A stretch of DNA of 64,000 nt, from positions 1 through 64,000 of the IMG/VR virus record IMGVR_UViG_3300029787_004704. One strand, given 5' to 3'. This document shows positions 1-64,000 of the stretch, in pieces (the first letter of the stretch is position 1; each line of letters opens with the position of its first letter). This DNA is from a virus. The notes under the pieces are model-generated. The model did no database searches, was not told where the DNA came from, and saw only the letters and a list, made by a program, of their open reading frames with translations. The position numbers and the translations under genes are program-made.

Positions 1-198
1 TCAGCCATAGCAGTGACTTGGGCAGTGCCTAGACCTCAATGGGTATCTAGACTGTACACTCGAGTTGCTCGCACAATAGGTTCATCACGCACTTGGTCAT
101 AACTGGGCCGTCCACACTCACGCACCAGACACTGTACACAACCAAAAAAAATCGCAAAAGCGGAACGGCGTCGCTCTGCTCGACGTGATGGCAGTTCT
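1..198. other. Left-edge stretch without a confident gene
   Basis: No convincing gene lies here. On the minus strand, just downstream of the FkbM-type gene, there is a short GC-rich stretch followed by an eight-T run (complement of A143-150), preceded by a 3-bp CGC/GCG stem. It could act as a weak terminator. A minus-strand ATG at 6-8 could begin a gene that continues off the left edge, but only two codons are visible. The plus strand is open in frame 1 up to a stop near 103 and could hold the tail of a gene, but the peptide is unrecognised. Confidence 0.3.
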
Positions 199-810
199 CT
201 AGCCTCTTTGGTAACACCACACTTCGTCTGACTTGTTGCGTTCTTGACGAGCATAGTTCAATTGTCGGAGTGTTTGCACACTGTGATCACAGATCTGTCT
301 GCGTTTGGCAGTCTTCATTTCGATATTGATCACAGGTTTGTGGGTTCGGATTGTGTTCTGAGCACCCATCAGCACACGATCTTCATAGCCATCCACATCA
401 ATCTTGATGAAGTCTACATCTGTGAGTGCGTAAGAGTCCAGTGTACACAACTGTATGACACCTTCTTTATCTGTGCGTGACAGGTTCTGTGGGCGATCGG
501 GCAAGTAGTTTGTGCTGTGTGCATGATCAGATAGGCCAACTTCGTGCAACACAGCATTGGAATCAGCAGGAATGTTCTGGTGCCAACAACGTGTGAATAT
601 GGGATTGGGTTCAAAACACACCACTTGATCAAAGTCTTTCTGCAGGAATCGTGTCCACATGCCCACACAAGCACCCACATCCACACAGGTTCGCCAATCA
701 GTCACATACTTGAGGGCACGATCTCTCAGACCCTTTTGTCCGTCACCCTGACCCAGTATGGTCTTTGAGTGATCTCGGTAACCAGGCATCCAAAAGTCTG
801 TGTCTGTCAT
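199..810 (-). CDS. FkbM-family SAM-dependent methyltransferase
   Basis: Predicted class I S-adenosylmethionine-dependent methyltransferase of the FkbM type, a family that usually O-methylates sugars or other small acceptors. About 203 aa. The SAM-binding motif VDVGACVG lies near residue 45, followed by the acidic FEPNP motif, and the FkbM-typical DFIKIDVDGYE lies in the second half. I start at the inner ATG (808-810) because it overlaps the stop of the upstream oxygenase gene as ATGA, which implies coupled translation. A second FkbM-type gene sits at 42822-43454 in the glycan cluster, so a role in surface-glycan methylation is likely. The substrate cannot be read from the sequence. Confidence 0.8.
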   Translation of the reverse strand: MTDTDFWMPGYRDHSKTILGQGDGQKGLRDRALKYVTDWRTCVDVGACVGMWTRFLQKDFDQVVCFEPNPIFTRCWHQNIPADSNAVLHEVGLSDHAHSTNYLPDRPQNLSRTDKEGVIQLCTLDSYALTDVDFIKIDVDGYEDRVLMGAQNTIRTHKPVINIEMKTAKRRQICDHSVQTLRQLNYARQERNKSDEVWCYQRG

Positions 811-1361
811 GCCAACCATCCTGCCAGTGCATAGCGATCATGTGCATGAGTCACTTGGGTCACCATGTGTTGCAAAGAGTTTTGGGTCACATCCATTAGA
901 ATCAATGTGCCATGCTGAGGTGGCATCATGCACCATGCATCATGGTTGGGTTGTTGCACACACAGAGCACCGCCCCATTCAGGCTGCCATCCACGATTCA
1001 GATACAGCAGGAATGCCAGTTTACGTTGACTCACTCCATCTCCATGAGCAGTCAGATAGTGTCCTTGGGAATATCTGGATGCCCACACACTCAACACACG
1101 AGTCACTGCACAGTGAGTGATTTCAACACATGCATTCACAAACTGATCAGATTCAATCAGATCGCACACAGGGTGATTCACATCTGTACACTGTTCCCAT
1201 TCATAGGTGAACGTGGGGTTGTCCAGTTGTTGACGCAGTGTGTATGGCAACTGTTCACAGTGTGTGAGCAGTGCATCAGCTGAATCCTCAGACCCCAACA
1301 CATTGTGGATCTGCCACACACGGGCACAGGGTGTGTGTATGTGATCAAACTGCAACTGCAT
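807..1361 (-). CDS. 2-oxoglutarate/Fe(II)-dependent oxygenase (prolyl-4-hydroxylase type)
   Basis: About 184 aa. The double-stranded beta-helix signature of Fe(II)/2-oxoglutarate oxygenases is visible: an HxD pair in YLTAHGDG, then the strand KLAFLLYLN, a WGGAL turn, and a distal histidine with an arginine in the C-terminal THAHDRYALAGW. These would bind iron and 2-oxoglutarate. Such enzymes are frequent in marine T4-like phages, where substrates are mostly unknown. The start at 1361 is chosen over an upstream GTG/ATG cluster because the domain begins soon after it. It is translationally coupled (ATGA) to the FkbM methyltransferase and diverges from the SGNH gene at 1388. Confidence 0.75.
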   Translation of the reverse strand: MQLQFDHIHTPCARVWQIHNVLGSEDSADALLTHCEQLPYTLRQQLDNPTFTYEWEQCTDVNHPVCDLIESDQFVNACVEITHCAVTRVLSVWASRYSQGHYLTAHGDGVSQRKLAFLLYLNRGWQPEWGGALCVQQPNHDAWCMMPPQHGTLILMDVTQNSLQHMVTQVTHAHDRYALAGWLA

Positions 1362-1387
1362 AACAATTATGTATATCACCATTAAGT

Positions 1388-2242
1388 ATGTGTATGGTAA
1401 ACAGAGTGATTGAGAACAAATTGGAGTACAAACCTGATGGTGACTGTCATCTGTATCTCTCTATGAACAGGAGAAACCTTGTGATCACTGTGGGTGACTC
1501 ATGGTCATATGGTGACTGTTTGGGTGATCTAGGTTCACATGCATACAGACGCTCAGAAGAATGGTCACTGCACAGCAGTCTGTATCGCGATGCTAGACTG
1601 ACTCACTGTTGGGGTAGACATATGGCTGATGCACTGCGAGCTGATTGGTTCGAAGCCTCCACCAGAGGATCCTGCAATGACACCATACTGCATGAATCTG
1701 AATGGTGGTGTTGTCCAGATGCTGATGAATTCTTGGCACAGTATGATCATGTGTATCTGTGTGTGCTGTTGACCGAACCAGGGCGAGCAGACAGGTATCA
1801 CACACTCACACCAGAACCGGAAGAAATATTACGCACAGAAGAAGCAGACTGCTATCAAAGACTGCGACAGATGATCAAGCGTAGACCCAACACACACTTT
1901 TGGTTTGGTTGCAACATGACTCGATCATACAATCCCATGCACAACTCCAGTTGGAATGGCACACCATGGATGGATGTGATTGCTGACCAGGCCATTGCTG
2001 AACAGGGTTGGTTGAGTGGAGTGGCCACTCACAAATTGAATCGACTGTACATGAAACCCACAGTGAGCAAGTCGCTACAACAGTCTTGGAAACAACATTT
2101 TGTTGATCACACCAACAAGGTAGCACCTGTATGGAAGCATCTACATCAACATGAATTGCACTATGCTGGACACACCTGCCATCCTAGACCTCAAGCACAC
2201 AAAATGTATGCTGACTATGTTCTTGCTAATGCTGGTTGGTGA
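1388..2242 (+). CDS. SGNH-hydrolase-like protein
   Basis: 284 aa. Block I of SGNH/GDSL hydrolases is seen as TVGDSWSYGD near residue 35, where the Ser would be the nucleophile. A C-terminal HPRPQAH near residue 270 would supply the catalytic His (and Asp-equivalent) block. SGNH enzymes are esterases or acyl-transferring hydrolases, often acting on carbohydrate O-acetyl groups. An internal ATG at 1463, just before block I, may be the true start; no clear ribosome site decides between them. The stop codon abuts the CCA end of the tRNA-Thr on the other strand. One of four SGNH-like genes in the window. G+C is visibly higher than in the genes at 4-6 kb. Confidence 0.6.
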   Translation: MCMVNRVIENKLEYKPDGDCHLYLSMNRRNLVITVGDSWSYGDCLGDLGSHAYRRSEEWSLHSSLYRDARLTHCWGRHMADALRADWFEASTRGSCNDTILHESEWWCCPDADEFLAQYDHVYLCVLLTEPGRADRYHTLTPEPEEILRTEEADCYQRLRQMIKRRPNTHFWFGCNMTRSYNPMHNSSWNGTPWMDVIADQAIAEQGWLSGVATHKLNRLYMKPTVSKSLQQSWKQHFVDHTNKVAPVWKHLHQHELHYAGHTCHPRPQAHKMYADYVLANAGW

Positions 2243-2318
2243 TGGTGCCCTCACACGGACTTGAACCGCGAACCTATTGATTACAAATCAATTGCTCTAC
2301 CAATTGAGCTATGAGGGC
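2243..2318 (-). tRNA. tRNA-Thr (anticodon UGU), CCA encoded
   Basis: A complete 76-nt cloverleaf can be drawn on the minus strand: a 7-bp acceptor stem GCCCTCA/TGAGGGC, D stem GCTC/GAGC, anticodon stem ATTGA/TCAAT with loop TTTGTAA (anticodon TGT, reading ACA), T arm with TTCAAGT, discriminator A and an encoded CCA end at 2243-2245. The 5' half overlaps the last codons of the SGNH-like gene 2274-2813 on the same strand, so that protein ends in tRNA-derived sequence. ACA is a favoured Thr codon in AT-rich phage genes. Confidence 0.95.
2274..2299. repeat. Direct repeat copy 1 (inside tRNA-Thr)
   Basis: 26 bp identical to 8007-8032 in the same orientation. It covers the anticodon arm and the 3' half of the D arm of tRNA-Thr. 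With two mismatches, the match extends to about 33 bp. The pair brackets 5.7 kb of accessory genes. Confidence 0.85.
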
Positions 2319-2813
2319 ATTGCCTTGTGTGTTGAGATGGTTCACATCGCCTGGATGCTGTTGCCATACATGATGATAGTTGTGAGGAATTCTTTCAGTG
2401 TCCTCAGGATCATGGAATGTGCAATGAACAGCACTGTCAATCTGCATCATCTGATCCACTGCTGAGTGCCACACCCACTGCTGATACTCGGCATCATAAT
2501 ACTTTGAGAGATATTGATTCACCAACTGCATCTCTTGATTGTGTTGAGCATGATATTCAACATCTGCCAATATGAAGTCATTGTGTGTTCTGGTATCACT
2601 GTCAGCATGTACAGGATGATGTGGAGTATGCACTCGCCACGGTGAAGTGTGTGCAATCAACACACAGTCATGATCTGCATGATCCTCTAACTGTTTCAGT
2701 ATCTTGTATTGACTCACCCCACGCTGACTGCGATTGGTCACGCTGACACCTAACTGCGATGGCCAACCATCAGTGTCAGCTGAAAAGGAATCTCCTACAA
2801 TCAGCAGACGCAT
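2274..2813 (-). CDS. Small SGNH-hydrolase-like protein ending inside tRNA-Thr
   Basis: About 179 aa from the ATG at 2813, which lies immediately before LLIVGDSFSADTDG (SGNH block I, Ser nucleophile). The C-terminal block is VNHLNTQGNALI, where the His could be catalytic. The last roughly 14 codons are read through the 5' half of the tRNA-Thr gene on the same strand. The C-terminus is therefore tRNA sequence, and tRNA processing would cut this mRNA. It follows the small membrane gene 2818-2943 and the peroxiredoxin in a tight leftward operon. Substrate unknown. Confidence 0.65.
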   Translation of the reverse strand: MRLLIVGDSFSADTDGWPSQLGVSVTNRSQRGVSQYKILKQLEDHADHDCVLIAHTSPWRVHTPHHPVHADSDTRTHNDFILADVEYHAQHNQEMQLVNQYLSKYYDAEYQQWVWHSAVDQMMQIDSAVHCTFHDPEDTERIPHNYHHVWQQHPGDVNHLNTQGNALIAQLVEQLICNQ

Positions 2814-2817
2814 GTTT

Positions 2818-2943
2818 CTAGCCATTGACGTGACTGATAACAAACACAGCGATCATAAACACAACAAATATGACACAATCTAATCTGTATTTTTCATTCA
2901 GTTCGTATGGTATGAGAGGTTTCTCGTTGTAGTCCATACTCAT
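2818..2943 (-). CDS. Small single-pass membrane protein (41 aa)
   Basis: A short reading frame packed between the peroxiredoxin (stop 2946) and the SGNH-like gene (start 2813), with gaps of 2 and 4 nt. It encodes a polar N-terminus with PLIPYELNEKYR, then one hydrophobic segment (CVIFVVFMIAVFVI) and a short tail. The spacing strongly supports a translated gene in the same leftward operon. An inner ATG two codons in is an alternative start. The function is unknown; it could be a small inner-membrane peptide. Confidence 0.6.
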   Translation of the reverse strand: MSMDYNEKPLIPYELNEKYRLDCVIFVVFMIAVFVISHVNG

Positions 2944-2945
2944 AG

Positions 2946-3485
2946 TTATTGATTTAGATATGCCAACATGGTCTCAGCATTGGTCACTTCAAACGGATCA
3001 GGATCTGAATCTTCAGTCAGTCCAGGCTCTACCCACATCTTTTCTATCACACCGTCTGTGATGATGGCTGAATATCTCCATGAACGTGCACCAAAGCCTC
3101 TGTTTTTGAATGTGGTGGCCATGCCCATGCCTTCGGTGAACTCACCATTACCGTCTGGAATAACTTTGCAGTGTTTGATGTCTTGATCTTTGCACCATGC
3201 ATTCATAACAAATGAATCATTTACTGACACACAATACACATCATCTAGTCCTGCTGACTGCAAAGCATCGTAGTGTGCTTCATATCCTGGCAGTTGCATG
3301 GATGAACATGTTGGCGTGAACGCTCCTGGTAAAGAAAATATACCAATTTTTTTGCCTTTGAATAAATCATCAGTGGTTATGTCTTTGAACTCTCCACCAA
3401 TAAAACCACAACCACCTTCTGTGATTGCTTGATCGTCACCAACTCTGCATTTGAAAGTGACTGCAGGTATTTGTTTACCCTCCAT
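2946..3485 (-). CDS. Peroxiredoxin, Prx5/AhpE-like redoxin
   Basis: About 179 aa. The peroxidatic Cys60 lies in the diagnostic PGAFTPTC motif of the Prx5 class, with downstream elements VSVNDSFVMNAW and the late RYSAIITDG strand. The enzyme would reduce hydrogen or organic peroxides in the cytoplasm. The ATG at 3485 is chosen over an upstream start because an AAGGAGAA ribosome site lies just before it. It leads the leftward operon Prx - small membrane protein - SGNH - tRNA. A second, divergent Prx5-type gene is at 36689-37183. Phage peroxiredoxins may protect an infected cell from oxidative stress; that is inference. Confidence 0.88.
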   Translation of the reverse strand: MEGKQIPAVTFKCRVGDDQAITEGGCGFIGGEFKDITTDDLFKGKKIGIFSLPGAFTPTCSSMQLPGYEAHYDALQSAGLDDVYCVSVNDSFVMNAWCKDQDIKHCKVIPDGNGEFTEGMGMATTFKNRGFGARSWRYSAIITDGVIEKMWVEPGLTEDSDPDPFEVTNAETMLAYLNQ

Positions 3486-3605
3486 GATTGTCTTCTCCTT
3501 GTACAATTAAAACTTGTGTTAATATTAACATAGCATTTAATTTTTGTCAAATCAAGATGTGGGCAATTCTTGCAGAGGATTTCTGAGACAAAATGAGACT
3601 TTAAC

Positions 3606-3633
3606 TAGACAATAACTTATAAGTGTGTATAAT
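3606..3633 (+). promoter_or_regulatory. Sigma70-type promoter
   Basis: TAGACA (5 of 6 matches to the -35 consensus) is followed after 16 nt by a perfect TATAAT. It faces right into the two tiny genes at 3668 and 3739. This would be read by unmodified host RNA polymerase, in contrast to the TAAATA-type motifs elsewhere. Confidence 0.6.
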
Positions 3634-3667
3634 TACAAGTGAGGGCATTACTTAAACTCAAAACAAA

Positions 3668-3742
3668 ATGAAGAACACAAAGGATGAGACAGGCATCCGC
3701 ACAGCGAGTATGAGACTGACTGTGATGATGCATAAGACATGA
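3668..3742 (+). CDS. Very short ORF (24 aa), possible leader peptide
   Basis: Begins about 35 nt after the sigma70-like promoter and ends with ATGA overlapping the start of the 48-aa gene at 3739. Arrangement alone supports it: promoter, short leader, coupled second frame. The peptide is polar at first and Met-rich later, with no known match that I recognise. It may serve only to couple translation. Confidence 0.35.
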   Translation: MKNTKDETGIRTASMRLTVMMHKT

Positions 3743-3885
3743 CAACTGAAAAAGCCAAAAGAATAGCAAAATACTATGCTAAGAAGGAATATAGATATAT
3801 GAAAAACCACACATTCGATATAGGCCTGTTTGTAGGAACATCGGCCATGTCTGGATTCACGTTTTTGATATTATCTAACTTATAA
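3739..3885 (+). CDS. Small putative membrane protein (48 aa)
   Basis: The N-terminal 20 residues are Lys/Tyr-rich (KAKRIAKYYAKKEYRY). The second half is hydrophobic (FDIGLFVGTSAMSGFTFLIL) and could span a membrane once. Start overlaps the preceding 24-aa ORF as ATGA. It is followed by a perfect 10-bp hairpin at 3900-3925. The sigma70-like promoter upstream suggests early expression. No function is recognised; small early membrane peptides in phages often act in host takeover or exclusion, but that is only a possibility. Confidence 0.5.
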   Translation: MTTEKAKRIAKYYAKKEYRYMKNHTFDIGLFVGTSAMSGFTFLILSNL

Positions 3886-3899
3886 CCATCAACTCCATC

Positions 3900-3925
3900 G
3901 CCACTGCGATTCTCGTCGCAGTGGC
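3900..3925 (+). terminator. Perfect 10-bp hairpin, likely terminator
   Basis: GCCACTGCGA and TCGCAGTGGC pair perfectly around a 6-nt loop. No strong T run follows (TTC then AAAC), so it is either a weak intrinsic terminator or an RNA-stabilising hairpin ending the short early transcript before the TRAP-like gene. Confidence 0.5.
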
Positions 3926-3939
3926 TTCAAACAATTCGA

Positions 3940-3947
3940 TATAAATA
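3940..3947 (+). promoter_or_regulatory. T4-late-type promoter TATAAATA
   Basis: An exact TATAAATA lies five bases before the ATG of the solute-binding-protein gene at 3953. In T4 this box is the -10 element read by the gp55 sigma factor. Initiation would fall at or next to the start codon, giving a leaderless or near-leaderless message. Confidence 0.6.
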
Positions 3948-3952
3948 ATATT

Positions 3953-4885
3953 ATGATAGTAAATTGGCTCATAGCACACAAACCAGTTAATCTGTTTATC
4001 CGCACAGCAAATGAATTCAAAAAGCAGATTGCAGAAGCAACGAACGGTGAAATTGAAATAGTAATTCACGAAAAAGAGTCTGAACTTGTGTTTGAAGCAG
4101 AGACAGGCAAGAACTGTGTCACAGCATTACAAGACAACGATTTTCAAATGAGTCAGACAGAAGTATACCTAATTGGACAGATGCATCCAGACACACAAGA
4201 CTTTCTAGCACTAGACCTACCATATTTGTTTGAGTCGCATGATCACTGTTCAGCAGTAATGGAAGGATCAGTAGGCGATGCATTGAATAGAAGACTATCT
4301 AAAACTTTTGATGTTACAGGACTTGCATACACTTATTCAGGTGGATACAGAAACATTGGAGCTGACACACCAGTAACAAGTCTAGTAGACCTGCAAGGTC
4401 AAAAAGTTAGAGTTGGTGGTAATCCTGTAAATCAAGACTTTATGCGAGAACTAGGAGCAACACCTAGCAGAGATAGGATAGAAGGCGAAAACGGTTTATG
4501 GATTGAGAACATCAGCGACATTGATGTAAAAGCAGTTGAAAACACATACACTAGATTTCCTGAAGCCAAGTATTGGTACAGAACTAATCACAATATGTTC
4601 TTAACAGACATAATGGTATCAAACAAGTTTTGGAACACACTGACTCCTGAACTACAAAAAACATTTAAAGACACAGCAGTAAAAGTTGCAAGACTTGAAA
4701 GAGCATGGTCAGAAGAAGATCATGATGCCTTCGAAGAGTCTGCACAACTACATGGCAAAACAATAACGCCAGTTACTCAAGAAGACAAAGTCACAATGAA
4801 ACAAAAAGCAAAACCTGTCTATGACAAGTGGAGCAAAATTATCACGCCTGGTTTGCTAGACGCTATATCTAACACTAAACATTAA
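3953..4885 (+). CDS. dctP-like: TRAP-type solute-binding protein (DctP family), no signal peptide
   Basis: 310 aa with the fold signature of DctP-type TRAP transporter periplasmic subunits. It includes QMSQTEVYLIG, LDLPYLFES, GYRNIGADTPVTSLVDLQGQKVRVGG, and the late helical KFWNTLTPELQKTFKDTAV. In bacteria these bind dicarboxylates or other small acids in the periplasm. Here the protein begins almost directly at the domain, without a signal peptide or lipobox, so it should stay in the cytoplasm or virion. No TRAP membrane subunit is nearby. The gene sits behind a TATAAATA box and ends convergently, overlapping the next gene by 11 nt. A late virion or ligand-sequestering role is conceivable but unproven. 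Confidence 0.75.
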   Translation: MIVNWLIAHKPVNLFIRTANEFKKQIAEATNGEIEIVIHEKESELVFEAETGKNCVTALQDNDFQMSQTEVYLIGQMHPDTQDFLALDLPYLFESHDHCSAVMEGSVGDALNRRLSKTFDVTGLAYTYSGGYRNIGADTPVTSLVDLQGQKVRVGGNPVNQDFMRELGATPSRDRIEGENGLWIENISDIDVKAVENTYTRFPEAKYWYRTNHNMFLTDIMVSNKFWNTLTPELQKTFKDTAVKVARLERAWSEEDHDAFEESAQLHGKTITPVTQEDKVTMKQKAKPVYDKWSKIITPGLLDAISNTKH

Positions 4886-5501
4886 AGTTATCAAGTATAT
4901 GATCAATTGCATTGGCATAAGAACCTTTTGCCTTCTTTGCATACTGTATGGGATGACCAAACAATTCACCTGATTCAGTTGGCAATGTACATGCAGTTTC
5001 TTTGCCACACACAATAGTTCCATCTATATAATATCTAGGAGTAAGTTTCCCTGTCTGTATATGTTCCAGCATTGACTTGGTCCGTTCAAAACAGTTTAAT
5101 GGTAAGTCAATCACTACGGTTCCAACATTACTTGTGTACAATTTTTTTAGATCCGGGTTGTAGTGTGCAAACGATTCATGAGAAAACACAACAAAATCAT
5201 GTTGACACCAGTCATACTTGTGACTGTCTTCTAGCACTGTGTGAATTCTTTCACTAGTGCCAACTGTTTTTTTCACAGTGTTGAAGAAAGGCTGTCGCCA
5301 TTTTTGCGGTAAGAACAAATAATTGTCTATCATGTACAGTTCTTTGTCTGTGTCCTTGATGTGTTCCCACAAACATCTAGAAACACTACCAGCAAATGCT
5401 CCTATGTCGCACACAGTTTTTGCATCTGAATTGGCTACAATGTTGCCAAGATATTTAAATTGTCTGCGAGAAAATTGATTCCATAGTGCTTCTATTTTCA
5501 T
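4875..5501 (-). CDS. Methyltransferase-like protein
   Basis: 208 aa. A class I SAM-binding-like motif, TVCDIGAFAGSVSR, appears near residue 30 with a following acidic strand (ELYMIDNY), consistent with a Rossmann methyltransferase. Catalytic motifs beyond this are not obvious. The 3' end overlaps the end of the TRAP-like gene by 11 nt in convergent orientation. It lies among small-molecule-modifying genes. The exact reaction is unknown, and a degenerate or non-catalytic relative is possible. Confidence 0.5.
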   Translation of the reverse strand: MKIEALWNQFSRRQFKYLGNIVANSDAKTVCDIGAFAGSVSRCLWEHIKDTDKELYMIDNYLFLPQKWRQPFFNTVKKTVGTSERIHTVLEDSHKYDWCQHDFVVFSHESFAHYNPDLKKLYTSNVGTVVIDLPLNCFERTKSMLEHIQTGKLTPRYYIDGTIVCGKETACTLPTESGELFGHPIQYAKKAKGSYANAIDHILDNFNV

Positions 5502-5534
5502 AAGTGTATGTATCTAGTATGTAAATATCAACAT

Positions 5535-6122
5535 ATGAAACTTTCTGAATATGTAGAACATCTAGATAATAAAAATTTTGATTATTATCAAGACACATTA
5601 CAATATGCAAATTATGATTTGCCTGGTTATACTTTTGTAAAAAATGTATCGGTACCTTCTTTAGATTTCATTAAGAAAATTACCAACAGCAATCGTTCAG
5701 ATCATAAAGATGTAACCTACACATTAGGCAAACATGAATTACTAGATACTTGGGCCACAACACAATTTCCTAATTTGATGTACAAACAAACTTATGCACA
5801 ACTGCAAAAGCCAGGCGAACAAGTATTGCCACATGTGGACACTTTGCACTCACAAATAAAAAACTGGATCAACGAAGATCCTAGCTTAGCAAACATTGAG
5901 CATTCTATGGAACATCCTAATCCTAACTTCAAAGCAGTGAGATACTTTATTGCTGTTGAAGATAATATTGATGGACAAGACTTTATTCTCAACAATAAAA
6001 AATGGATATGGAAAAAAGGAGATTGTATCAAACTTAATGTGTGGACAACAGAACATCACACAGCAAACAACAGCCATGTAGACAGATACATGTTGAAAAT
6101 CACTGCTATTGAAAACAGATAA
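5535..6122 (+). CDS. Putative 2OG-Fe(II) oxygenase
   Basis: About 195 aa. An HxD metal pair appears in GEQVLPHVDTLHS, the strand VRYFIAVED follows, and a distal TTEHHTANNSHVDRYMLKI supplies the third His and an Arg. That layout fits Fe(II)/2OG oxygenases related to aspartyl/asparaginyl hydroxylases. I use the ATG at 5535, since it starts the amphipathic N-terminus and the upstream nine codons look like leader. It precedes the radical SAM gene by 8 nt on the same strand, so the two may act on related substrates. Confidence 0.55.
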   Translation: MKLSEYVEHLDNKNFDYYQDTLQYANYDLPGYTFVKNVSVPSLDFIKKITNSNRSDHKDVTYTLGKHELLDTWATTQFPNLMYKQTYAQLQKPGEQVLPHVDTLHSQIKNWINEDPSLANIEHSMEHPNPNFKAVRYFIAVEDNIDGQDFILNNKKWIWKKGDCIKLNVWTTEHHTANNSHVDRYMLKITAIENR

Positions 6123-6130
6123 TTACAAAC

Positions 6131-8047
6131 ATGCGTCACATATTGCTTAGTCAACCAAATTTTAGAACAGGCCAAGGATCATTTGAATCATACTGGTTGC
6201 CCTATTCTGTGGGGTGCCTATGGGCCTATGCCCAACAGCATGACACCATAAGATCTGCATATACAGTGCGAGACATTGTGTTCCGTAGGCATGACATTGA
6301 CTCATATGTGGGTGATCTTGAGTCAGTGGATGTGGCATTTTTCTCTCTGTATATGTGGAACAGGAACTATCAACATCATCTTGCTCGTGCTGTTCGAGCC
6401 AAGTATCCTCACTGTGTGATTGTGTACGGTGGACCTGAAGTTCCAAATCCTATGCCTGCTGATTGGTTAGACACACACCCATGGATTGACACAGTGGTGC
6501 TTAACGAAGGCGAACTTCCTTTTGTTGACATACTAAACACTTTGGCTGATGGCGACACTGTGGCAACTCAGTATGAAGGGTCTCGCATGACTGATCTAGA
6601 TGTGCCATCGCCCTACACCACAGGCGTGTTTGATTCTATCATTAGGTCAAATCCAGAAGTGCAGTTCAACGCCACCATAGAAACCAACAGAGGCTGTCCG
6701 TTCTCTTGCACATTCTGTGACTGGGGATCACTTACATATTCTAAGATAAAACAGTTTCCTATGCACAAGGTTATGGCAGAACTAGACTGGGTGGCTCGAA
6801 ATCGCTTGGAGTACATCACTATTGCTGATGCTAACTTTGGTGTGTTGTTCAAACGCGACATGCAGATCACTGATCGATTGATTGAACTGCAACAGAACAC
6901 AGGTTATCCTACTGTGGTAAATGCAACATGGTACAAGAATTCATCGGAACAGGTACTGGAGATTGTAAAAAAGTTTGCAGGATCAGGATTCAACAGAGGC
7001 ATGACCCTATCTATGCAAAGCATGGATGACACAGTATTGGAAAATATCAAACGCAAAAACATGGAGATATCCAATCTCAAACATATTTTTGATCAGTGTA
7101 ACAGACAGGACATAAAGAGTTACACAGAACTTATCTTAGGTCTGCCACACGAAACATATGATACATGGTGTGATGGTTTGTGTAGTGTGATTGAAGCAGG
7201 ACAGCATGGGGCTATAGAAACTTGGCTATGCCAGATATTGATCAACGCAGAACTAAACACACCACAACAGAAAGAAGAGCATGGCATATCTACTGTTACA
7301 GTGTATGACTATGTGACTGCCAATTTAGATTCAGATGGCATATCAGAAACTTCAGAACTGATCAATTCAACCAAATACATGAATACGGATCAGATGATTG
7401 AATCATGGACATATGGTTGGATGATCATTAACTTCCATTGTTTTGGTTGGAGTCAAGTGTACACGAGACTAGCCAATCAACGTGGTGTGTCTTACAGAGA
7501 GCAGTATGATCTACTGTTTAAACAAATACGTGAAGATGTTGGTATAGTGGGCCATACATACAGACAAGCAATGGCTACAATTGATCAGTATCTACGCACA
7601 GGCAAAGGTGCATCAGCTGGACACATGATACAGTATCGAGCACAATCTCAATTACATCTGCATCGCGCCGAGGTGATTGCATTTATTGATTCTGTGTTTA
7701 CTGCTGAATATCTCAATCTCACACCAAATCAGTATCTAGATCTACAGCAGTATCAACATGCATACACCACTGATCCAAACGCAACATATCCTTATAGTCT
7801 GCAGTTGAAACACAATTGGCCAGATGTATTGTTGGGAGATGACATTGTGGAGACAAACTCCGGTGAGTATATCGTGGACTGTCTTGAACATAATGTGCCA
7901 CCGGACGAATATGTAAATAGATTGTATTATCGTAGACGTCAAGGATGGGGCAAGTCTGTGATAACTAAAACAAATATAGTGTCCCAAACAGATTCAAATT
8001 GGCAAGCTATTGATTACAAATCAATTGCTCTATCAACTCCAGCGTAA
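6131..8047 (+). CDS. B12-binding-type radical SAM enzyme
   Basis: 638 aa. The N-terminal ~130 residues have the layout of a cobalamin-binding Rossmann domain (VDVAFFSLYMWNRNY, VIVYGGPEVPN, VVLNEGELPFVDIL). The radical SAM cluster motif follows as CPFSCTFC (Cys189, 193, 196), which binds the [4Fe-4S] centre. Such enzymes catalyse methylations or rearrangements at unactivated carbons. The last 14 codons are encoded by a fragment identical to part of the tRNA-Thr gene at 2243, read on the opposite strand from the tRNA, so the original C-terminus may have been replaced. Base composition is richer in G+C than the genes just upstream, suggesting a separate origin. Confidence 0.85.
   Translation: MRHILLSQPNFRTGQGSFESYWLPYSVGCLWAYAQQHDTIRSAYTVRDIVFRRHDIDSYVGDLESVDVAFFSLYMWNRNYQHHLARAVRAKYPHCVIVYGGPEVPNPMPADWLDTHPWIDTVVLNEGELPFVDILNTLADGDTVATQYEGSRMTDLDVPSPYTTGVFDSIIRSNPEVQFNATIETNRGCPFSCTFCDWGSLTYSKIKQFPMHKVMAELDWVARNRLEYITIADANFGVLFKRDMQITDRLIELQQNTGYPTVVNATWYKNSSEQVLEIVKKFAGSGFNRGMTLSMQSMDDTVLENIKRKNMEISNLKHIFDQCNRQDIKSYTELILGLPHETYDTWCDGLCSVIEAGQHGAIETWLCQILINAELNTPQQKEEHGISTVTVYDYVTANLDSDGISETSELINSTKYMNTDQMIESWTYGWMIINFHCFGWSQVYTRLANQRGVSYREQYDLLFKQIREDVGIVGHTYRQAMATIDQYLRTGKGASAGHMIQYRAQSQLHLHRAEVIAFIDSVFTAEYLNLTPNQYLDLQQYQHAYTTDPNATYPYSLQLKHNWPDVLLGDDIVETNSGEYIVDCLEHNVPPDEYVNRLYYRRRQGWGKSVITKTNIVSQTDSNWQAIDYKSIALSTPA
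8007..8032. repeat. Direct repeat copy 2 (tRNA-Thr fragment in radical SAM gene)
   Basis: 26 bp identical to 2274-2299, same orientation. Flanking sequence does not fold as a tRNA: no T arm or acceptor stem can be drawn. It is therefore a fragment, not a second gene. It encodes the C-terminus of the radical SAM protein. Confidence 0.85.
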
Positions 8048-8052
8048 CTGGA

Positions 8053-9006
8053 TTATTCACACAATTTTTTTAAAATATTTTTATTATGCTCGCACTGTGA
8101 TCTAGTCTTATTCCATATGTCTTGCCATGAAATATTATGCAGTATATGATCTATTACATTACATGTTTCATCAACTCTAGTCCAGCCAGATGACTCATCG
8201 TACTCTTCGGACCATGCATGATTGAATGTTTCAAACCCTTGTTTATGTAACCAGTCAAGGTAGCCGGGTGCCGCAAGTGCAACAAATGGCCTGCCTCTAA
8301 GCATGGGTCTAATAATTTTTTCTGATAGACAGTATTCATTTTCCATTACCGATTCGCATACAATTTCGAGACAAGTATTATTGTATGCAGGATAAGAAGA
8401 CCAATGGAAGTCACCGTCATACAATTGATTGTGTGTTTGAACATCGCCGATATCATCTATCAAAATATTATCACGACTACACCATGCTGAAAAAACATCA
8501 TGCCACTTACTATCAGGTCTTGTTTCCTTCCAGAAGGTATCTAGTCCTTGTTGATCCATAAAGTTTTCGCTTAACTGATAAGATATTTTTACGCGGTTAC
8601 GATGATGATACCAACACCAAGCTGTCACTGCTGTGCGTTGCCATGTAGGTCTACCAATCATGTGCAACAGCATAGGACCTGAATCAGGCTCTGCTTGATT
8701 TAACGCAACTGATGGATTGCCTAAGTTTCTAAAGGCATACCTATCTTGCATTATTGGCATGTTGTATTGTTTTGGATCTATAACTGCAAAAATTCCGTCT
8801 AACACACACGTCTCGGGATCTATATTCAAATAATGACATGCAGATTTTATCATAGGCCATATATCAATAAATGAAACATCCCATGACACAAATGTTCGAT
8901 TGTGCGTTGATGCTGATAGAAAATTTAAAACAGCTACAAAAAAATCTCCTGTTTCTGTTTTATTAAAATGTCTAGACAAATAATTATCTACATTAAAAAT
9001 TGTCAT
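8053..9006 (-). CDS. Putative glycosyltransferase-like protein, ITEK family member A
   Basis: 317 aa. The C-terminal third has the pattern shared by five genes in this window: LEIVCES, then CLSEKIIRPMLRGRPFVALA, then YLDWLHKQGFETF. This resembles the donor-binding end of GT10-type fucosyltransferases (a TEK motif followed by a glycine-rich turn), but assignment to a CAZy family is not certain. N-terminal halves diverge, as expected for different acceptors. It overlaps the start of member C-terminal neighbour B (9003-10016) by 4 nt, ATGA-coupled. Probably modifies a surface glycan. The start ATG at 9006 is the only one fitting the coupling. Confidence 0.55.
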   Translation of the reverse strand: MTIFNVDNYLSRHFNKTETGDFFVAVLNFLSASTHNRTFVSWDVSFIDIWPMIKSACHYLNIDPETCVLDGIFAVIDPKQYNMPIMQDRYAFRNLGNPSVALNQAEPDSGPMLLHMIGRPTWQRTAVTAWCWYHHRNRVKISYQLSENFMDQQGLDTFWKETRPDSKWHDVFSAWCSRDNILIDDIGDVQTHNQLYDGDFHWSSYPAYNNTCLEIVCESVMENEYCLSEKIIRPMLRGRPFVALAAPGYLDWLHKQGFETFNHAWSEEYDESSGWTRVDETCNVIDHILHNISWQDIWNKTRSQCEHNKNILKKLCE

Positions 9007-10016
9007 ATGGTGGTCAATCTCTTTATTTTTTTAGCAACATGTTGCAGATAAGATGGGCCTGCTTGTATCTGTTGCAGTCTCGTCTTGTTGTGATTAACAA
9101 TATGTTGTAGTTCATCTAGATGTTTGCCTGCTTTAAGAAAATGATCAACAGCAGATAGACACATCTTGATTCTAGTTTCAAGATCAGTTTCGCTATCATA
9201 TGACTCATCAATATAAGGATGAAACGTTTTGAATCCCATTTGTCGTAATCGTCTAAGATAGCCATAGTGACCCACAACCACAAATGCTTGTTGAGCCGCA
9301 ATTGGTTTCATAATTTTCTCAGTAATGAAAAATTTATTGTGGCTGGTCTCAGGCACAATTTCTAAAATACATTCTTGGTGCCATCTTTCCAGTATACAAT
9401 CGGCATTAACTTTCAATGCAGTATCAACGATATCTGATCTTTTTTTTATGCGTGGCCTAAACATTTTTGAAACAACTGCATCATGTTCTTGTGTAATTTG
9501 ATCATAAACAAACCAATAAGGTTTATAATCAAACAACGGCTGTATGTGCTTTGTCACAAGATCACGATGCACAGCATGTCTTCGCATGGTGCAACACCAA
9601 CCTTTTCTTTGGAGCAACGTCTTACTGTCAGTCTTGGGTACTGGTTGACTCCATACAAACTGACTCCATGGTGAAGAAATATGTTGTGGACTACTGTGTG
9701 GTATCAGTGCATCACCTATGAACGTTTTATTTTGTGTTACAACATCTTGATAATATCGTGCATACAATAATGAAACATCAACATCATAATAGTATGTGTG
9801 ATTGTTTATAGTAATCCAAGGACAAAACTTTGGTTGGGTTTTATCACGTGATACGATCTGCATCCGAACATTCAATTCGTTTGCCAATAGAATTGCTTCG
9901 AGTGGGCCTTGCACCAAACTGTTTGGCATCGGAAGTTTTTTGTTTCGTCTTATCTGTGCTCTAGGTATATCAACACCTGTACCCGGCTGATACACATTGT
10001 CATTCGTCATCATCAA
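9003..10016 (-). CDS. Putative glycosyltransferase-like protein, ITEK family member B
   Basis: 337 aa. It shares the C-terminal signature ECILEIVPETS, FFITEKIMKPIAAQQAFVVVG and YLRRLRQMGFKTFH with member A downstream. Three ATGs in a row (10016, 10013, 10010) make the exact start uncertain; all overlap the stop of the SGNH gene at 10000. It is read in one leftward operon with the SGNH-like gene and the nucleotide-sugar dehydrogenase, which supports a sugar-transfer role. The adjacent pair A/B may come from an old tandem duplication, though the N-terminal halves are now dissimilar. Confidence 0.55.
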   Translation of the reverse strand: MMMTNDNVYQPGTGVDIPRAQIRRNKKLPMPNSLVQGPLEAILLANELNVRMQIVSRDKTQPKFCPWITINNHTYYYDVDVSLLYARYYQDVVTQNKTFIGDALIPHSSPQHISSPWSQFVWSQPVPKTDSKTLLQRKGWCCTMRRHAVHRDLVTKHIQPLFDYKPYWFVYDQITQEHDAVVSKMFRPRIKKRSDIVDTALKVNADCILERWHQECILEIVPETSHNKFFITEKIMKPIAAQQAFVVVGHYGYLRRLRQMGFKTFHPYIDESYDSETDLETRIKMCLSAVDHFLKAGKHLDELQHIVNHNKTRLQQIQAGPSYLQHVAKKIKRLTTI

Positions 10017-10731
10017 ATATACGTTTCACTATTTCATCATACAGCAGTTTGTGTCCATTGCGATCAGGATGTTGCCCGTCACGTGCAAACCATTCGTGGT
10101 CGTCACGTGCTGTATTTTTCTTTATCACAGCATCCATTACCTTCACAGTTTGGTTTTTATCTTGCCCGTCGAGCGTGTTTACTAACCATTCAACATCATC
10201 CCATTGTGAATCAGCGGCCGTCGCGGTGAACTGATCAATCCATGATGGCCATAACACGTTGATACCAAGTGCTTCATATGGGGCAGGATTCAGACTGCAC
10301 AGTCCCCCAACCACCCAAAAGTCTTGTCCTTGAAAGTTTTTGTGTATCTCAGATGCCAACCATGTATCGTAATCATCTGCTAGTTTTTGCCAATCATGGT
10401 GTTGGTTCCACCAATACAGCCATATCTTGTATCGGTTTTGATCTATGTTGTCATCAATAGCCTGTAATGGATGGAATAATAAATCTCTAATTGGATCGGT
10501 CTTGACCAATAACCAATGCATCACATTCATATCTTTCAGATGTGTCAGATTCTTTAAAGCATCACGATTGCTTAATCCATTCTGTCCTACATTGATAGTT
10601 TGATAATTGTTAGACTCTAGATAAAAAGATAAACCTCTGTGTGTAATTTGATATTCATCGCCCACATGTGAAAACTCTCCTTGTGTGTACGAACAACCTG
10701 ATACAGCAAGATTATAATACCATCTAGGCAT
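10000..10731 (-). CDS. SGNH-hydrolase-like protein
   Basis: 243 aa. Block I is seen as LAVSGCSYTQGE near residue 10, where Ser would be the nucleophile in a GCS variant of GDS. The C-terminal RDGQHPDRNGHKLL supplies the Asp/His block. INVGQNGLSNRDALKN fits block II/III with Gly and Asn oxyanion residues. The start codon overlaps the stop of the nucleotide-sugar dehydrogenase as TAATG. Likely an esterase acting on glycan acyl groups; substrate unknown. Confidence 0.65.
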   Translation of the reverse strand: MPRWYYNLAVSGCSYTQGEFSHVGDEYQITHRGLSFYLESNNYQTINVGQNGLSNRDALKNLTHLKDMNVMHWLLVKTDPIRDLLFHPLQAIDDNIDQNRYKIWLYWWNQHHDWQKLADDYDTWLASEIHKNFQGQDFWVVGGLCSLNPAPYEALGINVLWPSWIDQFTATAADSQWDDVEWLVNTLDGQDKNQTVKVMDAVIKKNTARDDHEWFARDGQHPDRNGHKLLYDEIVKRIFDDDE

Positions 10732-11891
10732 TACTTTCTTCCGTAGTGTACAACTTTAATTTTATCGTAGAATGTATTGTATTTTCTGTACATGTCGACA
10801 ACTACAGATCCTTCTGCAAAGTTGCCTGCTGAATAGTCAACTGGATGTGCTAACAGATACACTGCAGGAGAAACACTGTATTGATCATATGTAACTTTTT
10901 GTCCTGCTTGTTCAACATAGTGTCCAACCAACATTGATGTTGAACCATCTGTTAGATTAGTTTCTGGTTTGAATGATTTACCTAATATGTGTACAGGCAA
11001 ATTGTGACTTAATAATTCTTTGGCAACATTTTCTGCTTGTATCTCTCTTGCCTGCATAATAGATTTGAATAGGTCATAACCTAGATCTAATTTTTCTGCT
11101 AACCAACTCAATGCAATATTATCTCTAGGATGACATGGTCCGCCATCTCCCATTCCTGGTTCCATATACTTGTCTGATACAATTCTGTCTGCATGTCTAA
11201 GAGACTCTGCTATCACAGTTGGATTAGCATGTCCAATTTTGTTTGTAACATCTTGAATCATATTGGCAATGCCTACCTTGGCTGAAATATATGTGTTGTG
11301 GAATATCTTTATACACTCTGCTTCTTCCCATGTACCTAATGTAGTGTGTGGTATTCTTTTTGTTTGCACTGTTTTATAAAACTCTACCAACTTGTCTGCT
11401 TTCTTTTTATTCTCTTCAGTTGGGTAACGATCAAATCCTAACATCATAATGTCTGGAGCAAGAAAGTCTTCGGTCACTGTACCCATAGCAATCAGATAAG
11501 GATTGTAAACAAATCGATCACCAATGCCAAGTTCAGTTAACATTGGCCTAAGTGTGCCTGGAAGCACAGTTGATATGTTTACTATCATTGCATCTTTAGG
11601 AGCATACTCTACAAGATGTGTTAGTGTCTTTTTTAAATATTGATAATCAAAGTCTTTAGTAGGCAATTCAGATGAAGGAGCTTCGCCTCCATATGCTGGA
11701 TCATGTGGAGTAGGCACAGCAATAAAAATTATTTCTGAACCGTTACAAGCATTGAATAATGAATTACAAATTTGTATTTTTTCATTTCTAATATTGGTAT
11801 CAACATCATAACCTTTTACATCATGCTGTTCAGCCATTACTTCCGCAACTGGTAATCCTAGTTTACCTAGTCCTATCATTGTCACTTGCAT
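10731..11891 (-). CDS. UDP-glucose/GDP-mannose-type nucleotide-sugar dehydrogenase
   Basis: 386 aa. The N-terminal NAD-binding motif GLGKLGLPVA lies at residue 7. The middle domain carries EEAECIKIFHNTY with the conserved Glu, Lys and Asn, and the catalytic Cys253 lies in GGPCHPRDN. The family oxidises the C6 hydroxyl of a nucleotide sugar to a uronate in two NAD-dependent steps. The C-terminal domain (HILGKSFKPETNLTDGS) is complete, and the length fits the family's short members. The start overlaps the stop of the tiny basic protein gene (TAATG). It would supply a uronic acid donor to nearby transferases. Confidence 0.88.
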   Translation of the reverse strand: MQVTMIGLGKLGLPVAEVMAEQHDVKGYDVDTNIRNEKIQICNSLFNACNGSEIIFIAVPTPHDPAYGGEAPSSELPTKDFDYQYLKKTLTHLVEYAPKDAMIVNISTVLPGTLRPMLTELGIGDRFVYNPYLIAMGTVTEDFLAPDIMMLGFDRYPTEENKKKADKLVEFYKTVQTKRIPHTTLGTWEEAECIKIFHNTYISAKVGIANMIQDVTNKIGHANPTVIAESLRHADRIVSDKYMEPGMGDGGPCHPRDNIALSWLAEKLDLGYDLFKSIMQAREIQAENVAKELLSHNLPVHILGKSFKPETNLTDGSTSMLVGHYVEQAGQKVTYDQYSVSPAVYLLAHPVDYSAGNFAEGSVVVDMYRKYNTFYDKIKVVHYGRK

Positions 11892-12037
11892 TATCTTGCC
11901 TTTCCTTGCCCGCGATATGCTTTGAAATTTCTACGTTTGTGTTTGTTCTTGGGTCTTGTTCTAATGCTGTGACCAATGCTAGTTCTTTTTCTTACAGGAG
12001 TTCTGTATGCTGAAGTAGTATTGCCACGTGCTTTCAT
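11891..12037 (-). CDS. Tiny highly basic conserved phage protein (48 aa)
   Basis: 48 aa, about one third Arg or Lys. It carries the runs YRTPVRKRTSIGHS and RPKNKHKRRNFKAYRGQGK. A closely similar small basic protein is familiar from T4-like marine phages, where its role is unknown; the charge suggests nucleic acid or capsid binding. The stop TAA overlaps the ATG of the dehydrogenase as TAATG. A TAAATA-like stretch lies upstream. Confidence 0.75.
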   Translation of the reverse strand: MKARGNTTSAYRTPVRKRTSIGHSIRTRPKNKHKRRNFKAYRGQGKAR

Positions 12038-12071
12038 ACACTAATTTATACTTTAAATATATTGGGCGTTG

Positions 12072-12620
12072 TTAATATGGCACTAATGAATTTAGAAAAT
12101 CCTCAGATGCTTTGTTGGCGTTTCTAGATATAATTCTATGCCACATTTTTGATTTGCGTTTATAGTTGGCCCAAACTATTTCGTTGTATTCGTCTTCTAA
12201 CCAAATTTTATTATCCACTTCAGCATCTAGTTGGCCAGGCTGCCACGAGCAAAATCCTAGCATAATCTTATAAAAAGTAGGCCCTTTTCCACGTGCAATA
12301 TCTTCAGCAATCTGTTCATTGAATGTGATTGCACAGTAATCATTCATTTGATTACTGCCTGAGATCATATAATCTAAACTGTGAATAATGGTAACTTTTT
12401 CTGTGGCCATAGGGCCACCACAGTATATTGGTTGTTTAGGCAACACTGTCTTGATCCCATATATTCTACTGATTTGACTGTAATCTATATTCATTACTTG
12501 TTGATTCATTATGAATCCTATGGTGCTGTCAATTTGATTGCCCAACATAATCACGGCATGTTGCCATAGATTGAAGTTATTGGCATTGACGTTTTTGCCT
12601 GACAGTATTAATTCGCTCAC
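12072..12620 (-). CDS. AlgH/UPF0301 (DUF179) family protein
   Basis: About 182 aa from a GTG at 12620. Family motifs are clear: HAVIMLGNQIDSTIGFIMN, IYCGGPMATEKVTIIH, and the typical GFCSWQPGQLDAEV. The bacterial family (AlgH/YqgE) is structurally known but functionally vague; it is sometimes linked to regulation or RNase H-like folds. An upstream ATG would overlap the divergent gene at 12659, so I prefer the GTG, which lies 4 nt after a GTAAATAT box. Occurrence in a phage is unusual but not unique. Confidence 0.75.
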   Translation of the reverse strand: MSELILSGKNVNANNFNLWQHAVIMLGNQIDSTIGFIMNQQVMNIDYSQISRIYGIKTVLPKQPIYCGGPMATEKVTIIHSLDYMISGSNQMNDYCAITFNEQIAEDIARGKGPTFYKIMLGFCSWQPGQLDAEVDNKIWLEDEYNEIVWANYKRKSKMWHRIISRNANKASEDFLNSLVPY

Positions 12621-12624
12621 ATAA

Positions 12625-12632
12625 ATATTTAC
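12625..12632 (-). promoter_or_regulatory. Late-type promoter GTAAATAT
   Basis: GTAAATAT on the minus strand, 4 nt before the GTG of the AlgH-like gene. It fits the spacing seen at other genes in the window. Confidence 0.45.
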
Positions 12633-12658
12633 ATTATAAGTAGTAAGAGTAACAATTA

Positions 12659-13585
12659 ATGAGCACATACAAACTTACATTTTCAACTATGCACAATGCC
12701 TGGGCTAATGACGAAAAGATCAGTGCGGCAGGCCAAGATGCAGGCGATTCTACAAATCCATACTCGGACACAGCATACACAGTAACCCTCACTTTAGACG
12801 GCACACAGGTTGCTGAAGCAGAGGTTGACGGCTCGGCAACATTGTCATTTGATGCTGATCTAAGTGCAGGCAATCATGTCCTGGTTGCAACTTGCTCGGC
12901 TGGAACCGCTGGTGTGGTAATTGATAAGTTTGAAATAGGCTCTAACGAAGTAGTTGCTTCAAGATTAAAATACAACGAAGTAACAGCAGGTGGATCAGAT
13001 TTACTTAGATGGAAACTGTGTCATCCATGGACTAGTTGTGATGAATCATCAACTTATAATGTATGGTGGTCAATGGTCAAAGAAGACGGTTCATTCTTGT
13101 TGAACGCAATGACATATAGACCGCCGCTGTTTGCAGGCAACGAAATGCATTTCAATCTAACAAAACATTCTAACAATGTGTTGTCATTAACAGATACATA
13201 TGCATTTGATCCTGCCTCTGTAAATTTTGATTCTACAGAAACAACCAAATATTATTTGGCAGTGAAACCATCTTCTATAGTTGGATCTGCAGAGCAAGAT
13301 CCAAATAGTGTTGAACTACCAGATAGTTCAACAGATGAAGATTCATCTGCAACTTATGATGGAAGTTCTGCCGCGGATGCGAGCATGGTTGATTCATCTA
13401 CTCCACAATACATTGGCCCGGGCCAGTATGATGAAAATCTTGTGTGGCACAGTGATTCAATTGATGACAGCGATGATACTGCTGACAGAATTGTTATACT
13501 ATCCAAAACAGAATGGCAGAGAGCTAGAATAGTGTACAACTGGTCCAACGCCGGCAATTCAATCACACCAATCACAGTAACATAA
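12659..13585 (+). CDS. Putative virion-associated beta-rich protein
   Basis: 308 aa, Ser/Asp/Thr-rich. The first ~100 residues resemble a jelly-roll carbohydrate-binding module, with VTLTLDGTQVAEAEVDGS followed by AGNHVLVATCSAGTAGV and an IGSNEV end strand. The middle holds aromatic-rich strands (YNVWWSMVKEDGSF). An acidic low-complexity stretch (DSSTDEDSSATYDGSSA) follows before the C-terminal strand. No enzyme motif is visible. It lies next to a small basic gene 1 nt downstream. A structural or glycan-binding role on the virion is my inference; I do not recognise the family. Confidence 0.45.
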   Translation: MSTYKLTFSTMHNAWANDEKISAAGQDAGDSTNPYSDTAYTVTLTLDGTQVAEAEVDGSATLSFDADLSAGNHVLVATCSAGTAGVVIDKFEIGSNEVVASRLKYNEVTAGGSDLLRWKLCHPWTSCDESSTYNVWWSMVKEDGSFLLNAMTYRPPLFAGNEMHFNLTKHSNNVLSLTDTYAFDPASVNFDSTETTKYYLAVKPSSIVGSAEQDPNSVELPDSSTDEDSSATYDGSSAADASMVDSSTPQYIGPGQYDENLVWHSDSIDDSDDTADRIVILSKTEWQRARIVYNWSNAGNSITPITVT

Positions 13586-13586
13586 C

Positions 13587-13808
13587 ATGAGTGCCAACGG
13601 AATATCACATTTGGCCAATAAGAGACAAAGACAAGAACAAAAGTTGGCACTGGCGGCAAGTAAGAGAGCAAGTGAAGGCAAACGTTCTACTTTAAAAAAA
13701 GCACAGATGCCTACGCTGTATTCTTCAGGAGGCAAAAATAATGCCGATGATCGTAAACTGATGCAAGACGGAAGCACACCATTGACTCCTGGGCGACCTT
13801 GGCAATAA
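13587..13808 (+). CDS. Small basic conserved hypothetical (73 aa)
   Basis: 73 aa. Its first two thirds is Lys/Arg/Gln-rich and probably helical (HLANKRQRQEQKLALAASKR), and its end is Pro/Gly-rich (PLTPGRPWQ). It starts 1 nt after the preceding stop, so it is probably co-translated. Unknown function; the charge would allow nucleic acid or core binding. Confidence 0.55.
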   Translation: MSANGISHLANKRQRQEQKLALAASKRASEGKRSTLKKAQMPTLYSSGGKNNADDRKLMQDGSTPLTPGRPWQ

Positions 13809-13840
13809 TTCACTCTTAACATTATAACTTTTACAACCAA

Positions 13841-13848
13841 GTAAATAC
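13841..13848 (+). promoter_or_regulatory. Late-type promoter GTAAATAC
   Basis: GTAAATAC 51 nt before the ATG of the polymerase-like gene at 13900, in the only sizeable gap in this part. The longer leader contrasts with genes that start directly after the box. Confidence 0.45.
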
Positions 13849-13899
13849 TATTACTGTTTGAGTCAAATCAAACATTAGGCAAACACAAGCAAAGGCAAT

Positions 13900-15591
13900 A
13901 TGAAAGACACAAAGGCACTAGATCAAATAGGCGAACTTACCTCGCGTTTTGTACGCACTTGCCCTCCAACATTAAAGTATCAAGAAAGACTCGCAGAAGA
14001 GATGGAGATCATACTCTCGTTACGATTCGTTGACTACTTCGGTCAAATCAGAGATATCTTAGATCTTACCACAGACATACCACACATGACACGTGGCTCT
14101 GCTGGATCTTCATTGGTGTGTTACCTAATGGGAATAACAGACGTTGACCCAATGCAGTGGGACATTCCTGTGGCACGGTTTCTCAATCCCAAGCGAGACG
14201 ACTTACCAGATGTTGATATTGATTATCCTCACTATCGACAAGAAGAAGTTATGAATCGCATATTCAAAAAATGGCCAGGCAAGTCAGCACGTATATCAAA
14301 CTATGTGTTGTACAAAGACAAGTCTGCCAAGCGAGAAGCGGCAAAACGATTAGGGTACAAGGGACGACTGCCCAGGAAGTTTACCTATGAATCACTAGGC
14401 ATAGATCCAAAAGAAGCAAAGCGAATAGAAAACAAACTGAAAGGCAAAAAGAAATGTATATCAAAACACTGTGGAGGCATCTTAATGTTTACAAGGCAAT
14501 TACCAAAATCTTTAATATCACAAACAAATCAAATACTGTTGGACAAAAACGAAGTGGAGGATCTGGAACATCTCAAAGTGGACATCCTAGCCAACAGAGG
14601 ACTCAGTCAACTGCTGGACATAGATCCGATAACAAAGTTATACGAGTATCCAGAGATAGACGAGGCTACTTCGTCTTTGTTGAGTCGGGGAGACGTGTTG
14701 GGGGTAACCCAAGGAGAGTCACCCGCCATGAGAAGGTTGTTTAGAGCCATTCGACCAACATCAATGAGAGACTGTGTATTTGCCACGGCACTGATTAGGC
14801 CAGTGGCCATGCAAGGCAGACGCAAGGCATCTTTCTTCAACGACTGGACTGCTGACAGAGTATCGGACGTTGTGGTATGTGAAGATGATGCTATCATACA
14901 GATAGCACAGTTGATTGGATGTAACTACTATGAAGCAGACATGTATCGCAGAGCATTTGCTAAGAAGAATGAAGAACGTGTGATGGAGTTCATGACCAGG
15001 CTGGGCGATCATCCACGCAAGGATGAAGTGTTTGCAACACTACAAGAGTTAAGTGGTTTTGGATTGTGTAAGGCCCATGCTGTGAACTTAGGCAGATTGA
15101 TATGGGCATTAGCATATCAGAAAGCACACAACCAAAAAGGATTCTGGTCAGCCGCACTCAAACACTGTCACGGTTCCTACAAGAAATGGGTATACAAGAC
15201 AGAAGCCAAACGTGTTGGACTCACTCCTGTCACAGTATCTAAGTCTGATCAGTTTGACGATCCTGCATGGCAGTACAAGAAGTATGGATGGTGGTCATCG
15301 GAAAAATTCTTGCCAGGCTTCTACACACGGTCACTGTATCTAGATCGTATAGAATTTGCTGGATTGGTTGCTAATGGTAGAGTGTACAAGAGCGGACACA
15401 AAAAGTACGTGACCTTTGTAACACTAGGAGTAGACAACGGTTATTATGTGGATTGCACAATTAATCAACCATTTGCATATTCAGACACAGATGTCATACG
15501 TGGCATAGGTAAAATAAAACATCTAAACAATTCTGATTACATTGAAGTTATTGAATGTGAAAGTTTAAAGATTGATCAGTTTTACAATTAG
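13900..15591 (+). CDS. Reduced DNA polymerase III alpha (DnaE)-like protein
   Basis: 563 aa. Hallmarks of the C-family polymerase core appear in order: RGSAGSSLVCYLMGITDVDP (residues 65-84), the catalytic PDVDID (103-108, two Asp), LKVDIL (225-230, third Asp), a LIRPVAMQGRR segment, and FGLCKAHAVNLG with a fingers-like helix. The last ~80 residues look like an OB fold. The PHP domain that precedes the palm in bacterial DnaE is absent, and so is the tau-binding tail, so the protein is about half the usual length. All three catalytic Asp are present. T4-like phages replicate with a B-family polymerase, so this may be an accessory or repair polymerase. Its end overlaps gp41 convergently by 4 nt. 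Confidence 0.8.
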   Translation: MKDTKALDQIGELTSRFVRTCPPTLKYQERLAEEMEIILSLRFVDYFGQIRDILDLTTDIPHMTRGSAGSSLVCYLMGITDVDPMQWDIPVARFLNPKRDDLPDVDIDYPHYRQEEVMNRIFKKWPGKSARISNYVLYKDKSAKREAAKRLGYKGRLPRKFTYESLGIDPKEAKRIENKLKGKKKCISKHCGGILMFTRQLPKSLISQTNQILLDKNEVEDLEHLKVDILANRGLSQLLDIDPITKLYEYPEIDEATSSLLSRGDVLGVTQGESPAMRRLFRAIRPTSMRDCVFATALIRPVAMQGRRKASFFNDWTADRVSDVVVCEDDAIIQIAQLIGCNYYEADMYRRAFAKKNEERVMEFMTRLGDHPRKDEVFATLQELSGFGLCKAHAVNLGRLIWALAYQKAHNQKGFWSAALKHCHGSYKKWVYKTEAKRVGLTPVTVSKSDQFDDPAWQYKKYGWWSSEKFLPGFYTRSLYLDRIEFAGLVANGRVYKSGHKKYVTFVTLGVDNGYYVDCTINQPFAYSDTDVIRGIGKIKHLNNSDYIEVIECESLKIDQFYN

Positions 15592-16997
15592 TTGTCTTTG
15601 TTCATGTTAGCAATCAACTGTTTGATCTTTGATGACTCGATGTTTGCTTTAACTTTGCCAACATCGTCGCCTTCTGCTTTGTGTTCTTCTTTTGGTTCTT
15701 CTGATACTGTAGAAGTTCTTTTCAAGTTTTGATATATGCTTGGTGCTTGTTTCTTGAATGATTGATATTCCTCATCTTCAGCCAAGTCATGTATTCTCAA
15801 TGTGTCTATGTTAAATTCTAAATCAACCTTGTGTCCAACACCGGAACTTGATCTAGTTTTCATAAACTGTATTTGATACTTGCCACGTTCTCTCATTGCT
15901 CTGCTTGTAAAAATACCAATCACATTGTCTGCTGTTTGTATCTTAGACAGTCCGCCACTGATATGCGAATGATCAAACTCTATCTCTTCAACACTTGCTC
16001 TGTTCAACTGCGAAGCAGTAATCATCACACAGTTTAAATCCACTGCTAAGTTTCTAAGTTCTTCAGACACATATTTGTCTTTCACAAACAAGTCCGATGG
16101 TGATACACGTTTGTTGATAGGCATCAACAGATCTAGATAGTCAATCAATATCACATCACATTTAACATTGTGCTGAATTTCAAACTCTTTGATGTATGCT
16201 CTCACATCAATTGCAGTTGCACCACTTGGAAGATATTTTATACGCAACTTGCCCGACTCTTTTGCTTTCATCTTAACTTTAAGATCAACTGTGTCTAAGT
16301 CTTTGTATATGTCTCTTGTGTTTGTGTCAGTCATCATTGCGTCTATTCTCATGGCAGTCAAGTTCTCACTCAACTCTAATGTCACATACACAGCATTCAA
16401 TCCTTGTTCAACATAGTTGCAAGCCAAGTTTTGTAAAAACAAACTCTTACCAGCACCAGAGCCGCCTGCAAATATATTCAACTCGCCTCTGTTAAATCCA
16501 CCAAACAGTTTCTTATCAAAGTTCTTCCATCCTGTGGCCATTACACCATTGTTGTCTTTAAGTGCTTGAAGTCTTGCTTTTGGATCTTCAAAATAGTCAG
16601 TACCCATATCTCGAGTCAAACCAATTTGAACAGCCTCTTTGATCATTCCTTCTACAGGCCCAAACTCACCCTTCTCTAACAAGTCTGCAGATTTCAATAT
16701 GGCTGATTCTAATTCTTTGTGTCTTGAAAAAGATTCATACTCATCTAAGAACCATTCAAAATGTTTTGGGTCAATATCAGCCGCACTCAGTAAAGTAGAT
16801 CCTGTCTTTGCATTGACCATCTCAACTTCTGGCAACGTTTTATATTCTTGTGCATACTCATGAATAAACTTGGCCGCTTCACGCAGTTCAGCATCATAAT
16901 GTCTATAGAAGAAAATGTTCTGTGCTCTCACAAACGATTCGTTGTCTGCCAGAAACATTTCTAAGAATAATTTTTGTAAGTCCTTTGTATATTCCAC
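15588..16997 (-). CDS. 41: Replicative DNA helicase, T4 gp41-like (DnaB family)
   Basis: 469 aa. The RecA-like helicase domain has Walker A GGSGAGKS near residue 200 within GELNIFAGGSGAGKSLFLQ. The Walker B-like strand is VILIDYLDLL, followed by MITASQLNR and a C-terminal ISGGLSKIQTADNVIGIFTS, all typical of DnaB/gp41. The N-terminal half is the helical collar-type domain. It unwinds the lagging strand 5'-3' as a hexamer with primase gp61, whose gene lies two genes upstream. A roughly 60-residue charged tail follows the core. Confidence 0.93.
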   Translation of the reverse strand: MEYTKDLQKLFLEMFLADNESFVRAQNIFFYRHYDAELREAAKFIHEYAQEYKTLPEVEMVNAKTGSTLLSAADIDPKHFEWFLDEYESFSRHKELESAILKSADLLEKGEFGPVEGMIKEAVQIGLTRDMGTDYFEDPKARLQALKDNNGVMATGWKNFDKKLFGGFNRGELNIFAGGSGAGKSLFLQNLACNYVEQGLNAVYVTLELSENLTAMRIDAMMTDTNTRDIYKDLDTVDLKVKMKAKESGKLRIKYLPSGATAIDVRAYIKEFEIQHNVKCDVILIDYLDLLMPINKRVSPSDLFVKDKYVSEELRNLAVDLNCVMITASQLNRASVEEIEFDHSHISGGLSKIQTADNVIGIFTSRAMRERGKYQIQFMKTRSSSGVGHKVDLEFNIDTLRIHDLAEDEEYQSFKKQAPSIYQNLKRTSTVSEEPKEEHKAEGDDVGKVKANIESSKIKQLIANMNKDN

Positions 16998-17010
16998 AGT
17001 TTATATTATA

Positions 17011-17874
17011 TTACATTCCAATGACTCTGTCATTCGGATAATTGGTTATTAGTAATTCTTTTCTCTCTTTTTGGTCTTTCATGTATGTACCTGTACTTCT
17101 CATGGTGTACTTCAAATCCCATTCCATTAATGTGAATGTGTCAAACAAATCGGTTATAGTTTGGTTTGAATTGTATGTAATCATAAAGTTTGCTCTTAAT
17201 TTTTTTATGTCTTCTGCAAACTTATCATGACTAAACCCTTTGTGTTGTTCTCCGTTACGCCCATACAAATTTGCTTTTATATCATATGGTGGATCCAAGA
17301 ATACAAAATCTCCTTCTAGGTCATGACTGCCCCAGTTTGCTTTGAGTATATTTGAATAATCAGTACAAGTAATTTTCCATTCTTTAATAAGTTTTTGATA
17401 ATGCACAAGATTTTTGATGTTGTTGATTGTAAAATTTCCGTCATATGCTTGTTTAGAAAATGAACTTGCTTCAGTCAAACCTGAGAACGAACATTTGTTT
17501 AGAATAAAAAAACATATTCCTACAGTGTATTCGTCGCCTGTGATGATTAATTCTTTTGCATCACGAAACATTTGTTTTTGGTCATCTATTGAATTGTATG
17601 TTGATGCTTTAATTTTTAACAAGTCTATGGCCATTCTACTGCCTTGATCTTTTAAAGTTTTCCAAAATGCTATCAGTGGATAGTAGGAATCATTGACCCA
17701 AACAGGTACCCATGGCATATTTTTTGTAACATACAAAGCCATAGATCCGCCACCTACAAAAGGGTCTCTATATGCAGAAACTCTTTCTGGCAACAAAGTA
17801 CCTAGATAGTTTACTGCTCTAGATTTGCCTCCAGGATATCTTAGTGGTGTTTTAAGAGAGCCAAAGTTTTTCAT
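17011..17874 (-). CDS. dam: DNA adenine-N6 methyltransferase (Dam type)
   Basis: 287 aa. The SAM-binding motif TPLRYPGGKSR is at residue 9, DPFVGGGSMA at 37, and the catalytic DPPY at 194-197. This order is that of D12-class Dam enzymes, which methylate adenine, usually in GATC. It could protect phage DNA against host restriction or mark replication. The start overlaps the end of the primase gene by 23 nt in the same direction, placing it in the gp61-dam-gp41 operon. Confidence 0.92.
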   Translation of the reverse strand: MKNFGSLKTPLRYPGGKSRAVNYLGTLLPERVSAYRDPFVGGGSMALYVTKNMPWVPVWVNDSYYPLIAFWKTLKDQGSRMAIDLLKIKASTYNSIDDQKQMFRDAKELIITGDEYTVGICFFILNKCSFSGLTEASSFSKQAYDGNFTINNIKNLVHYQKLIKEWKITCTDYSNILKANWGSHDLEGDFVFLDPPYDIKANLYGRNGEQHKGFSHDKFAEDIKKLRANFMITYNSNQTITDLFDTFTLMEWDLKYTMRSTGTYMKDQKERKELLITNYPNDRVIGM

Positions 17875-18814
17875 GTAATTTTATCTTTGTTTTGTTTGTG
17901 TGTTTGTGTGCTAGTATGGCTTGCATAGTCAAGACTTTGCCGTATCGCAACACTGCATTATTAATATCTTTTACATCATTGTGCCATGGCGGCATGCTCA
18001 CAGACCAATTGTATTCAATTGCTTGATCGATCAGTTTGGTACCTGCCTTGTCTCTGTCTGGTACAACAATTACTTCTCTGTTCAAAGAATCAATTTGCAG
18101 TTTTTGTTTGTGTGCAATCTCTGAACCAAGTATAGCAACACTGTCTAGCACAATGGCATCAAATATGCCTTCAACTACAATTACAAACCTGCGTGACCAA
18201 TGTTGATTGTCCATGTTGAATACTGTTCCTGGTTGCACGTTTGCAAAATATTTTGGTCTTGTGTTTGCACCCATAGCTCTCGCAACAAACCCAATTGGTT
18301 TGTGTTGCCATGTAACAGGAACAATCACTCTGTCACGTTGTGATGGAGCAGTAAAAAATAAACTGTCTGTGACGCTGATGCCACGTGATTGTAGATAGTT
18401 CACACAGTCTGGTTGTTGTTGTATCACCACAGCATCATCCGGCACTTTTACAGTATCAAACTTTATCTCATTATCTAATGTTCGTTGTGCAATTTCTCCT
18501 TCACTTGCATATCCCATGGCCTGCATACTAAGTTTTCCTATTTCACTCATTGGTATATTGATCCATTGCATCAACTGTCTAAAACGTCTGTTCAAATATC
18601 TACCTGGCGTATAGTTGGCTTTCCATCCACAGTTGAAACAGTGATACTGAATACCACCGTCTGGCAAAAACCATATGCCACCACGCATTCTGGTATCAGC
18701 TGATTCATTATTGTGAACACAACATGGAGCATCAAATGATATCCAGCCACTTGGTGTCTTCTTTCGCTTAGACGGAAGACGTGACTCTACTGCTTGTTTG
18801 AGTTCAGGAAACAT
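17852..18814 (-). CDS. 61: DNA primase, T4 gp61-like
   Basis: 320 aa. An N-terminal zinc-binding domain shows PCCVH (Cys31/32, His34) and CFNC (Cys59, 62), followed by a toprim-like segment VVEGIFDAIVL with the acidic motif VVPDRDKAG downstream. It makes RNA primers for lagging-strand synthesis with the gp41 helicase encoded just downstream. Length and layout match gp61 of marine T4-like phages. Confidence 0.9.
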   Translation of the reverse strand: MFPELKQAVESRLPSKRKKTPSGWISFDAPCCVHNNESADTRMRGGIWFLPDGGIQYHCFNCGWKANYTPGRYLNRRFRQLMQWINIPMSEIGKLSMQAMGYASEGEIAQRTLDNEIKFDTVKVPDDAVVIQQQPDCVNYLQSRGISVTDSLFFTAPSQRDRVIVPVTWQHKPIGFVARAMGANTRPKYFANVQPGTVFNMDNQHWSRRFVIVVEGIFDAIVLDSVAILGSEIAHKQKLQIDSLNREVIVVPDRDKAGTKLIDQAIEYNWSVSMPPWHNDVKDINNAVLRYGKVLTMQAILAHKHTNKTKIKLHEKLWLS

Positions 18815-18828
18815 ATGTACAGTATAAA

Positions 18829-19098
18829 CTATTTTTTACGTTTGTCAAAGTTTGTTCTAGGATTGTGGAGTACTCCACGCACACTCTCATAGGCTCGCCA
18901 ACTGCTTAGAAAAATTAAACTCCATGCTCCGGTTACCATACCTAGATAAAAAAATAATGGTTGTGTAAAAATGGTAATCCAAAATCCTGTGTTACGTTCA
19001 TTGTTTGTTTTTCCGGATATTAAATGAAGAGCAGTCATTGATGCTATTACGCAAAGAGTGTTAATCCAAAACATTGGATCATTTACAAATTCACTCAT
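18829..19098 (-). CDS. Small two-helix membrane protein (89 aa)
   Basis: 89 aa with hydrophobic stretches at residues 9-27 and about 42-66, polar in between and basic at the end (NPRTNFDKRKK). It overlaps the next gene upstream by 8 nt. Unknown function; operon position with the primase suggests the same expression time. Confidence 0.55.
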   Translation of the reverse strand: MSEFVNDPMFWINTLCVIASMTALHLISGKTNNERNTGFWITIFTQPLFFYLGMVTGAWSLIFLSSWRAYESVRGVLHNPRTNFDKRKK

Positions 19099-19312
19099 TA
19101 ATGATTGCTTGTGCTTGTTCTACTTTGTGTTTAACAATAACACCAGTGGTAAGTTGTGTAGCACCCTCTAGATTTGCTATATCAACAATCTCTTTAAGTA
19201 CAGGAATTAATCTTTTAAGTTTGTATTCTAATTTTGCAATCTGTAGATTAGCATCCATCATGTTTGCTTCTGCCGTATACAAAGCCGAGTTGTCTGAATT
19301 GTTTTGTGACAT
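19091..19312 (-). CDS. Small helical hypothetical protein (73 aa)
   Basis: 73 aa. The central part (MMDANLQIAKLEYKLKRLIPVLKEIV) has heptad-like spacing of Leu/Ile, indicating a coiled coil. No known domain. Overlaps the membrane-protein gene downstream, consistent with coupled translation. Confidence 0.55.
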   Translation of the reverse strand: MSQNNSDNSALYTAEANMMDANLQIAKLEYKLKRLIPVLKEIVDIANLEGATQLTTGVIVKHKVEQAQAIINE

Positions 19313-19340
19313 ACTTTATTGTACAACAATTATTTGAAGT

Positions 19341-19745
19341 TTACAACCAGTACTTGACAAATAACCAACAGTATAAAAAATAACAACTGTAATGAAAACA
19401 TTGATCGATAGCAGTCAATTTCCAAAATGCTCTGTCACTGATTGTGAGATTATACTTTTTTGTAATAATGTTTTTCCGCCAGTCGATTATCAAATGTAAA
19501 ACATAATCCAACACTGCAAAAAACGGAATAGCTAACCACGGAGTTAACATACTCATATCATGTGAAATATTCATTACAATTAAAATTACTATTGATGTTC
19601 CAACAGCATGATCTAATGCATGTAAATTTTTCTTTTTAGAAAATAATTTATTTTCGTTGCCTCCGCCTTTCAATCTGCCTTGCAACATAAAATCACACAG
19701 AGCATGTTTTACCATAAGCAAATAAAAAAGGAAAGCAAACAGCAT
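19341..19745 (-). CDS. DUF3307-like membrane protein
   Basis: 134 aa with four likely membrane helices. Polar conserved residues inside or next to helices match the DUF3307 pattern: KHALCDFMLQ early, LHALDHAVG, VLDYVLHLIIDWRK, and AIDQCFHYSCYF. The His/Asp residues are unusual for membrane spans and suggest a metal or catalytic site. The start codon overlaps the stop of the upstream gene as TAATG. Role unknown. Confidence 0.6.
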   Translation of the reverse strand: MLFAFLFYLLMVKHALCDFMLQGRLKGGGNENKLFSKKKNLHALDHAVGTSIVILIVMNISHDMSMLTPWLAIPFFAVLDYVLHLIIDWRKNIITKKYNLTISDRAFWKLTAIDQCFHYSCYFLYCWLFVKYWL

Positions 19746-20548
19746 TATGATCTATATAAAATTTTGTCTATACCTGCTAACACTGTAGACGAATCTGTCA
19801 TCTGGACTACAAAAGCCACACGTTCAAATACTCCTGTAAAGTTGACATATTTTATTCCTGATTGTTCAGTATAGTCCTGTCGATCAACTTCAAAGAATTC
19901 TGATTTCTTATCATCAGTTCCATATGAAGCGCCTGCGGTCATAGTGGCCATTATTTTGATGGAACCTGTAAAGTTAGTCAAATAGTATGCCGCTGTGTGC
20001 AAGCCGTCATTTGAATTTTGGTTTGGATTTGCATTTACTGATGTGGAAGAAAATTCATCATCAATTGTAGTAAATGTATTAATTTCTTGTGATGCTGTAA
20101 ATTCTGGTGATACTCCTTTTACAACTTCAAAGTTTATGCCCGCATCAAATCTTGTGTCAGCATACAGTATTTGCACAGTTGAGTCATTGCCGGTAAATCT
20201 TAATGCACCTGTATAGAATATGCCATCGAGATCTAACATGTTTGACTCTGTGATTGTAAACTTAATATGTCCTTTAGTTGCTGTACTAGAACCATCATCT
20301 TGCACAACACCAACCACAGTAATCACAAGTTTGTTATCTTCATCTGATATTTGTAGTTCACACGTAGCATCATTCACAAACTGTTTCTTCTGATCTTGAT
20401 TTTTGACCACGATAGTAAATGAATTGTCAAATTCGCTGTATAATTTTATAGGTCTTTCGTACACTTTTTCATGTCTCCGTTCGAGGCCGTCTGTGTGCAT
20501 TTGCACATCAATTTGATTGTCGAGAATGTATCCAGTAACATATTGCAT
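19745..20548 (-). CDS. Putative virion/fibre-associated beta protein
   Basis: 267 aa, rich in Thr, Asp and Val, mostly beta. The first ~120 residues (DNSFTIVVKNQDQKKQFVND, then GHIKFTITESNMLDLDGIFY) resemble an N-terminal baseplate- or receptor-binding-protein adaptor domain. The rest is repetitive-looking beta. A TATAAATAC late box lies 10 nt before the ATG, consistent with a structural protein. The family is not certain. Confidence 0.45.
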   Translation of the reverse strand: MQYVTGYILDNQIDVQMHTDGLERRHEKVYERPIKLYSEFDNSFTIVVKNQDQKKQFVNDATCELQISDEDNKLVITVVGVVQDDGSSTATKGHIKFTITESNMLDLDGIFYTGALRFTGNDSTVQILYADTRFDAGINFEVVKGVSPEFTASQEINTFTTIDDEFSSTSVNANPNQNSNDGLHTAAYYLTNFTGSIKIMATMTAGASYGTDDKKSEFFEVDRQDYTEQSGIKYVNFTGVFERVAFVVQMTDSSTVLAGIDKILYRS

Positions 20549-20558
20549 AGCATTTGTA

Positions 20559-20567
20559 GTATTTATA
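20559..20567 (-). promoter_or_regulatory. Late-type promoter TATAAATAC
   Basis: TATAAATAC on the minus strand, 10 nt before the start of the gene 19745-20548. The best match to the T4 late consensus on this strand. Confidence 0.6.
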
Positions 20568-20613
20568 GGCCAGACTGTTTGCTCTGTGTGAACTTGTCTG
20601 GTAATTACCTACA

Positions 20614-20988
20614 ATGAAGTTGAATGTAGAAGAAATTAAAGAGAATTACCCATTTCTATCCTTAGTACAGGTTGGAAAAATAGAACAAGTTGGGATCATA
20701 CAAAACGCTGATCCTAAAGTGTTAAGCATATATTGTGTAGACTCAGTGCCAAAAGCCTTAATAGAGGACTTCTTACAGTTCGGCCAAACATGGTGGTGGG
20801 AGAGCAATAGGAAATTGCCTATCAATATTTTTATTGGTAAGGATTTTATTAAATTCAAAAATGCTTTGAAAACCTTTTCAGCCAAAGATTGTTCTGTATC
20901 TTTCGGCCCTGTAACACGTCTCACTGATTTGACCAAAGACAAAAGAATCAGACGAAAAACTATTCAATTAGTACGCAGAGTCAAGTAA
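20614..20988 (+). CDS. Conserved hypothetical of marine T4-like phages (124 aa)
   Basis: 124 aa beginning with an amphipathic motif NVEEIKENYPFLSLV. A WWWESNRKLPINIFIG block is followed by a basic end RIRRKTIQLVRRVK. I recall similarly built proteins in marine cyanophage genomes, always uncharacterised. It converges with the DnaE-like fragment gene and overlaps it by 21 nt. Confidence 0.7.
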   Translation: MKLNVEEIKENYPFLSLVQVGKIEQVGIIQNADPKVLSIYCVDSVPKALIEDFLQFGQTWWWESNRKLPINIFIGKDFIKFKNALKTFSAKDCSVSFGPVTRLTDLTKDKRIRRKTIQLVRRVK

Positions 20989-21531
20989 ATTCATATTGAC
21001 CACAACTGCTCCGGCATATCCAAATGCATGAGCCTTCTTGAAGAAATAACTGCCGTCTTTAGGTTTTATCCATACCTCTTCAAGTATTTCTGGCCATGTC
21101 TTCTGTATCAAATGATATTTGGCTGGACGTATCACTGCAAGAGTTGCCGCAAGTTGTTCTAGATTAGCAGGCATCAATTTTGCCACGGTGTTGCTGTGAC
21201 CATTGAGATGAAACAACTGATCCACAAAAGTCTTATCATCAAGCCTATGCCATGGTGGCTCACGATCAAATAGTTCTTGCAGATGGTCACGTGATTTAAT
21301 TTGTGAATATAAGTTTACGTTGAGAATATCAATTTTAAAATATCCTAATTGATCCATAACTTTATAATCAATTGAACATTGATCGGTACCTGGAATACGT
21401 GGTGCTTCTGTGAAATATACACCTGTGTTGTGAGGCTTAGTGCCTTTGTCATCGATGATGGTTGCTCGAGTGTGTTTCACATGTTGCAACAACTCATTTC
21501 TATCTGCTACATCAATATCTATGTCAGGCAT
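20968..21531 (-). CDS. Second, short DNA polymerase III alpha-like protein
   Basis: 187 aa. It starts directly at a catalytic-type motif, MPDIDIDVADR. Then comes HNTGVYFTEAP (34-44), GYFKIDIL (65-70), and a C-terminal FFKKAHAFGYAGAVVVN resembling fingers residues. The order matches DnaE, but the glycine-rich segment before the palm, most of the fingers and the OB fold are absent. The two motif sets that would carry catalytic Asp remain. Alone it is too small for a polymerase. It might partner the 563-aa protein at 13900 or be a decaying copy. The frame shows no stop or shift and is well kept, so decay is not evident. Confidence 0.6.
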   Translation of the reverse strand: MPDIDIDVADRNELLQHVKHTRATIIDDKGTKPHNTGVYFTEAPRIPGTDQCSIDYKVMDQLGYFKIDILNVNLYSQIKSRDHLQELFDREPPWHRLDDKTFVDQLFHLNGHSNTVAKLMPANLEQLAATLAVIRPAKYHLIQKTWPEILEEVWIKPKDGSYFFKKAHAFGYAGAVVVNMNLLDSAY

Positions 21532-21562
21532 AGTTGTATTATAAATTGATATTGTGGTAATG

Positions 21563-21862
21563 TCAATCGTCGCCGTATACTAACATGAACACTGTTGCGT
21601 CAGACCTTTGTTCGAATGTTACTACTGCAATTTGATTTTCGTAAAAGTCGTATTGTTCATTTACATCAGGTTTAGGAATAAAGTGCCAACCAAATTTTCC
21701 TGTGCAATTCTTTTTGAGCCATTCGACTCTATCACTGCCTACGCCCCAAGTGTTTAACTTTATTTCATATTTGTAATGATGTCTATAACCACATCCTTTA
21801 GGTACATATTCTTCATTGGATAATATCCCCAACCCATTATCAAGTGTTGTCGTTGAGTGCAT
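21563..21862 (-). CDS. Hypothetical protein (99 aa)
   Basis: 99 aa with several aromatic residues and a predicted alpha/beta mix (KYEIKLNTWG, WLKKNCTGKFGWHF, IAVVTFEQRSDATVF). It starts inside the end of the SpeD-like gene (23-nt overlap), so it is probably translated from the same message. Not recognised. Confidence 0.5.
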   Translation of the reverse strand: MHSTTTLDNGLGILSNEEYVPKGCGYRHHYKYEIKLNTWGVGSDRVEWLKKNCTGKFGWHFIPKPDVNEQYDFYENQIAVVTFEQRSDATVFMLVYGDD

Positions 21863-22226
21863 ACTCTCTATCTAAGAATTTGGTTTCTATATCTACAGGA
21901 TCAAATTGTTCTAATGCTTTCATTACAACTTTGGTATCTAAAGACGAGCAAGTGTATACGTCTAACTGTATAAGTGCAGGATCTAATTCGTCCCATACAT
22001 GCATAGCAATATGACTGGTTTCTATAATTCCTGCAATGGTCAATCCTGAGTTGCCGGGTGTGTCCACATAACCACAGATTGGATTGTGTTCTACATCTAG
22101 TTTTTTCATCCCTATATCTTTGACCAATTGATTCCACCATGCCACTGCATCGTCTGGCCACATCGGAGGATTATTGCATTCTGCTCTGACAATAATATGT
22201 TTGTGTTGTATTGCTTGATGTTCCAT
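21840..22226 (-). CDS. speD: S-adenosylmethionine decarboxylase-like (SpeD)
   Basis: 128 aa. The prokaryotic SpeD core is visible: ETSHIAMHVW (Ser71-His72 equivalent to the autocleavage Ser and nearby His) and LDVYTCSS with Cys93. Processed SpeD makes decarboxylated SAM, the aminopropyl donor for spermidine. Usually a Glu precedes the pyruvoyl-forming Ser; here it is Thr (E-T-S), so autocleavage should be checked. speD is a known auxiliary gene of marine T4-like phages. A TTAAATAC late-type box lies 7 nt upstream. Confidence 0.75.
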   Translation of the reverse strand: MEHQAIQHKHIIVRAECNNPPMWPDDAVAWWNQLVKDIGMKKLDVEHNPICGYVDTPGNSGLTIAGIIETSHIAMHVWDELDPALIQLDVYTCSSLDTKVVMKALEQFDPVDIETKFLDREYALNDNT

Positions 22227-22233
22227 TATGTGT

Positions 22234-22241
22234 GTATTTAA
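22234..22241 (-). promoter_or_regulatory. Late-type promoter TTAAATAC
   Basis: TTAAATAC on the minus strand, 7 nt before the ATG of the SpeD-like gene. Confidence 0.5.
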
Positions 22242-22245
22242 TACA

Positions 22246-23268
22246 CTAGGAGATTTGATGCTTAGTTTTTATCTCTTCCAACCAACGTTTTATAAAAGCA
22301 TCCGCAGTTTTGTTAAGGTATTTGTCTTGCAATAATTTTTGATTGTGCAACGTATCTTCTATAGTTGCATCATAAAATTGTTGGGGATTATGACTATCTA
22401 ATATTTCTTGTAGTTCAATTATTGCTTTATTAACTCTTATTATATCATCTGGTTCTTTATCATAATCATGATTTATTACACTGTCATAAACTTTGAAACC
22501 TAAGTCTCGCAGTATTTGTACATAGCCATGACCAGCAACATAGATTGCAGGAATACCAACAGTCATTGGACGTATAGATTTTTCTGTGATGAAAATTAAA
22601 TTATTGATAAACGCCTCACTTACCAGTTCTATCATTACATCATTGTACAGTGGTGTATCTGTGATATGGCCCTTGTATGTTTCTTTATCTACTTCTCTAG
22701 TATCACCAAATAAATCTTGCTCTATCAAGCCAGGAGCATCAAATACACGTTGATGGTAAACCACATTACCTCGATTGAGCAACCACCGGTGATGCAGATT
22801 CAACAGAGTTTGATCTCTGTGATCTCTGTGATTGTTCATTAGACACACATATCGCGATTCGCTTGTATTTGGTTTTTTAGGAGCAATAATCTTGCCTGAA
22901 AACTCTGCAACAAAGTTGCCTGGTATTGCATAGGATTGGTCAACGCACTTGTGCACCTCTTCTTGTAATAAGCCGTCTGTGTACCAAAATAAATTTTTGT
23001 GTTCTAGTATCTTGGCTCCTAGGTCGTTTGCGTGTTTAAGACGTCTATAGATTAAACATGCGTCACAAAATGGTGCCACAAACAATCGATTGCTATGTAG
23101 TAGTTCAGACAGTCGATCATATTGCTGTTTTGCCTCTTCTACATTGTCACTGGCAATAGGATCAAACTGCCTAGGTGAAATTATAATGTCTTGGTTTTGG
23201 TAGCCAGAAAATAATGGGCCGCCTTCTGGTAATGCCTGTTCATCAATAATCATAGTATTGTATTTCAA
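22246..23268 (-). CDS. Putative glycosyltransferase-like protein, ITEK family member C
   Basis: 340 aa. The C-terminal signature MIELVSEAF, IFITEKSIRPMTVGIPAIYVAG and YVQILRDLGFKVYD aligns by eye with the other four family members. It lies among small genes far from the glycan cluster, so it probably moved independently. The start at 23268 is overlapped by the end of the small membrane gene 23243-23401. Function inferred only from family likeness. Confidence 0.5.
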   Translation of the reverse strand: MKYNTMIIDEQALPEGGPLFSGYQNQDIIISPRQFDPIASDNVEEAKQQYDRLSELLHSNRLFVAPFCDACLIYRRLKHANDLGAKILEHKNLFWYTDGLLQEEVHKCVDQSYAIPGNFVAEFSGKIIAPKKPNTSESRYVCLMNNHRDHRDQTLLNLHHRWLLNRGNVVYHQRVFDAPGLIEQDLFGDTREVDKETYKGHITDTPLYNDVMIELVSEAFINNLIFITEKSIRPMTVGIPAIYVAGHGYVQILRDLGFKVYDSVINHDYDKEPDDIIRVNKAIIELQEILDSHNPQQFYDATIEDTLHNQKLLQDKYLNKTADAFIKRWLEEIKTKHQIS

Positions 23269-23401
23269 TAGACTCGTCTAATATGAATATACTCTGCAGG
23301 TCATAAAACATATCATACAATTCATTTATCTGAATTTGTTGATTTATTAAAATACCAAACAAAAATAAGATAATGATCAATATGAACAAATATTTTTTCA
23401 T
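23243..23401 (-). CDS. Small membrane-anchored protein (52 aa)
   Basis: Begins with MKKYLFILIIILFLFGILIN, a positively charged start plus a hydrophobic helix that looks like a signal anchor, then a polar acidic tail with NELYDMFYDLQSIF. Start overlaps the stop of the upstream gene as ATGA, and its end overlaps the next gene by 26 nt. Both overlaps support real translation. Function unknown. Confidence 0.6.
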   Translation of the reverse strand: MKKYLFILIIILFLFGILINQQIQINELYDMFYDLQSIFILDESIEIQYYDY

Positions 23402-23550
23402 TTCTTTTTGTCCATACTTTCTAAGAATTGTTTAGTGGTATTGGGAGATAATTTATTTAGATCGTCGTTTGAAATTTTTTTTCTAAATATAGAATCATAG
23501 TTTTCTCTAAATTTTTTTGTAGGCAAATGGGTACCATCTTTAATTGCCAT
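23398..23550 (-). CDS. Small basic hypothetical (50 aa)
   Basis: 50 aa from the ATG at 23550, chosen because AGGAG lies a few bases upstream and it keeps the overlap with the previous gene short (11 nt). Sequence is polar and Lys-rich (FRKKISNDDLNKL). Ends ATGA-coupled to the small membrane gene. Not recognised. Confidence 0.5.
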   Translation of the reverse strand: MAIKDGTHLPTKKFRENYDSIFRKKISNDDLNKLSPNTTKQFLESMDKKK

Positions 23551-23782
23551 TTTTTTGCTCCTGATATTTTGCGGCCGCATCTATTCGTTTGCGTTCCACA
23601 AATTTTTCTTTTATAAATTCTGCACCATGGAACTTGCCATCATATGCAACCCACATTTCATGCAGTTCGATATTTACTGACTCGTCGTTGAACCAATGTA
23701 CCAGTTCGATTGGATCGTCTGTCTTAAACAATTCGCGATATGTGTCAACATGATGTATGGTAAAATATTTTTTCTTTGCCAT
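23540..23782 (-). CDS. Hypothetical protein (80 aa)
   Basis: 80 aa with FTIHHVDTYRELF, a Trp-rich middle (LVHWFNDESVNIELHEMWVAYD) and a charged C-terminal helix. It starts directly at the stop of MazG, so it belongs to the same operon. No domain recognised. Confidence 0.5.
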   Translation of the reverse strand: MAKKKYFTIHHVDTYRELFKTDDPIELVHWFNDESVNIELHEMWVAYDGKFHGAEFIKEKFVERKRIDAAAKYQEQKNGN

Positions 23783-24127
23783 TTAATTCTTTTTGCCTCC
23801 TAAACCTTTTGGTATTGGATCTCCTTTAAGTTCCTCTTTGACAAATATTCCATCTACCATTTTGCCTGTTCTGTGTTTTATAGAATCATATGCTTTTTGT
23901 AAACAAATATCTACAGTTAGATCATTCCTGTGCATGATGTTTAACATAACTACCATCATGTCTCCTAGATCATCAGCTATCAACATAGGATGGTTATTTT
24001 TGCAAACATTATCACTTAGTTCTCCTAATTCTTGTGCAAGTTTTAAGACTTGATCTTTGTCAGTGCTACCTTCGATTAAATTTCGATCTTTGTGCCACTG
24101 TATAATGTCGTTTATTAAGTTTTGCAT
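23783..24127 (-). CDS. mazG-like: MazG-like nucleotide pyrophosphohydrolase
   Basis: 114 aa. The all-alpha NTP-PPase pattern is present: LAQELGELSDNV (E-x2-E), then IADDLGDMMVVMLNIM (D-x2-D-type metal site). MazG-type enzymes hydrolyse (d)NTPs to NMPs. In marine phages they have been proposed to adjust nucleotide or alarmone pools; the real substrate varies. Overlaps the SufE gene start by 13 nt. Confidence 0.8.
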   Translation of the reverse strand: MQNLINDIIQWHKDRNLIEGSTDKDQVLKLAQELGELSDNVCKNNHPMLIADDLGDMMVVMLNIMHRNDLTVDICLQKAYDSIKHRTGKMVDGIFVKEELKGDPIPKGLGGKKN

Positions 24128-24528
24128 GATTTTGCGTACTCCTTTATTTTCAGCAACATACTGTATGCCCCGTTGCGACGGTTGACCGAAAGTATGTTGC
24201 CAAAGTTTAGTTCTTCGGTCAAATCTCTTTCATTTGCTGTAATCTCATCTGGTGTATGTCCGCCATATATGTAACTGAACAACGTGACAACTCCTTTTGT
24301 AATCTGTGCATCTGAATCTGAATGAAATTTTATTATTCCATTTTTGAATTCTGGCACTAACCAAACTTGACTGACACAGCCTGAAACTTTAAATTCTGGT
24401 AGTCTATATTCTTCATTGAAGGGATCAGCCTGTTCTCCTTTATCCATCAGGAATCTATATCGGTCTAATGGATCTTCGAATATATTCATTACTTCTTTGA
24501 TTTCATCTATCTTCTTATCTATTGTCAT
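24115..24528 (-). CDS. sufE: SufE-like sulfur acceptor protein
   Basis: 137 aa, the normal SufE length. The active Cys51 lies in KVSGCVSQVWLVP, the family's diagnostic motif, at the same residue number as in E. coli. The N-terminal DPLDRYRFLMDKGEQADPF is also typical. SufE takes persulfide sulfur from the SufS cysteine desulfurase and passes it to the SufBCD scaffold for Fe-S assembly. A phage copy without SufS would have to use the host enzyme. Genes for a ferredoxin and a radical SAM protein in the same window suggest Fe-S supply during infection. Confidence 0.85.
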   Translation of the reverse strand: MTIDKKIDEIKEVMNIFEDPLDRYRFLMDKGEQADPFNEEYRLPEFKVSGCVSQVWLVPEFKNGIIKFHSDSDAQITKGVVTLFSYIYGGHTPDEITANERDLTEELNFGNILSVNRRNGAYSMLLKIKEYAKSCKT

Positions 24529-25199
24529 TCTATTCCTGCTTCTCTCAAAGTGTTTCTCACAAAATCTTTGTCCTCATCACGTTTTTTGAATGTTCTTTTC
24601 CACCATTCTGGGTCAATTATTTCATATATTATTTTTATCTGATCATCATGCATTATGGTTAACATGTCTTTGCCTGTCTCACAGTTCAACATCACCCATG
24701 GTGATATTTTACCATTTGCTATCATCTGTGTGACTCTATTCAAATTTACATATTTAAAAAAGTCTTCTAGTCTTGCATTTTCTTGTTGTGACCATTCATC
24801 CATTGTAAGTATGGTTCTGTTTAGTGCTTGAGGTACTGGCTCAGTACGTATCAATTGTTTAATGTATGTGTCCACAGTGCCTTGCTTCGCCCACGAGTCA
24901 ACTCTAATTTTGGATGTGCAAAGCCAATCAATAAATGCACCTATCTCGATTGGTGTGTTTGCTGTGATAAATTCTGCTGTCTTTATAAATGCCCTGTAAT
25001 ATTGGGATTGTGCAAAATCTGTAAATGTTTTTGGTTTCTGATTGTTGTAATTAATTTCATAGAATCTACGAAATATTTCAAATGCTAACACATGGACTTT
25101 GTTATCTTTCTGTACCCATCTGCGTTTTGGTTCACACATATGTACATCCATAGTGGACTGTCGTGAGAAATGTTTGTTACAATATTCGCAAGTTGGCAT
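24525..25199 (-). CDS. Zinc-finger-containing conserved phage protein
   Basis: 224 aa. The N-terminus has a C2H2-like finger: CEYCNKHFSRQSTMDVHMC. The remainder is helical with charged and aromatic residues (FEIFRRFYEINY, MTIMHDDQIKIIYEIIDPEWW). The finger suggests DNA or RNA binding. The start abuts the small membrane gene at 25203 and the end overlaps SufE by 4 nt. Not assigned to a T4 gene. Confidence 0.55.
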   Translation of the reverse strand: MPTCEYCNKHFSRQSTMDVHMCEPKRRWVQKDNKVHVLAFEIFRRFYEINYNNQKPKTFTDFAQSQYYRAFIKTAEFITANTPIEIGAFIDWLCTSKIRVDSWAKQGTVDTYIKQLIRTEPVPQALNRTILTMDEWSQQENARLEDFFKYVNLNRVTQMIANGKISPWVMLNCETGKDMLTIMHDDQIKIIYEIIDPEWWKRTFKKRDEDKDFVRNTLREAGIE

Positions 25200-25202
25200 A
25201 AC

Positions 25203-25400
25203 TTATTTTAACATCTTGTGTATGTTCTTGTAAAATGAATAGTCTCCTAATATAAACAAAATTTGATGTAAAAATAATGACGGTGATGTTCCTGTGAACA
25301 AAACCATAAATCCTATTAAAAAAAGTTGTTGTTGTAGAATGTACATGATGTATAAACCAACTGCTTTGCGAGGCACAGCATAGTTTAACCAATCAGTCAC
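25203..25400 (-). CDS. Small hydrophobic membrane protein (65 aa, GTG start)
   Basis: 65 aa starting with GTG at 25400 that overlaps the ThyX stop by 8 nt. One or two helices (GLYIMYILQQQLFLIGFMVLF, then SPSLFLHQILFILG). Another frame with a TTG start over the same bases gives a less membrane-like, Cys-rich product, so I prefer this one. Unknown role. Confidence 0.5.
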   Translation of the reverse strand: MTDWLNYAVPRKAVGLYIMYILQQQLFLIGFMVLFTGTSPSLFLHQILFILGDYSFYKNIHKMLK

Positions 25401-26082
25401 TTATTAAATCCTCTGCCATTGGAAATATTTTTGCAATCACTTCCGCACAAGCATGAGCAATATCCATATGTTCTTTTTGTGTACCGTGTCCGCCTCTTAG
25501 TTCTATGTAATGGATCCAACTTCTCAATGTGCCATTCATGTATAATCTTGTTTTGGTCAGTCCTTCGGGCAATATAACTCTTGCTTGTTCTTTTGCAATA
25601 CCTTTTTCAATTGCATTGTCATATGTGGATTTTGCTATTTCTATGATATGTTTCTGTTGAGCATCCCACCACAGTTGCAAGTCCATATCGGCAGTTGCAA
25701 TACTGTTCTGTCTATTAGTTGGATCTTGCATTCTTGCTTCTCTAATTTCAAACGTGTCGTCCATGTCTTGTGGATTTGCATACCTCTGTGAAAACTCTTG
25801 AAAAGAAAATGATCTGTGCCTTACAATCTGATGTGCAATATCTCTTGTGGTGTTGATCTCCAAACAAGCAGAAACCATTTCAAGTGGTGACCAATGTTGG
25901 TGTTTGATCAAATATCTAATTAATTTTTCTGATGTATCACTGTTCATTTGGTTCGAAGGATTGCTTACTCTTGCACAGTAGGCAATCAAGTCCTGGCAGT
26001 CCATAGGCATTTTGCTCACAGCATTCATACCTAATAATGTTTGATCTCCAACTTGTGAATATGAAATAAGTTTTGCTATCAA
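25393..26082 (-). CDS. thyX: Flavin-dependent thymidylate synthase ThyX
   Basis: 229 aa. The signature RHRSFSFQEFSQRY at residues 88-101 contains the RHR and S-R-Y of ThyX. It converts dUMP to dTMP using FAD, methylenetetrahydrofolate and NADPH, which frees the phage from the host's thymidylate supply. Common in marine T4-like phages in place of ThyA. Neighbouring genes overlap on both sides. Confidence 0.95.
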   Translation of the reverse strand: MIAKLISYSQVGDQTLLGMNAVSKMPMDCQDLIAYCARVSNPSNQMNSDTSEKLIRYLIKHQHWSPLEMVSACLEINTTRDIAHQIVRHRSFSFQEFSQRYANPQDMDDTFEIREARMQDPTNRQNSIATADMDLQLWWDAQQKHIIEIAKSTYDNAIEKGIAKEQARVILPEGLTKTRLYMNGTLRSWIHYIELRGGHGTQKEHMDIAHACAEVIAKIFPMAEDLISD

Positions 26083-26333
26083 TGTTTGCTCCCAGAATGC
26101 ATTTCTTGAACCTGATCAGTTAACTCATACATAGTATCACAAAAGGCTTTATACTCATCATCTGAAAGTGATGTCTTGTATAATCTTAATGCGGAATTCA
26201 GCATGTTGGCCGCTATGATCATTGAATCGTATTTCTTAATCCAATCTAATGTTTGTGACCAAACTATTTCGTTCGCTTCTACTATAAGTTGTTTATCGTC
26301 CGCCTCAAGATCAAATTCAAATTGATCACTCAT
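26079..26333 (-). CDS. Hypothetical acidic helical protein (84 aa)
   Basis: About 84 aa from the ATG at 26333, which overlaps the upstream gene's stop. Acidic and helical (DQFEFDLEADDKQLIVEANEI; ALRLYKTSLSDDEYKAF). It ends overlapping ThyX by 4 nt. Unknown. Confidence 0.5.
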   Translation of the reverse strand: MSDQFEFDLEADDKQLIVEANEIVWSQTLDWIKKYDSMIIAANMLNSALRLYKTSLSDDEYKAFCDTMYELTDQVQEMHSGSKH

Positions 26334-26616
26334 GCTCACCGCCATGACCTCGTGTTAGAATACCGTCTATTCTTTGTTTGCGTACTTGTTTGAAATAAAA
26401 TGCTGTCAATACAGTCATTGTTATAAACAATGCGTGTGCTATCGCAGAGATGCCAAATGCGTATATACTTTCAATAATGTATATGCCAAAGACAGCAGAC
26501 CACATCCATGCCAGTATCTGCATAGACATAAATTTTACTTGGAACGGAAGATCTTTCAGTGCATTAACCTTGTCGTCCATAATAGCATCATAAGATTCTT
26601 TAATATCTTTTTTCAT
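26326..26616 (-). CDS. Two-helix membrane protein (96 aa)
   Basis: 96 aa. Two hydrophobic segments, MQILAWMWSAVFGIYIIESI and AIAHALFITMTVLTAFYF, with a charged N-terminus and a basic KQVRKQR linker before the tail. A clear AAGGAG site lies before the ATG. First gene of the overlapping run that leads to ThyX and SufE. Function unknown. Confidence 0.6.
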   Translation of the reverse strand: MKKDIKESYDAIMDDKVNALKDLPFQVKFMSMQILAWMWSAVFGIYIIESIYAFGISAIAHALFITMTVLTAFYFKQVRKQRIDGILTRGHGGEHE

Positions 26617-26663
26617 GTAAATCTCCTTGTTAAAATTATATTATACAACAAATACCACAGTTG

Positions 26664-27002
26664 TCAATCAGGTGTATAGTCACTGCCATCGAATAAATCT
26701 GTCTTATCTGCTATTTTACTTGCTTCTTCATAACCTGGCATAGGGTCTTTTTGATCTACTATTTGGTTGTTGTACCATTTATCTGCATATTCCTTGTTAA
26801 TGTTTGTCCAGTGAATGATGCTGTCTGAGTCTGGTTTAATTGCGTCCTCAGGACATTCAGGCTCACAAACACCACAGTCTATGCATTCGTCTGGGTGGAT
26901 GACTAGCATGTTTGGCCCTTCGTAGAAACAATCCACAGGACACACAGACACACAGGTTGTGTGTTTGCACATGATACATTTGTCATCCACCACATAAGTC
27001 AT
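26664..27002 (-). CDS. fdxA: 7Fe ferredoxin, FdxA type
   Basis: 112 aa, the same length as alphaproteobacterial FdxA. Cys9, 12, 17, 21 and 25 in the first motif and Cys40, 43, 46, 50 in [12 protein letters not shown] would hold a [3Fe-4S] and a [4Fe-4S] cluster. The [10 protein letters not shown] linker and the long acidic tail are also family traits. It would carry electrons to an unknown partner: candidates in the window are the radical SAM enzyme or host reductases. Close to SufE, which would help build its clusters. Likely acquired from a host. Confidence 0.9.
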
Positions 27003-27009
27003 ATTGTAT

Positions 27010-27192
27010 TTAGATTTTCTTACGCAAGTGATCTACATCTGTAGACACACTTCTTAGGTCATCTTGCATTTGCGTAAAACGTATTCTTATCATTTTTATA
27101 TTTTCTCTTATTCTACCTAGAAGATACACAAGATACAATAGCATGAAAAACGATATTGTAAGTGCAATCAACTCTATTATTTCTGATCCCAT
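27010..27192 (-). CDS. Small membrane/coiled-coil protein (60 aa)
   Basis: 60 aa. One membrane helix ([20 protein letters not shown]) then a basic coiled-coil-like tail ([21 protein letters not shown]). AGGAG lies before the start. Resembles spanin-like or accessory membrane proteins in layout only. Confidence 0.5.
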
Positions 27193-27246
27193 ACAAACCT
27201 CCTATGGATTATGGTTACTATTATTATACACTGGTAATCTGTGTTG

Positions 27247-27693
27247 TCAAGTAATGCCGTGATCTTTTTTGAGTGCTGTAAACTCTTTGGTGCTCATGGT
27301 TGCGTCTAATAAATCTAGATCTACCTGTTTAGCAGTTGGATATAACTCTTGTAATTCTTTCATTTTTGATTTTGTCGATCCTGCTTTCTTTTTAGGATAT
27401 ATCCATTTGTGAAACAATACGAAAGTTGATCCACACATAGCACTCAGTTTCCATAACAGTCCTTTATGGTTTTTAGAAAGAGTCCACAGATGTTTATTGA
27501 TATTTGAATTGGCTTCCTCGATATAAAACTCTTGCACAGCACGGTCTTTGTGTTCAACTGACGCAGTCCATTTCAAAGTCATATACGGTGAATATAATTT
27601 TTTGTCTTCTTCTGACAAATTTTGAAACCAGTTTTTATCTCTGGTATCAACTGCTCTCATCATTTGTTTTATATCTAAAAACTTACCAGCCAT
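27247..27693 (-). CDS. Possible sliding-clamp-loader small subunit (gp62-like)
   Basis: 148 aa. The layout SPYMTLKWTASV, NINKHLWTLSKNHKGLLWKL and a C-terminal AKQVDLDLLDATMSTKEF resembles the order of motifs in gp62 of marine T4-like phages, shorter than T4's 187 aa. gp62 pairs with gp44 to load the clamp. No gp44 or gp45 gene adjoins it here, which weakens the case. If it is not gp62, it is an unrecognised helical phage protein. Confidence 0.4.
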   Translation of the reverse strand: MAGKFLDIKQMMRAVDTRDKNWFQNLSEEDKKLYSPYMTLKWTASVEHKDRAVQEFYIEEANSNINKHLWTLSKNHKGLLWKLSAMCGSTFVLFHKWIYPKKKAGSTKSKMKELQELYPTAKQVDLDLLDATMSTKEFTALKKDHGIT

Positions 27694-27720
27694 ACACTAT
27701 TATAACATAATTACTTGCCT

Positions 27721-28638
27721 ATGCCAATCATTTCTAAGCATCCACAACATTATACTACATGGAGCCTGACTTCGCAAGTGTACAACACATTTTCATCAGA
27801 CACTGTTACAGTTATAGACACAATGTGGACAGAAAATAATGAACTAAAAAATCTAGTTCAAATTGCGTTGGATAATAATCATAAAGTGGTTATAATGAAT
27901 TGGATTGATGAATTACGTGGAGAATGGCGAGATCCTATATACGAAAACAAAGATGTGCTAGTGGTAAAACATTTATGGCCTTTCCTAAAAACTTGCGAAC
28001 AAAGTTTTCAAAAGGTAAAGTGGGCCGATGTCTATCCAAATAATTTTGATTACGACTTTATGTGCTACATGTTCAAAGTAAAACCATGGAGGACCGATTT
28101 GTATAATAGATTGAAAGGCAAAAAAGGATTGCTGTCTCTCATGCAAGAGAAAAATTTTACAGAGCAACTTGAATACACTTGGGGGAACACAAACACAGAA
28201 CCAAGCAGTGATGGAGCACCTACTGTGGTGGACATTTACTCATTTGGAGATATGAATTTGTGGCGATCACATTTTTTAAACATTGTGTCAGAAGGATTGC
28301 ATGGCATTTATTATCCTGTGTGGATTACTGAAAAAACATTGAAACCTATCATGGGTGCTAGACCATTCATAATATATGGACATCCTGAAACTGCAGACTG
28401 TCTTAAACAAATAGGCTTTGAAACATTTGATGAAGATTTTGATCACAGACCAGACCCAGACTATGAAAAACACAGTGTCGAGATAGCAAAGGTAGTTGAT
28501 AATTTAACAAATGAAAATTTGTCATTGTTTTATAAAAAACTTCTACCAAAAATTGAACACAATTTTTATAATTGGCAAGACTATGCTGTTAGAGAACATG
28601 ATAAAATGTTATCACGTGTACAGGAGTTTCTGTGTTAG
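27721..28638 (+). CDS. Putative glycosyltransferase-like protein, ITEK family member D
   Basis: 305 aa from the ATG at 27721 (a TTG six bases earlier is less likely). The conserved C-terminal part reads FLNIVSEGL, VWITEKTLKPIMGARPFIIYG, LKQIGFETFDEDF. The N-terminus ISKHPQHYTTWSLTSQVYN is clearly related to the start of the next gene (member E), so D and E are a tandem pair. Rightward orientation, against leftward neighbours, suggests a cassette insertion. Function is inferred from likeness to sugar transferases. Confidence 0.55.
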   Translation: MPIISKHPQHYTTWSLTSQVYNTFSSDTVTVIDTMWTENNELKNLVQIALDNNHKVVIMNWIDELRGEWRDPIYENKDVLVVKHLWPFLKTCEQSFQKVKWADVYPNNFDYDFMCYMFKVKPWRTDLYNRLKGKKGLLSLMQEKNFTEQLEYTWGNTNTEPSSDGAPTVVDIYSFGDMNLWRSHFLNIVSEGLHGIYYPVWITEKTLKPIMGARPFIIYGHPETADCLKQIGFETFDEDFDHRPDPDYEKHSVEIAKVVDNLTNENLSLFYKKLLPKIEHNFYNWQDYAVREHDKMLSRVQEFLC

Positions 28639-29615
28639 CAATATCCAAATATCCTAGTCATTGGGCCTCTTATCCTATGGTAAAACAGGTGTATGATGAC
28701 ATTGTAGATGATAAGACTCTACTGGTGGACACCACCTGGACTCAAAACCCTGCAGAAGTGCAAGACAACATTGAACGATGGTTAAACAATAAGCATCACA
28801 AAGTAGTCATTATGAATTGGTGGGATGATTTCGGGGGATATGCAGATTACGTTGCAAAATACAAAGACAATGATCGTGTGTTAGTGTCAGACTATAAAGC
28901 AAGTTGGTTGAATATTTGTGACACCAAATTTGTTCAGTACACATGGGAAGAAGTGCAACCAAAATCATTTGAACATTTGTTTTTGTGCTATCAAGGGAAA
29001 TGGAGGCACAATCGCGATGCTATGTACACAATGTTGACCGAATGGAACAGTGAACGAGCAAAGGCAGGAATTGTTACACTACAAGGAATAAATTCTTTGC
29101 AAGACAATATTCCACTACATGAAGGTGATGCAAGTATTGATAACAATCCTGATGTGCAAGATAAAAATTATTATCCAAATGACATTTATTCTTTAGGCGA
29201 CATCAATATATGGAACAATCATTTTTTAAATATTGTGACTGAAACTTTAGATGAACCAAGTGGACTTACTTGGATTACAGAAAAAACTTTGAAGCCAATA
29301 ATTGGTTCTCGACCTTTTGTGTTGTATGGCGATAAAAAAATATATGACTTACTTGAATCGTTTGGATTAGAACACTTTCAACAAGAATTAAATTTTCCTG
29401 ATGTGGAAATTTTAGAACCAGGATTTCCATCTTATCATTGGCAAACAATGGCAATAAGAAAAGGACTGAAACAGTTGTTACAAGTTGATTTACAAAATTT
29501 ATATCAACAGTGCTTGCCTAAGTTAAAACACAACTTTTATGCATGGCGTAAAGTTGCCCAAAATCAATATTCTACCATGATAGAAGGTGTCTCGGAATTT
29601 AAAAGCCGTTCATAG
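28632..29615 (+). CDS. Putative glycosyltransferase-like protein, ITEK family member E
   Basis: 327 aa from a GTG that overlaps the end of member D by 7 nt, with AGGAG within D's last codons. Shared motifs: ISKYPSHWASYPMVKQVYD at the start; FLNIVTETL, TWITEKTLKPIIGSRPFVLYG and LLESFGLEHF later. The middle differs from D by an insertion around residue 150. The end overlaps the sulfotransferase gene convergently by 52 nt. Confidence 0.55.
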   Translation: MLAISKYPSHWASYPMVKQVYDDIVDDKTLLVDTTWTQNPAEVQDNIERWLNNKHHKVVIMNWWDDFGGYADYVAKYKDNDRVLVSDYKASWLNICDTKFVQYTWEEVQPKSFEHLFLCYQGKWRHNRDAMYTMLTEWNSERAKAGIVTLQGINSLQDNIPLHEGDASIDNNPDVQDKNYYPNDIYSLGDINIWNNHFLNIVTETLDEPSGLTWITEKTLKPIIGSRPFVLYGDKKIYDLLESFGLEHFQQELNFPDVEILEPGFPSYHWQTMAIRKGLKQLLQVDLQNLYQQCLPKLKHNFYAWRKVAQNQYSTMIEGVSEFKSRS

Positions 29616-30175
29616 ATTTCATAATCTTTTTCATATTTGTTTCTACACCATCCTGACATCCATAATGGTTTGCGTGTGTAGGCAGTGTCTCCTTGCCATA
29701 TCGCAACTACAGGTGGTGGGTAATTAGCAGACACATTCAATCTTGGAAGACTATCAAACTGTATGCCTGTCGCATCAAGCATCATCGATTCGATTGCTTC
29801 ATAAGGATAAACAATTAATGTTTCGTTGTCTGGCACTATATCTACGCATGTTTCATATTGCGATATGGCATGATCCAAATACAACATTGATTCTGGATTA
29901 TTAGACCATTGATTCATTTTATCGTCCAATGCCGCATGTGCCCTATGCAAATTAACATCGTATACTTGGCACAGTTCACGTTGCAGAACACTGATCAATC
30001 TTTCATATGGATTTCGCCAAACTGTATAATATGCAAAATTGCCTTTTGGATATCTATCTTTAGTAATTTCAAATCCATTTTTTTGCAACACAAATTCTAA
30101 CATAGATGATGCGTTTCGCATGATAGGAATCACAGCAATTTTTGTTTGGTTATTAATTAGATAAGATTGAGTCAT
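29564..30175 (-). CDS. Sulfotransferase-like protein
   Basis: 203 aa. An N-terminal IPIMRNASSML resembles the PAPS 5'-phosphosulfate loop, and VWRNPYERLISVLQ matches the 3'-phosphate-binding RNPYxR pattern of Sulfotransfer_2-type enzymes. It would move sulfate from PAPS to a carbohydrate hydroxyl. It directly precedes KdsA in reading direction after a 23-nt overlap. No PAPS synthesis gene is in the window, so the host must supply donor. Confidence 0.65.
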   Translation of the reverse strand: MTQSYLINNQTKIAVIPIMRNASSMLEFVLQKNGFEITKDRYPKGNFAYYTVWRNPYERLISVLQRELCQVYDVNLHRAHAALDDKMNQWSNNPESMLYLDHAISQYETCVDIVPDNETLIVYPYEAIESMMLDATGIQFDSLPRLNVSANYPPPVVAIWQGDTAYTRKPLWMSGWCRNKYEKDYEIYERLLNSETPSIMVEY

Positions 30176-30983
30176 CTTTTACAAATCGATCAAGATTTTT
30201 TAGTTTTGCAACTAAATCATGAAAGTCTCCCAGATGTAATGCATTCGGACCATCTGAAGGTGCATTGTTTGGATCATCGTGTACTTCTAAAAATACTCCA
30301 GCAATAGATTGAGCCACAGCACTCATACACAAAGGTTCAACCATAGTTCTGTCACCGCCTGATGATTGTCCTTGCCCACCAGGATGTTGAACAGAATGGG
30401 TTGCATCAAATATGATTGGAGTATCATTTCTTTTATGGTGTTCAAAGCCACGCATGTCCACAATTAAGTTTCCGTATCCAAAAGATGTGCCTCTTTCAAT
30501 AATCACACTTTGGGTGTTGCCTGCCTCAACAACTTTCCTACAAATATTATTTGTGTCTGTATAAGAAAGAAATTGTCCTTTTTTCACTGTAACAATTTTT
30601 CCTGTGTTTGCGGCCGCAACAATCAAATCTGTTTGCCTACACAAGAAAGCAGGAATTTGTAATACATCTACAACTTCAGCAACAGGTTGTGCTTGATCTG
30701 GCAAATGAATATCTGTTGTCACTGAGACGTCTAATTCTTTTTTTATTGTTTGTAATATTCTTAATCCTTCATCCATGCCTATTCCACGTTTACCACTCAT
30801 TGATGATCTGTTGGCTTTGTCGAAACTTGCTTTGAACAACAATGGCACAGACAGTTTGTCGCAGGCTTCTTTTACATGTTCAGCAATCATGATAGCATGA
30901 TCACGTGATTCAATTTGGCACGGACCTGATATAATCATCAGTGGTGTGTCGTTGTAAAAATTTTCGTAATTAATTGCGGCCAT
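30153..30983 (-). CDS. kdsA: 3-deoxy-8-phosphooctulonate synthase (KdsA)
   Basis: 276 aa, normal length. Family motifs are in place: IISGPCQIES, FKASFDKANRSS, TTDIHLPDQ, IPAFLCRQTDL, VKKGQFLS, DATHSVQHPGG and LEVHDDPNNAPSDG. It condenses arabinose-5-phosphate with phosphoenolpyruvate to Kdo-8-phosphate, the first committed step of Kdo for lipopolysaccharide or capsule. With the nucleotide-sugar dehydrogenase, epimerases and transferases nearby, it implies active change of surface glycans. KdsB/KdsC functions would come from the host. Confidence 0.93.
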   Translation of the reverse strand: MAAINYENFYNDTPLMIISGPCQIESRDHAIMIAEHVKEACDKLSVPLLFKASFDKANRSSMSGKRGIGMDEGLRILQTIKKELDVSVTTDIHLPDQAQPVAEVVDVLQIPAFLCRQTDLIVAAANTGKIVTVKKGQFLSYTDTNNICRKVVEAGNTQSVIIERGTSFGYGNLIVDMRGFEHHKRNDTPIIFDATHSVQHPGGQGQSSGGDRTMVEPLCMSAVAQSIAGVFLEVHDDPNNAPSDGPNALHLGDFHDLVAKLKNLDRFVKDDSILSN

Positions 30984-31488
30984 TCCAAAATAATTTGTTC
31001 AAGTGTACAGAGTCATTGTTTCTGTTGATGTCTTTGATAAAGTAAGCACACTGTGGTTCTGGTTCTAAGTCTAATGGCACAGCAATCATTTGATTGTTTC
31101 TAACTCTAGGAAAGAACCATTCTACTTCGTTGTAAATGTTTGTGATTTGCACATCATGATATTTTGGTAATAGTCCATTGATGGGATTGAAACAAAATGC
31201 TTGAAATGATCGGTCGTTCAATGATGTCAGTGGCACAATTTCTAGTTCACCCACTTCAGAGTCACCTAACAGTATGTGCCAGTCTAACGGCATCTGTATG
31301 AGACTGTTTGCAATTTTTAATGTGACTGATGGTGAAGAAAATGATTCTAAATAAATCAAAGGCATAAAGAAAAAATCTGGTTCGTTAGGATCTGAATTAT
31401 CCAACACAGAAAATCTTAAATCCTCATCTACTTGATCTGGAATCTTATTGAGTACAAAGCATTCATTGTCTACTGTTAGTATTTGCAT
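30970..31488 (-). CDS. Conserved hypothetical protein (172 aa)
   Basis: 172 aa, mostly beta-like, with several aromatic clusters (DFFFMPLIYLESF, VEWFFPRVRNN). It overlaps KdsA by 14 nt and follows UvsW by 18 nt. I do not recognise it and see no enzymatic motif. Confidence 0.5.
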   Translation of the reverse strand: MQILTVDNECFVLNKIPDQVDEDLRFSVLDNSDPNEPDFFFMPLIYLESFSSPSVTLKIANSLIQMPLDWHILLGDSEVGELEIVPLTSLNDRSFQAFCFNPINGLLPKYHDVQITNIYNEVEWFFPRVRNNQMIAVPLDLEPEPQCAYFIKDINRNNDSVHLNKLFWNGRN

Positions 31489-31506
31489 ATATTACTATTA
31501 TATGCT

Positions 31507-32964
31507 TTATGGTTGTTGGTAGTCAACCTTTGTGATATTAAATGGATATTGTGCTTCGCGATAAAACTTTTTGCGTTCTGTCAAATGTCTTTTAGAAAAT
31601 TTTGCTGTTGAACAAATATCCCAAACTTGTACAAAGTCTTTGTCTTTGGCTTTACGTATTCCTCTACCAATTGATTGTATAACTCTCACAAAAGATTTAC
31701 CTGGCTCTAGCAATACAAGATTGAATATACGTGGCAAATTTATTCCTACAGATGCAACACCATAAGTGGCAATTATAACTTTGCCTTCACTTTCTTTTAC
31801 TTCATCATATGTTTCTTTTCGGTCATCGGCCTTGGTTGCACCACTTACAAATGTTGAGTCTGGGATTGCTTCTTGCAATAATTCGCCAGTCTTTATGCGG
31901 TCAATCAAAACAAGTGTGTTGCCACTTTTTGCCATTTGTTCTACAAGTTTGCCTATATAATCTATCCTGTGTTGTTTAGTAACAAGATGTGTTTGTTCTT
32001 CCCTGTAATTTTTATATTCAACAAAGTCTACCATTTGCATAATTTCAATATTTAGATTTGCTAGTAGACCTTTGTCTTGTAATTCTTTTGCACTTACTTT
32101 GTTAATCACATCACCTAGTGATACGTGCAAAGATTTAAATTCATAATCTTTTTTTGGTATAGTGCCAGTAAGTCCCCAACGTATAGGAACAAATCCAAAC
32201 ACGTTGCTCAGCAGTCTTCTCAAAACATCGGCTTTGGCCATGTGTACTTCATCTACTATCACACACACTAAGTCACGTTTAAATTCTTCAATTAAATTGT
32301 CTTCAGCATTTAATCTTTTCTTTTCTAGTATGTTAAGTGATTGCCACGTAGCAATAGTGTGTGTATGTCCAACTTGTTTTCGATCGCCAAAGTATACGCC
32401 AACGTCAAGTCCCATGTTAATATAATCTTCTTCAGTTTGTGTAACCAAAGATTTGTTTGGCACAATAATGATGCTTCTACCATATGGCTCAATCAGTTTA
32501 CTCAGAGCCGCAGTAATAATAGTTTTACCTGCCGCAGTTGCAACCTCCTGTAAACATTGTGGATTGTTTACAAAGTTGTTAATCACTTCAACTTGATGAT
32601 CTCGTAATTCTATAGGTTCACCTGCGTTGTTGTGGCCAGTTGGCCACTTAACATGTTTGAATGTGTCAGTATTCACGGGGTCGAACTTGAGATCATAATG
32701 TTGACGTTCATCTTGTAGATCAAATGTGTAATTCATTTGTTCTAGTATAGGCATTATGTCATTCAATAAATTTACATATGTTAGTCCGCCCTGTGTAAAA
32801 AATGACACAGTGCCATCCCATCTGCCTAGTCTGACAGCCGGCATATACCTTGCTCCAGGTATCTCATATTTGAATGTGTTGGTAAGTTTACGTCTAGTGA
32901 CTAGATCTAGTCCCTCTAGTTTAACATTTACTTCATCTTTTATGACTATATTACAGTGAGGCAT
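31507..32964 (-). CDS. uvsW: UvsW-type RNA/DNA helicase
   Basis: 485 aa. An N-terminal ~110-residue substrate-binding domain (GLDLVTRRKL, MPAVRLGRWDG) precedes superfamily 2 motifs: ELRDHQ (Q-like), ATAAGKT (142-148), VDEVH (238-241), WGLTGTIP, and SIGRGIRKAKDKD (motif VI). UvsW remodels R-loops and branched DNA and, in T4, ends origin-dependent replication so that recombination-dependent replication takes over. A 158-nt structured leader without genes lies directly upstream. Confidence 0.95.
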   Translation of the reverse strand: MPHCNIVIKDEVNVKLEGLDLVTRRKLTNTFKYEIPGARYMPAVRLGRWDGTVSFFTQGGLTYVNLLNDIMPILEQMNYTFDLQDERQHYDLKFDPVNTDTFKHVKWPTGHNNAGEPIELRDHQVEVINNFVNNPQCLQEVATAAGKTIITAALSKLIEPYGRSIIIVPNKSLVTQTEEDYINMGLDVGVYFGDRKQVGHTHTIATWQSLNILEKKRLNAEDNLIEEFKRDLVCVIVDEVHMAKADVLRRLLSNVFGFVPIRWGLTGTIPKKDYEFKSLHVSLGDVINKVSAKELQDKGLLANLNIEIMQMVDFVEYKNYREEQTHLVTKQHRIDYIGKLVEQMAKSGNTLVLIDRIKTGELLQEAIPDSTFVSGATKADDRKETYDEVKESEGKVIIATYGVASVGINLPRIFNLVLLEPGKSFVRVIQSIGRGIRKAKDKDFVQVWDICSTAKFSKRHLTERKKFYREAQYPFNITKVDYQQP

Positions 32965-33023
32965 CCGTTTATTATAATTGGAAACCTGTGTTCAGTCAAC
33001 GATAGTTGCTTAAATGTTTTCGT

Positions 33024-33120
33024 ACCAGTGACTCGCGAACATTGGTCCAAAACCGTGTTTGCCATTCGGTCTTTGCGGTCAGGACCATCTGTTCTGCGTT
33101 TGATATCCGTAGGTCGGATA
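33024..33120. other. Structured gene-free region upstream of uvsW
   Basis: Several stems can be drawn by eye: 33024-33030 with 33040-33046 (7 bp, one wobble); TGGTCC 33043-33048 with GGACCA 33082-33087; ACCG 33052-33055 with CGGT 33067-33070 inside it; and TATCCG/CGGATA at 33104-33120 with a 5-nt loop. The first two share bases, so they are alternatives. It lies after the stop of 33123-33458 and before the start of uvsW. It may be a leader, processing site or weak terminator. G+C is higher than the neighbours. Confidence 0.4.
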
Positions 33121-33122
33121 AT

Positions 33123-33458
33123 TTAAACTGCGATAGCAATTTCTTCATTCACTTGCTCTTGAGCAACTACTTCTGCTTGTGCTTGTACATCAGCAGTGAT
33201 TTGGTTAGTAGTCTTTGTTGCAATACCTGTGAATCTTGTCACAGTGCCGTCTACTAATACTTTGAATGAACCAGCAGTTTTCCAAGTTACTGAAGCATCT
33301 TCGTCTGTATGCATTTTCTTTACTACACCGTTGATTGTGCCTTCAGCAGTTGTTTTTCCTGTAATGAATTTAAATGAACCTGAACGACCGTTATAAGTTG
33401 TTCCTTCGGTACATATAGTTTCTTGTATTTTATCTAATACTAATTGTGCGTTTGTCAT
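33123..33458 (-). CDS. Conserved hypothetical beta protein (111 aa)
   Basis: 111 aa. Beta strands with GRSGSFKFITGKTTAEGTINGVV and ASVTWKTAGSFKVLVDGTVTRF, then an Ala/Gln/Glu-rich helix at the C-terminus. Could be a small oligomeric or structural protein. No motif recognised. Ends at the structured region before uvsW. Confidence 0.5.
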   Translation of the reverse strand: MTNAQLVLDKIQETICTEGTTYNGRSGSFKFITGKTTAEGTINGVVKKMHTDEDASVTWKTAGSFKVLVDGTVTRFTGIATKTTNQITADVQAQAEVVAQEQVNEEIAIAV

Positions 33459-33542
33459 TTGTTGTTACCTTTATAGTTGGTTATTAATAATACTATTATA
33501 TGGTATTTTTCCAAATGCGTCAACCAGTTGTAAGTGCTTGAT

Positions 33543-34088
33543 TTAATTAAGAAAATCCATACCCACATACAAAGATAATCTGTTGTGAGCAGATGAATTA
33601 GGTTTTACTCCGTGCAATTGAGACTTATTATTTTGCATCAAATACCCTGTGTTAAAGTTGTAGTCAAAATTATATCTTTCAGATCCGTCCATTTGATAAA
33701 ATGTTGTACCGGATTGTCCTTGGTTTTGGCCAAGATATATTTGAAGAGCAACATCTGGTCTAGGATTCTCATCACCATCGATGTGTTCTTTCATATGGAA
33801 GCCAGGCTGGTCATACCATATACGTGGAACATGTAATAATGTGTCACGTTCGAAAAACTTAGTGAAGTATGTTTCGATATATGCTCCATTTAGATATTCA
33901 GCCATTCTATAGAACGAATGCGAAGAAGGACAAGTATTTGCATCTATTACTCCACGTGGAAAATTTTCTTGTTGTCCTTGCACTTGCCAATCAATGTTAT
34001 CAATTGATAGATCAAGTAATAATTCTTGTGTGAACATTTCTTCGACTAAGAATAAATCTCCAGCAGAATCAACGGCTGTAATTTTCAT
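33543..34088 (-). CDS. 2OG-Fe(II) oxygenase
   Basis: 181 aa from the ATG at 34088, chosen because it begins the domain and avoids a long overlap with the metallopeptidase gene. MKEHIDG carries the HxD pair, VALQIYLGQ follows, and SQLHGVKPNSSAHNRLSLYVGM supplies the third His and the 2-oxoglutarate Arg. Third oxygenase of this type in the window; substrate unknown. Confidence 0.7.
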   Translation of the reverse strand: MKITAVDSAGDLFLVEEMFTQELLLDLSIDNIDWQVQGQQENFPRGVIDANTCPSSHSFYRMAEYLNGAYIETYFTKFFERDTLLHVPRIWYDQPGFHMKEHIDGDENPRPDVALQIYLGQNQGQSGTTFYQMDGSERYNFDYNFNTGYLMQNNKSQLHGVKPNSSAHNRLSLYVGMDFLN

Positions 34089-34089
34089 T

Positions 34090-34452
34090 TTATTTTTTTG
34101 ATTTGGTGGGTTTTCCAATATTTGTTTTAAGGAAGTCTAAAAACCACGGATTGTCTTTGAACACTCCGATTAACCAATTGGAAATAGAGTTGGTTGTTTG
34201 TTCTTCTGCCTCGTCATCCTTAAGGGGTCCACCTGGTTGATTTAAAGATGAATGATACACAATGGCATGCATAACTTCGTGTAACAAAGTATTAGCAAGA
34301 TCATCACCTGCAATTTCTTCTTGCAGTTCTATCTTGTTTTCTCTATTCAAATATTGACCGTAACAATCTGTGTTGTCTTTTTTGAATGAGGCTTTAACAT
34401 ATTCTATATTGATGTCTTTCCAGCCTACTTTTATGTTTGTTGGTTTGCTCAT
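34090..34452 (-). CDS. HExxH metallopeptidase-like protein
   Basis: 120 aa. HEVMH at residues 58-62 within LLHEVMHAIVYHS gives the zinc site, and Glu residues in DDEAEEQTTNSISNW about 20 residues on could be the third ligand. Resembles small SprT/IrrE-like peptidases seen in phages. TTAAATAC lies 9 nt upstream of the ATG. Confidence 0.65.
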   Translation of the reverse strand: MSKPTNIKVGWKDINIEYVKASFKKDNTDCYGQYLNRENKIELQEEIAGDDLANTLLHEVMHAIVYHSSLNQPGGPLKDDEAEEQTTNSISNWLIGVFKDNPWFLDFLKTNIGKPTKSKK

Positions 34453-34461
34453 ATTATATGT

Positions 34462-34469
34462 GTATTTAA
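34462..34469 (-). promoter_or_regulatory. Late-type promoter TTAAATAC
   Basis: TTAAATAC on the minus strand, 9 nt before the metallopeptidase start. Confidence 0.5.
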
Positions 34470-34505
34470 TTAATTGTAACTTATTGCCCTCACATTGTCA
34501 AGACA

Positions 34506-35486
34506 CTAATCTTCACGGTGTAATGGTAGTGTAATACAGGTCAACCCAGATCCAAAGAAATGACTATGCTCAAAATTTACAAATTCTATATCAAAATTGT
34601 GCTGTTCTAAATTTTTAATGAAGTTTTTTTGTAGTTTTTTTGATGTGTCTGTCATTAAAATTGTAGACTGATCTATGCTTAAACTATTCACTGCTAATAC
34701 AGAATTTTCTTGATCGTCGTCTTGCAATCTACTGTCTATAAATTCTGTTGGTTGTGTAACATGATCAACCTGAACGAATGTCCAATTGGTAAAATAATCA
34801 GGAAAATCTTCTTTGGCATGAAACGTTGCAATTACTCCAGGCCGTAATATATTGAAATGACAGTCAAGGTGGCCTGCAAATTTTGTAGGATTCATTTCGA
34901 TAAATTTTTTATCTGGTAAAATATTTTTCATCCATTCATAACCTAAGTCGTTACTGGCTCCTACCATACTTACAAAAACATGATCATCATGAATGTACAA
35001 ACAAGGACCATCGATGATAGGATCTAAATTTGGTATATCTTGATCCATAAGATCTATTTCATTCACATCATGCAAAGGCATAGGCATAGTCAGCCAACTG
35101 TTGCCTTCTGCTAGTGCAGAACGCATAACATCTCTCCAGTACATGCCAGTAAAAGAAGCTTCCTTGGTCCAACTTGCTGTTTCTATAATTGTGTTGTTTA
35201 CAACAAAAAAATTGTCTGCAGGATTTAGAGGAATTCGATGTCCTATGGTATCAAAATATGGTGTCACAAGTTTTTTATCACAGTTTAAACTTTTTGGACG
35301 AAATATTTTTACACCTAAAGTTTCTAATTTATTTTGAATTTTATTAAGATCAACTTCTGCACGTTCAAGCATTACTTGTAGTTTTGTTTTTTTATATTCG
35401 TCCATTTGAGATAAGACACTGAAATCAACATTGCCTAACATACAACTTTTAAGTTTTTCGTAATGATTATGTATTTTAATTTTCAT
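34506..35486 (-). CDS. Amidinotransferase-family protein (AGAT/guanidino-modifying)
   Basis: 326 aa. The pentein fold of glycine/inosamine amidinotransferases is suggested by NPADNFFVVNN, AGHLDCHFNILRPG (catalytic His) and the C-terminal FGSGLTCITLPLHR with the nucleophile Cys near residue 317. The family moves an amidino group from arginine or hydrolyses guanidines. Phage use is unclear: it could decorate a sugar or make a small guanidino compound. The gene heads the leftward sugar-gene run but overlaps the next upstream gene by 11 nt. Confidence 0.75.
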   Translation of the reverse strand: MKIKIHNHYEKLKSCMLGNVDFSVLSQMDEYKKTKLQVMLERAEVDLNKIQNKLETLGVKIFRPKSLNCDKKLVTPYFDTIGHRIPLNPADNFFVVNNTIIETASWTKEASFTGMYWRDVMRSALAEGNSWLTMPMPLHDVNEIDLMDQDIPNLDPIIDGPCLYIHDDHVFVSMVGASNDLGYEWMKNILPDKKFIEMNPTKFAGHLDCHFNILRPGVIATFHAKEDFPDYFTNWTFVQVDHVTQPTEFIDSRLQDDDQENSVLAVNSLSIDQSTILMTDTSKKLQKNFIKNLEQHNFDIEFVNFEHSHFFGSGLTCITLPLHRED

Positions 35487-36030
35487 TTTTAGACCATTGA
35501 TATTTTATTTTGTCTTTGTCTTCAAATATGAAGGGAGTCTTAAGCCAAGCAATTCTTTCTTGTTCTGCTTCTTGACACAAATATTGTTTAGATTTGTCAG
35601 CACCACTAAAATATTCATATATGATCTGACCAAACCAGCCAAAGTGTGCATTGTTGTTCACGTGTATAACTTCTTGGTATTTTGTTTGTTCTGTTTGTGA
35701 TAAAGTTTGCCACCAATCTTGATTTATTTTTGGATCATAATAATTGTGCAATATATCTAGTTTGTATCCTTGTACTTCTATGCTGTTTATTTTTAGATAT
35801 CTGTGTTCACTTTCTTTGCCTCCATTATAATCTATACAAATAACATTCTTGCCACCATCAGGTACAGCATGTTCAAAACGCACCACTTCATTTGTTTTGT
35901 CTCCCGGTGAATATTCTTTTTGATGTACTGTGGTGTTGTTGAATTTTATAGTAATGGATGTGGGAGAAACATCATGGAAAATATCAAAATCAATTTTGTG
36001 ATTGTATATTAATTGGAAATTGCTGTGCAT
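35476..36030 (-). CDS. Hypothetical protein with carbohydrate-binding-like N-terminus
   Basis: 184 aa. Residues 20-90 have the strand order of a xylan-binding-type jelly roll: TSITIKFNNTTVHQKEY, RFEHAVPDGGKNVICIDYNG, HRYLKINSIEVQGYKLDIL. The rest is helical and charged (QDWWQTLSQTEQTKYQE). No enzyme motif. The likeness is by pattern only, so treat it as a guess. Overlaps the downstream and upstream genes at both ends. Confidence 0.4.
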   Translation of the reverse strand: MHSNFQLIYNHKIDFDIFHDVSPTSITIKFNNTTVHQKEYSPGDKTNEVVRFEHAVPDGGKNVICIDYNGGKESEHRYLKINSIEVQGYKLDILHNYYDPKINQDWWQTLSQTEQTKYQEVIHVNNNAHFGWFGQIIYEYFSGADKSKQYLCQEAEQERIAWLKTPFIFEDKDKIKYQWSKNEN

Positions 36031-36689
36031 TTGTTGTTAAGTTGTTCATAAGTCATCGTAGAAACATTGTCTAAATTTAAGATGTCACTAGGAATATTAC
36101 CTTCTACAAAAGTCCATTGTGTGTTTGGATTATCTTTGATAAATTTTGTAATTTGTCTACCCCATACTGTTTGGTGCACTATTGTTTCCGCACTGTCATA
36201 AGCATTGGTTCCAGTATACACATTTAAATTTGGACCATCTTCTGCACAATCAAAACCTAAACAGATCAAATTTGTATGTCCATCATGTATTGCAATATGC
36301 ATGGCGGTGGTGCCTGCTCCCATATGTGGATTCTCAGGTATCAAATGGCTACTACCTCCCAGTCTAGTCATATTGAAATGGTTGGTGTATACAATATTTT
36401 TTTCTAAGTATTCTGAATCTTTTATTTCTGTATACATTCTTCGGTCGACAACAATTAAAAAATCAGGTTCATAATCTCTGTGCAAAGCATTACAACCATA
36501 AGAGTCTTGCGGTAATTTGTATAGGTCAAATCCAATTCTTGATGGGCCGTTGCCTATGATGTAAGCATCTTTACCTGCAGGATCGTTGTTTACAGTTCGT
36601 GGCATGTATACACGCTCTTCAGTTTTCTTCCCACCCTTGATTATGATTTTGGCGATTATCTCTTCACCTTTGTATTCACTAAGTGCCAT
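36009..36689 (-). CDS. DUF115/MptE-like glycosyltransferase-type protein
   Basis: 226 aa. A nucleotide-binding-like turn DAYIIGNGPSRIGFDL is followed by SYGCNALHRDYEPDFLIVVD and the motif GAGTTAMHIAIHDGHTNLICLGFD. This layout is shared by DUF115-type motility accessory/sialyltransferase-like proteins and by the gene at 53311 in this window. It would handle a nucleotide-activated sugar. Start overlaps the peroxiredoxin stop as TAATG. Confidence 0.6.
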   Translation of the reverse strand: MALSEYKGEEIIAKIIIKGGKKTEERVYMPRTVNNDPAGKDAYIIGNGPSRIGFDLYKLPQDSYGCNALHRDYEPDFLIVVDRRMYTEIKDSEYLEKNIVYTNHFNMTRLGGSSHLIPENPHMGAGTTAMHIAIHDGHTNLICLGFDCAEDGPNLNVYTGTNAYDSAETIVHQTVWGRQITKFIKDNPNTQWTFVEGNIPSDILNLDNVSTMTYEQLNNKCTAISN

Positions 36690-37183
36690 TATAAATTTTT
36701 TAAAATATTTTCCGCTGTTGATTGGTCTATGTCTTTTTCGTCCACAAACATTGTTGTTACTTGGCCATCTTCAATTATTGCCGCAAAACGTTTACAACGA
36801 TTTCCCAGTACACCCATGTCTGTTGCTAATCCCATTTGTTCAGCAACTTCGCCAAATGGATCAGCGGCCATTGTTATCTCTGAGCCTTCATGATTCATAT
36901 AATCATCAAATGCAATCATCACATATGGATCATTCATACTCATACAGATAACTTCCTGTATTCCTTTTTTGTACAATGCTCTTTCATGCTTGATAAAACC
37001 AGGCATATGTTTTTCTGTACAACCTGGTGTAAATGCTCCGGGAATTCCAACCAGCACAACTTTGCGATCACCTATGTATTGATCTAGGTTGTGACCTTCA
37101 AATGGAGGGCCTTCTTCGTCGTGTGTTGGTATGAATACTTCTCCTGTTGGCATACCATAACTGTGAAATTCAAATAATGACAT
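36689..37183 (-). CDS. Second peroxiredoxin (Prx5-like)
   Basis: 164 aa. Peroxidatic Cys55 in IPGAFTPGCTEKHMPGF. Only limited likeness to the Prx at 2946, so this is a distinct gene rather than a recent copy. It lies inside the glycan cluster between a DUF115-like gene and a hypothetical. Would detoxify peroxides. Confidence 0.88.
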   Translation of the reverse strand: MSLFEFHSYGMPTGEVFIPTHDEEGPPFEGHNLDQYIGDRKVVLVGIPGAFTPGCTEKHMPGFIKHERALYKKGIQEVICMSMNDPYVMIAFDDYMNHEGSEITMAADPFGEVAEQMGLATDMGVLGNRCKRFAAIIEDGQVTTMFVDEKDIDQSTAENILKNL

Positions 37184-37191
37184 ATACTAAT

Positions 37192-37647
37192 TTATCCTTT
37201 CTGTCTTAACCTGATGTATCTTTTCTTGGTAACAGATTCCCACTTACCAGCTCTGGTTAATTGTTCTTTGATTATTTTTGGCACTACTTTGCCTACATCT
37301 TTGATGTGTGCATTGCCTTTGAAATTGTCCCTTACATATTTCATCAATGTATTTTTTGTGTATGTGCTATTGTTTGTTATGACTTCGTCCATTATCTTTT
37401 TTACTTGCGACAAAGTTTCATACTTGTCTCCTTTACCGTCATTCTTTCTTGCTCTAGCAAATCCTATCCAAGATGGTCTGCCTTCTTGTTCTGCTTTTAG
37501 TTGACTGATTAACAAACGTTTCACAAATAATTTTCCATCTTTGACTGCTTGTTCGTGCGTAGGAATGTCTCTATAATTGTTCCATTCTTCTGTTGTAAAT
37601 TCTGTGTCAGGTTCATCAACCCTTATATAGATATCATCTTCACTCAT
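37192..37647 (-). CDS. Hypothetical basic protein (151 aa)
   Basis: 151 aa. Acidic N-terminus, then a helical part with KRLLISQLKAEQEGRPSW and a basic C-terminal end (SVTKKRYIRLRQKG). Could be a DNA-binding or winged-helix protein, but no motif is certain. Overlaps the next gene by 4 nt. Confidence 0.5.
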   Translation of the reverse strand: MSEDDIYIRVDEPDTEFTTEEWNNYRDIPTHEQAVKDGKLFVKRLLISQLKAEQEGRPSWIGFARARKNDGKGDKYETLSQVKKIMDEVITNNSTYTKNTLMKYVRDNFKGNAHIKDVGKVVPKIIKEQLTRAGKWESVTKKRYIRLRQKG

Positions 37648-38327
37648 TGCCAGTGCTCCATTATTGTTGGATCATGTTTTATATCCCCAGGATCTGGTTT
37701 GCCGTGAAACACAGCTACACAACAGTCTTTAGGAATTGGTGCATTCCGTATTTTGTCGTTTGAACGCCTTTGATCTTCTTTCATTAATCCGATTTCCCAT
37801 TTGTAACTCATAATCCAATCATGTGGCCACATACAAGAGTGCGGACGTTCTGCTGTAACATAGTTTTGATCTCCTTGGAATGAACTTTGTATTTTTGATG
37901 GATTATCTTTGAACTTGGCCCACATGTCATCTTCATTGCCTGCAAAAAATTTCATCACAGATGAATTACGCACTTGGTAATCTTTGATTCTGCATCTGTT
38001 GAAGTCTTGTATGATTACAAATGCATCACCTTCAAACTCCCACAAGTGATCAATATTCTTTAGTATAACAACATCTAAGTCCATGAAAATTACTGTTCCT
38101 TCTAACCCAATGTCATTTCTGAACATATGCACTTTGTTCCACCAGGACTTGTATAACGGTGCAACAACAATTTGTTTGATCTCGGGATTGAACCCTGATT
38201 TGTTTGAATCTGTAATCACATGGAATCGCACATCAGTTGAATTTCTTTGAACCATATTGTACAGTGTGTTTACATAACTTGGTGGATACTTGTCACCTGT
38301 GCATACACAAACAAAACTTTTTATCAT
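37644..38327 (-). CDS. Putative glycosyltransferase (GT-A fold)
   Basis: About 227 aa. FVCVCTGDKYPPSYV begins a nucleotide-sugar fold, and VIFMDLDVVIL carries a DxD motif that binds the metal and sugar nucleotide. The C-terminal AVFHGKPDPGDI is typical of GT8-like or related enzymes. Start at 38327 is ATGA-coupled to the gene upstream. Acceptor unknown. Confidence 0.7.
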   Translation of the reverse strand: MIKSFVCVCTGDKYPPSYVNTLYNMVQRNSTDVRFHVITDSNKSGFNPEIKQIVVAPLYKSWWNKVHMFRNDIGLEGTVIFMDLDVVILKNIDHLWEFEGDAFVIIQDFNRCRIKDYQVRNSSVMKFFAGNEDDMWAKFKDNPSKIQSSFQGDQNYVTAERPHSCMWPHDWIMSYKWEIGLMKEDQRRSNDKIRNAPIPKDCCVAVFHGKPDPGDIKHDPTIMEHWQ

Positions 38328-39217
38328 ATGTGCGACCATTGGTTAGTTAAGCCATCATCTAATCTTTGTCGTAGTCTACGCCATGGCACTCCTAGTCTTA
38401 TCTCATCAACGAACCATTCGCAATAACTTAATTTGTTTAACCAGTGTTGTCTGTCGTAATGACGCAATACACTGAGATCAGCATCAAGCGGATTTCCTAC
38501 TTTATAACACAATGAACTTTCATGCACTAGCACAGGCACTCCGGACATAATCGCTTCAATAGCCGGGTTTGAATTATAATTTATCACGCAATATGCAGTA
38601 TCTAATCGTTTGTCAAAATCTACAATATCACCGGACACAAAATTTGGGATGTCTTCTTTTACGTTTGGGTACTTGGTTAATAAAAGTTTTATATCTGATC
38701 TGTGTCTAGGATGTTGTCTTACAATTATTGGTCTGTGACTCTGTGACCTAACGTGTTCAATAGTGTCTTGCAACCATACATCCACAGGACCGCCAGTCCA
38801 TGCTTCTGATTTTGTATTTTGTAAGCAAATGACAATAGGTCCTCCGCCACCCATTTCACGCCATGGCTTTAATGTCAATCCTAGTTTTCTTACTCTGGAG
38901 TCATCTACATGATCAACATCTTGATTAGCAAAATCTGCCTCAGCATTAATTCCGCCGATTCCAATTCTCCATGTTTTATTTCTAATCAATCCACCAACTT
39001 CGATTACAATTATTTGTGCTTTGTTTTTGTAATAATCATAAATTGGTTTACGTCCATACATATTCAACAGCACTGACCATATGACCACAACATCGACTTC
39101 AGGTCTTTTGTCATTTGTGCATACAACATAATCTTCACCTTGAAGTGATTGTATAAATGCATCCATGACAGGTTTACCTGCTTTTGCGGCTGTGTCTTTG
39201 AATACTGCTATTTTCAT
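38324..39217 (-). CDS. Putative capsule/Kdo-type glycosyltransferase
   Basis: 297 aa. The C-terminal half has NYNSNPAIEAIMSGVPVLVH, a GT-B-type donor-binding pattern like that of capsular polysaccharide or Kdo transferases, preceded by PIIVRQHPRHRSD. The N-terminal half shows a Rossmann-like start (MKIAVFKDTAAKAG). With KdsA in the same genome, Kdo transfer is a fair guess. ATGA/overlap coupling on both sides. Confidence 0.6.
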   Translation of the reverse strand: MKIAVFKDTAAKAGKPVMDAFIQSLQGEDYVVCTNDKRPEVDVVVIWSVLLNMYGRKPIYDYYKNKAQIIVIEVGGLIRNKTWRIGIGGINAEADFANQDVDHVDDSRVRKLGLTLKPWREMGGGGPIVICLQNTKSEAWTGGPVDVWLQDTIEHVRSQSHRPIIVRQHPRHRSDIKLLLTKYPNVKEDIPNFVSGDIVDFDKRLDTAYCVINYNSNPAIEAIMSGVPVLVHESSLCYKVGNPLDADLSVLRHYDRQHWLNKLSYCEWFVDEIRLGVPWRRLRQRLDDGLTNQWSHI

Positions 39218-40005
39218 TTCCAGTGATCATGCTCCCATTTTACTTTTAATGACTCTTTACTATTTTTAGCATCTTTTCTGTCACCTTTCAAGTGATCCAT
39301 ATATTCTCCTAATTCTGAATTGACGAAGGGATGCTTAGATCCGCGATATCCTAAAAATCTTCCATCATTAAGATCGTTGTCCAAATACCTTGGTGTTGTG
39401 TCTACCCTGGCCGCATCGTATGTGAAAGAATCTGTAAAGCCTTTAAGATCCATCCAAAGATCTTTGTCATAATATTCTTGCCATCTGTCAAAGAATTTTT
39501 GTGCATGTGGCAGTTCAAGATTGAATGTAATAAATCCTGTTTCGGAGAATCCTTTTTTTGGTCTGCCCAAAAAGGTTGAAAATTTATTGCCAGGTGCTAT
39601 ATGTTCTAACCATGTCATAGGAATGTCCTTGTATGTTACTGTATCAGCATCGACAAATATTAATCTGTCTGTGTTACATTTACTTGCCGCGTCTATCATA
39701 CAAAACACTTTCCATGAAAATCTTACAGCATCATATTCAAATGCTGAACGTAAAGGTTTATCCATACGTGCTTTTATATATTCACTGTTTTTATTGCGGT
39801 CAATAAACTCCTGCAATTTTGGTTGTGTTTCTTTAAGTGTGTAATATTCAGTGTTTGGTGCTTCAATAGATTGCACTAGATCATCAGGATAGTATATTTT
39901 TTTTACTTCTTTCGGCCAATATTTCTCAATTGACTCAATACATCTACGTGCATACACGTTCCAATGTTTTGATCCCCATGTTGTTGTTACTGTAAAACTA
40001 GTCAT
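39214..40005 (-). CDS. Putative glycosyltransferase with DxD motif
   Basis: 263 aa. RLIFVDADTVTYKDIP contains the DxD, flanked by FEYDAVRFSWKVFCM and STFLGRPKKGFSETGF typical of sugar transferases that extend a glycan. Ends overlap both neighbours (4 and 8 nt). CAZy family not certain. Confidence 0.65.
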   Translation of the reverse strand: MTSFTVTTTWGSKHWNVYARRCIESIEKYWPKEVKKIYYPDDLVQSIEAPNTEYYTLKETQPKLQEFIDRNKNSEYIKARMDKPLRSAFEYDAVRFSWKVFCMIDAASKCNTDRLIFVDADTVTYKDIPMTWLEHIAPGNKFSTFLGRPKKGFSETGFITFNLELPHAQKFFDRWQEYYDKDLWMDLKGFTDSFTYDAARVDTTPRYLDNDLNDGRFLGYRGSKHPFVNSELGEYMDHLKGDRKDAKNSKESLKVKWEHDHWK

Positions 40006-40627
40006 TCTTTGTTATAAAATCATGCAAATTTTTTGCAATTAATTCATGTCCTTTTTGATTTGGATGATATTTGTTAGGTTTAATATATTCATTATCTTGA
40101 AATTTTGTAAGTTCTAAAGTTTTGTCATTTGTTTTTGCACCAAACATTTCGGTTGCACTTTGCGGCAAAAATTTCGTTGTGTCGATACCATGATATTTCC
40201 AATCAATATTTGTCCAGCCTTCCATGTAGTAATCTCTATATCCTTTTTGTTGACACATTCTCTGTAGTGCTAGGATTGATATGTTTGCTTTGTGATAATC
40301 CAATTGATCTGATTGCACTTCACCAAAGTAAAATTTTGTTAATGCACTTTTATCTCCTGTTGGTCTTAAAATTTTTGCTTTGTTGTTTTCGAAATACAAA
40401 TACCTTGCAGGATTAGTGATAAAAAATACACATATACAGTCCTCTATTTTTTTCTTCATGAAATCATGTAATTGGATAACCAAAGAATCTATTGTGCTTC
40501 CTTGTTCAGCACAATTAAAAAAATTGTTAGTGTTCAATCTTTCATGTAATAGATCACCAAACGCAAGTTCATGTGATGCAAGTTCAGTACCCACTGGCCA
40601 ACTATCACCAAATACTGCTAGATTCAT
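39998..40627 (-). CDS. SGNH-hydrolase-like protein
   Basis: 209 aa. LAVFGDSWPVGTE (block I) at residue 3 and YHPNQKGHELIAKNL (Asp/His-type end block) near 190. AEQGSTIDSLV fits block II. Fourth SGNH-like gene in the window, here between glycosyltransferase genes, so likely an esterase acting on the glycan. Overlaps its neighbours by 8 and 4 nt. Confidence 0.65.
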   Translation of the reverse strand: MNLAVFGDSWPVGTELASHELAFGDLLHERLNTNNFFNCAEQGSTIDSLVIQLHDFMKKKIEDCICVFFITNPARYLYFENNKAKILRPTGDKSALTKFYFGEVQSDQLDYHKANISILALQRMCQQKGYRDYYMEGWTNIDWKYHGIDTTKFLPQSATEMFGAKTNDKTLELTKFQDNEYIKPNKYHPNQKGHELIAKNLHDFITKND

Positions 40628-41307
40628 TGCATTGCCTTTCTTAATCTTTTAACATCATCTGGAAAGAAACATTCTTTAGTTTTGTTATATAACCATTCGT
40701 CTCTTAATTGCACTGATGATGTTCTTATTCTTTTTGCTGTTGAGTCTTGTGTAATTTTTTTTACTTTAATCATAACATCTTCTAAAAATATATATCTGTT
40801 GACTGCCACAGCAAGATCTTTTGTGTAAGAATCAAGACACCAATGGTGGAATTGTGGCGGCCAAAAATAGCCTAGTGCATCACGCCACTGTCTTGCAATA
40901 GTAGGATGTGGACAAGTTTGATATTCAAGTCCATGCTTTTTGCCAGTTGCTGTGCCAATTGCAAATATTCCATCTGGGTGTCGAGACAGTTGATCTAAAA
41001 ATATTTGATCCCAAGAAGTTGTCACAAACTGTGCATCGTCACCTACCATTTTGTACATCTTACTGTGTTCGCTTTCTGCCAACACATTCCAACTCATTAC
41101 TGTGCTTCTGTCAGGGCCTATGTCAACATGACGCAGATTATGTTTTTTATATTCACCTAATGTAGAATCGTCATCATTGAGATAAAATTTTACTTTAATT
41201 TTGTCAGGCCACTTGGCTGTGTCATATGCAGACTGTTCCATGCGTTTTGCAAGATCGGGACGTCCTCTGCTGGGGCAACATATGGTTATATTAGTTTCTT
41301 TGTCCAT
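40624..41307 (-). CDS. Putative glycosyltransferase (GT2-like)
   Basis: 227 aa. Starts NITICCPSRGRPDLAKRM, followed by VKFYLNDDDSTLGEY and MVGDDAQFVT with acidic pairs where a GT2-type DxD would sit. A basic end follows (KRLRKAMQ). It lies between an SGNH gene and a sugar epimerase gene. Moderate confidence in the class, low in the substrate. Confidence 0.55.
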   Translation of the reverse strand: MDKETNITICCPSRGRPDLAKRMEQSAYDTAKWPDKIKVKFYLNDDDSTLGEYKKHNLRHVDIGPDRSTVMSWNVLAESEHSKMYKMVGDDAQFVTTSWDQIFLDQLSRHPDGIFAIGTATGKKHGLEYQTCPHPTIARQWRDALGYFWPPQFHHWCLDSYTKDLAVAVNRYIFLEDVMIKVKKITQDSTAKRIRTSSVQLRDEWLYNKTKECFFPDDVKRLRKAMQ

Positions 41308-42290
41308 GTGGTTGGCGTATGCTCGTTATCAATTTCTATAGGCAAGGAGTAATTGAATTTTCTTATACCTCTTGTCCTAATGTATTGTAACGTATTTTGT
41401 ATGCCTTCTGCAATAGAAACTTTGGTTTTGTAATTGAAGAATTTTCTTATCTTGTCAGATGAACATGTTGCATATTTTACTTCTTTGGGTCTGCCCGGCA
41501 TGTATTCGTGTTCTCCATTGAAACCAGTTGCATTGGCAGTAAGGTTGGCCAGTTCATTTATAGTAACATAATCCTCATCTGGCCCTATGTTAAAAATTTG
41601 GCCAACTGCAGACTCTTCAAAACAAACTTTATCAAACACCTGTAAAGTGTCATCTATATATGAAAAACATCTTTTCTGTTCACCATCGCCATATATTATG
41701 CAAGGTTTTCCCTGTAAGTTTCTGTGTAAGAATATTGATACAACATTTCTAAATGGATCATCATACACCTGATTAGGCCCATAGATATTATGAGGCACAA
41801 CAATAGTCCAGTCTATTCCGTTTACATCGCACAAACATTTGACAGTGTCCTCGGCCGCAACTTTGGCAATGCCATATGGGTCTTCTGGTTCTGGTTTCAT
41901 ATCTTCTGTAAACGGTGGTTCTTGCTTTCCGTAACGAGCCATGGAACTCATGTATACAAAACGGTTAATCTTGTGCTTTATGGATGCGGATAATACGTTT
42001 ACAGTAGCATCAAATGTGTTTCGTGTGACTAGTACCGGCGACACAACACTTAAGCCTTCGTATGCTGTGCAGGCCGCATGAATTACAAGTTCAAATTTTT
42101 CTTTAGCAAACAACTGGTCGAGTGCTGATTGATCACAGCAATCTATTCGTAGTGTTTGAACTTCTGTGAGGTTGTCATCATATCCGCCCACTCCGTTGTC
42201 TATGCCGATCACTGTGTGGCCTTGATTATGATATCTTTTAGCAAGATGTGAACCTACAAAACCTAGCGAGCCTGTAACTAAAATTTTCAT
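41286..42290 (-). CDS. NAD-dependent sugar epimerase/dehydratase (SDR)
   Basis: 334 aa. Rossmann motif TGSLGFVGSHLAKR (GxxGxxG) at residue 7. The catalytic triad is SSMARYGKQ and DPYGIAKVAAED (Tyr-x3-Lys). C-terminal part is substrate-binding (GPNQVYDDPFRNVVS, RPKEVKYATCSS). Extended SDRs of this type interconvert UDP- or GDP-sugars. Overlaps the methyltransferase gene upstream by 4 nt. Confidence 0.85.
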   Translation of the reverse strand: MKILVTGSLGFVGSHLAKRYHNQGHTVIGIDNGVGGYDDNLTEVQTLRIDCCDQSALDQLFAKEKFELVIHAACTAYEGLSVVSPVLVTRNTFDATVNVLSASIKHKINRFVYMSSMARYGKQEPPFTEDMKPEPEDPYGIAKVAAEDTVKCLCDVNGIDWTIVVPHNIYGPNQVYDDPFRNVVSIFLHRNLQGKPCIIYGDGEQKRCFSYIDDTLQVFDKVCFEESAVGQIFNIGPDEDYVTINELANLTANATGFNGEHEYMPGRPKEVKYATCSSDKIRKFFNYKTKVSIAEGIQNTLQYIRTRGIRKFNYSLPIEIDNEHTPTTWTKKLI

Positions 42291-42832
42291 TCGTACACTC
42301 CTATTGAGGCAACCTGTTGATTAGCAGGACCAAGTATTTCTTCAACTGCTTGTTTGACTCCTGTTGCTCTGTGGAAAAAATCATGAAACAATATTTTTCC
42401 GTCTGAAAGAATGTGTATATTTTTGGTCAATAGTTTCATCCATTCATATGTGTGATTGGCATCAATAAAAATTAAGTCATAAAATTCAGGTAATGGTTTG
42501 TTGTTCAATTCCATCACATAGTTGATTGCATCGGCAGTAACATAATTGATATTGACGTCTACTTTTATATTTTGTTTTGTTTGTAAAATGTTTTCTTCAA
42601 ACACATCTAAAGTTGTGATTGAACCTTTATTTCCTGCGTCGTATTTTGCTTGAGCTATTATGCTTGTTGACAAACCGTGATAAGATCCTAGTTCCAAAAT
42701 GTTATGTGAATTATATGCACACTCATATAGATAATGTGCTTCTATAGGTTGCAACCAACCTTCTATATCTGATTTTATTACACCATTTTCAGTTGGCAAA
42801 TGCAACAGACTTTCGTGGTACTCATTTAACAT
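42287..42832 (-). CDS. Class I SAM methyltransferase
   Basis: 181 aa. NILELGSYHGLSTS near 45 is the SAM motif, with TTLDVFE, FYDLIFIDANHTYEWM and KILFHDFFH downstream. Pattern of Methyltransf_24-type enzymes that often act with sugar genes. Overlaps both neighbours, FkbM upstream and epimerase downstream. Confidence 0.75.
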   Translation of the reverse strand: MLNEYHESLLHLPTENGVIKSDIEGWLQPIEAHYLYECAYNSHNILELGSYHGLSTSIIAQAKYDAGNKGSITTLDVFEENILQTKQNIKVDVNINYVTADAINYVMELNNKPLPEFYDLIFIDANHTYEWMKLLTKNIHILSDGKILFHDFFHRATGVKQAVEEILGPANQQVASIGVYE

Positions 42833-43454
42833 AGATACAGTCTCTGGTCACTTTCACTGCTCTTTTGTATCCAAGTTCTACTAGCAAATCATGACTGTCG
42901 TTCTTTGTGTACCCGTATGCTTCTGAATTCAACACACATCGTTCTATTATGATCACAGGTGAACAACGCTCTAAAGTTTTCCTTGCTCCATTTAGAACAG
43001 GAATTTCAAGTCCTTCTACGTCTATCTTTAATACATCTATTGTGTCGTAGTTGTGTTCGTCCATTGTTTTCAACACAATGTCGCCTTCATCTCCTGGCCA
43101 CACTCTTGTAGATCCTAGATGTTGCTCGATTGCAACAGCAAGTTTGCCTTTGCCTGGTTTGTCTGCAAGGCCATATTCATGCAGTGTAATATTTGATTTG
43201 CTTTCAGTGTTGATTTTAAAACATTCAATATTGTAATCAGCAGGTTCAAATGCTGTAACTTGTTCGAAGATGTCAGCATAATAGTTTGCCCATCTTCCGA
43301 CATTACCGCCAACATCTATCATGTGCGATCTTCCTTGAGTCAGTTTCAATACTTGTTCATGAATTTTGTTGTCGTGTTCTTTGACATTGCCGCCTACGTG
43401 GTGGACTGGATCGTCACCATCTGGAATATAATAACCGTCTTCTAGAAGTTTCAT
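42822..43454 (-). CDS. FkbM-family methyltransferase (second copy)
   Basis: 210 aa. HMIDVGGNVGRWANYY near 45, AFEPADYN, and IDVLKIDVEGLEIPVLNGA match the family. Related to the gene at 199-810 but not a recent duplicate. Between two sugar-gene neighbours, so methylation of a sugar is the natural guess. Confidence 0.85.
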   Translation of the reverse strand: MKLLEDGYYIPDGDDPVHHVGGNVKEHDNKIHEQVLKLTQGRSHMIDVGGNVGRWANYYADIFEQVTAFEPADYNIECFKINTESKSNITLHEYGLADKPGKGKLAVAIEQHLGSTRVWPGDEGDIVLKTMDEHNYDTIDVLKIDVEGLEIPVLNGARKTLERCSPVIIIERCVLNSEAYGYTKNDSHDLLVELGYKRAVKVTRDCIYVK

Positions 43455-44173
43455 CTAAGTTTTGTATCCATCACATTTACTTTTGGTTCCCAACCTAAAG
43501 CTCTCAATTTCGATGATGGTAAAACATTAGATTCTAATTCAAAATCTTCTCCGTCTGTTACTGGCACGTCGAAGCCATTTTTTGCAACCAGTTGATCCAC
43601 TTTGAATGCAATTCCACAACCACATTCAAACACACCTTTTTCATCTGGATTGTCTATTATGGTTTGTATAGCATTCACAACATCTGCAACATTTATAAAA
43701 TCTCTAGTGTGTGTAGTTGCATATTTTACTATGCCCAATTTGATCTTTGATATCAGCATAGTGTCTCTTGCTCCATCTCCCCACACAGTTGAAAAACGTA
43801 ATCCAACTGATTTTTTAGGAGCCATAAATTCATCCACATACTTGGATAGTGCATATGGATTTCTATGCCATTCTAAACAAGCAGATGACGATGCGTAAAT
43901 TACTCTGATGTTGTGTTCATCACACTGCTCAAACACTTTCCTACATTTAACCACATTTTCGTTCCAATACAAATTAGGATTTTTAAAACTTTCTCGTATG
44001 TCTGCTTTGGCAGCTAGATGTATGCAAAGATCTGATTTAGGATCAATGTCAAAGTTGGCAATGTCTTTGTTGATTAACAAATCCCAACAGTCTACTGTAT
44101 GTCCATTTGCTTCTAAATGATTACGCAGATGTGTGCCAATAAAACCATGTGATCCTGTAAGTGTGATGTGCAT
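43451..44173 (-). CDS. NAD-dependent epimerase/dehydratase (short SDR)
   Basis: 240 aa. TGSHGFIGTHLRNHLE (GxxGxxG) begins the protein. SSSACLEW and NPYALSKYVDEF give the Ser and Tyr-x3-Lys catalytic pair, and FINVADVVNAIQTI is the typical late helix. Shorter than the other SDR at 41286, lacking part of the C-terminal domain. Would edit a nucleotide sugar. Confidence 0.8.
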   Translation of the reverse strand: MHITLTGSHGFIGTHLRNHLEANGHTVDCWDLLINKDIANFDIDPKSDLCIHLAAKADIRESFKNPNLYWNENVVKCRKVFEQCDEHNIRVIYASSSACLEWHRNPYALSKYVDEFMAPKKSVGLRFSTVWGDGARDTMLISKIKLGIVKYATTHTRDFINVADVVNAIQTIIDNPDEKGVFECGCGIAFKVDQLVAKNGFDVPVTDGEDFELESNVLPSSKLRALGWEPKVNVMDTKLR

Positions 44174-44177
44174 ACGT

Positions 44178-44810
44178 CTATATATAGAAGTTTCTGTTGG
44201 ACGTTAATGATTCTTGATTGTTCACTTTGACTGCTCTTGGAGTCACCACTTGTATGTTACAGTATAGATCTTTCACAAACATGTCAGCGGCAGTCAGACC
44301 TTCTTCATATGCTCCACGTATTAACCGTTCAGCAGTTTTTGGTTTGATTACGTATCCATAGGTGCCTTGTAATTGTTGTTGTCCTTTGCGATAATGTTCT
44401 AGTTTTTGTATGCTAGGTTCTTGTCCTAGATCAGGATCAGGCTCGACAAATCGGTGTTTGTCCAAATGTAGTAGTTCATCAAACGGTGTTTTGTATGAGT
44501 CTGATACCACAATAGAATCGTGTTCAAGTATGACCACTGTTTCATCTAGTTCAACACATTTTTTCCACATTTCCAAATGTGAAATCATGCATCCTCTGAC
44601 ACCACCTTTATTCCATTTTATTTTGTATAACTTTGGCCCGGGAAAATATGGTTGTAAATTTTCTCGTTTGATATATTCATCTGCACGTGAAGGTGTGTAC
44701 CCTTCAAACATCTCAGCGTCTAGGCCATGTGCTTTAGCACTGACCATTGCGTCAATAGCTGGTTGATGTGTGCTTTCAACTTCTCTTAAAAATAATACAA
44801 ACGCTTTCAT
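44178..44810 (-). CDS. GT25-like glycosyltransferase
   Basis: 210 aa. GVRGCMISHLEMWKKC and VVILEHDSIV are the GT25 (lipooligosaccharide galactosyltransferase-type) pattern, where the usual ExDD reads EHDS. GTYGYVIKPKTAERLI is a further typical segment. Adds a hexose to a glycan; acceptor unknown. Start overlaps the GIY-YIG gene by 4 nt. Confidence 0.75.
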   Translation of the reverse strand: MKAFVLFLREVESTHQPAIDAMVSAKAHGLDAEMFEGYTPSRADEYIKRENLQPYFPGPKLYKIKWNKGGVRGCMISHLEMWKKCVELDETVVILEHDSIVVSDSYKTPFDELLHLDKHRFVEPDPDLGQEPSIQKLEHYRKGQQQLQGTYGYVIKPKTAERLIRGAYEEGLTAADMFVKDLYCNIQVVTPRAVKVNNQESLTSNRNFYI

Positions 44811-45220
44811 TTTTTGATAACGGACCCATGTACTCTTACTCTTATGTGGCCGTTGTAGTAATCATCTGATTCAAGTACACCTCTAGCAAACTGTTCTTTT
44901 GCTTCAAGATAATTGCATTCGCCTTTAGATTTGCATAGATGAATTATTTCTCTTTTGAATTTTTCTTTGCCTAGTTTGTTTACATCTTCGATCAGCAAGT
45001 CACTCGAACCATAATAATCTTGCCAGTCACTTTCTACTGTGTGTCTGCGTTTATTTTTTCTGCCTTTGAGAGGTGGTCTTGACCTTTTGAATTTTGCCAA
45101 TTTCTTCCCCACGTACATTCTACCTGTTGTGGTGTTGGTTATGAGATATACAAATCCCACTACACCGTCTGGTAATGTTTCTACTAGTTCTCCTTGATAT
45201 GTCCAATTGACTTTTGTCAT
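44807..45220 (-). CDS. GIY-YIG-type endonuclease
   Basis: 137 aa. GFVYLITNTTTGRMYVGKK (residues 22-40) is the GIY-YIG nuclease signature in a VYL...YVG form. The rest is basic (KRSRPPLKGRKNKRRH) and ends in a charged helix. A free-standing or repair-type nuclease, possibly mobile. No intron was seen around it. It begins the leftward sugar-gene run. Confidence 0.7.
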   Translation of the reverse strand: MTKVNWTYQGELVETLPDGVVGFVYLITNTTTGRMYVGKKLAKFKRSRPPLKGRKNKRRHTVESDWQDYYGSSDLLIEDVNKLGKEKFKREIIHLCKSKGECNYLEAKEQFARGVLESDDYYNGHIRVRVHGSVIKK

Positions 45221-45242
45221 GCTTTATTTTATTATATACTAT

Positions 45243-45776
45243 ATGCATGATGCCACACAACCAGTAATCGATAGTATTCTCCAGTGGATGGAAAAGTTTG
45301 TAGAAGTACCACATCCATCATTTGGTAACATGCCTCCATGTCCTTATGCACGGCAATACCGAGTGCAAGACAAGATTAAAATTGTTGAAGCACCGGTCAA
45401 TACCAAAGGCAATCCGCCCGATATTTGGGAGACTGCTGAACAAGTGTTTGAAACATGGAACGATGACTTTGAAGCCATCATTGTGGCACGTGAAAACGTG
45501 GCCCGTCGATATAATAGTGCAGAAATGTTATCGGCTCGAATAAAAGAATTAAATGACAAATACAAATCAAACGATTTAGTGGCCCTGGAAGATCATCCAA
45601 TGGATCCCGAAGTGATTGACGGCGTACAAATGAACCATGGCGGTTTAATTCTTGTTGTAATACAACGTTTGAGCAAGATAAACAAACACTCAGAGATGCT
45701 CAAAGGTGGAGAATACTACGATAAATGGTCGCAAGAAAATTTGGATGATGTTGTAAATTGGCGGTTTAAGAAATAG
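45243..45776 (+). CDS. Conserved hypothetical protein (177 aa)
   Basis: 177 aa from the ATG at 45243, which begins MHDATQPVIDSILQW; the upstream start would overlap the promoter region. A Cys/His-rich N-terminal segment FGNMPPCPYARQYR may bind metal. The remainder is mixed alpha/beta. Not recognised. Ends convergently over the 62-aa gene by 11 nt. Confidence 0.55.
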   Translation: MHDATQPVIDSILQWMEKFVEVPHPSFGNMPPCPYARQYRVQDKIKIVEAPVNTKGNPPDIWETAEQVFETWNDDFEAIIVARENVARRYNSAEMLSARIKELNDKYKSNDLVALEDHPMDPEVIDGVQMNHGGLILVVIQRLSKINKHSEMLKGGEYYDKWSQENLDDVVNWRFKK

Positions 45777-45954
45777 ACCTCAATGCTTCTAATTTGTCCA
45801 TAGCTGTTGCTAATACATCCAATTTCTTTTCAGCAGTGGCAACATAATCAATATGTTCTGCAACACCTATCTGCTTTTCTAAAAAAATATTAAGATCTGC
45901 TTTGGCAACTTCTATATCACCTTCTAGTTTTTTTATCAATGCTTGTTTAATCAT
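45766..45954 (-). CDS. Coiled-coil small protein (62 aa)
   Basis: 62 aa, almost entirely helical with heptad-like hydrophobics (LIKKLEGDIEVAKADLNIFLEK). AAAAGGAG sits before the ATG. No function recognised. Confidence 0.55.
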   Translation of the reverse strand: MIKQALIKKLEGDIEVAKADLNIFLEKQIGVAEHIDYVATAEKKLDVLATAMDKLEALRSIS

Positions 45955-46006
45955 TTTATCTCCTTTTTGCTATTGCATACTATTTGCAATACGTTATTCA
46001 TAAGAA

Positions 46007-46027
46007 AAGGAAACACAAGGTTTCCTT
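46007..46027 (-). terminator. Intrinsic terminator after 46044-46721
   Basis: On the minus strand an 8-bp stem AAGGAAAC/GTTTCCTT with a 5-nt loop is followed by TTTTCTT. It lies about 20 nt after the stop at 46044, the expected place for ending that gene. Confidence 0.65.
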
Positions 46028-46043
46028 CTTACTGCTACTTATA

Positions 46044-46721
46044 TTAGAATGTTATCTTAAAGTCAATATCTTTTTGTATTGCCGAATTGTATGCATCTTT
46101 ATCATCACTCCACCCTGATCCAGTCCACCATTCAAATCCAGGAATGGATGCTTTCCATTTGCATGACTTGTCGTAACTGGCTCCTAGATAGAACCATTCA
46201 TAACCTAGTTCATGTGCATGATGTATTTCGTGCCACAGACTGTATTTGCCCAGTTGCAGTTTGAAGTCAGCATAGTTCCACGCCATTTGCCAGTTGTCTA
46301 GACTGTTGATATACGTGGTCCATATGGAGAATCCTATAAGATCATTTTTCAATCTGTACAACCACACAGTGTCTGCATGACCAATATCCTCCAGTGGGTT
46401 TGGTTCCAACATGGTGTAACCGTGATGATCAAGATATGCTTCATATATCGGCATCAATTGAGGCATCATTAATTTTGCTTCTAGACCATAAATTTTTTCA
46501 GCAATTATGTCAGGATCAGTTTTTGGTTTCTTTGCTTTTTTTATAAATCTGTCTATGTTGATTCTAACAGCACGAACTTGTTGCCATGCATCTTCTAATT
46601 GTATAAAACCTTGTGCCAATGCTTCGTCTGATTCTTGGGGGTGTACGTCTGCCCACACTTTCATGAACTGTATGTCTTGTTGATCTAGTTTGCCAAATAA
46701 ATGTTCATACCAAATTTTCAT
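46044..46721 (-). CDS. GNAT-like acyltransferase
   Basis: About 225 aa from the ATG at 46721. The inner start is chosen because the next gene on the other strand begins at 46739. The late WHEIHHAHELGYEWFYLGA and CKWKASIPGFEWW resemble the end of acyl- or aminoacyl-transferases of the GNAT fold. A central DTVWLYRLKNDLIGFSIW strand pair supports this. Substrate unknown. It ends at a clear intrinsic terminator. Confidence 0.5.
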   Translation of the reverse strand: MKIWYEHLFGKLDQQDIQFMKVWADVHPQESDEALAQGFIQLEDAWQQVRAVRINIDRFIKKAKKPKTDPDIIAEKIYGLEAKLMMPQLMPIYEAYLDHHGYTMLEPNPLEDIGHADTVWLYRLKNDLIGFSIWTTYINSLDNWQMAWNYADFKLQLGKYSLWHEIHHAHELGYEWFYLGASYDKSCKWKASIPGFEWWTGSGWSDDKDAYNSAIQKDIDFKITF

Positions 46722-46738
46722 GTGTAAGTATCCTGTAT

Positions 46739-47086
46739 ATGGATATCTATCACATTTTTGCAGATCATCACCCTGAAGTGGATTCTTATGAATTCGCTGA
46801 CAAGATGAGATCATTTTTAGATGGCATGGTGAGTTTAGGAAAAATGCAAAATTACAGATTAACCAGAGCCAAACTAGGCTTCCGTTCTATGGACCTTCCA
46901 GAGTTTCATGTCATGATGGAATTTGTAAACATGCAACAACTGGATGATGCTATGACTTCTGTGTTACGCAACGAAAAAAGTATTGATGAAAAACATGTCA
47001 ACTTCAATCAATTGGTTGATAGTGAAACCATACAACATTTTCTATATAGAGACTTTCCGGATCAGATCGACGACAGCAAATCTTAG
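46739..47086 (+). CDS. Small conserved hypothetical (115 aa), ferredoxin-like fold
   Basis: 115 aa. YRLTRAKLGFRSMDLPEFHVMMEFVNMQQLD has the beta-alpha-beta layout of small dimeric alpha+beta proteins, which often bind small ligands. The first part, YHIFADHHPEVDSYEF, begins a strand. Unknown role. It diverges from the GNAT-like gene. Confidence 0.55.
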   Translation: MDIYHIFADHHPEVDSYEFADKMRSFLDGMVSLGKMQNYRLTRAKLGFRSMDLPEFHVMMEFVNMQQLDDAMTSVLRNEKSIDEKHVNFNQLVDSETIQHFLYRDFPDQIDDSKS

Positions 47087-47103
47087 GTCGGTATAATATA
47101 GTT

Positions 47104-47434
47104 GTGCAAGGCAATCAAGGCACTTCAAAAAAATCTTAGGCAACATAACGTCTCCGAACACAGCGAACTACTCTGTAACAACAGCGGCGAATCGCTTGAC
47201 GTCCAATATTCATACGGTATCTACGTTTACCACCGCGTAGTATAAAAAAAGCGAGACCATAGGTTGGTATAATCCTCCGTTGCAACAATGTCTCTGGATG
47301 CTTGGCTGTGCGACTCACATCAAGAAAAACATTCACCTGGCAACAGGTGGATACTGACTTAACAATCTACATCAAGCAACGGCATTATAAAATGCTCGAG
47401 TGCAAACGAAGAGCGATTGACGTAGTCAATCTTT
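47104..47434 (+). ncRNA. Candidate structured non-coding RNA
   Basis: About 330 nt without a credible gene. A TATAAT at 47092-47097 with a weak -35 (TCGACG, 47067-47072, 19-nt spacing) faces right. The far end has GATTGAC/GTCAATC (47415-47431, 3-nt loop) followed by TTT, a short intrinsic terminator. Inside, a 9-bp stem with a GCAA (GNRA) loop is at 47331-47352, and CTACG/CGTAG pairs at 47221-47240. G+C is higher than the flanks. No tRNA, tmRNA or RNase P signature was found. Only the secondary-structure signs and the absence of genes support an RNA. Confidence 0.4.
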
Positions 47435-47660
47435 ACTTGTTGTCCACTTTGTGAGCATCATAGTCATGCATGAAATCATTTAATGTTATGTCCGCACGTC
47501 TTAGATCAGTGTGTTTTTCAAAAAAGTCAAACAGCAAATTAGCACACTCTTTGGGAGAATGTGTCATCAGCATCTTTTGTAGGACGTAGTTGGTTTTGTT
47601 TCTGCGTTGTTCAGTGTTCAACACCGCATGTTTGGGAACAGGAGCAAAGTTGTTCTTCAT
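47433..47660 (-). CDS. Small hypothetical protein (75 aa)
   Basis: 75 aa. Helical and basic, QRRNKTNYVLQKMLMTHSPKE, with a C-terminal FMHDYDAHKVDNK. No domain recognised. It ends just short of the terminator hairpin of the candidate RNA. Confidence 0.5.
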   Translation of the reverse strand: MKNNFAPVPKHAVLNTEQRRNKTNYVLQKMLMTHSPKECANLLFDFFEKHTDLRRADITLNDFMHDYDAHKVDNK

Positions 47661-47702
47661 AGTAGTAGCTATATTAACTGTGTTCCCTATTAAGTTATAG
47701 TA

Positions 47703-48143
47703 TTAAAATTTTATTTTCTGCTTGGCAAACTGTTTGCCAAAACCACCGCCTTTTAGACCCTTTTTCTTGAACTCTTTTTCTTTGGCGTTTATCTGGTCAA
47801 TCATTTGTGCTATTAGTCCACGCACATATTTTGAATTAGGCTTGCCCCCTTGCACAATTTTGTCTGGTTCAACATTTAAGCCAAAACTTTTGATACCTGC
47901 TTTTTTAGCCACTCCTTCGGCCCAATCAGCAAAAAATGGAGCTATTGCTAGGTCTGGATTGTCGTTCAATGCTTTGTTTAATTTAGAGTTAAGATCGTTC
48001 AGCATGGTTTCCATGTCTTGTAGTTTTGCTGTAAGTGGAATAGGGCCTTTTAGCGAATCTGCGGCTTGCCCAATGCCTTGTGCGGCAGTGCCTAACGCGG
48101 CACCAACTTTGGGGTCATATTCAAATAGGTCTAAAAGTTTCAT
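47703..48143 (-). CDS. Hypothetical protein with Gly/Lys-rich tail (146 aa)
   Basis: 146 aa. An Ala/Gly-rich start GAALGTAAQGIGQAADSLKG, a helical middle (LQDMETMLNDLNSKLN) and a basic Gly-rich tail (KKKGLKGGGFGKQFAKQ). It lies 5 nt after a TATAAATA box. It follows the gp26-like gene and is likely a late protein, possibly structural. Confidence 0.5.
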   Translation of the reverse strand: MKLLDLFEYDPKVGAALGTAAQGIGQAADSLKGPIPLTAKLQDMETMLNDLNSKLNKALNDNPDLAIAPFFADWAEGVAKKAGIKSFGLNVEPDKIVQGGKPNSKYVRGLIAQMIDQINAKEKEFKKKGLKGGGFGKQFAKQKIKF

Positions 48144-48148
48144 ATCAA

Positions 48149-48156
48149 TATTTATA
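48149..48156 (-). promoter_or_regulatory. T4-late-type promoter TATAAATA
   Basis: TATAAATA on the minus strand, 5 nt before the ATG of 47703-48143. It also overlaps the stop codon of the frameshift extension at 48152-48154, so the two genes are packed end to promoter. Confidence 0.6.
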
Positions 48157-48382
48157 GTAAAGGCAGTTTAGTGTTCTTTGTGTTCTCTATGTTCTGTTTT
48201 ACAAGTTCAGCCATCATGGATCTGTCTTCAGGCCCTAGCAAAAATGCTGTGTTGTAATCCAACGACCCACGCATGTACCAACACAATTTAATAAGTTCAT
48301 CCTTTAAATTTTTGTTTGTGTTTTCAAGTTCTTTAAAATATTCTTCAAGTTCAGAAGGCGAGAGAGTTAGGATCTTGATACG
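48152..48382 (-). CDS. Frameshift extension of the gp26-like gene (76 aa in the -1 frame)
   Basis: An open frame of 76 codons reached only if ribosomes slip -1 at the heptamer 48382-48388; no ATG, GTG or TTG opens it, and an in-frame stop lies just upstream. It begins RIKILTLSPSELEEYFKEL, continues with the conserved-looking LIKLCWYMRGSLDYNTAFLL and ends EDRSMMAELVKQNIE with a short tail. The pattern of WYMRG with a following EDR resembles small proteins near gp26 in marine T4-like phages. The fusion with gp26 would be about 359 aa. Confidence 0.6.
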   Translation of the reverse strand, partial: RIKILTLSPSELEEYFKELENTNKNLKDELIKLCWYMRGSLDYNTAFLLGPEDRSMMAELVKQNIENTKNTKLPLL

Positions 48383-49230
48383 AAAAAATTGGAGTTATCC
48401 ATTGATATAGGAGCGTCAAACGACGCTGGAGCACCTTTTTCTATTTGTTCCTTTGTTGGTGTAATAGTAATAGGTTTAATTCTGCCTAAATCTTTTTGTA
48501 CATCTAATCTTTTTTTAATTTTGTCGGCAGTGGCACCATCCATGTTGTCCACAAATTCTTCAATGTAAACACGATCAGTGATAGTTTGTCCATCAGCTGT
48601 GACCTCCAAAATAGATTCTTTCATGTTAGCCAAAGTTAAGTTGGTCATATGGCCAAATATTTCAGCAAATTTTTCCTGTTTTTGTGATGCATTTAATTCA
48701 TTGGTATCAATGACTTGTGTTATAATTCTTTGTTGTTCAAAGGTGCGTAATTGTAAGTTTGTGAGTTGACGATAACTCATTGGCTTTATTTTGAAAGACA
48801 CTTTGTCTGCAGGCACATATCCATCAAATGGTGTCTTGTCAATTTTATCTCCTGCTGTACGCAAATCAACATTGTAGACTACTTTGTCTTCTGTGTTGGG
48901 AATAGTCACATTGATATCCATCATGTGGCCATAAGTTGCAATACGTATAGCAATCATTATGGAGTCTAAATCTAACACCGGCATCATCCATGGATCTTTG
49001 ATTCCTGGCACACATGAACGTATGACATTTATTGTTGATTCTCCGTTTAACAGTGCGTCTGGTGTATTCATGGTCATTTCATCTTTAGCAGTCATAGGAT
49101 ATACTGCAAGTTCTTTTTCGTTGTCAAATACTAAAGCTCCTTCAGGATACCAATCACCATTAGATGGCAGAGTTGTGTATATTGCTGGTTGCCTAAAGAA
49201 CTTTGCTAAAGGGTTTTGTGAAGTTGTCAT
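48367..49230 (-). CDS. 26: Baseplate hub/tail assembly protein, T4 gp26-like
   Basis: 287 aa. Sequence features of the gp26-like family: NPLAKFFRQPAIYTTLPSNG at the start, YPMTAKDEMTMNTPDALLNG, and SCVPGIKDPWMMPVLDLDSIM. In T4, gp26 works with gp51 and others in baseplate hub assembly. The last codons AAT TTT TTC contain a slippery heptamer, after which a -1 frame stays open for 76 codons. This gives two products, like tail assembly chaperones. It is divergent from the tape-measure-like gene at 49281, with an A/T-rich TATAAATT directly before its ATG. Confidence 0.7.
   Translation of the reverse strand: MTTSQNPLAKFFRQPAIYTTLPSNGDWYPEGALVFDNEKELAVYPMTAKDEMTMNTPDALLNGESTINVIRSCVPGIKDPWMMPVLDLDSIMIAIRIATYGHMMDINVTIPNTEDKVVYNVDLRTAGDKIDKTPFDGYVPADKVSFKIKPMSYRQLTNLQLRTFEQQRIITQVIDTNELNASQKQEKFAEIFGHMTNLTLANMKESILEVTADGQTITDRVYIEEFVDNMDGATADKIKKRLDVQKDLGRIKPITITPTKEQIEKGAPASFDAPISMDNSNFFVSRS
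48382..48388 (-). other. Slippery heptamer T TTT TTC
   Basis: Reading on the minus strand, frame 0 is AAT TTT TTC GTA, so the heptamer has the canonical X XXY YYZ form. Both tRNAs could re-pair after a -1 slip (Phe on TTT). The normal frame ends four codons later, and the -1 frame stays open for 76 codons. Confidence 0.6.
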
Positions 49231-49242
49231 AATTTATAGTCC

Positions 49243-49250
49243 ATAAATAC
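49243..49250 (+). promoter_or_regulatory. Late-type promoter ATAAATAC
   Basis: ATAAATAC, 30 nt before the ATG of the large protein at 49281, in the short divergent gap from the gp26-like gene. Confidence 0.6.
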
Positions 49251-49280
49251 TTACTATAACAATATTTATGTACGTATAAA

Positions 49281-51290
49281 ATGGCTAGTTTTAAAGAGGT
49301 TGATATAGAAGGTGTTCAGGTAAAGGTTCCTCAAGATGGTTTTGCATCTGAAGAAACTCTACAAGAATTGGTAAAAGCACTGGGTGGGCGTAGTGCCGCC
49401 AGTGGTGGTACCGGTGGAGCCAAAGCACTGGCCGGAGCCACAAAAGGAGCAGGCAAAGACGTAAAAGCATTTGGTAAATCTTTGTTCAAAATGAATCCTG
49501 CCCTTAATGCCTTGGAAACAGGATTTAATCTGTTGGGATCTGCTATCACAGGGGCAACTGGTTTAGTAAAGTCAATGGCAACAGCCGATGGTTCGTTTCA
49601 ATCTCTAGGTGCTGTGGTAGATTTTTCAACTGCCCAAATCACAAAATTTACTAATATGATTCCTATATTTGGAGGATTTTTTACAGCCGTGGCAGAATCT
49701 TCGGCCGAGATGGTGAAACTTAAATTGGCATTTATGGATCTCCAAAGAGACACATTCCAGGGTCTGTCTGAAGCAGGTTTTAGATTGAATGGAAATTTAG
49801 GTGATACCTTAACCACAGTTTTAGCGGCGAATATCAGTTTGGATCAGTTTGGAAATATAGTTGGTGAAAACACTGATGGTTTGAGAATATTTGGTGGTAC
49901 AATTAATAATGCCGCAGACCAATTTGCAAACAGATTAGGAAGGCTAACTGATCAAGGATCAGATGTGGGTATGGGATTGCGTCTGCTAGGATTAAATTCA
50001 ACAGCTATTGCTGAAGAATTTGCCGACTTTGTTACAACAAACAGATTGAATGCATCTTTAATGACTGGCAATGAACGGCAGTTGAATGATCAGTTGCTTA
50101 AACGTACTAAGAATGAAAGAATAATAACTGAATTGTCTGGCAAGAGCATCAAAGAACAACGTGCGGCACAAATGGCAGCTGTGGCTGATTCTGCCTTCCA
50201 GGCCGCTTTGGTAGGCATGGGAGAACAGGGAGCAGAATTGACCACATTTGTGGCAGGATTGCCAGGACCAATAGGTGATGCTGTGAAACAGATTATTGCA
50301 TTCGGCACAGTGACTGATGAACAGTCAGCAAGACTGATAGCAACTATACCAGGGTTAAGAGAAACTCTTGAAAATAATATTGAAGGCATCAAAAGCGGAA
50401 ATATAAGTTCAAGCAAAGCAGTGGCAGACACAATCCAATTGGGGCAGAATGCAATTGAAGACGGCAACGGTTTGTTCTTGGCAAAAATATCCATGATTGA
50501 TCCTGCCTTTGCCGCAGTTGCTGATTTTATCATGCAAGGAAGAGCGTCGGCAATACAACTTGAAAATATCAACGATGTGTTAGGTACTTCGTTCACTGAG
50601 CTTGGTCAGGCACAAGAAGAGTTTAATGCACAACATGATGAACAACTTAAGATAGCAGAGGATCTAGCCAAACAGGGCAAATTGAACGAAGAAAATCTTA
50701 GAGCGGCAGGCATGGATGATAAAACGATCGGTATATTGTTAAATGCTGTAAAAGTAGAAGATGCTGTGGGGACGTTCCAAGCAGGATTATTCCAAACAAC
50801 AAATAATCTTGGTCTGTTGGATGACGGAATTACTGGATTGATTGATACTTTAAACAAGATGCTTAGAATGATTGATCCTAATTACGTAAACCCTAACGAA
50901 TTAGCCAGACGAACAAAGGAAGTGGCAGAAAAGGGCGGAGATCAATTATTTGATCCGCTACCAGGTATGGTGTCACCTCTAGAAACAGATTTTAGAAAAG
51001 CAAGATTTGGAGGAGACATACAACAGCAAACAGAGGCATTGGTCGCTGAGGTAGGAATAAAGACAGTTGAGGCCGCAGTACAAGGCGGAAGTATGAACGC
51101 TGACGAGGTTAGGGAGTACAAGGATAATATGAAGGTCTTTGACCGTGAGTATGATGAGGATGGCAAGGTTATAACAAACGGATCTGGACCAAACATGCAA
51201 ACAACTAATGACATATTGATTGATATCAATAAAAATATCAAAAAAAACAATACAGAAATCCACGGAGGCCTACTAAACACCAAGAATTAA
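49281..51290 (+). CDS. Large virion protein, possibly tape measure or structural
   Basis: 669 aa, Ala/Gly-rich and helical. Residues 40-180 hold hydrophobic stretches (NALETGFNLLGSAITGATG, MIPIFGGFFTAVAESSAEMV) and the rest is a long amphipathic, repeat-poor helical part ending in charged linker segments. Tape measure proteins have this style, and it is next to the gp26-like gene. T4's tape measure gp29 is of similar size, but I cannot show homology. A generic late structural protein is the safer reading. Confidence 0.45.
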   Translation: MASFKEVDIEGVQVKVPQDGFASEETLQELVKALGGRSAASGGTGGAKALAGATKGAGKDVKAFGKSLFKMNPALNALETGFNLLGSAITGATGLVKSMATADGSFQSLGAVVDFSTAQITKFTNMIPIFGGFFTAVAESSAEMVKLKLAFMDLQRDTFQGLSEAGFRLNGNLGDTLTTVLAANISLDQFGNIVGENTDGLRIFGGTINNAADQFANRLGRLTDQGSDVGMGLRLLGLNSTAIAEEFADFVTTNRLNASLMTGNERQLNDQLLKRTKNERIITELSGKSIKEQRAAQMAAVADSAFQAALVGMGEQGAELTTFVAGLPGPIGDAVKQIIAFGTVTDEQSARLIATIPGLRETLENNIEGIKSGNISSSKAVADTIQLGQNAIEDGNGLFLAKISMIDPAFAAVADFIMQGRASAIQLENINDVLGTSFTELGQAQEEFNAQHDEQLKIAEDLAKQGKLNEENLRAAGMDDKTIGILLNAVKVEDAVGTFQAGLFQTTNNLGLLDDGITGLIDTLNKMLRMIDPNYVNPNELARRTKEVAEKGGDQLFDPLPGMVSPLETDFRKARFGGDIQQQTEALVAEVGIKTVEAAVQGGSMNADEVREYKDNMKVFDREYDEDGKVITNGSGPNMQTTNDILIDINKNIKKNNTEIHGGLLNTKN

Positions 51291-51291
51291 A

Positions 51292-51299
51292 TTAAATAG
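51292..51299 (+). promoter_or_regulatory. Late-type box TTAAATAG before the portal gene
   Basis: TTAAATAG lies 36 nt before the ATG of gp20, right after the preceding stop. A second AT-rich element, TATAAT at 51323-51328, is closer to the ATG. AGGAG at 51308 may serve as ribosome site if it is within range, though 23 nt is long. Confidence 0.35.
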
Positions 51300-51335
51300 T
51301 TGCAATTAGGAGCAAACTAAGGTATAATACAACAT

Positions 51336-53051
51336 ATGGCATGGAAAAAATATTTTAATCTTGTACAACCAGACGGTTCAATGTCGCCAGTAAGTGGCAC
51401 CAATACTGCCAATGGTGGTGCAATGATGGGCAAGAGAAACTACACTTCATATCTACCAGAAGTGTACACAGGACATCCAAACAGACAAGAACGTTACTAT
51501 CAATATGATTCAATGGATCAAGATTCAGAAGTAAATGCGGCATTGGATATCATTGCAGAATTCTGCACACAGAATAACGAAAAAACAAAAACACCTTTCA
51601 CTATACAGTACAAAACAGAGCCAACAGAATCAGAAGCAATGATTTTGAATGATGCAATCAAGCAATTCACATCATTGAATGATTGGAGCAGAAGAATGTT
51701 CCGTATGTTCCGAAACACATTAAAGTATGGTGATTCATTTTTTATTAGAGATCCTGAAACACAACAATTGATTCATGTGGCGGCTACAAAATGTGAAAAA
51801 ATTATTGTGAATGAATCCAAAGGCAAAACACCTGAACAGTATGTGTTCAAAGATTTAAACTTAAATCTAGAATCATTGTCAGCATCGCAAGTAGCGGCCA
51901 ATGTAACATATTCTTCACCGGGTGCTTCTGCTATTATTGATCAAGGATATGGCAAGTCAGGTGGAGCATATTCAGGACCAGGCACATATGGCACAGGCGG
52001 TTCAGGCAGATTCGAAAGCACACAGAATCAATATGCAATTGATGCCAATCATGTTACTCATATGAGCATGTCAGAAGGACTTGATGCAAACTTCCCATTT
52101 GGTACATCCATACTGGAAACTGTGTTCAAAACATTCAAGCAGAAAGAAATGCTGGAAGATGCTATCATCATATACAGAGTACACAGAGCACCTGAACGTA
52201 GAGTGTTTTATATTGATGTAGGCAACATGCCAACACATATGGCCATGGGTTTTGTTGAAAGAGTCAAAAATGAAATTCACCAAAGACGTATTCCATCTGT
52301 GAGCGGTGGACAGAATTCAGTGGATGCAACATACAATCCGTTAAGCATAAACGAAGATTATTTCTTCCCACAAACAGCAGAAGGTAGAGGCTCTAAAGTG
52401 GAAACATTGCCAGGTGGCACAAACCTAGGTGAAATTGATGACTTAAGATACTTTACTAATAAACTGTATCGTGCTTTGAGGATTCCAAGTGCTTATTTGC
52501 CCACAGGCCCAGATGATGGTGCCAACCCACAATACTCAGATGGTAGAGTAGGCACAGCATATATTCAAGAATTAAGATTCAACAAGTATTGTGAAAGATT
52601 GCAGGACATTGTTATTCCGCCAATCAATCATGAGTTCAAGTTGTTCCTTAAACAAAGAGGCATTAACATAGACACATCATTGTTTGATGTAAAACTTACA
52701 CCACCACAAAACTTTGCCGCATACAGACAGATTGAACTAGACAATCAACGTGTACAAGCATTCACACAGATAGAGCAAGTACCATATTTGAGTAAAAGAT
52801 TTGCTTTACAAAGATTCTTAGGATTGAGTGAACAAGAACTTGCTAAAAATATGGAGATGTGGGCAGAAGAAAAAGGCGAATCAATGGACAATGCTGTCAA
52901 AGGTGAAGATCTACGTAATGTAGGAGTCACTGGCGGCGATCTTAACACAGACATATCAGATCAAACTCAACCCGATGAAGCACCAGAAGGTCCAGGACCA
53001 GGCGAAGAAGGTGGCGAACTCGAAGCTGGCGATGATGATATTGAGATCTAG
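51336..53051 (+). CDS. 20: Portal vertex protein gp20
   Basis: 571 aa, close to T4's 524. Conserved portal segments are present: RYYQYDSMDQDSEVNAALD, TPFTIQYKTEPTE, FFIRDPETQQLIHV, YRVHRAPERRVFYIDVGNMP, QRRIPSVSGGQNSVDATYNP, and SAYLPTGPDDGANPQYSDG. The C-terminal end is acidic and Gly-rich. It forms the dodecameric DNA entry ring of the capsid. Start of the T4-order capsid block. Confidence 0.96.
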   Translation: MAWKKYFNLVQPDGSMSPVSGTNTANGGAMMGKRNYTSYLPEVYTGHPNRQERYYQYDSMDQDSEVNAALDIIAEFCTQNNEKTKTPFTIQYKTEPTESEAMILNDAIKQFTSLNDWSRRMFRMFRNTLKYGDSFFIRDPETQQLIHVAATKCEKIIVNESKGKTPEQYVFKDLNLNLESLSASQVAANVTYSSPGASAIIDQGYGKSGGAYSGPGTYGTGGSGRFESTQNQYAIDANHVTHMSMSEGLDANFPFGTSILETVFKTFKQKEMLEDAIIIYRVHRAPERRVFYIDVGNMPTHMAMGFVERVKNEIHQRRIPSVSGGQNSVDATYNPLSINEDYFFPQTAEGRGSKVETLPGGTNLGEIDDLRYFTNKLYRALRIPSAYLPTGPDDGANPQYSDGRVGTAYIQELRFNKYCERLQDIVIPPINHEFKLFLKQRGINIDTSLFDVKLTPPQNFAAYRQIELDNQRVQAFTQIEQVPYLSKRFALQRFLGLSEQELAKNMEMWAEEKGESMDNAVKGEDLRNVGVTGGDLNTDISDQTQPDEAPEGPGPGEEGGELEAGDDDIEI

Positions 53052-53059
53052 GTAAATAC
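53052..53059 (+). promoter_or_regulatory. Late-type promoter GTAAATAC
   Basis: GTAAATAC, 4 nt before the ATG of the 75-aa gene at 53064. With T4-like initiation the message would start about at the ATG. Confidence 0.6.
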
Positions 53060-53063
53060 TGTC

Positions 53064-53291
53064 ATGCAACTATTTGAGTTTTTTACAGAATTAGATCAAG
53101 ACAGATACAACAGCGATATGGACATCACTGTGTACGAAAAGAGCGATACAAGAAAATCTAAACTCACACTAGAAATGTTAAATCAACTTAGACATCACAT
53201 GCAGTCACGCAGACAAGAAAAAGTCAAAGCAATGGAACTGTATCAAAAAATGTACGGTGGCTCAGTTGGCGACTCAGCTGAAGTAGCCTAG
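53064..53291 (+). CDS. 67: Prohead core protein gp67-like
   Basis: 75 aa. In T4, gene 67 sits between portal 20 and protease 21 and encodes an 80-aa core protein. Position and size match here. Sequence is charged and helical (LTLEMLNQLRHHMQSRRQEKVK) but not strongly conserved, so the name rests mainly on gene order. Confidence 0.6.
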   Translation: MQLFEFFTELDQDRYNSDMDITVYEKSDTRKSKLTLEMLNQLRHHMQSRRQEKVKAMELYQKMYGGSVGDSAEVA

Positions 53292-53310
53292 TACTAATTA
53301 ATCTACATCA

Positions 53311-54171
53311 ATGGCAGGAAGAAGAGCACAGTGGAGACTCGCATCAGCACAAGCGGCTGTTCGTGGAGAAAAAACAGTATCCTTGTATGGCAAGACAGGT
53401 GAAATATCTGCATGGCTCAATCCTGAACAACTTAAAGACCCTAAAAAAACTCTTGCAGAACTTGAAAAAATTACAAAAAAATCTCACAAAGCAGAGATAC
53501 CAAAATCAGAACCTATACCACCCAAAGACACTGCATACAAACCAGACGGTGAAGTGTGTTTCCTAATAGCCAACGGTGAATCAAGACGTGCATTTGATCT
53601 GAACAAACTTAAAGGCAAAGGATACATTGTAGGAATGAATGTGTTGCCTGTGGTAGAAGATTTTTGGCCTGACATGTTGGTCAGTGTGGATATTGCTACG
53701 GTCAAATGGTTGAGTGAAAAAGATGTGCCAGCAAAACTTGAACATTGGAGTTATCCGCGAGGCGGAGTAAAAGATCCTAGGATCAAAAGAATAGCAAAAG
53801 ACTGGGGTTGGTCATCAGGCCCAACAGCAACAAGAATAGCACTTGAATACAAACGGTTTAAAACACTGTACATCCTAGGCATGGATTTTTTCGGCATAAC
53901 TGCTACAGGCGAAGTTGATGAGAAAAAAGGCGACAAATTAAACAACATGTACAAAGGACAAGAAAGATACCGCAAAGCCAACTCAAGCAGAACCTATTTT
54001 GGCAACTGGCAGAATCAAATGGAAACTAACACCAAGAATCATCCTGATGCTAAATTTTACCATGTAGTGCTGGATAATCAAAAATCACCCAATAAACTAG
54101 CACAAAAGTCCAATTGGATAGACATAAATTATAGTATATTTGAAGAACATCTTCAAAAAATGTCAAAATGA
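53311..54171 (+). CDS. DUF115/MptE-like protein inserted in the capsid block
   Basis: 286 aa. ECFLIANGESRRAFDLNKL-type start of the domain (VCFLIANGESRR near 85), PDMLVSVDIATVKWL, and SGPTATRIALEYKRFKTLYI, all similar in order to the protein at 36009-36689. The N-terminal 80 residues are charged. In T4 this place holds gene 68, not a transferase-like gene, so this is an insertion. It might modify capsid or surface sugars. Codon use looks like the neighbouring late genes. Confidence 0.6.
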   Translation: MAGRRAQWRLASAQAAVRGEKTVSLYGKTGEISAWLNPEQLKDPKKTLAELEKITKKSHKAEIPKSEPIPPKDTAYKPDGEVCFLIANGESRRAFDLNKLKGKGYIVGMNVLPVVEDFWPDMLVSVDIATVKWLSEKDVPAKLEHWSYPRGGVKDPRIKRIAKDWGWSSGPTATRIALEYKRFKTLYILGMDFFGITATGEVDEKKGDKLNNMYKGQERYRKANSSRTYFGNWQNQMETNTKNHPDAKFYHVVLDNQKSPNKLAQKSNWIDINYSIFEEHLQKMSK

Positions 54172-54203
54172 GCCTCTTAAAAAGGTCTTAACTCCTTGCA
54201 ACC

Positions 54204-54211
54204 TTAAATAC
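54204..54211 (+). promoter_or_regulatory. Late-type promoter TTAAATAC
   Basis: TTAAATAC, 31 nt before the ATG at 54243, with AAGGAG between them. Starts the message for the core protein, protease, scaffold and capsid genes. Confidence 0.6.
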
Positions 54212-54242
54212 AACACCTAACAACCAACCAAAGGAGACAATC

Positions 54243-55148
54243 ATGTCTAAATTTGAAAAACTCCTGGACTTGCTTGTGAATGAGCAAAAGGATGAAGCTG
54301 AAAAAGTATTTCATGAAATAGTTGTCGAAAAATCAAGACAAATTTATGAAGGCATCCTTGCTGACGAAGAAGCAACAGAGGACACAGCTAAAGACGCTGA
54401 AGAAGTTGAAGAAGCATCGGACAAAGATGAAGATGCCGAAACTGAAGCAGTAGACGAAGCAAAAAAAGATGATGACGACGAAGACGATAAAGATAAAGAA
54501 GAAGTTGATGAAACTTCTGATGAAGAAGTCGACGAAGCATCTGAAGAAACTATCGAAGAAATTGGCGGAGACGCTACAGACGATTTAATATCAGATATCG
54601 AAGCAGAAGCAGAAGGCGACGACATGGCTGACATGGGAGATGAAAATGGCGACATGGACATGGACGGTGACGGCGATGCAGATCCTGAAGCAGAAGAAAT
54701 GTTCGAACCATTAGAAAAAGAACTTGACGCTCTAAAAGCCGAGTTTGCTAAAATGATGGACAGCGACGAAGAAGGTGAAGCTGAAGAATCAGTAAATCCT
54801 TTCGAAGACGCAGAACCAAAAGATGCTGATACTATTGTTAAAGAATATGCAAACATGGTTAAAGACGGACACGGTGCAGAGAAAAAAGGCTCTGAATCAG
54901 GTGCGGATAATAAAAAATCAGTGGTTGCTAAGAAAAACAAACCAATGAATAATGCATCTCCAGTAAAAATGGACCAAGGCGGCGAAGAAAAAGGCGGCGT
55001 TGGAAAAGCACTTACAGGTGACACAGCGAAACCTATGGGCGGATCTTATAAAAATGCAGGTGGAATTAATAAAGTTTCAACTGAAAAAACTCCAGCACCA
55101 CAGAACGACACTGGATCAACTGACAAGTCACCAGTTGCTACAAAGTAA
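54243..55148 (+). CDS. Acidic prohead core-like protein
   Basis: 301 aa. About 40% Asp/Glu, with long DDDDEDDKDKEE-type stretches in residues 40-160 and a short ordered N-terminus (FEKLLDLLVNEQKDEAEKVF). The C-terminus is Lys/Gly-rich (KNKPMNNASPVKMDQGG). By position it replaces T4 gp68, a core protein, and by composition it could act as an internal scaffold or DNA-mimic. Cleavage by gp21 is likely for core proteins. Assignment by position and composition only. Confidence 0.5.
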   Translation: MSKFEKLLDLLVNEQKDEAEKVFHEIVVEKSRQIYEGILADEEATEDTAKDAEEVEEASDKDEDAETEAVDEAKKDDDDEDDKDKEEVDETSDEEVDEASEETIEEIGGDATDDLISDIEAEAEGDDMADMGDENGDMDMDGDGDADPEAEEMFEPLEKELDALKAEFAKMMDSDEEGEAEESVNPFEDAEPKDADTIVKEYANMVKDGHGAEKKGSESGADNKKSVVAKKNKPMNNASPVKMDQGGEEKGGVGKALTGDTAKPMGGSYKNAGGINKVSTEKTPAPQNDTGSTDKSPVATK

Positions 55149-55160
55149 GGAAATAGGATA

Positions 55161-55784
55161 ATGCAAGTACTATCGGAACGATTAACATTTGATCAAGCAC
55201 AAGTTGTGGTTGAATCAAGTAACGAAGGTAAGGACTTGTACATGAAAGGCATTTGCATTCAAGGTAACGTTAAAAATGCAAACCAAAGAGTGTATCCTAC
55301 TTCGGAAATTAGTAAAGCAGTACAAAAAGTATCCGAACAAGTTGCCGGGGGCTCAAGTGTCCTCGGCGAGGTTGACCATCCAGAAGATCTCAAAATCAAT
55401 TTAGATAGAGTATCTCACATGATTACAAGCATGTGGATGGAAGGCCATAACGGATATGGAAAATTAAAGATTCTCCCAACACCAATGGGAAAATTAGTAG
55501 AAACAATGTTACAATCAGGCGTAAAATTAGGCGTATCATCCAGAGGATCAGGCAACGTAGACGAGGCATCAGGGAACGTATCAGAATTTGATATTATTAC
55601 CGTGGATGTTGTGGCTCAACCATCGGCTCCCAATGCTTACCCAACTCCAATTTATGAAGGTCTCCTTAATATGAGACACGGTCATAAACTAATGGGAATT
55701 GCGAAAGCGGCAAGAGAAGACAGTAGAGTTCAAAAACATCTAAAAGAAGGAGTGATCCAATTAATAAAGGATCTTAAACTATAA
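55161..55784 (+). CDS. 21: Prohead protease gp21
   Basis: 207 aa. GEVDHP (His73) and GVSSRGSG (Ser126/127) give the His and Ser of the T4 prohead/herpesvirus-assemblin-type serine protease. It cuts core and capsid proteins during head maturation. AGGAT precedes the ATG. Confidence 0.93.
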   Translation: MQVLSERLTFDQAQVVVESSNEGKDLYMKGICIQGNVKNANQRVYPTSEISKAVQKVSEQVAGGSSVLGEVDHPEDLKINLDRVSHMITSMWMEGHNGYGKLKILPTPMGKLVETMLQSGVKLGVSSRGSGNVDEASGNVSEFDIITVDVVAQPSAPNAYPTPIYEGLLNMRHGHKLMGIAKAAREDSRVQKHLKEGVIQLIKDLKL

Positions 55785-55794
55785 GGAGAAAATT

Positions 55795-56862
55795 ATGCTA
55801 GAAGTAATCAAACAACTCCTTGACAAAGACCTGGTAAACGAAGAAACTCGTGCCGAAATACAAGAGGCATGGGATCAGAAGTTATCAGAAGTCAAAGAAG
55901 AAGCAAAAACCGAAGTAAGAGAGGAATTTGCAACAAGATACGAGCATGACAAGTCCGTAATGGTAGAAGCAATGGACCGACTAGTCAACGAAGCTCTGCA
56001 AAAAGAAATTGCAGAATTTGTTGAAGATAGAAAACAACTAGCGGCCCAAAGAGTAATGTACAAAAGAGGTGTTAAACCACACATGGAAACACTTCAAAAG
56101 TTTGTTACTCGTCAACTTGCAACTGAAATGGCTGAGTTACAAGCAGATAGAAAATCAATGGCAGAGCAAATTAAAACTCTAGAAGCATTTGTTACATCAA
56201 CACTTGCTAAAGAGCTTAATGAGTTTGAAAGTGATAAACGATCTGTTGTAGAAACTCGCGTAAAACTAGTTAAAGAAGCAAAAGAAAAATTTGCTCAAAT
56301 TAGAAACGCATTCATTAAGAAAGCAAGTAAAATTGTAGAACAAGTAGTAAGTGAGAATATCACTAAAGAGATGACACAATTTAAAGATGACATCAAAACT
56401 GCTAGGGAAAACAATTTTGGACGTAAGATTTTTGAAGCATATACTTCAGAATATCTAACTTCATACCTGCATGAGACTTCTGAAATTCGTAAATTGCAGA
56501 AACAACTCGACGAGACCACAGCACAAGTTGAAGAGAACGAAAAACTTCTTGAGTCTGAGAAAATCGAAAAACATAAGATTGAATCAAGACACAGAAGAGA
56601 TAAAGTTCTTAACGAAATGTTAGGTCCACTTTCAGGTGATAAGAAAGAAGTTATGGGCAATCTGTTAGAAACAGTTCAAACAGACAACCTAAAAACAGCT
56701 TTCACAAAATATCTTCCACACGTAATGAAAGACGCTAAAAAAGCTTCAATCATAAGTGAGTCAAGAACAGAAAAAACAGGCGATAAAACACAGGCAAACA
56801 CACAGGCAAAAGAACAAGACGCGGATGTATTAAGCATTCGTAAATTAGCAGGTATAAACTAA
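55795..56862 (+). CDS. 22: Prohead core scaffold gp22
   Basis: 355 aa, almost all helical and Lys/Glu-rich, with the repeated FV-x3-L style segments FVEDRKQLAAQRVMYKRG and FVTSTLAKELNEF. It forms the scaffold core that gp21 later digests. AAGGAG before the ATG. Order 21-22-23 is T4-like. Confidence 0.9.
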   Translation: MLEVIKQLLDKDLVNEETRAEIQEAWDQKLSEVKEEAKTEVREEFATRYEHDKSVMVEAMDRLVNEALQKEIAEFVEDRKQLAAQRVMYKRGVKPHMETLQKFVTRQLATEMAELQADRKSMAEQIKTLEAFVTSTLAKELNEFESDKRSVVETRVKLVKEAKEKFAQIRNAFIKKASKIVEQVVSENITKEMTQFKDDIKTARENNFGRKIFEAYTSEYLTSYLHETSEIRKLQKQLDETTAQVEENEKLLESEKIEKHKIESRHRRDKVLNEMLGPLSGDKKEVMGNLLETVQTDNLKTAFTKYLPHVMKDAKKASIISESRTEKTGDKTQANTQAKEQDADVLSIRKLAGIN

Positions 56863-56875
56863 GGAGAAACAAAAC

Positions 56876-58051
56876 ATGACATCCCAATTGCTAGAACATA
56901 AATGGCAAGAAACTAAAGGCGCTTTAATGGAAGGCGTTGAAGGTTCTAAAGCCAAAAACTTGGATGTGGTCTTAGAGAATACACGCAAATACTTGTCAGA
57001 GCAGGCAACTTCTGGAGCTACTGGTTCCGGTAACGTTGCAACTCTAAACAGAGTAATTTTGCCTGTAATTCGTAGGGTCATGCCAACAGTGATTGCTAAC
57101 GAGCTAGTAGGTGTACAACCTATGACTGGCCCAGTTGGTCAAATTCACACATTGAGAGTTAGATATGCTGACGCAACTACCGGCGGTGCTACAAACATCG
57201 CAGCTGGTGACGAAGCATTATCACCTTTCAAAATTGCATCATCTTATTCAGGTAACGACAGTGACCCGGCTAAGGGTGCATCAACAGCTACTTTAGAAGG
57301 TACTGCAGGTAACAGATTAAACGTGCAGATCCTAAAACAAGTAGTAGAAGCTAAATCAAGAAAACTATCTGCAAGATGGACTTTTGAAGCGGCTCAAGAC
57401 GCACAAGCACAGCAAGGTGTTGATATTGAAGCAGAAATCATGGCGGCATTAGCTCAAGAGATTACTGCTGAGATCGACCAAGAAATAATCGGCTCTCTAA
57501 GAACATTAGCGGGTTCGGCAGCTGCGGCTTTTGATCAATCTGCTGTTTCAGGTACAGCAACATTCGTTGGTGACGAACATGCGGCTCTAGCTGTACTGAT
57601 CAACCAACAAGCAAACTTAATTGCACAAAGAACAAGACGTGGTGCAGGTAACTATGCTGTTGTTTCATCTGAAGCACTAACAATCTTACAATCTGCTACA
57701 ACTTCAGCGTTTGCTAGATCTACAGAGGGTGTATTTGAAGCACCAACTAACACTAAGTTTGTTGGAACTTTGAACAACTCAATGAGAGTCTACGTAGACG
57801 GTTATGCAGCTACAGGAACAGATGTATTAGTAGGATACAAAGGACCATCAGAAGCAGATGCTCCAGCGTTCTATTGCCCATACATACCGTTAATGAGCTC
57901 AGGCGTTGTACTGGATCCGTCTACATTCGAGCCGGTAGTAAGTTTCTTAACTAGATATGGATACACTGAGTTATCAAACACAGCATCATCTCTAGGTAAT
58001 GCGGCTGACTATCTTGCTAGAATTAGCATCAGTAACGTATCATTCAAATAA
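56876..58051 (+). CDS. 23: Major capsid protein gp23
   Basis: 391 aa, shorter than T4 gp23 (521 aa). Conserved parts: RVILPVIRRVMPTVIANELVG, QPMTGPVGQIHTLRVRYAD, RKLSARWTFEAAQDAQAQQG (the capsid alpha core), and YVDGYAATGTDVLVGYKG. Probably trimmed at the N-terminus by gp21. The short size suggests the T4 insertion domain is missing. A good AAGGAG site precedes the ATG. Confidence 0.96.
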   Translation: MTSQLLEHKWQETKGALMEGVEGSKAKNLDVVLENTRKYLSEQATSGATGSGNVATLNRVILPVIRRVMPTVIANELVGVQPMTGPVGQIHTLRVRYADATTGGATNIAAGDEALSPFKIASSYSGNDSDPAKGASTATLEGTAGNRLNVQILKQVVEAKSRKLSARWTFEAAQDAQAQQGVDIEAEIMAALAQEITAEIDQEIIGSLRTLAGSAAAAFDQSAVSGTATFVGDEHAALAVLINQQANLIAQRTRRGAGNYAVVSSEALTILQSATTSAFARSTEGVFEAPTNTKFVGTLNNSMRVYVDGYAATGTDVLVGYKGPSEADAPAFYCPYIPLMSSGVVLDPSTFEPVVSFLTRYGYTELSNTASSLGNAADYLARISISNVSFK

Positions 58052-58066
58052 TTTTATTTGAATACT

Positions 58067-58095
58067 AGAAGGGGGGCCATTGTGCCCCTCTTCTC
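58067..58095 (+). terminator. Terminator after gp23
   Basis: A GAAGGGG...CCCCTCTTC hairpin with a small bulge and a GCCATTGTG-type loop lies 15 nt after the gp23 stop. It is G/C-rich in an AT-rich genome and should end or stabilise the abundant capsid message. Confidence 0.65.
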
Positions 58096-58114
58096 TTGAG
58101 TTCAGTATACTTCA

Positions 58115-58122
58115 ATAAATAC
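58115..58122 (+). promoter_or_regulatory. Late-type promoter ATAAATAC
   Basis: ATAAATAC, 5 nt before the ATG of the 802-aa fibre-like gene. Confidence 0.6.
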
Positions 58123-58127
58123 TTCAT

Positions 58128-60536
58128 ATGAAGATTATCCAAGGACAGGAAAAAGTAATTCTACGAGCAGTTTCGCCGGACGGGGGAACTACATCAGGAG
58201 ATTTGTTAACAGCTTTTGCAGAAGATAGTGGCACAACAGGTATTAGAATTTCCAATCTAGAAGTAGAAACACAAACAACACTTAACAGCACAACAACCAC
58301 AATTGAAGATTCGTTTTTAGAAGTAAACAGAAATAATTCAACAGCAGACAGTGAAGATTCAGGAATATTTTTCAATAGAGGATCTGTTGATCATGCACTA
58401 TTATATTGGGACGCAGGTGATGATAATTTTGTAGTAGGGACTACAACACATGAATCAACAGTAACAGCAATTTCAAATGTTACTCTCGGACAACTCAAAG
58501 TTGCCACAACCCCAAGTCATGCAAATCATGCCGCAAGTAAAAGTTATGTTGATTCAAAAACAATCACAGTAGCAGGAGACAACAGTGCGGCTATCACAAT
58601 AGATTTTGATGATGCAGAATTAGTATTATCAGGAGGAACTAGTATAACCACTGCCACCACAGCAGGAGGTAACGCTTTTGAGATAAGTGTTGATGCCGCA
58701 ATGACAGGAATCAACTCAATAACATCAGCCTCGGCTGAAAATATTACATTAGTAGCACAAAGTAATTTGATTGTGATCGACGATACAATCACATTTAATT
58801 CACAATTAGCATCAGATCCAAGTGCGGCAAGCATTGCCAAACTGTATGCTAAATCTCCTTCAATAGGCGGCACAGGATTATACGTAATTCATAGTGGTGT
58901 CAATGGTGGCGAATCGACAGAGATTATGGGTCAAACAAGTAACAATCTAGTTGTGTTTGGAGATGACTCAACTACAATGGAAATTTTGATTCCAGATGTT
59001 CCTTTGACTGTAAGTGGAGGTAACAGCATAACAACTTCTACTTCAAGTACACAAACTTTGACAGTAGCATTAGACAATCAGATTTTTGTAAATGAAATAT
59101 CATCAAACGACTCAACAGGCGTTACTCTCAAGGATGATTTATTATTAGCAGGAACGTTGAGAGCCGAAGATTCTACTAACATAAGTGTTGATGGAGGTAT
59201 GCAGATTAGTGGTGTGGTTACTGGATTAACTATAGAAGCAACAGGTGACACAGCGGCCAATGACAATGCCGCAATGGGATATACAGCCGCAGAAGGTTTG
59301 ATATTGACTGGACAAGGATCTACAAATGATGTAACAATTAAAAATGATGCTGATGCTGATGTAATTGAAATACCAACTGGTACAACCAATGTAACTATTG
59401 CAGGAACACTAGGAACAGGTGGATCTATTACTGCTACAGGCTCATTCATAATTGGCTCAGCTGACATGAACGAGGCCGACCTTGAAAAATTAGACGGAAT
59501 CACAAACGGTACAGTAGCGGCATCCAAAGCAGTTGTTGTAGATGCAGACAAAGATGCATCAGGATTTAGAAACGTTACAGCAACTGGTTCATTCATAATT
59601 GGCTCAGCTGATATGAACGAAACTGATCTAGAAAAACTAGACGGAATCACAAACGGCACAGTGGCGGCAAACAAAGCAGTTGTAGTTGATGCCTCGAAAG
59701 ACATCGGCACATTTGGAACAATTACTGGCAGTGCTTTAGTAGTTGAAACTATATCTTCAGCAGACTCAACCAGTGTATTTTTTAATGATGGGATTACCAT
59801 AGCAGGCTCGATCAAAGCAGATGATTCTGCTACAATTAATATTGATGATGGACTTGACGTCGAAGGTGCTGTAACTTTAGGTTCAACAGTATCGCTAGGT
59901 GACACTATGAGTATACCTGATTCTGTCAAAATATTGTTTGGTACAGGTAATGATTTAGAAATTTTCCATGATGGTACTGATAGTGTTATTAAAGATGGCG
60001 GAGCTGGCTCACTTGAAATTAGAGCCACAGATTTAAAAATTAACAACAGTGCTAACAATCACAATATGATCAAAGCAATTGATGGTGGTACTGTTGAACT
60101 TTATCATAATAATGTTAAAAAAATAGAAACCACTGCTACTGGCGTCACAGTGACAGGCGGAATAACATCTTCAGGGGCAACCATAATGACACCAGTAGAT
60201 GATTTAGCAACATCAACCACTGCTTTGTCATTGACTGCAACAGTTCATTCACTTGCAGTAGGTGAAGCCAATTACACTTTGGCCGCAGGTACAGAAGGAC
60301 AAATTATGCACTTTGTGATTGCAGGCGGCGACTCTGTGATAGGTAATGTTGCAAACACAACTGTGACAATATCTCAGGTTAGAGACCCAGATGATGGAGA
60401 TGTGTTGGCCACTTATGCATGGAGTCCATTTATAGGAAATCAAGCAGGCGATTCAACAACACCTAAACGTACACTGGCAACCTGTGTGTTTGCCAATGGT
60501 GCTTGGAACCTAGATCAATATAACGATATCACATAA
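58128..60536 (+). CDS. Repetitive tail-fibre-like protein
   Basis: 802 aa, Thr/Asp/Gly-rich beta. Short beta repeats run through the middle. A ~49-residue unit, starting TATGSFIIGSADMNE and ending GFRNV, occurs at codons encoded by 59430-59576 and again, largely unchanged, from 59578. The C-terminal ~200 residues are a distinct domain. Ends of this style suggest a trimeric fibre or adhesin. It precedes a second, longer relative. Confidence 0.65.
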   Translation: MKIIQGQEKVILRAVSPDGGTTSGDLLTAFAEDSGTTGIRISNLEVETQTTLNSTTTTIEDSFLEVNRNNSTADSEDSGIFFNRGSVDHALLYWDAGDDNFVVGTTTHESTVTAISNVTLGQLKVATTPSHANHAASKSYVDSKTITVAGDNSAAITIDFDDAELVLSGGTSITTATTAGGNAFEISVDAAMTGINSITSASAENITLVAQSNLIVIDDTITFNSQLASDPSAASIAKLYAKSPSIGGTGLYVIHSGVNGGESTEIMGQTSNNLVVFGDDSTTMEILIPDVPLTVSGGNSITTSTSSTQTLTVALDNQIFVNEISSNDSTGVTLKDDLLLAGTLRAEDSTNISVDGGMQISGVVTGLTIEATGDTAANDNAAMGYTAAEGLILTGQGSTNDVTIKNDADADVIEIPTGTTNVTIAGTLGTGGSITATGSFIIGSADMNEADLEKLDGITNGTVAASKAVVVDADKDASGFRNVTATGSFIIGSADMNETDLEKLDGITNGTVAANKAVVVDASKDIGTFGTITGSALVVETISSADSTSVFFNDGITIAGSIKADDSATINIDDGLDVEGAVTLGSTVSLGDTMSIPDSVKILFGTGNDLEIFHDGTDSVIKDGGAGSLEIRATDLKINNSANNHNMIKAIDGGTVELYHNNVKKIETTATGVTVTGGITSSGATIMTPVDDLATSTTALSLTATVHSLAVGEANYTLAAGTEGQIMHFVIAGGDSVIGNVANTTVTISQVRDPDDGDVLATYAWSPFIGNQAGDSTTPKRTLATCVFANGAWNLDQYNDIT
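59430..59705 (+). repeat. Tandem coding repeat in the fibre-like gene
   Basis: Two adjacent copies (59430-59576 and about 59578-59705) share ATTGGCTCAGCTGA plus ACGGAATCACAAACGG at nearly every position. Each encodes the ADxNExDLEKLDGITNGTVA unit. Suggests recent internal duplication or gene conversion. Confidence 0.7.
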
Positions 60537-60578
60537 TATCCCCCATAATAGATAACCCGGCCAACGAGTTGCTTTGGA

Positions 60579-60586
60579 TTAAATAC
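60579..60586 (+). promoter_or_regulatory. Late-type promoter TTAAATAC
   Basis: TTAAATAC, 8 nt before the ATG of the last gene. Confidence 0.6.
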
Positions 60587-60594
60587 ACTCATAC

Positions 60595-63500
60595 ATGACC
60601 AAACAACGTATTCAAATAGGTGCTATTAACTCTGGATCCGGCGATACCTTAAGAGCCGCGATGATAAAAATCAATAACAACTTTGATGAGTTGTATGATT
60701 TACAGGGACAAGACTCTAGTGGTCAGGGCATTGATATAAATGGAAACACAATCACATCAAATTTTGAAGACACTGACATAACATTATCACCAAACGGCAC
60801 AGGTGACATTGTAATGGATGGTGATCTTGTTGTTACTGTTATAAAATCAGATGATTCTACAGAAGTTAAAATAAGTGATTCATTGAACGTCACAGGCACA
60901 GTGACAGCAACAGCATTTGTTGGTGATGGATCAGGACTTACAGGAGTAAGTGGTAGTGGTGGTGGCGGCGGTGACTCTACAGAAGTTTACACAAATATTT
61001 TAAGATCAAATGACTCCACTGCTATCCAAGTTGCAGACAATTTAGTACCAACAGCAGATGACACTTTCAGTTTAGGTACAGCAGACAAAAAATGGTCAGC
61101 AGTGCATGTTTCCGGAGGCACTATATTCTTAGGAAACTTACAGATCAAAGATTCAGGATCAAATTCATTACAAATTTTAAGGTCAGACGGGTCTACTACG
61201 GCGGCAGTTGAATCTACAAGCACAACATTGAATGTTGTAGGTGATGACTCCACTGACATGGAAATTGTAGTTGGCACAGATAGATTACATTTCCAAGGTG
61301 GCACAAACATTGAAACATCCACAGACAGTGGTGCACAACTTACAATATCTACAAGTAACACTCCAACATTCAGTGGCACAGTCACAGCAGGTGGATTAAC
61401 AATTGGATCAGCAGTAATTAATGAAGCAGAACTAGAAACTATTGATGGTGTCACAGCAGGCACTGTGGCAGCTTCCAAAGCAGTGATTGTTGATGCCAAC
61501 AAAGACGCGGCATCATTTAGAAACATTACTGCCACTGGTGCAGTAACAGGTGGCTCTTTTGTAATTGGATCTGCAGACATTAGTGAAGCAGATCTAGAAA
61601 AACTAGATGGAATAACAAATGGAACTGCCGCGGCAAATAAAGCAATAGTAGCTGATGGCAACATTGATGTTACTGCAATTAGAAATCTTACACTAACAGG
61701 AAACATACAGGTTGGTGGCGACATGACTGTGAGTGGCACAACTACATCAGTCAACACAACAAATTTAGAAATATCAGATGCACTATTAGAACTAAACAAA
61801 AATAACTCAGGTGGTGCAGATACTGATGCTGGACTATTAATACAAAGAGGATCTGCAGGCAACAATGCCGCGTTTTATTGGAATGAAGGTGCTGACAAAT
61901 TCAAAGCAGTATTAACCACATCGGCAGCCACAGCAAGTGCAGTCACTGACTCAAGCACAGCAACCATTGTTGCAAATCTTGAAGGAGCAGTAACAGGCAA
62001 TGCCGACACAGCAACAGCTTTAGCCACAGCAAGGAATATTGGTGGTGTTAGTTTTGACGGTACTGGAAATATAAATTTACCTGGTGTAAACACTGCCGGT
62101 GACCAAGACACAAGTGGAACTGCCGCAATAGCAACTAAGATTATAGTAACTGATAACGAAAGTACAAATGAAAATAATGTAATTTTGTTTGCGTCTAGCG
62201 TAGGTGATTCGAGTACTGCAAGTGGAAGTGGCGTAGAATCTGATGGTAACATGACATACAATCCCAGCACAGGCAAAATCACTGCTACTGGATTTATAGG
62301 TGCTGTAACTGGTGATGTTACAGGTGATGTTACAGGTAATGCCGACACAGCAACAGCTTTAGCCACAGCAAGAACAATAGGTGGTGTGTCATTTGATGGC
62401 ACAGGAAATATTAACTTGCCAGGAGTTAACACTGCTGGTAACCAAAATACAAGTGGAACAGCCGCGATAGCAACCCTTGTAACAGTAACTGACAACGAAA
62501 ACACAAATGAAGAAAATGTTGTTACATTCGTTGCTGGTGCAGATGCAGATGGTGGCAATGTTGGCCTTGAGTCAGATGGAAACTTTACATATAATCCAAG
62601 CACAGGGGCAGTAACAGCAACAAAATTCAAAGGTGATGGATCAGAACTTACTGGAATAAGCGGTGGTGGTGGATCAAGCACATTGAACGTTGTTGGTGAT
62701 GATTCAACTGACATGGAAATTACGCTTGGAACAGATAGATTATATTTCCAAGGTGGCACAAATATTTCAACGTCAACAGACAGTGGGGCACAACTAACAA
62801 TTACTGTTGCTGATGCTCCAACATTTAGTGGTGCAGTCACTGCCGCTGGATTTACAATAGGCAGTGCCGCTATTAACGAATCGGAACTTGAAACAATTGA
62901 TGGTGTCACAGCAGGTACTGTGGCCGCAAGTAAAGCTGTCGTAGTTGACTCGAACAAAGATGCAACAGGATTTAGAAACGTTACAGGCACAGGAGATGTC
63001 GAAGGTGCAAGTTTAACTGTTACAAGTGGCGTTGCCATTACAGCATCAAGTGGCGATGTTACTGTTGCGAATGCAACATCAAATAAAGATTTAATATTCA
63101 CAGTAAATGATGGTGGCTCTGCTACTGAGGTAATGAGATTAGATGGTGATGTGTCAGCATTATTAGTGGCGTCTGGGAAAGAATTGAGATTTGCAGACTC
63201 CGGAGAAAAAATATCAGGTGACGGCACTGACTTAACCATTGCATCAGGAGCCAAAATAAACCTAACAGCAACATCGGATGTTGTTGTTCCAGCTAACGTA
63301 GGAATTACATTTGGCACTGGCGAAAAAATTGAAGGCGACAACACAGACTTAACTATTACTTCAGGTGCTAAAATTAATTTGGCAGCTACTTCAGATGTAC
63401 ATATTCCAAATGATGTTGGTATTGTGTTTGGTGGAGATTCAGAAAAAATTGAAGGAGATGGAACGGACTTAGTCATATCTGCAAATAATTTAACAGTTGA

Positions 63501-64000
63501 CGCGGCCGCTGATATAATTTTAGACGCAGGTGGCAATGACTTCCAATTCAAAGCAGGTGGCACTCACATATTAAGCATTGTGAATTCATCTAGTGATGTC
63601 ATAATCAAACCTATCGCTGATGCAAAAGATATAATATTGCAACAAAGAGATGGCACAGAAGTTGCTCGCGTTGAAGACAACGGAACATTCAATATTGTCA
63701 CAGACAAATTAGCAATAAATGGCACAGCGGTTACATCAACTGCCGCAGAGTTAAATTTTGTTGATGGCAGTACAGCAGGCACTGTGGTGGCATCTAAAGC
63801 AGTGGTTGTCGATTCAAACAAAGATGCTGGAGACTTCCGTAACTTAACTGGAGTAACTTTAAAAGGAACAACTTCATTACAAACACCATTGATTGAATTC
63901 ACTGATGGCGACAATGCAATTACTATTGCAAATGGAGGTGGTATTACTGCTAATACAAGTTTAACATTGGCAAGTGGTGCAACTGTTACAGCAATACTTG
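60595..64000 (+). CDS. Large repetitive fibre/adhesin protein, partial at the right edge
   Basis: Open from the ATG at 60595 to the window end, at least 1135 codons, with no stop. It begins TKQRIQIGAINSGSGDTLR and continues as beta repeats: TLSPNGTGDIVMDGDL early, GDDSTDMEI-type and LEKLDGITNGT-type units, and a GDVTGDVTGNADTATALA unit. Repeats resemble those in the preceding gene. Together they look like two parts of a tail fibre or side fibre that binds the host. The C-terminal receptor domain lies beyond the window. Confidence 0.75.
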   Translation, partial: MTKQRIQIGAINSGSGDTLRAAMIKINNNFDELYDLQGQDSSGQGIDINGNTITSNFEDTDITLSPNGTGDIVMDGDLVVTVIKSDDSTEVKISDSLNVTGTVTATAFVGDGSGLTGVSGSGGGGGDSTEVYTNILRSNDSTAIQVADNLVPTADDTFSLGTADKKWSAVHVSGGTIFLGNLQIKDSGSNSLQILRSDGSTTAAVESTSTTLNVVGDDSTDMEIVVGTDRLHFQGGTNIETSTDSGAQLTISTSNTPTFSGTVTAGGLTIGSAVINEAELETIDGVTAGTVAASKAVIVDANKDAASFRNITATGAVTGGSFVIGSADISEADLEKLDGITNGTAAANKAIVADGNIDVTAIRNLTLTGNIQVGGDMTVSGTTTSVNTTNLEISDALLELNKNNSGGADTDAGLLIQRGSAGNNAAFYWNEGADKFKAVLTTSAATASAVTDSSTATIVANLEGAVTGNADTATALATARNIGGVSFDGTGNINLPGVNTAGDQDTSGTAAIATKIIVTDNESTNENNVILFASSVGDSSTASGSGVESDGNMTYNPSTGKITATGFIGAVTGDVTGDVTGNADTATALATARTIGGVSFDGTGNINLPGVNTAGNQNTSGTAAIATLVTVTDNENTNEENVVTFVAGADADGGNVGLESDGNFTYNPSTGAVTATKFKGDGSELTGISGGGGSSTLNVVGDDSTDMEITLGTDRLYFQGGTNISTSTDSGAQLTITVADAPTFSGAVTAAGFTIGSAAINESELETIDGVTAGTVAASKAVVVDSNKDATGFRNVTGTGDVEGASLTVTSGVAITASSGDVTVANATSNKDLIFTVNDGGSATEVMRLDGDVSALLVASGKELRFADSGEKISGDGTDLTIASGAKINLTATSDVVVPANVGITFGTGEKIEGDNTDLTITSGAKINLAATSDVHIPNDVGIVFGGDSEKIEGDGTDLVISANNLTVDAAADIILDAGGNDFQFKAGGTHILSIVNSSSDVIIKPIADAKDIILQQRDGTEVARVEDNGTFNIVTDKLAINGTAVTSTAAELNFVDGSTAGTVVASKAVVVDSNKDAGDFRNLTGVTLKGTTSLQTPLIEFTDGDNAITIANGGGITANTSLTLASGATVTAIL
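61228..62802 (+). repeat. Two 120-bp units inside the partial fibre gene
   Basis: Copies at 61228-61347 and 62683-62802 encode LNVVGDDSTDMEI, then a GTDRL and FQGGTNI stretch, then TSTDSGAQLTI, with few changes. The spacing is 1455 bp. Confidence 0.75.
62002..62475 (+). repeat. Two 135-bp units inside the partial fibre gene
   Basis: Copies at 62002-62136 and 62341-62475 encode ADTATALATAR, IGGVSFDGTGNINLPG and a NTAG-type end. They are very similar and likely recombine. Confidence 0.75.

Follow-up and report, generated by a model that had tools for sequence, protein, structure and literature searches.

The window, a stretch of 64,000 nucleotides taken from a 108-kb viral record, encodes a C-family (DnaE-type) DNA polymerase in a single chain of 563 amino acids, built from palm, short thumb, fingers and OB fold. 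The record is a marine T4-like phage genome, as the first-pass annotation had it, with genes for gp32, UvsX, UvsY, the phrog_16 DNA helicase, gp17, gp46/47 and gp55. A reduced C-family polymerase of phages that is split into two pieces has been known since 2021; the unsplit, single-chain form described here is new. The reading that we prefer, and consider rather probable, is that the protein serves as an active, replisome-associated second polymerase, together with the main B-family polymerase gp43, in a T4-type replisome. The genes that bear upon this are located in the window as follows:

13900 to 15591, plus strand: mini C-family DNA polymerase (mini-DnaE), 563 aa, open reading frame with an ATG start
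15588 to 16997, minus strand: gp41 DnaB-like replicative helicase, 469 aa (phrog_19, E 2e-74; DnaB_C)
17852 to 18814, minus strand: gp61-type primase with Toprim, 320 aa (phrog_47, E 4e-31; Toprim_2), in the same replication cluster
20614 to 20988, plus strand: 124-aa gene (phrog_11637, E 5e-28), antiparallel to half B and overlapping its end
20968 to 21531, minus strand: half B of the split minimal Pol III alpha, 187 aa (phrog_11778, E 1e-55)

A single-chain C-family polymerase

The motifs RGSAGSS, PDVDID and LKVDIL, picked out at first reading, are all present in the 563-aa protein. Starting at the N-terminus, RGSAGSS (residues 65-71) lies in the N-terminal helices of the palm, and the palm aspartates follow as D104 and D106 in PDVDID and D228 in LKVDIL. 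A short thumb spans about residues 127-190. The fingers contain GVTQGESPAMRR, the arginine pair at 350-351 and KAHA at 391-394, and the chain ends with an OB fold at residues 480-557. Pfam places DNA_pol3_alpha (PF07733) on residues 24-231 (E 6e-40) and DNA_pol3_finger (PF17657) on residues 247-365 (E 4e-15). The match in PHROGs is the DNA polymerase family phrog_405 (E 3e-63), and among solved structures those closest in sequence are of DnaE proteins (that of M. tuberculosis, 5lew, with E 4e-30).

On alignment with E. coli DnaE the residues D401, D403 and D555 correspond to D104, D106 and D228, so that the three expected catalytic aspartates are in place. G363 and S364 of the RGSA motif correspond to G66 and S67, K553 to K226, R709/R710 to R350/R351 and H760 to H393. 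In E. coli Pol III alpha D401, D403 and D555 are the active-site aspartates and H760 is the proposed steric gate (PMC8485763). All of D104, D106, D228, K226, R350/R351, H393 and RGSAG (65-69) are invariant in 17/17 sequences of an alignment in which the relatives share 57-88% identity with the window's polymerase and every protein is a single chain; changed aspartates in homologs, which would have spoken against activity, are found in none of those aligned.

The AlphaFold2 model, calculated with the 17-sequence alignment as input (pLDDT 82.6, pTM 0.82), was compared with DnaE structures, and its palm, of the Pol-beta type, carries the three aspartates intact. All 19 Foldseek matches in the PDB with E<0.001 are C-family polymerases. 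On superposition with VIA-align the model gives Z 22.3 against M. tuberculosis 5lew (413 residues, 4.8 Å) and Z 21.1 against the ternary complex of the Taq enzyme, 3e0d (494 residues, model residues 5-560); the value for PolC (3f2c) is 18.8, and the C-family matches fall in the range Z 14-22. The Taq Pol III alignment reaches residue 560, i.e. it passes through the end of the OB domain, and residues 480-557 match OB folds of the SSB/PriB type with Z 7.8 (borderline alone), in agreement with the OB-fold end that had been suspected. With the residues of the two-metal palm, of dNTP binding and of the steric gate all intact in alignment and model, the predicted catalytic competence of the protein is strongly supported.

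Judged from the coding sequences, the gene is under strong purifying selection. Its dN/dS against close relatives is 0.02-0.09, which rules out a pseudogene, and these values together with the 79 homologous contigs exclude a chance occurrence.

The lack of PHP and tau-binding domains, claimed at the outset, is upheld. No Pfam match to a PHP domain was found in the 563-aa protein, and the structure model begins at the palm. Upstream of the ATG the open frame runs for just 7 more codons, and there is therefore no room for a PHP domain. The end of the frame there and the equal length of the relatives rule out that a PHP domain is hidden upstream or that the gene is truncated or frameshifted. In the alignment, E. 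coli DnaE residues from about 860 to 970 (the HhH/beta-clamp-binding region) are without counterpart, as are those beyond about 1075 (the tau-binding domain). The C-terminal tails of the mini polymerases are varied (e.g. SLKIDQFYN, YSIDQWLN), and by their look may be candidate clamp-binding peptides.

Bacterial DnaE1 (M. tuberculosis 5lew/7pu7, Taq 3e0d, E. coli 2hnh) shares with the phage protein the palm, the fingers, the OB fold and the catalytic residues. By comparison the phage protein is without the PHP-bearing N-terminus (about 270 residues), some 130 residues of HhH/beta-binding region and, at the C-terminus, the tau domain, and both its thumb and its fingers are shortened. Larger DnaE-like polymerases of phages share the C-family core with 27-29% identity; with lengths computed from the annotated genes, these include the enzymes of Streptomyces phage Nabi (1159 aa), Rhizobium phage RHph_N1_15 (1135 aa) and Cronobacter phage Ss1 (931 aa).

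Half B and the split polymerase of jumbo phages

The window contains a second C-family gene, which the first-pass annotation had missed (20968-21531, minus strand). The match to phrog_11778, the start at PDIDID and the synteny with gp61 and gp41 identify its 187-aa product as half B of a split minimal Pol III alpha. The protein begins with MPDIDID and retains KIDIL and KKAHA, with neither an RGSA motif nor an OB fold, and the Asp, Lys and His of its motifs are invariant in 25 sequences. The model (pLDDT 90.5) comprises a C-family palm and fingers, and aligns with those of Taq Pol III alpha (3e0d) with Z 9.7 over 185 residues. The 124-aa gene that overlaps the end of half B has a counterpart in the same position and orientation in RaK2, PA5oct, Atu_ph07 and Phosso, and in these phages half B has similar neighbours, namely this small antiparallel gene along with genes for a structural protein, the primase and gp41. 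In marine contigs a zinc-finger-like gene (phrog_11058, CEYC...H.C; 24525-25199, minus strand, in the window) is often found directly upstream of half B.

The split minimal Pol III alpha was described in group 2.2 jumbo phages, where it stands beside a B-family polymerase, by Iyer et al. 2021 (PMC7824862), who proposed a role in strand synthesis or repair. A survey of marine jumbo phages gives PF07733 in 51.9% of one cluster (PMC9123017). In RaK2, PA5oct, Atu_ph07 and XacN1 the enzyme is formed by phrog_11127 (half A) and phrog_11778 (half B). Half A is a separate gene of ~175 aa that has an RGSS motif and ends directly before PDIDID; with the roughly 190 aa of half B the total is ~365 aa, and the break falls after RGSS. 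The likeness to the 563-aa protein is extensive. Both are without PHP, beta-binding and tau domains, and both place a C-family palm and fingers in T4-superfamily phages. The split form co-exists with B-family gp43 and its half B is coded near gp41/gp61, half B itself being present also in this window. The 563-aa protein differs in being one chain, and in retaining a thumb remnant and the OB fold. Its earlier description as a minimal catalytic core is overstated, the split form of the jumbo phages (about 175 + 190 aa, PMC7824862) being smaller.

In a tree the mini and split forms are separate lineages with a very long branch between them. Half B and the intact mini polymerase occur together in 15 of the 18 records searched. 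Half A is widespread as a stand-alone gene in T4-like phage contigs. At 80 further half-A loci in such contigs (L305-L384) it is followed nearly always by a small 'NARGD' gene and a GroES-like gene, and the clamp loader gp44 usually lies downstream where the contig is long enough. With half A beside the clamp loader and half B beside primase and helicase, the gene order supports a replisome role. The 563-aa protein is probably the unsplit functional counterpart of the split enzyme found in RaK2-like jumbo phages.

Gene neighbourhood and proposed role

Relatives of the mini polymerase are encoded in 79 IMG/VR contigs, so the search for the same gene in other phages suggested by the annotation has a positive answer. 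The sole close full-length relative among the phage records searched is a 575-aa protein of LR756508, a 484-kb uncultured huge phage, with 38% identity over 98% of its length. It belongs to a different phage lineage and has the same domain content, with asparagine at the position of R351; in the tree it clusters with the marine proteins (bootstrap 99). The LR756508 record itself is unannotated. A pattern scan of genome contigs, with just two short patterns from the alignment, revealed no bacterial relative.

The gene adjoins gp41, as originally stated. The two genes are convergent, with a 4-base overlap at the end of the polymerase gene. A gp41 homolog is present at 79 of 87 mini polymerase loci (some contigs being counted twice), and lies within 3 kb in all but one. 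Relative to the polymerase gene it is convergent in 39 cases and codirectional in 40; as both orientations occur, the adjacency has outlived an inversion. Among more distant relatives, G010 and G015 have the polymerase gene next to gp43 with a phrog_12062 gene near, and G009 has it near UvsY/UvsX/gp32-like genes.

Several other genes of these regions were recorded. The phrog_12062 gene is linked to gp43 in RaK2, G010 and G015 and resembles a divergent sliding clamp in sequence, for which it is a candidate (L088:8472-9293, minus strand; L087:11021-11749, plus strand; L223:19954-20694, plus strand). The small-gene region past the polymerase gene contains a conserved ATPase-like protein of ~340 aa with a GPPGxGKS motif, very widespread in phage contigs (L018:1031-2095, L035:14488-15528, L043:8434-9432, L065:8880-9884). 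Between gp41 and gp61 lies a D12-class N6-adenine DNA methyltransferase (17011-17874, minus strand) that is present in some relatives and not in others (e.g. L018). Genes of host type in the window encode a radical SAM/B12-binding protein (6131-8047, plus strand) and, all on the minus strand, a member of the UDP-glucose dehydrogenase family (10731-11891), AlgH (DUF179; 12072-12668), S-adenosylmethionine decarboxylase (21840-22226), ThyX (25393-26082) and a 4Fe-4S ferredoxin (26664-27002). Of the T4 late-promoter sequence TATAAATA there are 3 copies against 4.3 expected, hence no enrichment.

From the conserved neighbourhood we infer that the mini polymerase has its role in the replisome. Location by gp41, gp43 or UvsY favours a function in replication or recombination over stand-alone lesion bypass; genome position alone separates neither replication from recombination nor from repair, and a shared neighbourhood is no proof of a complex. 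The mini-DnaE would copy short stretches at forks opened by gp41, either extending primers on the lagging strand or filling gaps in recombination-dependent replication, and would then hand its product over to gp43. A search of the 108-kb record gave no match to a DnaQ exonuclease; taken with the missing PHP domain and beta-binding region, this points to an enzyme that does not proofread and depends on a tether. The polymerase would be without proofreading of its own, and its processivity would probably be low unless it is tethered by another phage protein. The best fit is the extension of primers on the lagging strand, or the filling of gaps, before gp43 takes over.

The same lack of PHP and DnaQ proofreading could also mark a polymerase specialised for repair or lesion bypass, similar in function to DnaE2 and acting outside the fork. 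The enzyme is additional to gp43 in some relatives, and the UvsY/UvsX/gp32-like surroundings of the gene in G009 point the same way. Yet the gene adjoins gp41 or gp43 at nearly all loci, the dNTP-binding and steric-gate residues are invariant, and no ImuA/ImuB-like partner was recognised among the annotated genes. Repair or bypass is thus the weaker rival to primer extension and gap filling, and we regard it as doubtful.

The main polymerase and the completeness of the record

The mini-DnaE was originally taken for a second polymerase beside the B-family enzyme. That is borne out in G010, G015 and LR756508, where a B-family polymerase co-exists with it, but the window's own 108-kb record yielded no gp43. 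For the lineage of the window (the main group) we infer co-existence.

Of the 17 further records that carry the mini polymerase gene, 15 likewise gave no B-family polymerase, among them the remaining long contigs of the main group, and those of the records that were tested contain no A-family polymerase. Neither the 108-kb record nor its close relatives contain gp44 or a clamp-like gene, and the record has no separate half A (phrog_11127, RGSS). Contigs that extend past its gp55 end add baseplate, tail and other genes, and in about 35-45 kb of such sequence from relatives there is no gp44, clamp or half A. Among the 18 records with the mini polymerase, gp43 and half B never occur together in one.

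These absences are what would be expected if the mini-DnaE were the main or only replicase, gp43, gp44 and gp45 having been lost, and worked with the host clamp or another tether. This is possible but distinctly unlikely. Contigs of 98-117 kb that have half B without the mini polymerase gene are equally without gp43 and half A, but a 222-kb record with half B does have gp43, about 95 kb away, and gp43 is present in most records >200 kb. Moreover, the three relatives named above carry a B-family polymerase alongside the mini polymerase gene, and the protein is without the internal clamp-binding region of DnaE. The mutual exclusivity of gp43 and phrog_11778 in the 18 records was rejected as a sign of gp43 loss, as incomplete contigs explain it equally well.

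In relatives, half A, the GroES-like gene and gp44 form a block. Most long contigs break off close to the mini polymerase gene; G000, G002, G004, G005, G006, G007 and G038 tend to end no more than a few kb from it (14 kb in G000). This suggests that a variable region near the polymerase gene breaks the assembly and hides the gp43/gp44 block. Because gp44 and the clamp are missing along with gp43, the 108-kb record is probably incomplete, and the simplest reading is that its gp43/gp44 block is probably unassembled. No contig was found that bridges from the lineage to the missing block, via gp46/47, half A or the conserved AAA ATPase. A DNA_pol_B match in the contig of L001 was put down to chance, being weak (10.6 bits) and containing two stops.

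A marine T4-like lineage without B-family polymerase and phage clamp, whose genome is replicated by the 563-aa mini-DnaE, possibly with half B, and host factors, is to be considered quite improbable; if true, it would be a natural swap of replicase family within a T4 replisome that keeps gp41, gp61, gp32, UvsX and gp46/47. Least probable of all is a non-polymerising structural or regulatory subunit of the replisome, for which the large losses relative to DnaE and the presence of half B as a further C-family piece in the genome might speak, but against which stand the invariant Asp triad, Lys, fingers Arg and His gate and the C-family palm fold of the model.

C-family polymerases are the replicases of bacterial chromosomes, and are normally large multi-domain enzymes. 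An intact natural form of 563 aa under strong selection indicates that the PHP domain, the clamp-binding region and the tau domain are dispensable together, and would provide a convenient minimal enzyme for biochemistry. As a single chain, it makes the role of a second, bacterial-type polymerase beside gp43 directly testable.

Follow-up and report, generated by a model that had tools for sequence, protein, structure and literature searches.

Does the gp26-like gene of this virus yield one protein, or a short and a long form through a change of reading frame near its 3' end? The initial annotation of the window (the whole stretch of 64,000 nucleotides analysed here) had proposed a programmed −1 frameshift following the G/GT logic of lambda-like phages, and our analysis supports this proposal: the heptamer and its phase are conserved, and the −1 frame is open and selected. 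Further support comes from three clusters of relatives that are startless in the −1 frame and from downstream RNA stems in many relatives. We hold it to be very likely that this is a lambda G/GT-type tail-assembly chaperone (TAC) gene using programmed −1 frameshifting, and the locus is best explained as the TAC gene of a marine T4-superfamily myophage.

The gene is called as an ORF of 287 aa (48367..49230, minus strand; the short form, TAC-N), whose last codons in frame 0 are AAC TCC AAT TTT TTC GTA TCA AGA TCC TAA, giving the C-terminus N F F V S R S. The slippery heptamer T TTT TTC lies at 48382..48388 on the same strand in the phase X XXY YYZ, with the 0-frame stop TAA (48367..48369) four codons past it; the sequence bears out both the coordinates and the phase first noted. 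The −1 frame was likewise seen as described: upstream of the slip, a TAA is followed by two sense codons (CTC CAA) and then by the slip's TTT TTT, and downstream the frame stays open for 76 codons (48155..48382, minus strand; TAC-C, gp51-like) up to a TAA at 48152..48154. Translated from the C of TTC, this extension reads RIKILTLSPSELEEYFKELENTNKNLKDELIKLCWYMRGSLDYNTAFLLGPEDRSMMAELVKQNIENTKNTKLPLL, with the landmarks RIKIL, WYMRGS, PEDRSMM and KLPLL in that order. The predicted frameshift fusion (TAC-NC; 48155..49230, minus strand) would join 283 aa of frame 0 to 76 aa of frame −1, which agrees with the earlier estimate of about 359 aa, and its junction would run from DNSNFF directly into RIKIL. 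The statement that no start codon precedes Met37 of the extension needs correction: a TTG stands at extension codon 33 (the L of IKLCW), but there is none ahead of the conserved N-terminal part.

As a chance comparison within the window, we took the 73 non-shadow ORFs of at least 100 aa. Only two, the chaperone ORF included, combine an in-frame XXXYYYZ at most 20 codons from the stop with a −1 ORF of 40 or more codons behind it, and the second (36688-37183, minus strand) probably does no more than overlap the gene that follows (36009-36689). At its 3' end, this second ORF carries the overlapping slippery-like motifs TTTAAAA, AAAAAAT and AAATTTA, with a −1 frame of 227-229 codons. Directly past the chaperone extension lies an ORF of 146 aa (47703-48143; MKLLDLFEYDPKVG...) with no family match; a start resembling its own (MKL.DLFE.DPK) is also present in the related loci L001, L002 and L004.

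Conservation of the heptamer and of the −1 frame

Relatives were drawn from IMG/VR scans and annotated phage genomes, and all 110 related loci analysed have T TTT TTC in the same phase near the 3' end of the gene. The count is not circular, because the loci were picked for resembling the gp26-like protein or the extension, with no regard to the heptamer. These 110 loci are not independent, and the fairer count is the 51 clusters formed below 70% identity, between which identity ranges from 21 to 70% (median 33%). Among the carriers of the heptamer are the jumbo phages 121Q, CBB, Munch, XbC2, PA5oct, Atu_ph07, Phosso and Vibrio 2.275.O. The distance from the heptamer start to the 0-frame stop varies from 10 to 43 nt across the 110 loci, and the residue ahead of the heptamer is variable (N, S, H, R, T, D or Y), yet its codon always ends in T. 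FF pairs elsewhere in the same genes are mostly written TTC TTT or TTT TTT. Under independent codon choice in the 51 clusters, the probability would be about 1e-34 for TTT TTC and about 1e-14 for the preceding T; these values ignore shared ancestry and serve as a guide only, though the genes have a median identity of 33%.

The alignment across relatives suggested in the initial annotation thus returns an invariant heptamer, and with it an open −1 frame under constraint. A −1 ORF is present in every cluster, with 70-96 codons and exactly 76 in 33/51, and in this frame the extension has a median dN/dS of 0.13 (226 pairs examined), compared with pN/pS of 1.45 and 1.71 for the same DNA in the other two frames. 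Judged by these substitution patterns, purifying selection acts on the −1 frame, which evolves as protein. Right after the slip comes the pattern R-x-R-L-L (R in 46/51, L in 47/51 and L in 43/51 clusters), and past it the extension carries WYMRGG and ER motifs. Since residues are conserved straight after the slip, coding begins with the slip itself rather than with a Met further along. One sublineage (L071, L089-L091, L094, L101 and L110) has SVWG..DPETIW in place of WYMRGG and keeps the heptamer.

RNA around the slip site and rival explanations

A stable stem roughly 6 nt past the heptamer occurs in about half of the clusters. For the 80 nt from +11, the median folding z across clusters is −2.09; windows upstream range from −0.25 to +0.18, and those at +60 and +120 lie at about −0.2. 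The 5' arm of the stems starts mostly from about +13, equivalent to a 6-nt spacer, while the position of the 3' arm depends on the lineage (around +49, or +80 to +83). The arms differ in sequence between clusters yet are complementary, as in L084 (GGCTTTTGAC/GTCAAAAGCC), L112 (GCCTCTTAAC/GTTAAGAGGC) and L012 (GGCTCTTGTC/GGCAAGAGCC); covariation in the single register +80 is modest, with 10 clusters against 3.7 expected by swapping. Neither the window nor L001, its nearest relative, has a clear stimulatory RNA structure (z about −0.7 to +1.5); L002 and L004 do have structure, with z of −2.1 to −2.6 at 80-120 nt. A search for a Shine-Dalgarno-like stimulator upstream of the slip came out negative (2/51 clusters, against a background of about 7%).

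Could the downstream frame be a separate, small gp51-like gene that is translated through coupling or has a start codon of its own, with the heptamer incidental? Annotators do call distinct ORFs, and in several relatives an ATG overlaps or adjoins the 0-frame stop (ATGA in Atu_ph07 and Phosso, TAATG in 121Q and KVP40). Relatives with their own downstream start, which the initial annotation had named as evidence against a frameshift, therefore exist (Phosso and 121Q, for example), but not in the window's own lineage. Because an ATG, GTG or TTG occurs within the first 20 extension codons in 37/51 clusters, a separately started short protein may be made there in addition. The first 20 codons of the remaining 14/51 clusters, the window's among them, contain none of the three, and in three clusters, PA5oct (L015), L046 and L048, they are absent from the whole extension. 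Several observations speak against a separate gene: in these three and in the window, no start that could serve lies ahead of or inside the conserved first part; the residues immediately past the slip are conserved; heptamer sequence and phase are invariant in 51 clusters; and many relatives have the RNA stem at frameshift spacing. We consider this explanation improbable.

The same fusion would result from one base added by RNA polymerase slipping on the T6 run, with no ribosomal frameshifting involved, and every site does have a homopolymer run, of seven T in some T4-like phages. Six T, as found here, is generally considered short for transcriptional slippage, and the preserved X XXY YYZ phase and the RNA stems about 6 nt downstream argue for the ribosome; polymerase slippage is thus very unlikely. 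An indel from sequencing or assembly, finally, could split one continuous gene, homopolymer indels being common errors. The same arrangement recurs in 110 loci, finished isolate genomes included, which rules out sequencing error and leaves an artefact with practically no chance of being the explanation.

How would programmed frameshifting, the preferred reading, work at this site? Most ribosomes would stay in frame 0 across the slip site, producing the 287-aa gp26-like short form. A smaller share would slip backwards by a single base at T TTT TTC, the tRNAs on TTT and TTC re-pairing with TTT and TTT, and would produce the 359-aa form with its helical C-terminal domain, a putative gp51 equivalent. 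If lambda gpG/gpGT is a guide, the tape-measure protein (probably the 669-aa product of the neighbouring gene) would be coated by numerous copies of the short form and a few of the long, and the C-terminal domain would recruit the tail-tube protein. We infer the slipping and its rate, the chaperone action of both products, and the partner of each domain.

The chaperone family, the wider T4 group and prior work

The short form matches the Pfam family PF12322 (T4_baseplate) with E 3.9e-10 and 40.2 bits (curated cut-off 24.5) and phrog_150 ('baseplate hub') with E 2.1e-13; PF12322 is matched at E <= 0.001 by 50/51 cluster representatives. Its AlphaFold model (pLDDT 93.7) finds T4-like baseplate hub assembly proteins, themselves predicted structures, in Foldseek with E down to 1.7e-21. 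A model of 48382-49230 also finds uncharacterised proteins of the jumbo phages RSF1, RP12, phiRSL1, Special G and Eowyn; going by these predicted folds, their chaperones may be related to the gp26-like gene. The extension is modelled confidently as well (pLDDT 92.1; helices 9-36, 43-47 and 51-71), the AlphaFold input alignments having left out three rows from annotated phage records. Among solved structures, a sequence search returned none that is related, its top matches being designed or unrelated proteins that we take as chance, and a fold search gave no match with E below 1. Against a viral library, the extension fold has weak matches (E >= 0.01); those with named chaperones (phages Moogle, ZZ1 and BonaeVitae; E 2.8-4.6) are suggestive only.

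What links the extension to gp51? By hhalign, it matches the T4 gp51 C-terminus weakly (E 0.15, probability 0.4%) and a gp51-like set modestly (E 0.0012, probability 19.5%), and this set in turn matches T4 gp51 with E 8.6e-5. None of the 51 extensions matches phrog_634, the C-terminal domain of T4 gp51. An alignment with T4 gp26/gp51 was too diverse for scanning, so subset alignments were used. In the wider T4 group, the gp26 gene ends in T TTT TTC followed by a gp51-like frame in P-SSM2, S-PM2, KVP40 and phiW-14, and in T TTT TTT followed by such a frame in HTVC008M, phiM12, Cr30 and RAS14. T4 itself has two PF12322/phrog_150 genes, 26 and 51, of which gp51 is the longer, and at the slip position gene 26 reads a non-slippery TTC TTT. 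As far as these sequences tell, T4 has separate genes where the frameshift is absent, and Campylobacter phage CP81 seems to have two genes as well.

The window thus shares with T4-like chaperones (gp26/gp51) the PF12322/phrog_150 family, a 3' poly-T slip site and the short/long logic. T4 itself has two genes; the window falls in a separate lineage, alongside Rak2-like and other jumbo phages; its extension is longer and of another type (WYMRGG), and the tape-measure-like neighbour is divergent. Lambda G/GT is alike in having short and long forms with a common N-terminal part, a −1 slip near the 3' end and an adjoining tape-measure-like gene; no sequence relationship to it is shown, and the window's neighbour is transcribed divergently. 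The TAC of Vandenendeviridae/Andersonviridae myophages (phage Adele, PMC12846349) likewise has a poly-T slip near the end of TAC-N and a conserved −1 frame, but its motif is GTTTTT, not T TTT TTC, and its family is different.

The frameshifting of lambda G/GT is textbook knowledge, and the abstract by Vladimirov and colleagues reportedly states that frameshifting is conserved in several T4-like groups. A 2016 review of the lambda-type G/GT logic made an exception of T4 (PMC5009743). Vladimirov, Gautam and Davidson 2022 (Virology 566:9-15, pmid 34826709) reportedly identified T4-like tail assembly chaperones; in passages of the PRFect papers (PMC10885494, PMC10274946) that work is cited for the presence, in some T4-like phages, of separate short and long genes and no frameshifting, and in a passage of the phage Adele paper (PMC12846349) for T4-like TAC-N genes with poly-T slip sites. 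Since T4-like chaperones and poly-T slip sites were reported there, to go by these passages, the mechanism was already known in the PF12322 family, and the suggestion that the frameshift might be undescribed or overlooked is weakened. The papers on the RaK2, CBB and Atu_ph07 genomes make no mention of a frameshift in their text, and none of eight annotated isolate records of the jumbo-phage group has a joined gene at the slip site. There the extension stands as an ORF of its own, in most cases truncated; the Atu_ph07, CBB and Munch annotations begin it at an internal start, and that of PA5oct, where it is startless (L015:3852-4070), omits it. With the fused long form unannotated, a junction peptide could not be found in proteomic searches against these eight records.

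What is new here, by sequence comparison, is a clade-wide set of frameshifted chaperone genes whose mechanism was already known and whose product and function are predicted. The chances seem to us evenly balanced that −1 frameshifting, in many cases aided by a stem about 6 nt downstream, yields the chaperone pair in a whole superclade of Rak2-like, PA5oct-like and Atu_ph07/Phosso-like phages, along with abundant uncultured relatives, from a gene divergent from the tape measure, and that the separate genes 26 and 51 of T4 are derived, the frameshift having been lost by gene duplication. The culturable phages 121Q, CBB, PA5oct and Atu_ph07 offer a ready set for tail-length control in giant myophages, with T4, which meets the same problem with two genes, as a natural comparison.

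The neighbouring genes

A chaperone gene usually, though not by strict definition, lies beside the tape measure gene, and T4 gene 26 is opposite in strand to gene 29. In the window, a 669-aa ORF (49281..51290, plus strand) lies between the chaperone gene and the portal gene gp20 (51336..53051, plus strand; PF07230, E 3.2e-104). The initial annotation had called it tape-measure-like. The finding of a long ORF upstream of the chaperone gene and divergent from it in 44/48 clusters fits this without proving it; the 669-aa ORF matches no Pfam or PHROG family and showed nothing in a direct comparison with T4 gp29. By phmmer, the divergent ORF is homologous to it in 11 clusters besides the window's own. 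In 121Q, CBB, PA5oct, Munch and XbC2, the divergent ORF has the chaperone gene on one side and the portal gene on the other; annotations that give it a name call it a structural protein. The 669-aa ORF is the best candidate for a tape measure here; the Atu_ph07 paper assigns the tape measure of that phage to another gene, gp701.

The pair of chaperone and tape-measure-like genes (48367-51290) is divergent throughout the group and co-directional in lambda; in P-SSM2 and KVP40, gp26 is co-directional with the next large gene, unlike in the window's group. The 107.9-kb virus record also encodes a portal, head protease, major head protein, tail sheath, tail tube and terminase. Its tail sheath, encoded outside the window (L166:10655-14098), is 1147 aa long, much above the length in T4, which suggests large inserted domains. 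Within the window, 42822-44810 holds a run of ORFs that, by eye only, look like enzymes (methyltransferase-, epimerase- and glycosyltransferase-like).
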